Assembly (NCBI GenBank): GCA_018266475.1
Contig: JAFEAI010000254.1
Location: forward strand, 1 to 33,017
Origin: Bacteroidota bacterium
GTDB lineage: Bacteria; Bacteroidota; Bacteroidia; Flavobacteriales_F; PHOS-HE28
Direction of reading: 5' to 3'
Length of the DNA stretch: 33,017 nucleotides
Shown one piece after another: positions 1-33,017 of the stretch (position 1 is the first letter of the stretch; every line of letters begins with the position of its first letter). Position numbers and translations under genes: made by a program. The notes below the pieces were generated by a model. It worked only from the letters and a program-made list of their open reading frames with translations. It ran no database searches and was not told where the DNA came from.

Positions 1-153
1 AAGCGTTGGCAGTTATGCGCCGCCCTGCTGAAGATGGGCAGGGAGTTGGAAGCCTTACCACCGGATAACGTCCGTCACCTACTGGCCCCCCTTGTTGTGG
101 AGTTCGTGCTGGAAGAGCTTCGGGGGTTGGGGCATATCTTCGAGAGGGCGTAG
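1..153 (+). CDS. C-terminal end of an unidentified protein (cut by window edge)
   Basis: Frame 1 is open from the first base to the TAG at 151-153 and gives 50 residues rich in Leu, Glu and Arg that look helical. No motif is recognisable and the start lies outside the window, so neither function nor family can be given. It converges on the tRNA terminator at 234-269. Reading this as a real gene end rests only on the open frame and its charged, amphipathic composition; a chance open frame of this length in G+C-rich DNA is possible. Confidence 0.4.
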   Translation, partial: KRWQLCAALLKMGRELEALPPDNVRHLLAPLVVEFVLEELRGLGHIFERA

Positions 154-233
154 GGTGGCACCCGGCGGCTTCATCCCACCTCGGCCTTCATGCTCAAATC
201 GCGAAAAGTTTACACCTTGTTGAAACTGGCCCT

Positions 234-269
234 AAAAAACAAGCCCCTCAACTTTCGCTGAAGGGCTTG
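234..269 (-). terminator. Rho-independent terminator of the tRNA-Val operon
   Basis: On the minus strand a stem CAAGCCC/GGGCTTG (240-246 with 263-269), extended inward by three more pairs past one mismatch, is followed directly by six T residues (234-239). It lies 13 bases past the 3' end of the second tRNA, so it closes the two-tRNA transcript. The stem and T-tract together make this one of the two best terminators in the window. Confidence 0.85.
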
Positions 270-282
270 CTGCCGTAGGGAG

Positions 283-357
283 TGGGACGTACTGGATTCG
301 AACCAGTGACCTCATGCGTGTGAAGCATGCGCTCTGAACCAACTGAGCTAACATCCC
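283..357 (-). tRNA. tRNA-Val (anticodon CAC)
   Basis: The minus strand folds into a full 75-nt cloverleaf: acceptor GGGATGT/ACGTCCC with one T-G pair, D stem GCTC/GAGC, anticodon stem CATGC/GCATG, T stem ACTGG/CCAGT with loop TTCGAAT, discriminator A at 283. The anticodon loop TTCACAC reads CAC, so it decodes GTG. CCA is not encoded. It is the second tRNA of the pair, 35 bases after tRNA-Val(TAC). A dedicated CAC tRNA suits the heavy GTG use in the surrounding genes. Confidence 0.95.
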
Positions 358-392
358 AAGATGCCAATGCCGCCGGATGCGGCCCCTTCGGG

Positions 393-467
393 TGGGAGCA
401 GCCGGATTCGAACCAGCGACCCTCTGCTTGTAAGGCAGATGCTCTGAACCAGCTGAGCTATGCTCCC
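393..467 (-). tRNA. tRNA-Val (anticodon TAC)
   Basis: The minus strand gives a 75-nt cloverleaf: acceptor GGGAGCA/TGCTCCC, D stem GCTC/GAGC, anticodon stem TCTGC/GCAGA with loop CTTACAA (anticodon TAC), T stem GCTGG/CCGGC with one T-G pair and loop TTCGAAT, discriminator A at 393. CCA is not encoded. It is the first gene of the tRNA transcript, with a TATATTCGC box nine bases upstream of its 5' end. Confidence 0.95.
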
Positions 468-476
468 AAACGGGGC

Positions 477-485
477 GCGAATATA
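477..485 (-). promoter_or_regulatory. -7 box of the tRNA-Val operon
   Basis: TATATTCGC on the minus strand fits the Bacteroidota -7 consensus TAnnTTTG with C for the third T, and lies 9 bases before the mature tRNA end at 467, where a tRNA promoter is expected. No clear TTG -33 element is seen at 18-21 bases upstream. Confidence 0.6.
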
Positions 486-563
486 CACGGACGGGGTGAT
501 CCGGCCCATAATTTTTCCCGGCATCAGGCCCGCTCCCGGCCCTGTCCCTGCTTCCTTTGTACC

Positions 564-2129
564 ATGGGCACCACGAAGGCGGCATGGGCGCGGGCCGAAC
601 CCTGGCTGTTCCGCCTGTTGGCTTTGCTGCACCTGCTTCCGGTGTGGAGCAGCCGCTGGTTCGTTACCCTTGACGGCCCGGCGCACCTTTACAGCGCACG
701 CTTGGTGCTGGGCTTAGTGCAAGGCGATGCCTTCATCGGCCGGTTCTTCCACCTCTCCACCTACCCCGAACCCTATTGGACAGGGCATGCGGTAATGGCC
801 GCCTTGCTGGCGGTGCTGCCCGCCTGGTTGGTGGAGAAGACCACCTGGAGCCTGGCCGTGCTGGGCCTGGCATGGGCCTTCCGCCACCTCATCCTGCTCC
901 TTTCGCCCAAGCGGCCATGGGCCTCATGGCTGGTCTTCCCCTTTCTGCTGCACTATGCCACAGGCATGGGCTTCCTCAATTTCAGCTTGAGCCTTCCGCT
1001 CATGCTCGCCACCCTGGCCGCAGCGTGGCAGGGCATCCTTGCCGGTCGCATGCGCACCGCCCTGCTGGCCATGCTTTTCCTGCTCCTGTACTTCACCCAC
1101 CTCTTCACCTTTTTGGCGACTGCTGGAATGGTGCTCGCCATGGCTTGCTGGTGCGCATTTACAACTACTTGGTACAAGGCGGGGAAGCTGCTGCCCCAGC
1201 TGTTTGCGGCACTGGCCCTCCCCTTGCTGCTCACCCTGGGCTACGGCCTGGCCCATGCACGCCAGGGTCCGCCCACCGCACAAGCAGGCCAGCCGCAGCT
1301 TTGGCACTGGCTGCTCACCGGGCGGGCGTGGAATGCACTCGGGCTGGAAGGCGAGGAACGAACCTGCACGGTGCTCGCCTTGGTGCTGCTGCTGGCAGGT
1401 GCGGCCGCCCTGGTGAGCGGGTTGCGGAGCACCGCCCGCCGACCGGGCATGCCGGATTTCTGGCCATTGCTCAGCCTGGCCTGCTTTGCCGCCTACTTCA
1501 TGCTGCCCGACACCGTGGCTGGCGGAAGCAACGTTTCACCGCGCTTCCTCCTGTTCGCCATGCTCTTCCTTGCCTGCTCCGTATCCATTTCCAAGCTGCC
1601 GGATCCCGCATTGGCGGCCACCCTGGCCATAATGCTGCCGTTTGGCCTCTACCATACCTGCCTGCAAGTGGAGGCTGCCAGGGGCCTGGGCCGGGAGTGC
1701 GATGAACTGCTGGAGGTCCGCGCTGCCATCCCCGACCAAACCGTGCTGCTGCCCCTGAACTACTCCGGCAACTGGATGCACAGCAACCTCTCGAACTACC
1801 TGGGCACTGCCAATGAACGTGTGATCGTCCTGGACCACTTCACCGCGTTGGCCCCCTTCAACCCGGTGCAATGGAACTCCGGCATGTTGCCGTACGGGCC
1901 GGTTGGCAACTTTGCCACAAGCAACAGCCCCTGCGTGCATATCGCCGCCTACCGGGCCGCCACGGGTACCGCCATCAATGCGGCGCTCACCTGGAAAATG
2001 CAGGCTGCGCCCACGGACAGCTGCCTGGCCGACACCAAGCGGCAGCTCCGGGAGGGGTTCCTCCCCCGCGCCTCCTCACAGGGCGCGGACGCCTTGCTGT
2101 ACACCTCCCGTCCCGGCGGAGCGGATTGA
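564..2129 (+). CDS. Polytopic membrane protein, GT-C glycosyltransferase-like
   Basis: A 521-residue protein with about ten or more hydrophobic segments spread over residues 15-400 and a more polar C-terminal part. An acidic motif followed by His, DGPAH at residues 37-41, sits just after the first membrane segment, where GT-C enzymes that use lipid-linked sugars carry their catalytic acidic loop. The ATG at 564 is chosen because the open frame further upstream runs through both tRNA genes. A weak box (TAATTTTTC at 509-517) could serve as promoter. It is followed 49 bases later by a GT87 gene, which supports a shared role in glycan or lipid glycosylation. The membrane topology is clear; the enzymatic role is inferred and the substrate unknown. 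Confidence 0.7.
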   Translation: MGTTKAAWARAEPWLFRLLALLHLLPVWSSRWFVTLDGPAHLYSARLVLGLVQGDAFIGRFFHLSTYPEPYWTGHAVMAALLAVLPAWLVEKTTWSLAVLGLAWAFRHLILLLSPKRPWASWLVFPFLLHYATGMGFLNFSLSLPLMLATLAAAWQGILAGRMRTALLAMLFLLLYFTHLFTFLATAGMVLAMACWCAFTTTWYKAGKLLPQLFAALALPLLLTLGYGLAHARQGPPTAQAGQPQLWHWLLTGRAWNALGLEGEERTCTVLALVLLLAGAAALVSGLRSTARRPGMPDFWPLLSLACFAAYFMLPDTVAGGSNVSPRFLLFAMLFLACSVSISKLPDPALAATLAIMLPFGLYHTCLQVEAARGLGRECDELLEVRAAIPDQTVLLPLNYSGNWMHSNLSNYLGTANERVIVLDHFTALAPFNPVQWNSGMLPYGPVGNFATSNSPCVHIAAYRAATGTAINAALTWKMQAAPTDSCLADTKRQLREGFLPRASSQGADALLYTSRPGGAD

Positions 2130-2178
2130 ATCCACACCATGCCGGACCGGCGCATGTTGCAGACCTTTGCGCCGCTCC

Positions 2179-3360
2179 ATGCAGCTCCTTCGCCCCTTCC
2201 GCGCATTTTTCGCCCTTGTACTGCTACTGGCCGTGGCCAGCTTGGTGCTGGACCATATCAACGGCCGCTTTTGGCTGAGCGATTTCAGGGTGTATTACAA
2301 CGCCGCAGACAATCTTCGCCACGGCCTGCCCGTGTACAATGAAGTCTTCGGCGAGGACACGGGCCTCTACAAGTACGCGCCTGTCGTGCTGTATTTCTTC
2401 CTGCCGTACACCTGGCTGCCCTTCAGTATTGCCGGAGCCATCCATTGCCTGCTCACCGGTGTGCTTGCCGCCGCCTGTTTTCCGGTGATCGAGCACAACC
2501 TCGCACGCTTCCTGCCTGCACCGCCAAAAGCGGGCCTGCGCGCCTTGCTCGGACTGCTGTGCATAGCCGTGCTGCTGGTGCGCGAGCTGCACTTGGGCAA
2601 CATCAACATGGGATTGATCCTGCTGGCGGTGCTGGGCACCGACCGCCTGATCGCCGGGCAACGAAAGGCCGCAGGCATCCTGTGGGGATTGGTGTGGCTG
2701 ATAAAGCCCTACCTCCTGTTGATGCTCGTTCCACTGGTGATCAGGAAGGAGTGGCGGGTGCTGCGCACAGCTGGCGCCACCATGGCGGCCGGCGTGGTGC
2801 TGCCTTGGCTGGCCCAAGGCCCCGGCACCGGGCTGGCGTTGACCCTGGATTGGCTGACCTCCATGCGCTACCACACCCGGGTGATGTTCAGCCCGGACAA
2901 GCTGGGAAGCATGCTCCACACCTGCACGGGCTTGGGCCCGTCAACCGCGGTGGACATCGGCTTCATCCTGCTTGCCGGCGCGCTGCTGGCCTGGCTGTCC
3001 CTGTACAACAAGCGAGTTGGGGAGAATGCGGCCCGGGAGGCCATGGACCGCAGCGTTGAGCTTTGGCTCGCCATGGCCATGGTGCCCAACCTGGTGGTCA
3101 CCGACCAGCAGCACTTCATGTTCGCCCTTCCCCTGGTGATGCTCATCCTGGCCAGCCTGTTCATCCGCCGCCAGCCGCTGGTACTTGCCGGCTTTCTGTT
3201 CGCCATGCTGCTATACGGCACCCGCAGCACCGATCTGTGGGGCGTGGACCTGGAAAACCGGCTCTTGGGGTGGGGTGTTCTCGGATCGGGGAATATTCTC
3301 CTGATCGCCGTGGCATGGCACACATGGCGGAAATTGCGTGCAACGGCCGGAACGCATTGA
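2179..3360 (+). CDS. GT87 (DUF2029) family membrane glycosyltransferase
   Basis: A 393-residue polytopic protein. After the first membrane helix comes DFRVYYNAADNLRHGLPVY (from Asp35), the signature of GT87/DUF2029 mannosyltransferase-like proteins, where the aspartate belongs to the periplasmic active-site loop. About nine to eleven further hydrophobic segments follow. Members use polyprenyl-phosphate sugars to glycosylate envelope glycans, but the sugar cannot be read from sequence. The ATG at 2179 places the first helix at residues 8-24; the frame upstream overlaps the previous gene and is rejected. It probably shares a transcript with the upstream GT-C-like gene. Two hairpins follow its stop codon. 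Confidence 0.82.
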   Translation: MQLLRPFRAFFALVLLLAVASLVLDHINGRFWLSDFRVYYNAADNLRHGLPVYNEVFGEDTGLYKYAPVVLYFFLPYTWLPFSIAGAIHCLLTGVLAAACFPVIEHNLARFLPAPPKAGLRALLGLLCIAVLLVRELHLGNINMGLILLAVLGTDRLIAGQRKAAGILWGLVWLIKPYLLLMLVPLVIRKEWRVLRTAGATMAAGVVLPWLAQGPGTGLALTLDWLTSMRYHTRVMFSPDKLGSMLHTCTGLGPSTAVDIGFILLAGALLAWLSLYNKRVGENAAREAMDRSVELWLAMAMVPNLVVTDQQHFMFALPLVMLILASLFIRRQPLVLAGFLFAMLLYGTRSTDLWGVDLENRLLGWGVLGSGNILLIAVAWHTWRKLRATAGTH

Positions 3361-3367
3361 GCCAAAA

Positions 3368-3407
3368 GGGAATGTGCATTTCCCGGCCACGCTGCGGGCG
3401 TGGCCGG
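3368..3407 (+). terminator. Tandem hairpins after the GT87 gene
   Basis: Two adjoining inverted repeats follow the stop at 3358-3360: GGGAA/TTCCC (3368-3372 with 3380-3384, loop 7) and a perfect 9-bp stem CCGGCCACG/CGTGGCCGG (3383-3391 with 3399-3407, loop 7). They share two bases. No T-run follows, so this may be a transcript-end or stability structure instead of an intrinsic terminator. Confidence 0.4.
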
Positions 3408-3444
3408 AACGGGCTTTGCGGCACCGGGTGAAAATCCACATCCG

Positions 3445-3936
3445 ATGTCCAGAATGGAATTCTCAACCCAGTTGGTCAACCTCCGCAACCCGCTGTTCTA
3501 TTTTGCCCTGAGCCTGACGCATGACCGCGACGATGCCTCAGACCTCTTGCAGGAAAGCATGCTCAGGGCGCTCACGTACAGTGACAAATTCCGCGAGAAC
3601 ACGGACTTCAAGGCGTGGGTGTACACGATCATGAAGAATACGTTCATCAATGCCCACCGCCGCAGCAAGCGCACCGGGAAGGTGATGGACCACGTGGAAC
3701 AAGTGCGCAGGCGGGCAAGCCTCGTGGAAACCCCGGCCACAGCCGAGGCCAATGTGCGGATGGGCGAGATCAACGGTGCGTTGGGGCATTTGGACGAGAT
3801 CTTCCGCAAACCCTTTGAAATGCACCACAAGGGTTACAAGTACCACGAGATCGCCGCGCAACTGGCCATTCCCGTGGGTACGGTGAAAAGCCGGATCCAC
3901 CAGGCGCGCCACCGCCTTATGGGCATGCTGGCGTGA
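3445..3936 (+). CDS. ECF-type RNA polymerase sigma factor (sigma-70 family)
   Basis: A 163-residue protein of normal length for an ECF sigma factor. Region 2 covers about residues 10-75, with DDASDLLQESMLRAL (core RNA polymerase binding) and FKAWVYTIMKNTFINAHRR (-10 recognition). Region 4 covers about residues 105-160 and ends in a helix-turn-helix with YHEIAAQLAIPVGTVKSRIH (-35 recognition). The ATG at 3445 is preferred; a second ATG at 3454 is possible. No anti-sigma factor gene lies beside it, so its signal is unknown. Sigma factors of this type, without an adjacent anti-sigma gene, are common in Bacteroidota. It is followed by an operator-like palindrome and a small unknown gene. Confidence 0.9.
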   Translation: MSRMEFSTQLVNLRNPLFYFALSLTHDRDDASDLLQESMLRALTYSDKFRENTDFKAWVYTIMKNTFINAHRRSKRTGKVMDHVEQVRRRASLVETPATAEANVRMGEINGALGHLDEIFRKPFEMHHKGYKYHEIAAQLAIPVGTVKSRIHQARHRLMGMLA

Positions 3937-3962
3937 CGCACGAGAAGGTCCCTTGGGGCCGA

Positions 3963-4030
3963 AATTGGCGGTTAACGAATGTTAATCGGTTGGCGGAAAG
4001 GTGAATTCCACAAACTATGCACCGCCAATT
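3963..4030. promoter_or_regulatory. Nested inverted repeats between the sigma factor and the 53-residue gene
   Basis: A perfect 10-bp inverted repeat AATTGGCGGT (3963-3972) / ACCGCCAATT (4021-4030) encloses a shorter palindrome TTAACGAATGTTAA (3972-3985; TTAAC/GTTAA with four bases between). The 172-bp gap around it has no other gene. The short palindrome has the form of an operator for a dimeric regulator; the outer repeat could form a long hairpin in RNA. No binding protein can be named. Confidence 0.35.
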
Positions 4031-4108
4031 CCCGTTGCATGGCCATGATGCCTCCCACTCCCCCGGGAAGGGCCTCTTCAACAACCAACGAACTGCACGA
4101 TCACGAGC

Positions 4109-4270
4109 ATGCCCCGCAAAAAACACCAGCCCATCCTCACCCAACCGGTGCGTGAAGGGGTTACCACTTTCAAAGTACGCCTCGATGCCCGCACGGTAAT
4201 CACCCTCGCGAGCAAGAAAGCCTTGGACTTCTGGAAACAGAAGTACCCCGGTGCCGTGGTGATCGGTTGA
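4109..4270 (+). CDS. Small basic protein of unknown function (53 residues)
   Basis: The ATG at 4109 opens a 53-codon frame to the TGA at 4268-4270. The product starts MPRKKHQPIL, has an alternating stretch TTFKVRLDARTVITL that looks like beta strands and an ending with KKALDFWKQKYPGAVVIG. Composition is protein-like (basic start, amphipathic strand, helix with aromatics), unlike shadow frames in this G+C-rich window. It lies between the sigma factor and the methyltransferase on the same strand, with room for its own promoter. No family is recognised, and no Shine-Dalgarno sequence is seen, which is normal here. Confidence 0.6.
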   Translation: MPRKKHQPILTQPVREGVTTFKVRLDARTVITLASKKALDFWKQKYPGAVVIG

Positions 4271-4380
4271 CCTCCACGCGGCTTGCGCACCTCCTGCGGG
4301 CCGCGAACTTCCATTTGGCCTTCCATTGATCCGCGCGTTGACCTGCGCCGCACGGCAGCCGCGGACACGGACAACGCGGG

Positions 4381-4389
4381 TACTTTCGC
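4381..4389 (+). promoter_or_regulatory. -7 box of the methyltransferase gene
   Basis: TACTTTCGC, identical to the box before atpD (31533-31541), ends only 7 bases before the ATG at 4397. If transcription starts the usual 4-7 bases after the box, the mRNA would have almost no leader. It supports the start at 4397 over upstream in-frame starts, which would lie ahead of the promoter. Confidence 0.5.
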
Positions 4390-4396
4390 CGTGCAA

Positions 4397-5185
4397 ATGG
4401 CGCTTCTTCCCCATCCGGCCCGCAGCTTCCTGAAGCACCTGCTGCAAGCGGGCAGCCGCCATGCTGTGCATTCACCATTCGTGTACAGCTTGGTGGACAA
4501 CGCGCTTCGCACCACCACCCCGCCGAAGGAAACCGCCGATATCGAGCACCTTCGGAACGCACTGCTGGCCAACATGGACCTGGTGTCCGTCACCGACCTG
4601 GGCGCAGGTTCACGCACTGCCTCTTCCACGCAACGCCGCATCCGGGACATTGCACGCACCGCACTGAAACCGCGCAGGCAAGCGGAGCAACTGGCACGCA
4701 TCGCCCGGTATTTCCGGCCCCGCACCATGCTGGAGCTGGGCACCAGCTTAGGAATCACCGCGCTGCACCTCTCCAGGGCGGTGCCTGAAGCACGGTTGCA
4801 CACCGTGGAAGGCTGCCCGCAGATCGGTGCTGTGGCACAAGGAAATTTCCGCAAGCTGGGCGCCGGAAACATCAGCTTGCACATCGGCGCGTTCAAGGAC
4901 CAACTGCCCCGCGTGCTATCGGGCCTCTCCCAACTGGATTTCGCCTACATCGACGGCCACCATGCCAAGGAACCCACCCTGGCCTACTTCGAGCAATGCC
5001 TTGCCAAGGCACATAACGACACGGTCTTCATCTTTGACGACATCCATTGGAGCGAAGGCATGGAAGAGGCATGGGCGCTGATCAAGGACCATTCCCGGGT
5101 AACGGTCACCATCGACCTGTTCCACTTCGGGTTGGTATTCCTGCGCCGCGAACAACAGAAAGAGCATTTCCGTTTGCGCTATTGA
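4397..5185 (+). CDS. Class I SAM-dependent methyltransferase
   Basis: A 262-residue cytosolic protein. The SAM-binding motif I is TMLELGTSLGITALHLSRA (around residues 111-129), followed by the acidic end of strand 2 (LHTVEG), the DFAYIDGHHA segment (strand 4) and FIFDDIHWSEGM (strand 5), an arrangement close to the O-methyltransferase family 3 group. The N-terminus with HAVHSPFVYSLV is shared by a set of Flavobacteria methyltransferases as I remember them. The ATG at 4397 fits this N-terminus and the promoter box just upstream; a longer frame from 4283 is rejected. The substrate is unknown. The cobalamin adenosyltransferase gene follows after 21 bases and is probably on the same transcript. 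Confidence 0.85.
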   Translation: MALLPHPARSFLKHLLQAGSRHAVHSPFVYSLVDNALRTTTPPKETADIEHLRNALLANMDLVSVTDLGAGSRTASSTQRRIRDIARTALKPRRQAEQLARIARYFRPRTMLELGTSLGITALHLSRAVPEARLHTVEGCPQIGAVAQGNFRKLGAGNISLHIGAFKDQLPRVLSGLSQLDFAYIDGHHAKEPTLAYFEQCLAKAHNDTVFIFDDIHWSEGMEEAWALIKDHSRVTVTIDLFHFGLVFLRREQQKEHFRLRY

Positions 5186-5206
5186 CCTTCCGGAACACCA
5201 CCACAC

Positions 5207-5758
5207 ATGAAGATCTACACCCGCACGGGGGACAAGGGGCAAACGTCACTGCTGAACGGCAAGCGCGTACCCAAGGACAGCCTGCGCATTGAAACCTACG
5301 GCACCATTGACGAACTGAACAGCCATACGGGCATGCTGCGCGACCTGCTGGCCGGGCAAAGCACGGAGCTGCTCACTGCGGTACAGATGAAGCTCTTCGA
5401 CCTGGGTTCCACCTTGGCCAGCGGCGATGCCGCCACCCTGGAGCGGTTCAAGGTGCCGCAGGTGCAGGATGCCGATGTGGCACAGCTGGAGCACGCCATG
5501 GACGCCATGGATGCCGACCTGCCCAAGATGCGGCACTTCATCCTGCCGGGCGGCCATCCCGCCATATCGCAGGCGCACATTTGCCGCACGGTGTGCCGCC
5601 GGGCCGAACGCATGGCCATCCGCCTGGCCGCGGAGGAGGAGGTGCCCGAGATCGCGGTGCGCTACCTGAACCGGCTAAGCGACCTGTTCTTCATGCTTGC
5701 CCGGTGGACCGGTTGGCGGCTGAACATCCCCGAAACCACCTGGTCGGCCACCAGCTGA
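5207..5758 (+). CDS. pduO: PduO-type ATP:cob(I)alamin adenosyltransferase
   Basis: This 183-residue cytosolic enzyme transfers the adenosyl group from ATP to cob(I)alamin to make adenosylcobalamin. The N-terminal ATP-binding stretch KIYTRTGDKGQTSLLNGKRV, the segment YGTIDELNSHTGM, the CRRAERMAIRLA helix (trimer ATP site) and YLNRLSDLFFMLARW near the end are the usual PduO landmarks, and the length matches the family. It acts on salvaged or locally made corrinoid; no cobalamin biosynthesis or B12-dependent enzyme gene lies in the window. It follows the methyltransferase after 21 bases. Bacteroidota annotations often call it cob(I)yrinic acid a,c-diamide adenosyltransferase. Confidence 0.95.
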   Translation: MKIYTRTGDKGQTSLLNGKRVPKDSLRIETYGTIDELNSHTGMLRDLLAGQSTELLTAVQMKLFDLGSTLASGDAATLERFKVPQVQDADVAQLEHAMDAMDADLPKMRHFILPGGHPAISQAHICRTVCRRAERMAIRLAAEEEVPEIAVRYLNRLSDLFFMLARWTGWRLNIPETTWSATS

Positions 5759-5846
5759 ACCATGCGGGGGCCTTGGTACCAGCGGTGCCCCGGCCCGCCT
5801 TGGAGCCGGCCCTGGAGCCGCTCCGGAAACGGATGGCGCATCCGGT

Positions 5847-5855
5847 TATATTTGC
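5847..5855 (+). promoter_or_regulatory. -7 box of the DUF2795 gene
   Basis: TATATTTGC matches the Bacteroidota consensus TAnnTTTG exactly and lies 34 bases before the ATG at 5890, in the 131-bp gap after pduO. No TTG is seen at the usual -33 distance. Confidence 0.6.
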
Positions 5856-5889
5856 GGCCAATTTCAAAAAACGCCCCAAAGCGTTCGAC

Positions 5890-6111
5890 ATGTACTGGAC
5901 CCTTGAACTCGCCTCCTACCTGGAAGACGCACCTTGGCCCGCGACCAAGGATGAGCTGATCGACTTTGCCATGCGCACAGGCGCCCCGCTGGAAGTGGTG
6001 GAAAACCTGCAGGCCATCGAGGACGAGGAGGAGATCTTCGAAACCATCGAGGACATCTGGCCCGATTATCCCAGCAAGGAGGACTTCTTCTTCAACGAGG
6101 ACGAATACTGA
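5890..6111 (+). CDS. DUF2795 family small acidic protein
   Basis: A 73-residue, strongly acidic protein with MYWTLELASYLEDAPWPATK at the start, a DELIDFAMRTGAPLEVVENL middle and an acidic, aromatic tail ending in FFFNEDEY. The pattern of a YLEDAPWPATKDEL helix followed by a G(A/C)P turn and the VVENLQ helix fits DUF2795, which is common as a lone small gene in Bacteroidota. The function is not known. The ATG at 5890 is chosen because the promoter box lies at 5847-5855 and because the frame upstream is shadow sequence. A strong terminator follows after 20 bases, so it appears to be its own transcription unit. Confidence 0.85.
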   Translation: MYWTLELASYLEDAPWPATKDELIDFAMRTGAPLEVVENLQAIEDEEEIFETIEDIWPDYPSKEDFFFNEDEY

Positions 6112-6131
6112 CCTTCAATTGCCTCCCCTTG

Positions 6132-6169
6132 AAAGCCCTGCCAGCAATGGCGGGGCTTTTTGCTTTTTG
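6132..6169 (+). terminator. Rho-independent terminator after the DUF2795 gene
   Basis: An 11-bp stem with one T-G pair (6132-6142 with 6149-6159, loop agcaat) merges into a T-rich tract, TTTTTGCTTTTTG. It isolates the DUF2795 transcript from secA. Confidence 0.9.
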
Positions 6170-6230
6170 CCCCGGCGAGCGTCCGGCACCGGGGCCTTGG
6201 GTTTCCGCATCCGCAAGGGCGGATAGCCGT

Positions 6231-6239
6231 TACCTTTGC
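6231..6239 (+). promoter_or_regulatory. -7 box of secA
   Basis: TACCTTTGC fits TAnnTTTG exactly. It lies just after the upstream terminator and 102 bases before the secA ATG, which predicts a leader of roughly 95 nt. No convincing -33 TTG is seen. Confidence 0.65.
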
Positions 6240-6258
6240 ATCCCTTGAAAAGAAAAAC

Positions 6259-6325
6259 CGCGCATCACCACTGCGCGCCGGGCCCTTCACCGGCCCAACC
6301 AACAAACGCGGGCCCCCGGTCCCGC
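6259..6325 (+). promoter_or_regulatory. Hairpin-rich secA leader
   Basis: Three perfect short hairpins follow one another in the leader: CGCGCA/TGCGCG (6259-6264 with 6272-6277, loop 7), GGGCC/GGCCC (6280-6284 with 6292-6296, loop 7) and GCGGG/CCCGC (6308-6312 with 6321-6325, loop 8). There is no ATG in the leader, so no SecM-like ATG-started peptide is encoded. Whether the structure regulates secA is an inference; G+C-rich DNA gives short hairpins easily. Confidence 0.35.
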
Positions 6326-6341
6326 ACCAGCCCCTCCCTCC

Positions 6342-9716
<3,375 letters not shown>

Positions 9717-9749
9717 CCGGCAGGCCTTGGCCAGCCCACAAAAGCCCAA

Positions 9750-9769
9750 CGCCCCGGTTTCCCGGGGCG
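9750..9769. terminator. Hairpin between convergent secA and TonB-C genes
   Basis: A perfect 8-bp stem CGCCCCGG/CCGGGGCG with a 4-base loop sits in the 81-bp gap between the secA stop and the stop of the convergent gene. The plus strand has no T-run after it; on the minus strand GGGCTTTT follows. It may work in both directions. Confidence 0.5.
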
Positions 9770-9797
9770 CAAAGCTTAGGTGTATGTCGAGTGGTTC

Positions 9798-10478
9798 TTA
9801 TTTGATCGGCACGCGCATCTGCACGCGCACCGGCTGGCCGTCCTGCACACCCGCCTCCCAGCGCGGTGCGCCGCTGATCGCCGTGGCGATCTCCCCGGCC
9901 GTTTGCGGATCGGCGCCCGTCACCTGCACATCGGTGACCTGCCCGTCCTTCTCCACGATAAAGCTGGCCATCACATTACCATTGGCCCTGCCCGCCTTCT
10001 CCCTTACGTAGCGCACCATCGCCTTTTCCCCGCCCGGGTATTGGGGCATGGTGGCGGCAAGGGTGTACACAATGTTGTTCAGGGCCTTGGCATCGTATAC
10101 CTTCTCGGCCAGCGCCCCTCCCCATTCGTCCTTCCGGGTCCAGATGCCATCCTTGCGGCCCATTGCAAATTCCCCCTCACTTTCCAATTTGCCATTGGGG
10201 TGGAAGAACTTGAAGTGGCCGTCCGGAACCAGGTATTTTGCGTCGGCGTACCTGCCCATGGCACGCACCGTGCCGTCCAGGTTATGTACTTGTGCGCTAT
10301 ATCCCCCGGTGCCGTCCGCCCCACCGGGTTCCAGGTACAGGACTGCCTTGGCCTTGGGTGCGGGTACCATGCCCGCGTCCAGCCAAATTCGCTGCGCACT
10401 GGCGGGGGTTGCTGAAAGGCCCAAAAGCAACAGGGCACCTGCAAGGAAGTGGGCGGAGGGATTCACGGCGGAGCGCAT
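9798..10478 (-). CDS. Exported protein with MORN-like region and TonB C-terminal domain
   Basis: A 226-residue protein with a cleavable signal peptide (residues 1-29, ending ATPASAQ). A middle part with DGHFKFFHPNGKLESEGEF and GRKDGIWTRKDEWG resembles MORN_2-type repeats. Residues ~140-226, from PQYPGGEKAMVRYVREK to the end, fit the TonB C-terminal fold, which in TonB contacts outer-membrane transporters. Unlike TonB it has no N-terminal membrane anchor or Pro-rich spanner, so it cannot transduce energy in the same way and may be a periplasmic binding or structural protein. Bacteroidota often carry many such TonB-C proteins. It is last in the minus-strand run, 101 bases after comM, and converges on secA. 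Confidence 0.8.
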   Translation of the reverse strand: MRSAVNPSAHFLAGALLLLGLSATPASAQRIWLDAGMVPAPKAKAVLYLEPGGADGTGGYSAQVHNLDGTVRAMGRYADAKYLVPDGHFKFFHPNGKLESEGEFAMGRKDGIWTRKDEWGGALAEKVYDAKALNNIVYTLAATMPQYPGGEKAMVRYVREKAGRANGNVMASFIVEKDGQVTDVQVTGADPQTAGEIATAISGAPRWEAGVQDGQPVRVQMRVPIK

Positions 10479-10579
10479 TTCGTGGGTGTATTACGGGGCT
10501 TCCCTGCGCCTGGTTACAGTGCCGGGAAAACCTGGGCAATTACACGCTGAACAAGGGGGCTTCCTTTGCGCCGCACCCT

Positions 10580-12118
10580 TCAGGCCGCCCAGCCCTCGCG
10601 GTCCAGGCTGCGGTACTGGATGGCCTCGGCCAGGTGGTCGTTGCCGATGTCCGCGCTGCCGGCCAGGTCGGCGATGGTGCGCGCCACCTTCAGGATGCGG
10701 TCGTAAGCACGGGCGCTGAGGCCGAGGCGTTCCATGGCCTTTTGCAGCAGGGCCTGCCCGTTGGCGTCGATCCGGCAGTACTTGCGCAACTGCTGGGTGG
10801 TGATCTGCGCGTTGGCGTGCATGCCCTTGCCCTTATAGCGCTGCTCCTGCACGTTCCGTGCGCGCACCACGCGCTCCCGCACGGCGGCGCTCTTTTCCGT
10901 TTCGCGCTCGCTGCTCAGTTCGGTGAAGGCCACCGGGGTCACCTCAATGTGGATGTCGATGCGGTCCAGCAGCGGGCCGCTGATCTTGTTGAGGTACTTC
11001 TGCACCACCCCCGGCGCGCACACGCAATCGCGGTCCGGGTGGTTGTGGAACCCGCACGGGCATGGATTCATGGCGGCCACCAGCATGAAGCTAGCCGGAT
11101 AGGTCACCGAGAACTTCGCCCGGCTGATCGTCACCACGCGCTCCTCCAACGGCTGCCGCATCACTTCCAGCACCGTGCGCTTGAACTCCGGCAGCTCGTC
11201 CAGGAAGAGCACGCCGTTGTGCGCCATGCTGATCTCGCCCGGCTGCGGATAGGACCCGCCGCCCACCAGGGCCACGTCGCTGATGGTGTGGTGCGGCGCG
11301 CGGAAAGGGCGCGTGTTCAGGAGGGCGTCCTCCTTGCCCAGCTTGCCGGCCACGCTGTGGATCTTGGTGGTTTCCAGCGCCTCGTCGATGTTCAAGGGCG
11401 GCAAGATGGTGGGCAGCCGTTTGGCGATCATGGTCTTCCCCGCGCCGGGCGGGCCGATCAGGATCACGTTGTGCCCTCCGGCGGCCGCGATCTCGAAGGC
11501 GCGCTTGATGTTCTCCTGCCCCTTCACATCGCTGAGGTCCACCGGGTAGCTGCGGCTTTGCACATCGAACTCCGCGGCGATGTCCACCTGCACACGTTCC
11601 ACTTCACGGCGCCCGTCCATGAACTCCACCACCTGCGCCAGGTGGTCCACGCCGTACACCTCCAGCCCCTGCACGATGGCCGCTTCACGCGCGTTCGCCT
11701 TAGGCACCACCACGCCCTTGAAGCCCTGCTTCTTCGCTTCCAGTGCGATGGGTAGCGCGCCTTTGATGGGGCGCACCTCGCCGTCCAGGGAAAGCTCCCC
11801 CATCACCACCAGTTCGGCAAACCGCGCAGTGTCCATCTGGTTGCTGGCGCCCAGCACGCCCAGCGCGATGGGCAGGTCGTAGGCGGTGCCTTCCTTGCGG
11901 ATGTCGGCGGGCGCCAGGTTGATGGTGATCTCGCGGCCGCGCGGCATGTGGAAGCCGATGTTGTTGATGGCCGCACCCACGCGCTGGTGGCTTTCCTTCA
12001 CGGCATTGTCGGGCAGGCCCACCATGAAGAACGTGTTGCCCTTCACGATGTTGGTCTCCACCGTGATGATGGTGGCTTCCACGCCGAACACCGCGCAGCC
12101 GTAGTTCTTTACGATCAT
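10580..12118 (-). CDS. comM: YifB/ComM family Mg-chelatase-like AAA+ ATPase
   Basis: A 512-residue protein of normal length for the family. ComM is a hexameric helicase that promotes branch migration during natural transformation. The N-terminal lon-protease-like fold has VETNIVKGNTFFMVGLPDNA and INLAPADIRKEGTAYDLPIA; the AAA+ domain has Walker A GPPGAGKT with Lys228, and FLDELPEF as Walker B; a Cys-rich insertion NPCPCGFHNHPDRDCVC follows, then the arginine-finger segment with LLDRIDIHIEV, and the Mg_chelatase_C domain at the end. The gene is widespread in species not known to be competent, so its role here is less certain than its family. It lies 27 bases after gmhA and may share its transcript, though TATCTTCCC lies just before the ATG. 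Confidence 0.95.
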   Translation of the reverse strand: MIVKNYGCAVFGVEATIITVETNIVKGNTFFMVGLPDNAVKESHQRVGAAINNIGFHMPRGREITINLAPADIRKEGTAYDLPIALGVLGASNQMDTARFAELVVMGELSLDGEVRPIKGALPIALEAKKQGFKGVVVPKANAREAAIVQGLEVYGVDHLAQVVEFMDGRREVERVQVDIAAEFDVQSRSYPVDLSDVKGQENIKRAFEIAAAGGHNVILIGPPGAGKTMIAKRLPTILPPLNIDEALETTKIHSVAGKLGKEDALLNTRPFRAPHHTISDVALVGGGSYPQPGEISMAHNGVLFLDELPEFKRTVLEVMRQPLEERVVTISRAKFSVTYPASFMLVAAMNPCPCGFHNHPDRDCVCAPGVVQKYLNKISGPLLDRIDIHIEVTPVAFTELSSERETEKSAAVRERVVRARNVQEQRYKGKGMHANAQITTQQLRKYCRIDANGQALLQKAMERLGLSARAYDRILKVARTIADLAGSADIGNDHLAEAIQYRSLDREGWAA

Positions 12119-12123
12119 GGGCC

Positions 12124-12132
12124 GGGAAGATA
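12124..12132 (-). promoter_or_regulatory. Possible -7 box of comM
   Basis: TATCTTCCC on the minus strand resembles TAnnTTYGC but lacks the G, and lies 5 bases before the comM ATG. It is listed because several genes in the window have such a box close to the start codon; alone it is weak. Confidence 0.25.
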
Positions 12133-12145
12133 CGCCCGCCGCCGG

Positions 12146-12721
12146 TCAGGCCAGGGCACGTTCGATGTGGTCGATCCAGGCATGCACCACTTTGATGTGT
12201 ACCTCCTGCACGCGGTCGGCATAGCCTGTGTGCGCCACCCGCACCTCCGCATGGCACAGGGCGGCCAGCTTGCCGCCATCCTTGCCGGTGAGGCCCACCA
12301 CCTTCATGCCGCGCTCCCTGGCCGCTTCCGCGGCGCGCAGCACGTTGGGGCTGTTGCCGCTGGTGCTGATGGCCAGCAGCACATCGCCGGCCTTGCCATG
12401 GGCCTGCACGAAGCGCGCGAAGACCTGCTCATACCCGTAGTCGTTGCCCACGCAGGTAAGGTGCCCGGGATCGTTGATGCAGATGGCCGCGATGGGCGCA
12501 CGGTCGTTGCGGAACTTGCCGGTGAGTTCCTCGGCGAAGTGCATGGCGTCGCACAGGCTGCCTCCGTTGCCGCAGCTGATCAGCTTGCCGCCGCTGCGCA
12601 GGGCGGCCACCATCAGGTTGCCCGCCTGCAGCACGGCTTCCAGGTTCCGCGTGCCGGCGCGGAACTGTTCAAGCACGCTGGCGGCCTCTGCAAAATGGGC
12701 GGCGATCTGTTGGTTGTCCAT
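12146..12721 (-). CDS. gmhA: Phosphoheptose isomerase GmhA (SIS domain)
   Basis: A 191-residue cytosolic enzyme converting sedoheptulose 7-phosphate to D-glycero-D-manno-heptose 7-phosphate, the first step of ADP-heptose synthesis for the LPS core. The SIS fold shows SCGNGGSLCDAMHFAEELTG (sugar-phosphate loop and metal-site region), LLAISTSGNSPNVL (phosphate-binding Ser/Thr loop) and a C-terminal EVHIKVVHAWIDHIE helix with the conserved Glu and His. The ATG at 12721 gives the standard MDNQQIAAHFAEA start and family length; the frame upstream is rejected. No other heptose gene lies nearby. The dsbD gene ends 87 bases upstream and comM begins 27 bases downstream. Confidence 0.93.
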   Translation of the reverse strand: MDNQQIAAHFAEAASVLEQFRAGTRNLEAVLQAGNLMVAALRSGGKLISCGNGGSLCDAMHFAEELTGKFRNDRAPIAAICINDPGHLTCVGNDYGYEQVFARFVQAHGKAGDVLLAISTSGNSPNVLRAAEAARERGMKVVGLTGKDGGKLAALCHAEVRVAHTGYADRVQEVHIKVVHAWIDHIERALA

Positions 12722-12808
12722 GGCTTGGGGGTGCCGCGAAGATGCGCATGAATGTCGGATGCGCGCATGCACGGAAGCGCGGAAGCTGTGCGGGACCCGC
12801 CACCTCCT

Positions 12809-15325
12809 TTATCTGCCCGCCTGCATCTTCAACTGTTTCATCGCCTGCAGGCCCCGCTGCAGGAAAGCGCCGTACTCCGCCGCATCCGGGGTGTAGCCCA
12901 CGGGATCGGTGAGCAGCACGCCGTCGGGACTCAGCAGGGCATAGTACGGCTGGCTGTTGTTGATGAAGGTTTCCGTTTGCAGGGTGCTCCACTTGTTGCC
13001 GATGGTCACCAGCCGCTTCTGCTTGCCGCTGCACGTGGTGTAGTCGCGCTGCTCAGCTGCGGGCAGTTCGGCCTTGTCGTCCACGTACAGCGAGATCAGC
13101 ACGTATTCCTTGTCGATCTGGCCGTGTACGTTCTTCACGGGCCACACGTGCTCCTCCATCTTGCGGCAGTTCACGCAGGCATAGCCCGTGAAATCCAGCA
13201 GCACCGGCTTGCCCGTGGCCTTGGCCTGTGCCATGCCGGCCTCAAGGTCGTGGTAGCAATCAAATCCCGACGGGCACTCCTTGGGCATGATCCAACTGTA
13301 GCCCACCGGTGGCGCCAGGCCGCTCATCAGCTTCATGGTGGTGAAGGTGTTGTTGGTGCCGTCCTTGCGGAAGCCCAGGGCCAGGTAGATGGTGAAGGCC
13401 AGGAATACGGCAGCGAAGCCCCAGCGCAGCGGGGAGATCTTCCGCAGCGGGCTGTCGTGCGGAAAGCGCAGCTTGCCCAGCATGTACAGGGTGATGCCTG
13501 CCGCGCAGAGCACCCACACGGCCATGAAGAGCTCGTAGGGCACCAGGCGCCAGCCCTTCACCAGGTCGGCGTTGCTGAGGAACTTGAAGGCCAGCGCCAC
13601 TTCGGCGAAGCCCAGCACCACCTTCACGCTGTTGAGCCAGCTGCCGGACTTGGGCAGGGAATTCAGCCAGCCGGGGAACATGGCGAAGAGCGCGAAGGGC
13701 AGTGCCAGCGCCAGGCCGAAGGCCCCCATGCCCACGGTGAGCTGCCACGCGCCACCGTCGCTGGAAAGCGCACCGGCCAGCAGCGAGCCCAGGATGGGGC
13801 CGGTGCAGGAGAAGGAGACCAGCGCCAGGGTTAGCGCCATGAAGAAGATGCCGATGGCCCCGCCGAAGCGGCTGGCGTTGCTGTCCATGCGGTTCACCCA
13901 GCTGGCCGGCAGGGTGATCTCGAAGTAGCCGAAGAAGGAGATGGCGAACACGATGAAGATGACGAAGAAGAAGATGTTCAGCCAAGGGTTGGTGCTGATC
14001 TCGTTGAAGATCTCCGGGCTTACCGACCCCAGCAGGTGGAAGGGCAGGCTGAAGAGCAGGTAGATCAGCAGGATGAAGGCGCCGTAGGTGATGGCGTTGC
14101 GCAAGCCCTTGGCCTTGTCCTCGCTGCCCTTGGTGAAAAAGCTGACGGTAAGCGGGATCATGGGGAACACGCAGGGGGTGAGCAGGGCCACCAGGCCGCC
14201 GATGAACCCCAGGAAGAAGATGTTCCAGAGCGATCCGCCGGAGCGCACCTGCGTGTCGATGGTGTCCGTATCGCCGCGCAGCACCGGCTTGTCCAGGTCC
14301 ACCTTGGCCAATTTCAGGTCGCAGCCCGCGCCGTGCAGGGCGCTGCCGCCGTCCTGGCCGCCGATCACCGCAGCCCCGGTGGCGGGGATGATGCTGAAGG
14401 GCAGCGGGTCCGGAAACACGCAGCGCGTGTTGTCGCAGGCCATGTAGTCGATGGTGCCCTTGATGGGCTCCATGGGATCGAGCACCTGCAGGTCGTGACT
14501 GTAGGTGACCTCCTTGTAGAACTTGCGCACCACGATGCCGAAGAGGTCGTCCATGCCCTCGTGCATGTTGGGCCCGGCCTCCATGGTTTCGCCCAAGGGC
14601 ACTGCGCTTCCGGTGGTATCAAACCGGATGTGCGTGGGTATGGGGCCTTCACCGAAGGACACCTGCGAGTACATGCCCCAGGGGTCGTCGATGGCCGCTT
14701 TCAGCTCCACGCGCCATTTTCCGCTGCCGAGGTCCTTGGCGCTGATGGACCATTTCACCGGTTCCAGCAAGCCTTGCTGGTCGCTGCCGCCAACGGCGGC
14801 TTGTGCCGCTGCCGCCGCCTGCTTGATGGGCATTGCGGACATGGTGGCGGCGCCCGTGGCCGGGATCACGCTGAAGTACACGGGGTCGGGGAAGATGCAC
14901 GCCTCATCGTTGCAGGTCATGAAATCAAACCGGCCCGTAACCGGCTTATCCGGCTCCGTGGTGCGGATGCGTTGCGTGAAGACCGCCTGCCCGGCGAATT
15001 TCTTCACCTTCATTTCAAACACCGGATCGATCCCTTCCTTGATGTGCTTGCCGGTTTCGGTGGCCTTGCCCTCCAGCGTGAAGGAGGGCAGGGTGTCGAA
15101 CACGAAGGTGGTGGGCATGGGCCCGGCATCGCCGAAATGTTGCTGGGAGTAGACGTACCACCCCTTGTCAGCCGTGGCGGTGAAGCTGATGTCCCACGCG
15201 CCCTGGCCTGCCGGCGCTGCGGCAATGGCCCACTTCACGGGATCTTGGGCGGCCGGGGTGCCGTTGGGCTGGGCGCTGGCAGCCAGGGCAATGAATGCAA
15301 AGAGGACGAACGCAATAGCTCTCAT
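12809..15325 (-). CDS. dsbD: Thiol:disulfide interchange protein DsbD with two N-terminal domains
   Basis: An 838-residue inner membrane protein that carries electrons from cytosolic thioredoxin to periplasmic thiol partners. After a signal peptide (1-20, ending AASAQ) come two DsbD-N-type domains with paired Cys: Cys138/Cys143 in CNDEACIFPDP and Cys297/Cys302 in CDNTRCVFPDP. The membrane domain (~365-640) holds Cys385 in LTPCVFPMIPLTV and Cys507 in SFSCTGP, the redox pair of the CcdA-like core. The C-terminal thioredoxin domain has CVNC (Cys717, Cys720). Enterobacterial DsbD has one N domain and about 565 residues, so the second one is extra. The ATG at 15325 is two bases after the stop of the upstream DsbD-N gene. 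Confidence 0.93.
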   Translation of the reverse strand: MRAIAFVLFAFIALAASAQPNGTPAAQDPVKWAIAAAPAGQGAWDISFTATADKGWYVYSQQHFGDAGPMPTTFVFDTLPSFTLEGKATETGKHIKEGIDPVFEMKVKKFAGQAVFTQRIRTTEPDKPVTGRFDFMTCNDEACIFPDPVYFSVIPATGAATMSAMPIKQAAAAAQAAVGGSDQQGLLEPVKWSISAKDLGSGKWRVELKAAIDDPWGMYSQVSFGEGPIPTHIRFDTTGSAVPLGETMEAGPNMHEGMDDLFGIVVRKFYKEVTYSHDLQVLDPMEPIKGTIDYMACDNTRCVFPDPLPFSIIPATGAAVIGGQDGGSALHGAGCDLKLAKVDLDKPVLRGDTDTIDTQVRSGGSLWNIFFLGFIGGLVALLTPCVFPMIPLTVSFFTKGSEDKAKGLRNAITYGAFILLIYLLFSLPFHLLGSVSPEIFNEISTNPWLNIFFFVIFIVFAISFFGYFEITLPASWVNRMDSNASRFGGAIGIFFMALTLALVSFSCTGPILGSLLAGALSSDGGAWQLTVGMGAFGLALALPFALFAMFPGWLNSLPKSGSWLNSVKVVLGFAEVALAFKFLSNADLVKGWRLVPYELFMAVWVLCAAGITLYMLGKLRFPHDSPLRKISPLRWGFAAVFLAFTIYLALGFRKDGTNNTFTTMKLMSGLAPPVGYSWIMPKECPSGFDCYHDLEAGMAQAKATGKPVLLDFTGYACVNCRKMEEHVWPVKNVHGQIDKEYVLISLYVDDKAELPAAEQRDYTTCSGKQKRLVTIGNKWSTLQTETFINNSQPYYALLSPDGVLLTDPVGYTPDAAEYGAFLQRGLQAMKQLKMQAGR

Positions 15326-15327
15326 GA

Positions 15328-15801
15328 TCAATGAATGGTGGCCGGAATTTCCAGGGTGAACGCCACGGTGCGCGGCGGCAGGCAGGTTTTATCGTTGCAG
15401 GCCATGTACTCCACGGCGCAGGGGACAGTGAAGCCTTGGCCGCCTTCCCGGATGATGTCCTGGTGGAGCGTGGCGCTTCCTTGGTGATACTTCACCCTGA
15501 TGCCGAAGGCGGGATCGTCCGCCACCACCGGCTCAGGTTCATGCACGGGCCCGGCAACGCGGTAGCCCGGCCCGGCGGGAATGCTGACCCGCGTGGGCAG
15601 CGGCCCTTCATTGCTTGACTGGTGCAGCGCATAGAAGTGCCATCCCGGCTGGCACGTTGCCCGCAATTCAATGCGCACCGTATCCCCGGCGGCCGGCGCG
15701 GGCGTGCATGCCCAGGACACCGGCTCACCGCCCATTGCGGCAAGGGCCATGGCCATCGCCAAGGCGTGCATGCATGAACGGAGGGCCATCCCGGGGAGCA
15801 T
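15328..15801 (-). CDS. Stand-alone DsbD N-terminal-domain protein
   Basis: A 157-residue exported protein. Residues ~40-157 match the two N domains of the adjacent DsbD: GWHFYALHQSSNEGPLPT corresponds to GWYVYSQQHFGDAGPMPT, and Cys135/Cys140 in ACNDKTCLPP corresponds to the redox pair. The N-terminus (Met-Ala-Leu-Arg-Ser then a hydrophobic run) is a signal peptide. Two starts are possible, 15801 and 15789; a promoter box at 15805-15813 would put the transcript start at or past 15801, which favours 15789. Its stop and the dsbD start are separated by two bases, so the two are co-translated. It probably exchanges electrons with DsbD and delivers them to an unknown periplasmic partner. Confidence 0.82.
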   Translation of the reverse strand: MLPGMALRSCMHALAMAMALAAMGGEPVSWACTPAPAAGDTVRIELRATCQPGWHFYALHQSSNEGPLPTRVSIPAGPGYRVAGPVHEPEPVVADDPAFGIRVKYHQGSATLHQDIIREGGQGFTVPCAVEYMACNDKTCLPPRTVAFTLEIPATIH

Positions 15802-15804
15802 GGC

Positions 15805-15828
15805 CCAAAGCTATCCCTGCCCGGGCAG
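15805..15828 (-). promoter_or_regulatory. -7 box and 12-bp palindrome before the DsbD-N gene
   Basis: On the minus strand a perfect palindrome CTGCCCGGGCAG (15817-15828) is followed by TAGCTTTGG (15805-15813), which fits TAnnTTTG. The palindrome sits where a repressor would block the box. The box is only 3 bases from the ATG at 15801 and 15 from the ATG at 15789. Confidence 0.4.
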
Positions 15829-15840
15829 AAACCGCAGCCA

Positions 15841-15874
15841 GATCCCTGCGGGGATCGTGATCCCTGTCACGATC
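15841..15874. other. Overlapping, mutually exclusive hairpins at the tilS end
   Basis: GATCCC (15841-15846) can pair with GGGATC (15851-15856), which can also pair with GATCCC at 15859-15864; separately GATCGTGA (15853-15860) pairs perfectly with TCACGATC (15867-15874), the last bases of tilS including its stop. The pairings share bases and exclude each other. No T-run follows. Confidence 0.35.
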
Positions 15875-17195
15875 GCAACCGCTCCAGCCGCAGCACGGCC
15901 TTGGTTTCCGGCCCGGGGGAAACCCCCTCGGCAACGCGGTGGCCGGCCAGCCAAACGACCACCCCGCCGCTTACCAGCACGTAGGCACCCTCCTTTTCAT
16001 CGCCTTCCACCCGGCCGTCGATAAGGATGTCGCTCACGCGCTTGGAACCGGCCAGCCCCAAGGGCCGCATGCGGTCGCCATGCTGCCACGGGCGCAGCAC
16101 CAAGGGGAATTGCAGGGCGCCCATGTCCAGCCAGGCCGTGTGCATGCCCTGGGCCAGGTCCACCTCGCCGGGCGTGCATGTGCGCCAACGGAACGGCCCT
16201 GCGGCACCTTCCTGCACCTGTTCCTGCAAAATGTGGAAAGTAGGAAAGCCACCGGTGCCGGCATCGGTGACCAACGCATGGCGGCCCACCCTGATGAAGT
16301 GGTCGCCCAGGGGGAAGCGGGCGCCCACGGCCCCGTCATGCACGGCATCCAGCAGCTGGCGCACCACATCGGGGTGGGGCCGGTATTCCTTCAGCAGCCG
16401 CATCAGGAGCAGTTGCGGGGCTTCACTGCGGCGCAGCATTTCCAAGGGGACCCCACCCCCGTGCGGCACGGCTTCCGCCTCACGCGCCAACTGCATGTTG
16501 GCCGCCGCCGCCAGTTCATTCAGCAGGTTCACGCTTCTGCGCATGGTGCGGCGCGCGCCCGGCCGCAAGGCCTCCAGCAGGGGCAGCAGTTCGTTCCGCA
16601 CCCGGTTGCGCAGGTATTTCGGGTCCTCGTTGCTGGCATCTTCCCGGAACGGGATCCCCTTCAGGGCCGCGTATTCCAGGAGTTCATCACGGCCCGCGTG
16701 CAACAATGGGCGGCAGACCCGCCCTTCCGGCAAGCGGGTTACCGCCGGCACGCCCCCCCATCCATCGGCGCCCGTGCCGCGCAGCAGGTGCAGCAGCAGC
16801 GTTTCCACCGCATCGTCGGCGTGGTGGCCCAGCGCGATGGCGCCCGGCCCTTCGCGCAGCAATTCCCTGAACCAGGCATAGCGCAACGCCCGGGCGGCCA
16901 TCTGCACGGATATCCCTTGTGCCGAGGCTTTCGGGTCCACGCGCACCACGCGGAAAGGCAGGCCCAGCCGTGCGGCTTGTTCCTGCACGAAGGCCCGGTC
17001 GGCATCGCTTTCCGCACCGCGCAACCCGTGGTCCACATGCGCCACAAGGCACGGGTGGCCCAGCTCCAGCAAGACATGCAGCAGCACCATGCTGTCCACG
17101 CCCCCGCTTACGCCCACCCATGCGGGCTCGCCGGGCCCGAGCATGGCGGCGCGGTCGAGGGTGCGGCGCACTTCAGCAAGCATGGCCGAAGGCAT
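15867..17195 (-). CDS. tilS: tRNA(Ile)-lysidine synthetase TilS
   Basis: A 442-residue cytosolic enzyme that converts C34 of tRNA-Ile(CAU) to lysidine so that it reads AUA. The PP-loop SGGVDS is at residues 30-35, followed by AHVDHGLRGAESDADRAFV, LGHHADDAVETLLLHLLRGT and the segment with DASNEDPKYLRNRVRNELLP that marks TilS among PP-loop ATPases. A C-terminal tRNA-binding domain (about 370-442, ending in VVWLAGHRVAE and a short tail) completes the standard two-part enzyme. The start at 17195 overlaps the pabB end by 23 bases; an in-frame ATG at 17183 would reduce this to 11. The overlap shows that the two genes share a transcript. Confidence 0.95.
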   Translation of the reverse strand: MPSAMLAEVRRTLDRAAMLGPGEPAWVGVSGGVDSMVLLHVLLELGHPCLVAHVDHGLRGAESDADRAFVQEQAARLGLPFRVVRVDPKASAQGISVQMAARALRYAWFRELLREGPGAIALGHHADDAVETLLLHLLRGTGADGWGGVPAVTRLPEGRVCRPLLHAGRDELLEYAALKGIPFREDASNEDPKYLRNRVRNELLPLLEALRPGARRTMRRSVNLLNELAAAANMQLAREAEAVPHGGGVPLEMLRRSEAPQLLLMRLLKEYRPHPDVVRQLLDAVHDGAVGARFPLGDHFIRVGRHALVTDAGTGGFPTFHILQEQVQEGAAGPFRWRTCTPGEVDLAQGMHTAWLDMGALQFPLVLRPWQHGDRMRPLGLAGSKRVSDILIDGRVEGDEKEGAYVLVSGGVVVWLAGHRVAEGVSPGPETKAVLRLERLRS

Positions 17196-18390
17196 TCAGC
17201 ACGGAACGGGCCTTGTGCTCGCATTCCTCATATTCCTGCAGCGGGTCGCTGGCCGCGGTAATGGCGCCGCCGGAGATCAGCGCGGCCTGCCCGGTGGCCG
17301 CATCCCAGGTGATGGTGCGGATCACCACGTTGAGGTCGGCCGTGCCGTCGGGCAGGAAGTAGCCGATGGTGCCGCTGAAGAGCCCGCGCCGCATGTCCTC
17401 CGCCTGGTCGATCAGCTCCATGGCCCGCACCTTGGGCGCACCGGTCATGCTGGCCATGGGGAAGGTGGCCCGCAGGATGCCCATGGGCGTGGTGCCCGGG
17501 CGCAGGGCGGCGGAAGCCGTGCTGATCATTTGGTGTACCGTGCGGAAGGTCTTCACGGCGCAAAGTTCATCCACCCGCACCGAGGCGGGCGCGGCGATCC
17601 GACTGAGGTCGTTGCGGGCCACGTCCAGGGCCATGATGTTCTCGCTGCGTTCCTTGGGGTCCGCGGCCAGTTCATCGGCCAGCGCCCGGTCCGCAGCCCC
17701 ATCCTTCCCGCGCGGCCGGGTGCCTTTCATGGGCTGGGTGGTGATGCGCCCTTGTGCCAGGCTGAAAAACCGCTCGGGGCTGGCGCAAAGCGCAAAATGG
17801 CCGCCGTGGCGCAGCAACGCGGCATGCGGTGCATCGGTGTGGGCCAGCAGGCGCGCAAAGGCCCGGTAGGGATCGAACCCCGGCAGGTGCGCGGTGCGCC
17901 GGGTGCAGTAGTTCACCTCATAGATGTCGCCCCGCCGGATGTGGGCCAGCAGCTGCCCCACCCGTTCCAGGTAGCGCGCCTTGGGGGTGGTGCGCTCCCA
18001 CAAGGCAGGCGCAGGCGGCGCCACTGGGCCGGGGGCTGCGAGGAAGGCTTCCAACACACGCTTTCCAGCCGCCATGTCGCGCTGTACACCGTGCAGCTCC
18101 GCACGCCCTTCCGCCAAGTGGACGGTGAATTGCGGCTCCCACCAGGCGGAACGTGCAAACCCGTCCCCGGCCGGATGCCTGCTCGAAAGCCGTTCAAATT
18201 CGTTCTTCAGGTCATACGCGGCATAACCGAAGCACGGGCGCCCGCCGCACCAGGGCTCCGCAGCAATGCCCGGGCGGTTGCCCAAGCCGATGAGCCATCC
18301 GCCTCCCCTCCTGCGGGCCAGCACGGTCCGGAATGCGCCCAAGGCCTGCCAGTTCAACAACCCGTTCCACGGAAGGACGATAGATGCCAT
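17173..18390 (-). CDS. pabB: Aminodeoxychorismate synthase component I (PabB)
   Basis: A 405-residue chorismate-binding enzyme that makes 4-amino-4-deoxychorismate for folate synthesis. Landmarks are GDIYEVNYCTRR, FALCASPERFFSL, the key motif PMKGTRPRG with Lys222, the lysine that distinguishes PabB from TrpE, then RSENIMALDVARNDLSRI, FPMASMTGAPKVRAMELI and FSGTIGYFLPDG. The glutamine amidotransferase partner (PabA/TrpG) and the lyase PabC are not in the window. The ATG at 18390 gives a start MASIVLPWNG and is supported by a promoter-like box at 18398-18406; the frame further upstream lacks family features. It appears to be first in the minus-strand run pabB-tilS-DsbD-N-dsbD. Confidence 0.9.
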   Translation of the reverse strand: MASIVLPWNGLLNWQALGAFRTVLARRRGGGWLIGLGNRPGIAAEPWCGGRPCFGYAAYDLKNEFERLSSRHPAGDGFARSAWWEPQFTVHLAEGRAELHGVQRDMAAGKRVLEAFLAAPGPVAPPAPALWERTTPKARYLERVGQLLAHIRRGDIYEVNYCTRRTAHLPGFDPYRAFARLLAHTDAPHAALLRHGGHFALCASPERFFSLAQGRITTQPMKGTRPRGKDGAADRALADELAADPKERSENIMALDVARNDLSRIAAPASVRVDELCAVKTFRTVHQMISTASAALRPGTTPMGILRATFPMASMTGAPKVRAMELIDQAEDMRRGLFSGTIGYFLPDGTADLNVVIRTITWDAATGQAALISGGAITAASDPLQEYEECEHKARSVLNAFGHAC

Positions 18391-18397
18391 GCGCCCC

Positions 18398-18406
18398 GCA
18401 AGGATA
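18398..18406 (-). promoter_or_regulatory. -7 box of pabB
   Basis: TATCCTTGC on the minus strand differs from TAnnTTTG at one base and ends 7 bases before the pabB ATG, again leaving little room for a leader. Confidence 0.4.
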
Positions 18407-18638
18407 GGCGTTTGGAACCGATGCCTGCCGGCCATGCACGTCTTGCGCATCCATGGCCGCTCCACTGCATCCGCTGGCAACCCTTCGGCACTTTCAACGT
18501 CTTGTAACTACCCGGCCCCCCAACCCTCCCCCTTTTTGCCATGCACTGCGGAGGGAATTTCGATCCGGTTGGTTTTCAACAATGACCTGTTTTCAGTTTC
18601 AAGCCCATGTGCGAAAAAGGGAGGCGCTTGTGACAAGG

Positions 18639-18661
18639 AACCGGTTTTTCATCTACCTTAG
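18639..18661 (+). promoter_or_regulatory. Possible promoter of the T9SS cargo gene
   Basis: In the 293-bp gap between the divergent pabB and T9SS cargo genes, TACCTTAG (18654-18661) resembles a -7 box and lies 22 bases before the ATG; a palindrome AACCGGTT (18639-18646) lies just before it. A TTG occurs at 18628-18630, 23 bases upstream of the box, longer than the usual spacing. I see no gene in the rest of the gap. Confidence 0.35.
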
Positions 18662-18683
18662 TGCGACAGATACCCCCCGCCTC

Positions 18684-20021
18684 ATGGGCAGAACCCTACC
18701 CCTGTTCCTTAGCCTGCTTTGCTCCTCCCTCGCTTTTGGGCAAGCCGCACGGCTGGTGTTCAACAATGCCGCCGCCACCATGGGCAACCACCCTTGGGTG
18801 GTCTTCAGCCCCACAAGCCCCGGTGCCTACGTGGTGATCGACAACCCCGCCACCACCGGCATCCAGCAATTGGTTACCACGGCCAACGTGCCGGTGATCA
18901 AGAGCGAGCATGAAACGAACAAGCTGCGCTGGGCCACCGGGGCCACGGTAGGCACCTTCGACGTTCCCTTCTCCACCACCAGCGGGGTGGCCATGCCCCT
19001 CAGCGTGAACAAGACCACGGCCGGCGCCGGTGCGGGGTCGATCATCTTCTCCACCTACAACAGCCTGGCCATAAACACTCCTGTGGCCACCGGCTGGGAC
19101 AATGACCTGTACCGCCCCTCGGACGTAACCCACATGCACGACCAGCCCACCGGATCGGTTAACAACTCAGCCAATGCCATCGACCGGTTCTGGATCATCG
19201 ATGCCGGCGAGGCCGGATATGCCTACACCACCAAGCCGGCCGTTACGCTCGCCATCGGCTTCGACCCTGCGGAGAGCGCCATCAACGGCGGCAACTCCCC
19301 GGCCCTTGCGGCCGTGAACGGAAACCTGGTGGCCCAGCGGTTCAATTCCACGCTGAACAAATGGTATGACATTGCCGTGCTGGGCGCCCAAACGGGCAAT
19401 GCCGTGGGTGCGGTAAGCCCCGCCCCGGCGGATTTCTTCCGCAGCTGGACCCTCTCCAACAAGCTGCTGCCCCTGCCGATCCAACTGGCCGCCTGGGGCG
19501 GCGAATGCCAAGGCCGCACCGTGATGCTGAAGTGGGCCACCGCCTCCGAGCAGGACAACCAGTGGTTCACCATTGAGCGCAGCCGCGACGCCCAGGATTG
19601 GGCCGCAGTGGGCACCGTGCCCGGCGCAGGCAACAGCAGCACCATGCTGGAATACAGCTTCGTGGATGCCGATGCCCTGCCCCTGGCCTACTATCGCTTG
19701 CGGCAAACCGACATCAACGGCACCTCCACCGTGAGCGCAACCATTGCCGTGGGCTGCGGCACCGGCGGCGGCACCAGCATCGTGAACGCCTGGGACGAGG
19801 GCGACTACCTGAGCCTGGCCGTCTCCTCCACGCAGGACGGGGTGTACGACCTCACCCTGATGGACGCCCAGGGCAAGGTGATGGCCGTGCAGGCCGCACA
19901 GGCCATCGGCACCGGCATCACCACCCTGCATGTGCCCAAGCGCGGCATCGCCACGGGCATCTACCTGGTGCAACTGCAGAACAGCACCAACAGCATGAGC
20001 CGCAGGGTGCATCTGTGGTAG
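18684..20021 (+). CDS. Secreted protein with T9SS C-terminal sorting domain
   Basis: A 445-residue exported protein. Residues 1-20 are a signal peptide (MGRTLPLFLSLLCSSLAFGQ). The N-terminal half has a repetitive Gly/Asn/Thr-rich beta-type sequence of unknown fold. Residues ~265-350 (LPIQLAAWGGE, VMLKWATASEQDNQWFTIER, YYRLRQTDINGT) form the small beta-sandwich that commonly precedes the sorting domain in Bacteroidota. Residues ~375-445, with YDLTLMDAQGKVM and GIATGIYLVQLQNSTNSM, fit the T9SS sorting domain recognised by the outer-membrane translocon. The start at 18684 is set by the signal peptide. Its last 26 codons are repeated exactly downstream. The role of the mature protein is unknown; surface adhesion is only a guess. 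Confidence 0.85.
   Translation: MGRTLPLFLSLLCSSLAFGQAARLVFNNAAATMGNHPWVVFSPTSPGAYVVIDNPATTGIQQLVTTANVPVIKSEHETNKLRWATGATVGTFDVPFSTTSGVAMPLSVNKTTAGAGAGSIIFSTYNSLAINTPVATGWDNDLYRPSDVTHMHDQPTGSVNNSANAIDRFWIIDAGEAGYAYTTKPAVTLAIGFDPAESAINGGNSPALAAVNGNLVAQRFNSTLNKWYDIAVLGAQTGNAVGAVSPAPADFFRSWTLSNKLLPLPIQLAAWGGECQGRTVMLKWATASEQDNQWFTIERSRDAQDWAAVGTVPGAGNSSTMLEYSFVDADALPLAYYRLRQTDINGTSTVSATIAVGCGTGGGTSIVNAWDEGDYLSLAVSSTQDGVYDLTLMDAQGKVMAVQAAQAIGTGITTLHVPKRGIATGIYLVQLQNSTNSMSRRVHLW
19940..20021 (+). repeat. 82-bp direct repeat, copy 1 (3' end of the T9SS cargo gene)
   Basis: Identical base for base to 20209-20290. It covers the last 26 codons and the stop of the T9SS gene. Sequences diverge immediately on both sides, so the repeat boundary is sharp. 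Confidence 0.95.
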
Positions 20022-20116
20022 TGGACAAGACATGCGTGCCCCGCACGGCATTTTACCGTTGCCCGTACTGTCAGGGGAAATTCAGGAACCGAAGGTTTTT
20101 CTTTGAGCAGTTCCAT

Positions 20117-20196
20117 CAAGGTCTCGCGCAGCAGACCTTGACGCAGAAAGCCCCCCTCCTTTTTTCCGCCTGCAAGGTCCCCTTCGGGAGACCTTG
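20117..20196. repeat. Paired-hairpin element between the 82-bp repeats
   Basis: Two hairpins share the same arm: CAAGGTCT/AGACCTTG (20117-20124 with 20133-20140) and CAAGGTC/GACCTTG (20173-20179 with 20190-20196), the second closed by CC/GG and a TTCG tetraloop. A tract of C and T runs lies between them. No transposase is encoded. The form resembles palindromic intergenic repeats or miniature elements; copy number elsewhere is not visible from here. The rest of the 187-bp spacer holds no supported gene. Confidence 0.5.
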
Positions 20197-20208
20197 AGGG
20201 AGCAGGTC

Positions 20209-20290
20209 GCGCGGCATCGCCACGGGCATCTACCTGGTGCAACTGCAGAACAGCACCAACAGCATGAGCCGCAGGGTGCATCTGTGGTAG
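20209..20290 (+). pseudogene. 82-bp direct repeat, copy 2 (orphan end of a T9SS gene)
   Basis: An exact copy of 19940-20021. In the coding frame an in-frame TGA lies at 20195-20197, so this copy is not attached to any open gene: it is a fragment encoding the last 26 residues of a sorting domain. It lies just past the end of lnt on the other strand. Either a recent duplication or deletion, or an assembly artefact at a repeat. Confidence 0.85.
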
Positions 20291-20315
20291 GTTACTATCA
20301 CCGTCGGTGCGGCGC

Positions 20316-21986
20316 TCACCGCCTTCTCCGGACCACCGCGCCCACCCCGGCGGCCAGCAGCAGCAGCAAGGTGCCGGCATAGGCTCCCTTGCCGATGTAG
20401 TCGCCATGGCGCACGTAGAAGGTGAGGTCCCCGCGGGTGCGCACCAGGCCCTTTATGGCGGCGGGCACCCACCAGGCAGTGGCTTGGTGTATGTCGCCGC
20501 GCTGGTCGATAAAGCAGGAAATGCCCGTGTTTGCGCTTCTGGCCACGTCCCGGCGTGTTTCCACGGCGCGCAACTTGCCGTAGAGCAGGTGCTGCTTGTA
20601 GCCCGGGGAGTCGCTCCACCATCCATCGTTGGTCATGATCACGATGAGGTTGGCGCCGTTTCGTACATGGGCCGCCACATGGTCGCCGTAGATGCTTTCG
20701 TAGCAGATGGTGGGGGCGGCGCCCAGCTGGTTGGTGCCGCACCACATCACGGAGCGTTCCTGCTGGGTGCCCAAGCTGCCGGTGGTGCCGCCGAGGTCCA
20801 GGGCAATGCCGCCCAGGGGCCCCAGCACCTGCTCAAAGGGCATCAGTTCCACGCCGGGCACCAGCTTTGATTTGTTGTAGAAACCGAAGCTGCCGTCGCC
20901 GCGCACCAGCAGCGCGGCGTTGTACAGTTCAAAGGCGCGGCCAAGCTGCTTCACCATGCGGGCCGACACGGGCACTTGTGCGCCTGCGGGGAAAAGCCGG
21001 GCGGAGGACATGCCCGCGAGCACGGCCGCCTTGGGCCATGGTGCAAGGAAGGTGCGTATGCGCGCCAGGCTGCGGCTGCCGCCCATGTCGTTTTCCCACA
21101 GGCCATGGAAGGCCAACCGGCCTTGTTCATCGGCCAGCGTGGCGGGCTCCTGGAGGGCCGTCTCCGGCATCACCACCAGTGCGGTGGCGCTATCCATCAG
21201 GGGTGCGGCCTGCGCCAGCATGCGCTCCAGCTGCTCCATGGGGTCGATGGCGCCGAACTTCTCCTTGTACGGGTCGAAGTTGGGCTGCACCAGCACCACC
21301 TGTGCGGCGCGGCCCTGCTCGGTGAAGGTGGCGTAGCGCACCCAGGAGCCGGCCAGCGGCAGGGCGATCACCGCTGCGGCGGCCAGCGCGGGGCGGGTGA
21401 TGCGCCGCCCCGATGGCGCGCCGACGGCCAGGGCCGTGCGCAGCACCAGCAGGTTGGCGGCCCACACCCAGATGCTGCCGCCGAGGTGGCCGGTGACCTC
21501 GTACCACTGCACCCATTGCGTGTGGCCGGCAAATGCATTCCCCAGGGTAAGCCAGGGCCAGCTAAGGTCCCAGTGCATGTGGAAGCGCTCGAAGGCGATC
21601 CAGTACACCGGCAGCGCCCAGCGCGCAGCCGTTCCGCCCAACCCCCTGCGGGTGATGCGGAACAGCAGCCAGGGCACGGACATCACCAGCACGTTGCCCA
21701 CATTGGGGCCGATGAGGGTGAACAGCCGCGTGGCCAGGTGTTCGCTGACGTTGAAGAGCCACCAGGTGGTGGCCAGGTTCCACACCAGCAGGGCGAGCAT
21801 CACGTAGGGCATGAAGTTGCGGGGCCGCTCCGCCTTGGTGCTTCGCGCATAGCGTTCCTCGGCCCACAGCAGGGGCGCCCAGGCGATGAAGATCAGGGGG
21901 GTGAATCCACCTATGGCCGGCCATGCCAAGGCCAGCAGCACGCCGGTGAGCAGGGCACAGCGCAGGTAGAAGGAACGGTTCCGCAT
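20316..21986 (-). CDS. lnt: Apolipoprotein N-acyltransferase Lnt
   Basis: A 556-residue inner membrane enzyme that adds the third acyl chain to lipoproteins. About six to eight hydrophobic segments occupy residues ~8-225, followed by a nitrilase-fold periplasmic domain with the catalytic triad visible: Glu275 in VVMPETAL, Lys372 in YNKSKLVPG, Cys428 in TICYESIYG, plus TNDGWWSDSPGYKQHL and a final membrane helix. In the E. coli enzyme the triad is 267/335/387, so spacing is slightly larger. The ATG at 21986 starts 21 bases after the stop of the C25 peptidase gene, so it is probably co-transcribed with the T9SS pair. Downstream is the orphan 82-bp repeat. Confidence 0.95.
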   Translation of the reverse strand: MRNRSFYLRCALLTGVLLALAWPAIGGFTPLIFIAWAPLLWAEERYARSTKAERPRNFMPYVMLALLVWNLATTWWLFNVSEHLATRLFTLIGPNVGNVLVMSVPWLLFRITRRGLGGTAARWALPVYWIAFERFHMHWDLSWPWLTLGNAFAGHTQWVQWYEVTGHLGGSIWVWAANLLVLRTALAVGAPSGRRITRPALAAAAVIALPLAGSWVRYATFTEQGRAAQVVLVQPNFDPYKEKFGAIDPMEQLERMLAQAAPLMDSATALVVMPETALQEPATLADEQGRLAFHGLWENDMGGSRSLARIRTFLAPWPKAAVLAGMSSARLFPAGAQVPVSARMVKQLGRAFELYNAALLVRGDGSFGFYNKSKLVPGVELMPFEQVLGPLGGIALDLGGTTGSLGTQQERSVMWCGTNQLGAAPTICYESIYGDHVAAHVRNGANLIVIMTNDGWWSDSPGYKQHLLYGKLRAVETRRDVARSANTGISCFIDQRGDIHQATAWWVPAAIKGLVRTRGDLTFYVRHGDYIGKGAYAGTLLLLLAAGVGAVVRRRR

Positions 21987-22007
21987 GCGCCCGAAAAGTA
22001 GGACGGC

Positions 22008-25000
22008 CTAGCGCAGCAGGTACATCTTGCCCATGCCCTTGGTGAAGTAGGAGCCCGCGCCGCCGTCGCGGTGCTCAATGTCCTCGCCATGCAATTGGGC
22101 CATTACGCGGTAGAGGTACACGCCGCGCGCCAGGCGGTCGCCGAACTGGTCGGTGCCGTCCCAGGCGAACTCGGTGACGTTGCGCCCCACGTGCATGGGG
22201 CCCAGCTCGGCCATGGACACCTCGCGCACCACGCGCCCGCTGATGGTCATGATCTGGATGCGCATGGCGCTGGGCGTTTCCCTGCCGGTAAGGGTGAACA
22301 CGAAGCGGGTGCTGGTGGTGAAGGGGTTCGGATAATTGAGCACCTCGGTGAGGGTGGGCTTGTTGATCACCTCGAAGTCCACGCTGTTGTCGCGGTCGCC
22401 GCTGTTGTTGCGGCTCTTGTCACTGGCGCGCACGGTAAGGCGGTACTTGCCGTCCTGCATGAAATTGGGGCGGTAGAACACCTTGCTCACGTTTTGCGGC
22501 CCCGAGGCGGGCACAAACTGCATCACCTCCTGCGCGCCCTGGCGGAAGTAGACGCGCCGCAAGGTGCCCGCCGGGTCGGTGAGGAACACTTTGAAGAGGG
22601 CGGTGTCACCGGGTTCGTTCAGCAGCAGGATCCGGTTCTCATCGTGCAGGGTCACCTGTATCTCGGGCTGTGCGCTCACAATGTCGCCATTGAGGATGTG
22701 GATGCCGTCGAAGGTGACGTCCAGCATGGGGTTTTCGCGGTCCTGCAGGGTAAGGAAGCGCAGCTGCGCGATGTTGTTGAAGTGGAATTGCTCGGGCTGT
22801 GCATACAGCTGGGTAAGGGTGTCGATGGGGTTGGCCTCGATGGTGAGGGCGTTGGGCCCCGGGAAGAGCTGGGTGCTGAAGCGGACGGTATCGCGCAGCA
22901 CGGCGCCCACGGGCAGGGGTGCGTTGCGCTTGTAGTGGATGCGGCGGGTCTGGTTGTTGTGGCCGGTGATCCATGCGGTCATCAGCAGGCTGTCCATGGG
23001 CTGCTGGCCGATGTTGCGCACGGCCACCATCACGGCGGCGTCCTGCCCCTGGTAGAGGCTGTCCACATGCACGTACAGGCCCGATGGCGGGTCTATGGCG
23101 CATTCCGGGGCGGGCGTGCCAATGAGCTGCCAGCGCTTGATCTGTGCGGGCAGGGGGGTGTCGGCGGTATCGTTCCAGAAGGCGCCCTTGAGGCGTAATT
23201 GCGGGTATTGCTGGGCGGTGAGCATGGGCTGCAGGTCCACGTTGCCGGTGTATCCGGCAAGGTCCAGCAAGGGGTGCTCCGTGCCTTGCGGCGATACCCC
23301 GGCGAGCTTCACGCGGGTGCTGTCGTTGGGCTGTTCGGGCCTTATGTCCCAGCTGAGCTGCTCCCAATGGAGGGCCTCATTGCTGCGCGGGGCCTGCATG
23401 GATCCGCTGCGGCTGGTCAGGTGCAGGCTGGCGGTCATGTTGATGAGCGCATCGTGCGCATTGCCCCACACTTCCTGCACGGAGGAGGGATCACCCTTTT
23501 TGCAGAAGAAGATGTAGGGCACGCTGTCGGGCACGGCGCCGCTGGCCAGGTGGGAGGCGCCCAATGCGGCCAGGGCGCCCATGGCATTGGAGGCGGCGAT
23601 GGCGGTGCGGTCCAGCCGCAGGTAGGTGTACACCAGCACGTAGTAGCCGTCCGGAATGCGGTTGTTGAGCATGTAGGCCATGGTGTCCAGCCGCGGATGC
23701 AGGTACCAGAAGACGAAGCTCTTTTCGTTGCGGGACCTGCCGCATGAACCGTTCCTGTTCATTTGGCCGTAATCGTACCCCACGCCGTCGTACAGCGTGA
23801 GCCAGGTGGAGAAGTCGAAGGGGTCCACCACGGCCACGTTGATGGAGGGATAGGGCCCGCATCCGCCGTTCTCCTCGGCGGAAAGGTCCTTGGTCCACCA
23901 GCAGGTCTGGTAGCTGCCGCCCTGCACTTCGCAGCCGATCTGGTGGTCGCCGCCGAAGAACTTGAACTTGCGCTCCGGGCGCACGTGCTTCATCAGGCTG
24001 TAATCATCATCCTTGAACTGGAAGAAGTGGGCCTGGCCCCAGCCCGTGCGGCCGTTGATGTGCTGGAAGGAGGATTCGTGCCAGTTGTAGTGGCCGCCCT
24101 GGCCGAGGCTGTCCAGCGTGCAGCGCCAGAAGAAGACCACGCTGTCGCGGACATTGTTGATGGCATAGATGGAGGAAGGCTGCCATTGCACCACGCCGCC
24201 CGGTGCGCTTACCGTATGCTGCTGCATCAGCGGGCTGTTGTACAGGTCGGTGGTGTCTATCTGGAAGATGTAGTTGCGCAGGGGCGCGAAGGGGTTGCCC
24301 GTGCTGGCGCGCAGCACCGGCGCGGGATCGGGCACGATGGCGAAGTTGTAGGGCTCCACCGGCAACAGGTCGCCGGCATTGATGGTGATGCGCTTGGTGA
24401 CCTTGTTGTTGCCCGTGTCGTCGATCTCCGGGATCAGGTCGGGGTCCAGGTCCAGGCGCACCTGCAGGTCGTTCAGCCCCAGGCCCTGCTGGCCCACGGT
24501 CACGGGGAGCTTGAAGAACACGGTGTCCTGCCAGGCGTTCATGCTTACCTGCTTCACGATGGCGGGCAGCGTGGTGCCCTGGGCCACCAGGGTGCGTTCC
24601 AGCGCCACGGAAAAGGACTGGTGGGTGCCGCGGCCGATGTTGCGGAAGACCACGCGCACCTGGAAGGAATCCAGGTCGGCGGTCACCTGCGCGGGGATCA
24701 GGGCGATATCATCGGCGGTCACCTCCAGGTCGGGCAGGCGGGGCGAGTTCATCACCACGGTAGGGTCGCCGTGCAGGGTCATGGATTCGGCGATGTTTAG
24801 CGATTCGATCCATCCTTGGCTGTTCACCGGAAGGGCCCATCCCCCGGCAAGCTGGTCGATGGCGGCCATGCGCATGTGGCTGCCCACGCCCTTGCCGTAG
24901 TTCACCTGGCCGAAGCTGGTGTAGAACCGGCGTGAAAAGGCGGCCAGGCGGTTGGTGAGGCTGAGGTCGATGGAGGCGATGAAGGCGATGGCGCCCGAAT

Positions 25001-27119
25001 TTTCCGGCAGCACGAACTGCTCGCTGGCGCTGTTGGGCTCGAACTGGTGGATGTTGCCCGTATAGCAGGAATTGCCGAGCATCACGGGGAACTTGCCGTG
25101 CCACTGGTAGTTGGAGGGCACGTCGATGGTGATGTCGAAGCCGCCGCCGTAGGCATGGGCGAAGAAGGTCATCAGCGATACGCCCTTGGAGATCATGTCG
25201 GACACGCTGTCCACGGCGGCCTGCTCGATCACGGCGCCGCCGTTCTTCACGAACTTGGTGACATGGCCGAAGAAGGAGGTGTCCTCGGCGATCACCTTGA
25301 AGCTGGCGAGGGCATTGTCGAACTGGGCATAATCGCTTTGGTTGTTGCCGCCGCGGAAATGGAGGATGTTCTTCATCCACGCGGCCGGAGGCTGGTGTTC
25401 CACGGAATCCACCTTGGCCAGGTAATGCACCACCTGTTCATTGGTTTGGGCGGCCAGGCGGCCCACGGGCACCTGGTAGGAGGCCGGTTGGCTCCCGTTG
25501 AGGTTGATGCTGAAGGAGGCGTCGCTGGAAGGCCAGCCGATGGTGGGCACCAGGCAGGCGGCCGCAGCTCCGGCATCCTGGCGGTAGCCGCGCTGGTAGG
25601 GCAGCGGGTTCAATGCGGTGGCATGCGCCTGTACGGCCTTCCCGATCAGGAAGAGGGCCTTGGGCTTGGTGGGGGCATGGTTGTACACAAAGCGCAGGAA
25701 GTTGCGGATGGCCAACGGGTGCTGCCGCACCCCGCCGCCGAACTGGTCGTACAGTTGCTCCACATCGGCCACCAGGGTGTTGTAGCGGTTGACGGGGCTG
25801 GTTTCACGGTAGGCGGCATATTGCAATGCGCCTTGCATCAGCTTGGGGTGGGTTACGATCACCAAGGCCGAATCGGGCAGGTTGGCCATGGGGTCGGTGA
25901 AGGTTCCGGTGCCGTTCACCGGCGTGATCGTTCCCACCGGCAGGATGGCGGCCGCAGTGGCCACCACCACGCGCATGTCCTGTGCGTTCGGCGGCAGCAC
26001 GGCCTTGTAGCCATTGCCTTCCTGGGCCGGCAGCACGCGACTTAGGCCGGCCGGCCCCCAGGCGTAGAGCACCGGGCCCGCCGAGGCCAGGAAGGCGACC
26101 GTGGAGGAATCCGGTGCGGCACTGCCGGGCAGTTCCACGTCGGCGCGGTCGCCGAAGTTGAAATTCCGCGCATAGCGCAGGCTTTGCCACGCCGGTGCCG
26201 AGACATCGGGGTAGTCGGGCGCCAGTCCATTGCATGCCAGGTCGTGTATCACCCGTGCGGTGATGTTGAGCCCCCCCGCTGCATAGCTGGCCACGGGGCG
26301 GTCGAAGCCGAGCTTCAGCAGGGCATAGCCGAGGAACACGGTATCGGCAAGCACGGCGGGGCCGTGCTCCAGGCGGATGTGGTGGTCGACGCAGTTCCAT
26401 CCGCCCGGATTGTTCAGGCTGGCCAGCACCATGTTGTAGCGCGCCGGTGGCGCGTCCGCCCCGGCATACAGTTCCGGCGCGGCCAGGTAGAAGGCGATGG
26501 AGCCGTCCGCGCCTTCACCCTTGATCAGTTCCTGGAACGCATAGTAGCCCTCCGCCTCGCTGACGAATGCCGTGGAAATGCCCTCCGGGGTGCGCTTGCC
26601 GCTTTGGTAGCCCACGGGATAGGTGAGCAGCGTGGTTCCCCAGCACCAGGGCTGCACCGCATGTGCGGCCCAGTTGCCGCTAGCGGAGGGGATGGTGCGC
26701 AGGGCCTCGCCCACGGGGCCCCAGGTGAGGTAATAGCGGATGGTGTCGTTGTAGAGCGAATAAAAGGGATTGTTGATGTGGGCGGGATCGTCCCACAGGG
26801 TGCTGTCCATCCATGCGTCGTTCTTGGCGCCGTAGAACTCGATGAAGTCGCCATTGTTGAACACGCCGTCCTGGGCGCCCTCCACGTGGATGGGCACCTG
26901 CCGGCCGCGCGCATAGAGCTGGAGGGTGCGCGGGTCCACGCTTTGCAGGGGAAGGTGCGCGGCGGCCAGTGCGGCGGAATCGATGCGGTACACGCCGTTC
27001 TGCCACACCTTGAAGGACCAGTACTGGCGGTCGTAGTGGATCCACTCGTTGCCGTAGGGCTGCGCCAAGGCGTGCAGGGCGGAGGCCAGCAGGGCGGCAA
27101 GGAGCAGCAATTTCCTCAT
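22008..27119 (-). CDS. Giant C25 (gingipain-type) cysteine peptidase with T9SS sorting domain
   Basis: A 1703-residue exported protein. Signal peptide 1-19 (ending LHALA); a beta-rich N-terminal part; C25 peptidase core at ~415-780 with likely catalytic His655 (FFAHAYGGGFD) and Cys685 (GNSCYTGN), 30 residues apart as in gingipains; a CARDB-like domain from ~790; a Cys-rich segment and a region at ~1093-1218 that resembles FAM3/ILEI domains; a second CARDB-like domain; an Ig-like part; and a FlgD/T9SS-type C-terminus from NYPNPF (1595-1600). The true PorU sortase is a shorter C25 protein, so this may be a PorU paralogue or a surface protease. The ATG at 27119 overlaps the PorV-like stop (ATGA); the longer frame upstream is shadow sequence. 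Confidence 0.85.
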   Translation of the reverse strand: MRKLLLLAALLASALHALAQPYGNEWIHYDRQYWSFKVWQNGVYRIDSAALAAAHLPLQSVDPRTLQLYARGRQVPIHVEGAQDGVFNNGDFIEFYGAKNDAWMDSTLWDDPAHINNPFYSLYNDTIRYYLTWGPVGEALRTIPSASGNWAAHAVQPWCWGTTLLTYPVGYQSGKRTPEGISTAFVSEAEGYYAFQELIKGEGADGSIAFYLAAPELYAGADAPPARYNMVLASLNNPGGWNCVDHHIRLEHGPAVLADTVFLGYALLKLGFDRPVASYAAGGLNITARVIHDLACNGLAPDYPDVSAPAWQSLRYARNFNFGDRADVELPGSAAPDSSTVAFLASAGPVLYAWGPAGLSRVLPAQEGNGYKAVLPPNAQDMRVVVATAAAILPVGTITPVNGTGTFTDPMANLPDSALVIVTHPKLMQGALQYAAYRETSPVNRYNTLVADVEQLYDQFGGGVRQHPLAIRNFLRFVYNHAPTKPKALFLIGKAVQAHATALNPLPYQRGYRQDAGAAAACLVPTIGWPSSDASFSINLNGSQPASYQVPVGRLAAQTNEQVVHYLAKVDSVEHQPPAAWMKNILHFRGGNNQSDYAQFDNALASFKVIAEDTSFFGHVTKFVKNGGAVIEQAAVDSVSDMISKGVSLMTFFAHAYGGGFDITIDVPSNYQWHGKFPVMLGNSCYTGNIHQFEPNSASEQFVLPENSGAIAFIASIDLSLTNRLAAFSRRFYTSFGQVNYGKGVGSHMRMAAIDQLAGGWALPVNSQGWIESLNIAESMTLHGDPTVVMNSPRLPDLEVTADDIALIPAQVTADLDSFQVRVVFRNIGRGTHQSFSVALERTLVAQGTTLPAIVKQVSMNAWQDTVFFKLPVTVGQQGLGLNDLQVRLDLDPDLIPEIDDTGNNKVTKRITINAGDLLPVEPYNFAIVPDPAPVLRASTGNPFAPLRNYIFQIDTTDLYNSPLMQQHTVSAPGGVVQWQPSSIYAINNVRDSVVFFWRCTLDSLGQGGHYNWHESSFQHINGRTGWGQAHFFQFKDDDYSLMKHVRPERKFKFFGGDHQIGCEVQGGSYQTCWWTKDLSAEENGGCGPYPSINVAVVDPFDFSTWLTLYDGVGYDYGQMNRNGSCGRSRNEKSFVFWYLHPRLDTMAYMLNNRIPDGYYVLVYTYLRLDRTAIAASNAMGALAALGASHLASGAVPDSVPYIFFCKKGDPSSVQEVWGNAHDALINMTASLHLTSRSGSMQAPRSNEALHWEQLSWDIRPEQPNDSTRVKLAGVSPQGTEHPLLDLAGYTGNVDLQPMLTAQQYPQLRLKGAFWNDTADTPLPAQIKRWQLIGTPAPECAIDPPSGLYVHVDSLYQGQDAAVMVAVRNIGQQPMDSLLMTAWITGHNNQTRRIHYKRNAPLPVGAVLRDTVRFSTQLFPGPNALTIEANPIDTLTQLYAQPEQFHFNNIAQLRFLTLQDRENPMLDVTFDGIHILNGDIVSAQPEIQVTLHDENRILLLNEPGDTALFKVFLTDPAGTLRRVYFRQGAQEVMQFVPASGPQNVSKVFYRPNFMQDGKYRLTVRASDKSRNNSGDRDNSVDFEVINKPTLTEVLNYPNPFTTSTRFVFTLTGRETPSAMRIQIMTISGRVVREVSMAELGPMHVGRNVTEFAWDGTDQFGDRLARGVYLYRVMAQLHGEDIEHRDGGAGSYFTKGMGKMYLLR

Positions 27120-28198
27120 GAACGGTTGTGCTTGTACAGGTCGAAGCGGAGGGAGAACACGTTGGAATAGAGGGCTACGCCGCCATCGCCGATGTTGGTG
27201 AGGGCATAGTCCAGCGCCACGCTCTTTATTTTCAGGCCCACGCCGATGTTGGGCTGGAAGTTCAGGGACCGCTTGTCCTTGATGTCCGTAACGTACTGGA
27301 AGTTGTTCACCCCGGCGCGGAGGAACACCACGCGGGCATAGCCCACCTCCAGCCCCAGGCGGGGGTCGCCGCTCCAGGTGGAAGTGGCCAACAGGGTGTT
27401 CCGTTTGCGGTCGAAGGTGTTTTCCAGGTTGGCCTCCGCCAGGATGTCCACCTTGCTTCCCGCCTTGAACTGGCGGGCCACCCCGAGCACTAAGCGCGGC
27501 AGGGTGACCTCCACGCCGTTCACGGGCAGCTCGTTGCCGGTGCGCGCGAACACGTCCTTGGTGCGCTGCTCCAGCGAATAGCTCCAGGCGTTGAAGGTGC
27601 CGGTGATGTCGCGCCCCACGGCCGCAAAGCGCCACGGCCCGCGGTCGTACTGCAGGCCCGCGTCCAGGCCGAAGCCCCAGGCGTGCGCGAAGGGCCCCAC
27701 GCTGCGGTACACCACCTTGGCGTTGGCGCCGACGCGCAGGCCGGGCACCTTCAGCTTGCGGGCATAGCTGATCAGGAAGGCGTTGTCGGTGGCGGAAAAG
27801 CTGGTGATTCGGTTGTAGTCCAGGTTGCCGTTGTTGTCGATCAGCTCGGTGGTGTTGGGGATGTTGTCCACCCCGAAACGGATGTAGGAGATGCCGATGA
27901 CACTGGCCGAATCGATGGGCTTGGCCACGGCGAGGTAATCGTATTTGGCGATGCCCGCGAAGTATTCGCTGTGCATGGCGCCCACCTGCAGGTCACCGCG
28001 CACGCCCAGCAGGCCGGCGGGGTTCCAGTAGCCCGCGGTAACGTCGTTGGTGGCCGCCACCTGCGAATAGCCCATGCCCAAGGAGCGTGCGCCCACACCG
28101 ATGCTGAGGAACTCGTTGCTGTACTTGGGCGCGTCCTGGGCCTGCACCCATGCGAACGATAAAACGGCCACCATTGCGGCCATCCCCCGGCTGTTCAT
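27116..28198 (-). CDS. PorV/PorQ family outer-membrane beta-barrel protein
   Basis: A 360-residue protein with a signal peptide (1-21, ending WVQAQ) and a beta-barrel sequence of FadL type. The N-terminal FLSIGVGARSLGMGYSQVA followed by TAGYWNPAGLLGV is the hallmark of PorV/PorQ proteins, which shuttle T9SS cargo from the translocon to the PorU sortase. It overlaps the C25 peptidase start by four bases, the same neighbourhood as porV and porU in several Bacteroidota. Whether it is PorV itself, PorQ or a dedicated paralogue cannot be told from this window. A start at 28216 (MSAVGR) is possible. It is transcribed away from pssA across a 94-bp gap. Confidence 0.88.
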   Translation of the reverse strand: MNSRGMAAMVAVLSFAWVQAQDAPKYSNEFLSIGVGARSLGMGYSQVAATNDVTAGYWNPAGLLGVRGDLQVGAMHSEYFAGIAKYDYLAVAKPIDSASVIGISYIRFGVDNIPNTTELIDNNGNLDYNRITSFSATDNAFLISYARKLKVPGLRVGANAKVVYRSVGPFAHAWGFGLDAGLQYDRGPWRFAAVGRDITGTFNAWSYSLEQRTKDVFARTGNELPVNGVEVTLPRLVLGVARQFKAGSKVDILAEANLENTFDRKRNTLLATSTWSGDPRLGLEVGYARVVFLRAGVNNFQYVTDIKDKRSLNFQPNIGVGLKIKSVALDYALTNIGDGGVALYSNVFSLRFDLYKHNRS

Positions 28199-28219
28199 TC
28201 TTCCCACTGCGCTCATGCT

Positions 28220-28248
28220 TTGCTTATTGGACGCACCAACTAACTTCG
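28220..28248 (+). promoter_or_regulatory. Promoter of pssA-purS
   Basis: TTG (28220-28222) and TAACTTCG (28241-28248) are 18 bases apart, the best -33/-7 pair in the window, and lie 44 bases before the pssA ATG. Confidence 0.6.
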
Positions 28249-28250
28249 GG

Positions 28251-28284
28251 TTGCCTGATTTATTGCCTGAAATTGACCAATTTC
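28251..28284. promoter_or_regulatory. Direct repeat and perfect palindrome before pssA
   Basis: TTGCCTGA occurs at 28251-28258 and 28263-28270 (12-bp period), overlapping by two bases a perfect inverted repeat GAAATTG-AC-CAATTTC (28269-28284) that ends 8 bases before the pssA ATG. It lies downstream of the -7 box, in the leader, and could be an operator or an RNA hairpin. Confidence 0.4.
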
Positions 28285-28292
28285 GGCCCGCC

Positions 28293-29030
28293 ATGGCACG
28301 TTTTCCCCGCATACCGGACCTGTTGACCACCGCGAACTTAACGTGCGGGGCGGCATCGCTGCTGCTTTCCTCCCAGGGACAATTGACGATCGCCTGTTGG
28401 CTGGTGTTCCTGGCGGCGGTGTTCGACGTGTTCGACGGGTTGGCGGCCCGCGCCCTGGGCGGCGGCAGCGAGCTGGGCAAGCAGCTGGACAGCCTGGCGG
28501 ACCTGGTGAGCTTCGGCGTGGCCCCGGCATTCGCCCTGTGGACGCACATGCAGGGCTCCGCCCCCGGGGGCATGGCCTGGGCCGCCGCCGCCGCATGCTG
28601 GCTGTGCATCGCCTCGGCCTGGCGCCTGGCCAAGTTCAATGTGGACACGCGGCAGGGCACCGGTTTCCTGGGGCTGCCCACGCCGGCCAACGGCATGTGC
28701 TGGGCCAGCCTGTTGCTGATCGCCGCCGGAAACGGAGTGCCGGGCCATTCCCCGGCCAGTGCGTTGCGCGCGGGAACCGCCGCATTGCTCTCCACGCCAT
28801 GGGCGGTAGCTGCAGCCGCCCTGCTGCTGGGCGTGCTGATGCTTTCCGAGCTGCCCCTGCCCAGCCTGAAATTCAAGCACGGCGGCTGGAAGGGCAACGA
28901 GGTCATTTTCCTGTTGATCGCCGGCGGCGCGGTCCTGCTTCCATTGTTCGGCCTGATCGCCGTTCCTTTGCTGCTGATCCTGTACCTGCTTAGCCCCTTC
29001 TGGGGAAAATGCTTTCCAAAGCCGCTATGA
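28293..29030 (+). CDS. pssA: CDP-diacylglycerol-serine O-phosphatidyltransferase
   Basis: A 245-residue polytopic inner-membrane enzyme that makes phosphatidylserine, the precursor of phosphatidylethanolamine. The CDP-alcohol phosphotransferase signature DGxxARx8GxxxDxxxD is complete, from DGLAAR to DSLAD near residues 48-71. N-terminal IPDLLTTANLTCGAASLLLS is typical for PssA, and six to eight hydrophobic segments follow. The ATG at 28293 directly precedes this segment; the upstream frame crosses the promoter. The decarboxylase Psd is not in the window. Its TGA overlaps the purS ATG (ATGA), so the genes are translationally coupled although their pathways differ. Confidence 0.92.
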   Translation: MARFPRIPDLLTTANLTCGAASLLLSSQGQLTIACWLVFLAAVFDVFDGLAARALGGGSELGKQLDSLADLVSFGVAPAFALWTHMQGSAPGGMAWAAAAACWLCIASAWRLAKFNVDTRQGTGFLGLPTPANGMCWASLLLIAAGNGVPGHSPASALRAGTAALLSTPWAVAAAALLLGVLMLSELPLPSLKFKHGGWKGNEVIFLLIAGGAVLLPLFGLIAVPLLLILYLLSPFWGKCFPKPL

Positions 29031-29281
29031 AGACCTTCCACGCCTCCATCGACGTAATGCCGCATGACAACCTGCTGGACCCGCAAGGAAAGGCCGTGGG
29101 CGGCAGCATGAAGAACCTCGGCCTGCCGGAGATCGGCAATGTGCGCATCGGAAAGCACATCACGCTGCAGGTGGAAGCGGCAGACCAAAAAGCCGCTGAA
29201 GCCAAGGTGGAGGAGGCTTGCCGCAAGTTGCTCGCCAACCTGGTGATGGAGAAGTATTCCTTTCATGTGGTGGAGGGGTAG
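29027..29281 (+). CDS. purS: Phosphoribosylformylglycinamidine synthase subunit PurS
   Basis: An 84-residue cytosolic protein of usual length for PurS, the small subunit that holds PurQ and PurL together in step four of purine synthesis. It shows [40 protein letters not shown] and [15 protein letters not shown], which are the family's strand-helix landmarks. purQ and purL are absent here. The ATG overlaps the pssA stop by four bases. A heptamer tandem repeat begins 77 bases after its stop codon. Confidence 0.93.
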
Positions 29282-29357
29282 TTGCGGGTTGTCGCTGGGC
29301 AACAAAGAGCGGTACTCCGTACGTGCCTTCCGCCCGAGGAGTTGAAGGGCCATCCCC

Positions 29358-29507
29358 CACTGCCCACTGCCAACTGCCCACTGCCAACTGCCCTCTGCCC
29401 ACTGCCCACTGCCCACTGCCCACTGCCCACTGCCCACTGCCCCACTGCCCCCTGCCCCCTGCCCCCTGCCCACTGCCAACTGCCCACTGACAACTGACAA
29501 CTGCCAA
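29358..29507. repeat. Heptanucleotide tandem repeat (CACTGCC and variants)
   Basis: About twenty units of CACTGCC and near variants (AACTGCC, CTCTGCC, CCCTGCC, then CACTGACAA) fill the gap between purS and the LRR gene. Six perfect units run from 29400 to 29441. The period of seven shifts frame at each unit. The open frames across it are products of the repeat. Such heptamer repeats are known in bacterial intergenic DNA and change length by slippage. The remaining bases of the 244-bp gap hold no gene. Confidence 0.95.
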
Positions 29508-29525
29508 CCAACACGCCCCCTGTCC

Positions 29526-30143
29526 CTAATCACCGCAGTTGCACGGCTGTGAGAAGTAGATGCGCGCGGCGGGCAGCAGTTGGGCGATGCGGTCCATTTC
29601 CTTCTGCGAGAATTGGATCACCCGCAGGTCCAGGAAGCGGAGGGCCTTCATGCCGCTGATCTCATCGGGAAAATCCTCCAGGTCGTTGCTCCACAGGTCC
29701 AGCGAGTAGAGCTCCTTGAGGCCGCCCATGCACTTGGGCAGGCCCTCGATGCGGTTTTGGTGCATGTCCAGCCGCTTGAGGTGCTTCCATTGGCACACGG
29801 TTTCGGGCACCTTGGTGAACTTGTTGCGGCCCGCGCTGAACTCCTGCATGTATTGCAGTTCGTTCATCCAGGGCGGCAGGTCCTTCAAGTGGTTGCGGCC
29901 CAGGTCCAGCGCATTGAGGTTCTTCAGGCGGCGCAGCTCCCCGGGCACCTGCTTCAGCTTCTTGTGCGAAAGATCAAGGCGGAACACGCTATCGGGCTGT
30001 TGCAGGGCGCGCTCCAGGCTGTGGAAGGTGCGCACGCTGTCCAGCGCGATCTGCGGCAGCAGCTGTGCCTGCACGCCATGGCCGGCCATGCAGGTGGCCA
30101 GGCCAACGAGCCAGCGGAAGCGGTTTCGCAGGCCCGTGCTCAT
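29526..30143 (-). CDS. Exported leucine-rich repeat protein
   Basis: A 205-residue protein with a signal peptide (1-27, ending GHGVQAQ). About five to six leucine-rich repeats of 23 residues occupy ~52-190, with units such as [20 protein letters not shown] and [20 protein letters not shown], and the C-terminus ends with a Cys pair (PCNCGD). The pattern LxxLDLxxNxLxxLP is the S/T-type bacterial LRR. It likely binds other proteins in the periplasm or at the surface; no enzyme domain is present. Its ATG overlaps the ribF stop (ATGA), so it is translated with ribF. The pairing of an LRR gene with ribF is found in related genomes as I remember them, but no reason is known. Confidence 0.88.
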
Positions 30144-31075
30144 CGTTCCGCCAAGGCGCGCAAGGCCTCCTGTTTGTCCACCGCGATCCGCTGCTTCATC
30201 TCTTCCATGCTGGCAAAGCGCAGTTCATCGCGCAGCCGGTGATGCAAACGCACGGTGATGGCCTCTCCGTATATGTCGGCCTCCAGCCCGAAGAGGTGGG
30301 CCTCCACGGTGCGCGCGCCGTTCTCCTCCACGGTGGGCCGCACGCCGATGCTCATCATGCCCTGGAAGTGGCCGTGGCCGGTGTCGGCGGTGATGGCATA
30401 TACGCCGTTGCCGGGGATCAGCTTCACGGGATCGATGGCGCCCACGTTGGCCGTGGGCCACCCGATGGTGCGGCCCAGCTGCCTGCCCTTCACCACCACC
30501 CCGCTGAGCATGTACGCATAGCCCAGGAGGGCATTGGCCTTGGCCACCTCACCCGCCAGCAGGGCTTCGCGCACCTTGGTGCTGCTCACCTGCACATGGT
30601 CGATCTCCTGCGCGGGGATCTCCTCCACCAGGAAATCCAACGCCTTGCCCAGCTGGCGCAGCAGGTGGATGTCGCCCTCGCGGTTGCGCCCGAAGCGGTG
30701 GTCGTAGCCGATCACCACGGCATGCACGCCCAGCTGCCCCACCAGCACATCGCGCACGTATTCCGCGGCGTGCATGCGGCTGAACGCGCGCGAGAAGGGC
30801 ACCACCAGCAGATGGTCCAGCCCGGCCTGCGCCAGCAACCGCTGCTTTTCCTCCTGGGTGTTCAGCAGCCGCAGGCCGTGGTCGTTGGGGTAAAGCACCA
30901 TGCGCGGGTGCGGGTGGAAGGTGAAGAGCACGCTCTCCCCCCCTTCCCGGCGGGCCACAGACCGCAATCGGTCCAGGATCACCTGGTGGCCAAGGTGTAC
31001 GCCATCAAAGGTGCCTGTGGTGAGCACCGGCCGCCTGATGCCCCGGAAGGCGCCGATATCGGTATGGACCTGCAT
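30140..31075 (-). CDS. ribF: Bifunctional riboflavin kinase / FAD synthetase RibF
   Basis: A 311-residue cytosolic enzyme that makes FMN and FAD. The N-terminal FAD synthetase half has TTGTFDGVHLGHQVIL, FTFHPHPR, VVIGYDHRFGRNREGD and VSSTKVREALLAGEVAKAN; the C-terminal kinase half has GRQLGRTIGWPTANV and GVYAI. Length fits the family. The ATG at 31075 gives the usual start; the frame upstream reaches into the 48-bp repeat and is rejected. CATCTTCGC at 31088-31096 is a weak promoter-like box 12 bases upstream. The LRR gene follows with a four-base overlap. Confidence 0.95.
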   Translation of the reverse strand: MQVHTDIGAFRGIRRPVLTTGTFDGVHLGHQVILDRLRSVARREGGESVLFTFHPHPRMVLYPNDHGLRLLNTQEEKQRLLAQAGLDHLLVVPFSRAFSRMHAAEYVRDVLVGQLGVHAVVIGYDHRFGRNREGDIHLLRQLGKALDFLVEEIPAQEIDHVQVSSTKVREALLAGEVAKANALLGYAYMLSGVVVKGRQLGRTIGWPTANVGAIDPVKLIPGNGVYAITADTGHGHFQGMMSIGVRPTVEENGARTVEAHLFGLEADIYGEAITVRLHHRLRDELRFASMEEMKQRIAVDKQEALRALAER

Positions 31076-31169
31076 GGCTGCGAAGGCGCGAAGATGGCTA
31101 TGGACAGGACCGAAATGCAAAACTCGTTCGTGCGTGCGGCCGGGAAGTGCTTGGTGGGCGGCCCTACAG

Positions 31170-31393
31170 GATGCGGACAGGATTGCAGGATGAGCAGGAT
31201 GTGGCCGCGCGGGGCGGGATGCGGGGGACAGGATTGCAGGATGAACAGGATGTGGCCGCGTGGGGCGGGATGCGGACAGGATTGCAGGATGAATAGGATG
31301 TGGCCGCGTGGAGCGGGATGCGGACAGGATTGCAGGATGAACAGGATGTGGCCGCGTGGGGTGGGATGCGGGGGATTGGAATTCACAGGATGG
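31170..31393. repeat. 48-bp tandem repeat, four copies plus a partial fifth
   Basis: Units run 31170-31217 (48 bp), 31218-31268 (51 bp), 31269-31316 (48), 31317-31364 (48) and a degraded piece to about 31393. Each holds an inner motif of three GGAT words with ACAGGATTGCAGGATGAACA, then GTGGCCGCG. All full units are multiples of three, so several frames stay open and give spurious proteins on both strands. Repeats built on ACAGGAT-GCAGGATGA are seen between genes in many bacteria. It lies in the 507-bp divergent gap between ribF and atpD, which otherwise shows only the atpD promoter. Confidence 0.95.
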
Positions 31394-31477
31394 ACCGAAG
31401 GAGTGCCCCTTGTTCATACCACCTCTGGCCCGACCTTTCAATTCCGAGATAGCTCATTGGCTTTCCGGCACTTATGA

Positions 31478-33017
<1,540 letters not shown>

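Follow-up and report, generated by a model that had tools for sequence, protein, structure and literature searches.

A divergent FAM3/ILEI-fold domain in PorU2, a putative type IX secretion system sortase of Bacteroidota

Introduction

Does a gingipain-type cysteine peptidase from a Bacteroidota bacterium contain a domain of the kind found in animal FAM3 proteins, and if so, what might the domain do there? The question arises from a 33,017-nt contig (JAFEAI010000254.1 of assembly GCA_018266475.1), here termed the window, in which motifs like those of FAM3 proteins had been noticed within one long open reading frame. We take the family described by Pfam PF15711 (the ILEI or GG domain) to comprise FAM3A-D, the stem of POMGnT1, CEMIP/TMEM2 and phage tail fibres. 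The POMGnT1 stem recognises beta-linked GlcNAc through Arg129, Asp179 and Arg207, and FAM3C also binds GlcNAc; the molecular mechanism of FAM3 proteins in animals is described as unclear (PMC9802357). Phage domains termed CBM_1 retain the equivalents of Arg129 and Asp179 (PMC9437275). We describe the identity of the window domain, its distribution among Bacteroidota and its proposed role.

Results

The gene and its neighbourhood

The NCBIfam model NF052324 files the open reading frame at 22008-27119 as 'putative type IX secretion system sortase PorU2' (type IX secretion system, T9SS). The features first needed are as follows.

22008..27119, minus strand: porU2 gene, 1703 aa; NF052324 (PorU_rel_Nterm), 600 bits against a cut-off of 450
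27060..27119, minus strand: Sec signal peptide, residues ~1-20 (MRKLLLLAALLASALHALAQ), read from the sequence
24405..27110, minus strand: PorU2 N-terminal region including the catalytic domain, residues 4-905; NF052324
24753..25862, minus strand: Peptidase_C25 (gingipain-type) domain, residues 420-789; PF01364, E 3.3e-53
25155-25157, minus strand: His655, within Peptidase_C25, invariant in 11 homologs
25065-25067, minus strand: Cys685, within Peptidase_C25, invariant in 11 homologs
24567..24734, minus strand: CARDB-like Ig domain, residues 796-851, directly after C25; weak PF07705 match, E 0.046
22095..22313, minus strand: FlgD_ig / T9SS CTD-like C-terminal domain, residues 1603-1675; PF13860, E 1.1e-5
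27116..28156, minus strand: porV2, putative T9SS sorting/shuttle beta-barrel; NF052325, 492.3 bits against a cut-off of 325

The ATG at 27119 is the likely porU2 start; a signal peptide, read from the sequence, comes next, and the alternative longer frame, opening with a GTG at 27635, runs into the PorV2 gene. The C25 core named in the original prediction is certain (E 3e-53), and His655 and Cys685, which we take as catalytic from knowledge of the C25 family, are probably its catalytic pair. The same prediction linked the core to CARDB domains. In the window protein this match stays below threshold (14.4 bits against a PF07705 cut-off of 22.7), but in L119, a full-length homolog collinear with it at 30% identity, CARDB scores 26.3 bits, above the cut-off, at the aligned position and again directly after C25. 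At the C-terminus PF13860 gives 25.7 bits, slightly short of its 27-bit cut-off, and the C-terminal part of the PorU model NF033707 matches residues 1457-1675. NF052324 spans the N-terminal half of PorU2 only, so that the FAM3-fold domain lies outside the model. The sortase (transpeptidase) role of PorU2 is putative, as its name has it.

The PorV-type partner adjoins porU2: the porV2 stop codon and the porU2 start share the sequence ATGA, with porV2 upstream, which suggests translational coupling. Elsewhere the genome encodes a canonical PorU (1226 bits) adjoining a PorV-family gene, a PorZ (608 bits) and additional members of the PorV family, which makes PorU2/PorV2 a second pair that runs parallel to the canonical PorU set. 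Among 34 genomes with a PorU2 over its cut-off, PorV2 lies 27-157 nt directly upstream in 21, and 13 have no adjacent PorV2 match above cut-off.

Several other features of the window were noted. Immediately downstream of porU2, in the same orientation, is the apolipoprotein N-acyltransferase gene lnt (20316-21986). In an exact 82-nt direct repeat (19940-20021 and 20209-20290), the 3' end of a T9SS type A cargo gene, stop codon included, recurs 269 nt downstream. Two tandem arrays are also present, one of ~21 copies of the heptamer CCCACTG (29356-29505), upstream of the PorV2 gene region, and one of 4.2 copies of a 48-nt unit (31169-31371).

Identity of the FAM3-like domain

The domain under study is the following.

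23412..23954, minus strand: FAM3/ILEI-fold (GG) domain, residues ~1056-1236; PF15711, AlphaFold2/Foldseek and profile-profile comparison

All of the motifs that first drew attention to it are present: INVAVVDP (residues 1093-1100), YDGVGYDYG (1110-1118), IPDGYYVLVYTY (1155-1166), LAALGAS (1183-1189), VPYIFFCKKGD (1200-1210) and EVWGN (1216-1220). The profile search that the original prediction proposed gave a divided answer. PF15711 is the sole Pfam match of the isolated region, and the alignment spans positions 3-89 of the 90 in the profile; at E 0.019-0.031 (15.2-15.9 bits), however, the match falls under the curated 27-bit cut-off and is by itself not enough to establish identity. ILEI is absent from a Pfam scan of the whole window protein, and a PF15711 search of its own genome at E<=1e-3 gave no match, which cautions that this clade escapes the curated profile. 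Individual orthologs matched PF15711 in 16 of 30 cases at E up to 1, the best at 7.7e-5.

The proposed structure prediction came out clearly on the side of FAM3. An AlphaFold2 model of the domain, built from 30 orthologs (pLDDT 89.3, pTM 0.85), has the FAM3 beta-beta-alpha fold by Foldseek. Its top 21 matches in the PDB are all FAM3C, the N-terminal stem domain of POMGnT1, FAM3B, FAM3A or TMEM2 (E 9e-7 to 3e-3, probability 1.00; TM up to 0.61 by query and 0.73 by target), and the next match has a probability of 0.20, so that significant matches are of FAM3 type only. Sequence identity to the FAM3 structures is 10-16%. In a viral structure library, the top matches include tail fibres, long-tail-fibre hinge connectors and phage proteins that bear the name 'interleukin-like EMT inducer'.

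For comparison of profiles we used 29 strong PF15711 domains from other Bacteroidota (profile A2), which finds FAM3B (1e-24), FAM3C (2.5e-24), POMGnT1 (5.6e-21) and TMEM2 (7e-17), as well as FAM3A, among PDB sequences. The window clade aligns to A2 with a probability of 95.4% (E 1.7e-8, score 56.7), against at most 2.3% and a score of at most 20.3 for 60 column shuffles and 0.1% for the reversed alignment. In a sliding comparison along the full PorU2 alignment, the FAM3-like segment reaches 93-98% and the rest of the protein at most 0.5%. PDB sequences searched by phmmer and by the window-clade profile returned nothing relevant, and the link to the PDB members came via the fold and the bridging family A2 only; a tblastn search in phages gave no match.

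Homologous proteins close the gap. L119 is above the curated cut-offs for C25, CARDB, ILEI and FlgD_ig, in the same order as in the window protein, and PF15711 is over its cut-off in L119 (32.2 bits), L106 (46.1 bits) and L100 (80.1 bits). In L100 and L102, from more distant Bacteroidota, the order is C25, ILEI (80 and 74 bits), CARDB, all above cut-off.

By fold, by profile-profile homology and by these bridging proteins, residues ~1056-1236 are, with very little doubt, a divergent FAM3/ILEI domain of POMGnT1-stem-like type, as originally predicted. That the resemblance is a chance pattern of motifs might be argued from the single-sequence Pfam match beneath cut-off (E 0.019); the fold match, the profile comparison with its shuffle, reversal and same-protein controls, and the above-cut-off homologs refute this, leaving it a negligible probability.

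Distribution and architecture

PF15711 matches occur in 105 of 393 Bacteroidota genomes and NF052324 matches, many under the model's cut-off, in 280. Among the matches listed, at least 85 of 113 for PF15711 follow a co-oriented NF052324 match, at a distance of at least 493 nt downstream (median 529, 90th percentile 630). The FAM3-fold domain is thus general in Bacteroidota and in most cases stands at a nearly fixed distance past the PorU2 catalytic region. Seven further matches among those listed lie 64-190 nt upstream of the NF052324-matched part, so that in some families the domain precedes C25 or is present both before and after it, as in genomes G390, G396 and G369. This alternative architecture, with ILEI before the C25 catalytic core or flanking it on both sides, was also noted in L107, L109 and G396/G369.

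Twenty-one PF15711 matches are unpaired among the NF052324 matches listed. At least four of these are chance hits, and others are C25 proteins whose NF052324 match lies outside that list, for example L101 and L106. Sub-threshold matches rejected as due to chance were those in short frames of genomes of the same class (L114, L115, L118) and one in a type I restriction methylase-like protein (L117). A separate 585-aa protein (L116:2494-4248) has ILEI (78.7 bits) ahead of a phosphatidylserine decarboxylase-like domain (149.6 bits).

Closer to the window, the domain region is carried by 42 of 45 genomes of the order, and a search of the class with a window-type profile detects the domain in 112 of its 197 genomes. 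A single-sequence search of genome contigs found no relative, where a profile search found 41. The closest named records are metagenome-assembled Flavobacteriales, and some isolate names suggest activated sludge. The suggested survey of C25 proteins thus finds the same domain order recurring across Bacteroidota, mostly in PorU2-type proteins, and the expectation of an 'unusual surface protein' gives way to a common architecture that NCBI files as PorU2.

Stand-alone proteins

Stand-alone proteins, 299-318 aa long, are encoded in three genomes of the class (L111:2049-3002, L112:1856-2788 and L113:2012-2908). Each begins with a signal-like stretch and contains a FAM3-like domain of the window type (E 1e-33 to 2e-31). 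In two of the three the C-terminus is a clear type A sorting domain of the T9SS (TIGR04183, 47 and 40 bits). The window-type domain therefore appears to travel also as secreted T9SS cargo.

Sugar-contact residues

We identified the contact triad in POMGnT1 from the intervals between its residues, which are the expected 50 and 78, and then read the corresponding alignment columns. Asp179 and Arg207 are each conserved in 28 of the 29 A2 sequences and Arg129 in 15. In the window clade Asp179 and Arg207 are each found in 0 of 30; the Asp179 alignment is the less certain, with gaps nearby, and Arg207, next to a conserved K-G, is firmer. Further sequences of the class give 0 of 21 for both residues (22 were read, and L079 was excluded as read from another part of the protein). 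For Arg129 the column is uncertain in the window clade, where 5 of 30 sequences show Arg in it. The triad is accordingly not retained in the window clade, which has an insertion instead.

23676..23819, minus strand: clade-specific insertion in the FAM3-like domain, roughly residues 1101-1148; alignments with A2 and animal members

The insertion carries the conserved Trp1106 and Cys1126, and Cys1087 lies shortly ahead of it. Residues invariant or nearly so in the window clade are Cys1087, Asp1099, Trp1106, Cys1126, Pro1156, Gly1187, Lys1208 and Gly1209. With Asp179 and Arg207 gone, the residues lend no support to sugar binding in this clade, and we regard a sugar ligand here as possible rather than probable. 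Preservation of the contact residues in most distant members, for its part, favours glycan recognition as the ancestral activity.

Discussion

We propose that the FAM3-fold domain is an accessory recognition domain of the PorU2 transpeptidase, a role we consider reasonably probable. PorU2 would be secreted by the T9SS and would dock at the outer surface on PorV2; the His655/Cys685 pair would cleave the C-terminal signal of a subset of cargo, and PorU2 would join the cleaved cargo to a surface acceptor. The FAM3-fold domain would recognise, in cis, the acceptor or a glycan on the cargo, the part played in P. gingivalis by a separate protein, PorZ, which binds the glycan acceptor A-LPS and delivers it to PorU (PMC8545088). 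The ancestral sugar site, whose D179/R207 part is retained in most distant PorU2-type proteins, would have been replaced in the window clade, so that the site there, once remodelled, probably binds another glycan or a partner protein. What the computation shows is the fold, the architecture, the partner gene and the residue patterns, from which sortase activity, sugar binding and a part in acceptor choice are inferred. As the best explanation overall, a cis recognition module of the second T9SS sortase, ancestrally glycan-binding and with its ligand changed here, has about an even chance of being right. The most specific form, in which the sortase chooses the glycan of its cargo by a built-in FAM3-type lectin, the fold is an old prokaryotic glycan recogniser, and in the window clade the site was rebuilt and the domain released as cargo, is unlikely to hold in all its parts.

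Several observations count against this explanation. D179 and R207 are lost in the window clade, as described above, and the 13 genomes already mentioned lack an adjacent over-cut-off PorV2. PorZ, moreover, is encoded in the window genome too, which by default leaves no need for another part that recognises glycans. Alternatively, the domain may no longer bind sugar in this clade and may have a structural or docking role, in contact with PorV2, the catalytic domain or the CTD of cargo; its additional conserved Cys, Trp and Pro residues would then stabilise it or form that interface. Such a module fits the disappearance of the sugar-contact residues alongside conservation of a new set, but the same divergent domain stands alone in the secreted, T9SS-cargo-like proteins L111-L113, which have no sortase to dock on, and this favours an autonomous binding function. 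We rate docking as conceivable, if somewhat improbable.

A rather small probability falls to PorU2 being a surface protease, with the domain as a carbohydrate-binding module that targets it to substrate or surface. C25 does include true proteases, the gingipains, secreted hydrolases commonly have carbohydrate-binding modules, and the fold is found in phage tail and adhesion proteins (PMC9437275); however, the protein matches the PorU-type sortase models (NF052324 at 600 bits, NF033707 at the C-terminus), ends in a PorU-like domain and is paired with a PorV-type shuttle. The original prediction had also pointed to the cytokine-like setting of the domain in animals, which is not the best functional guide: sugar binding is known or proposed for those members of the fold that are better understood, namely the POMGnT1 stem, FAM3C and phage adhesion modules, and the known sugar-contact residues are lost here. 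Imitation of FAM3 cytokines, acting on host cells, would explain the fold shared with FAM3C/ILEI, but homologs in many Bacteroidota, a fixed place in a cell-surface sorting enzyme, closest named records from metagenome-assembled Flavobacteriales (with the hints of activated sludge), and 10-16% identity to FAM3 structures with no sign of recent transfer from animals all speak against it. We reject this role as unsupported and very improbable.

The preferred reading, a recognition domain within PorU2, yields a concrete, testable hypothesis, namely that a widespread, uncharacterised second T9SS sortase carries its own acceptor-recognition domain. Were the lectin-sortase form of it true, the FAM3/POMGnT1 fold would be an old prokaryotic domain for recognition of surface glycans, kin to the animal FAM3 'cytokine' domain. 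Pfam and UniProt naming already recognise the ILEI domain in bacteria and phages. The literature searched contained nothing relevant on PorU2, PorV2, PF15711 or the ILEI domain in bacteria, and the regular place of the domain in PorU2 and its divergent, triad-less subfamily appear to be undescribed there.

Among known systems, the window protein agrees with PorU2 as modelled by NF052324 in its 600-bit match over residues 4-905, its conserved His/Cys pair and its PorV2 (NF052325) partner; it differs in that the NCBI model, an N-terminal half, is without the FAM3-fold domain. With the ILEI/GG family (PF15711) the window domain shares the predicted fold, the succession of strands and helices, the K-G motif and coverage of positions 3-89 in the 90-position profile, whereas it scores below cut-off, has lost D179/R207, sits in a sortase and contains several tens of inserted residues, conserved Cys and Trp among them. 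The PorU/PorZ complex of P. gingivalis is likewise a C25 sortase with a CTD-like C-terminal domain and a PorV-family partner, but glycan recognition there belongs to a separate beta-propeller protein, PorZ; in the canonical PorU of the window genome a FAM3-fold domain was not detected. The CBM_1 adhesion modules of Streptococcus phages, POMGnT1-stem-like and proposed to be carbohydrate-binding, are another prokaryotic use of the fold, although they sit in phage tails with no sortase and retain the R129/D179 equivalents. With PorU2, the FAM3 fold becomes a regular part of bacterial surface machinery.
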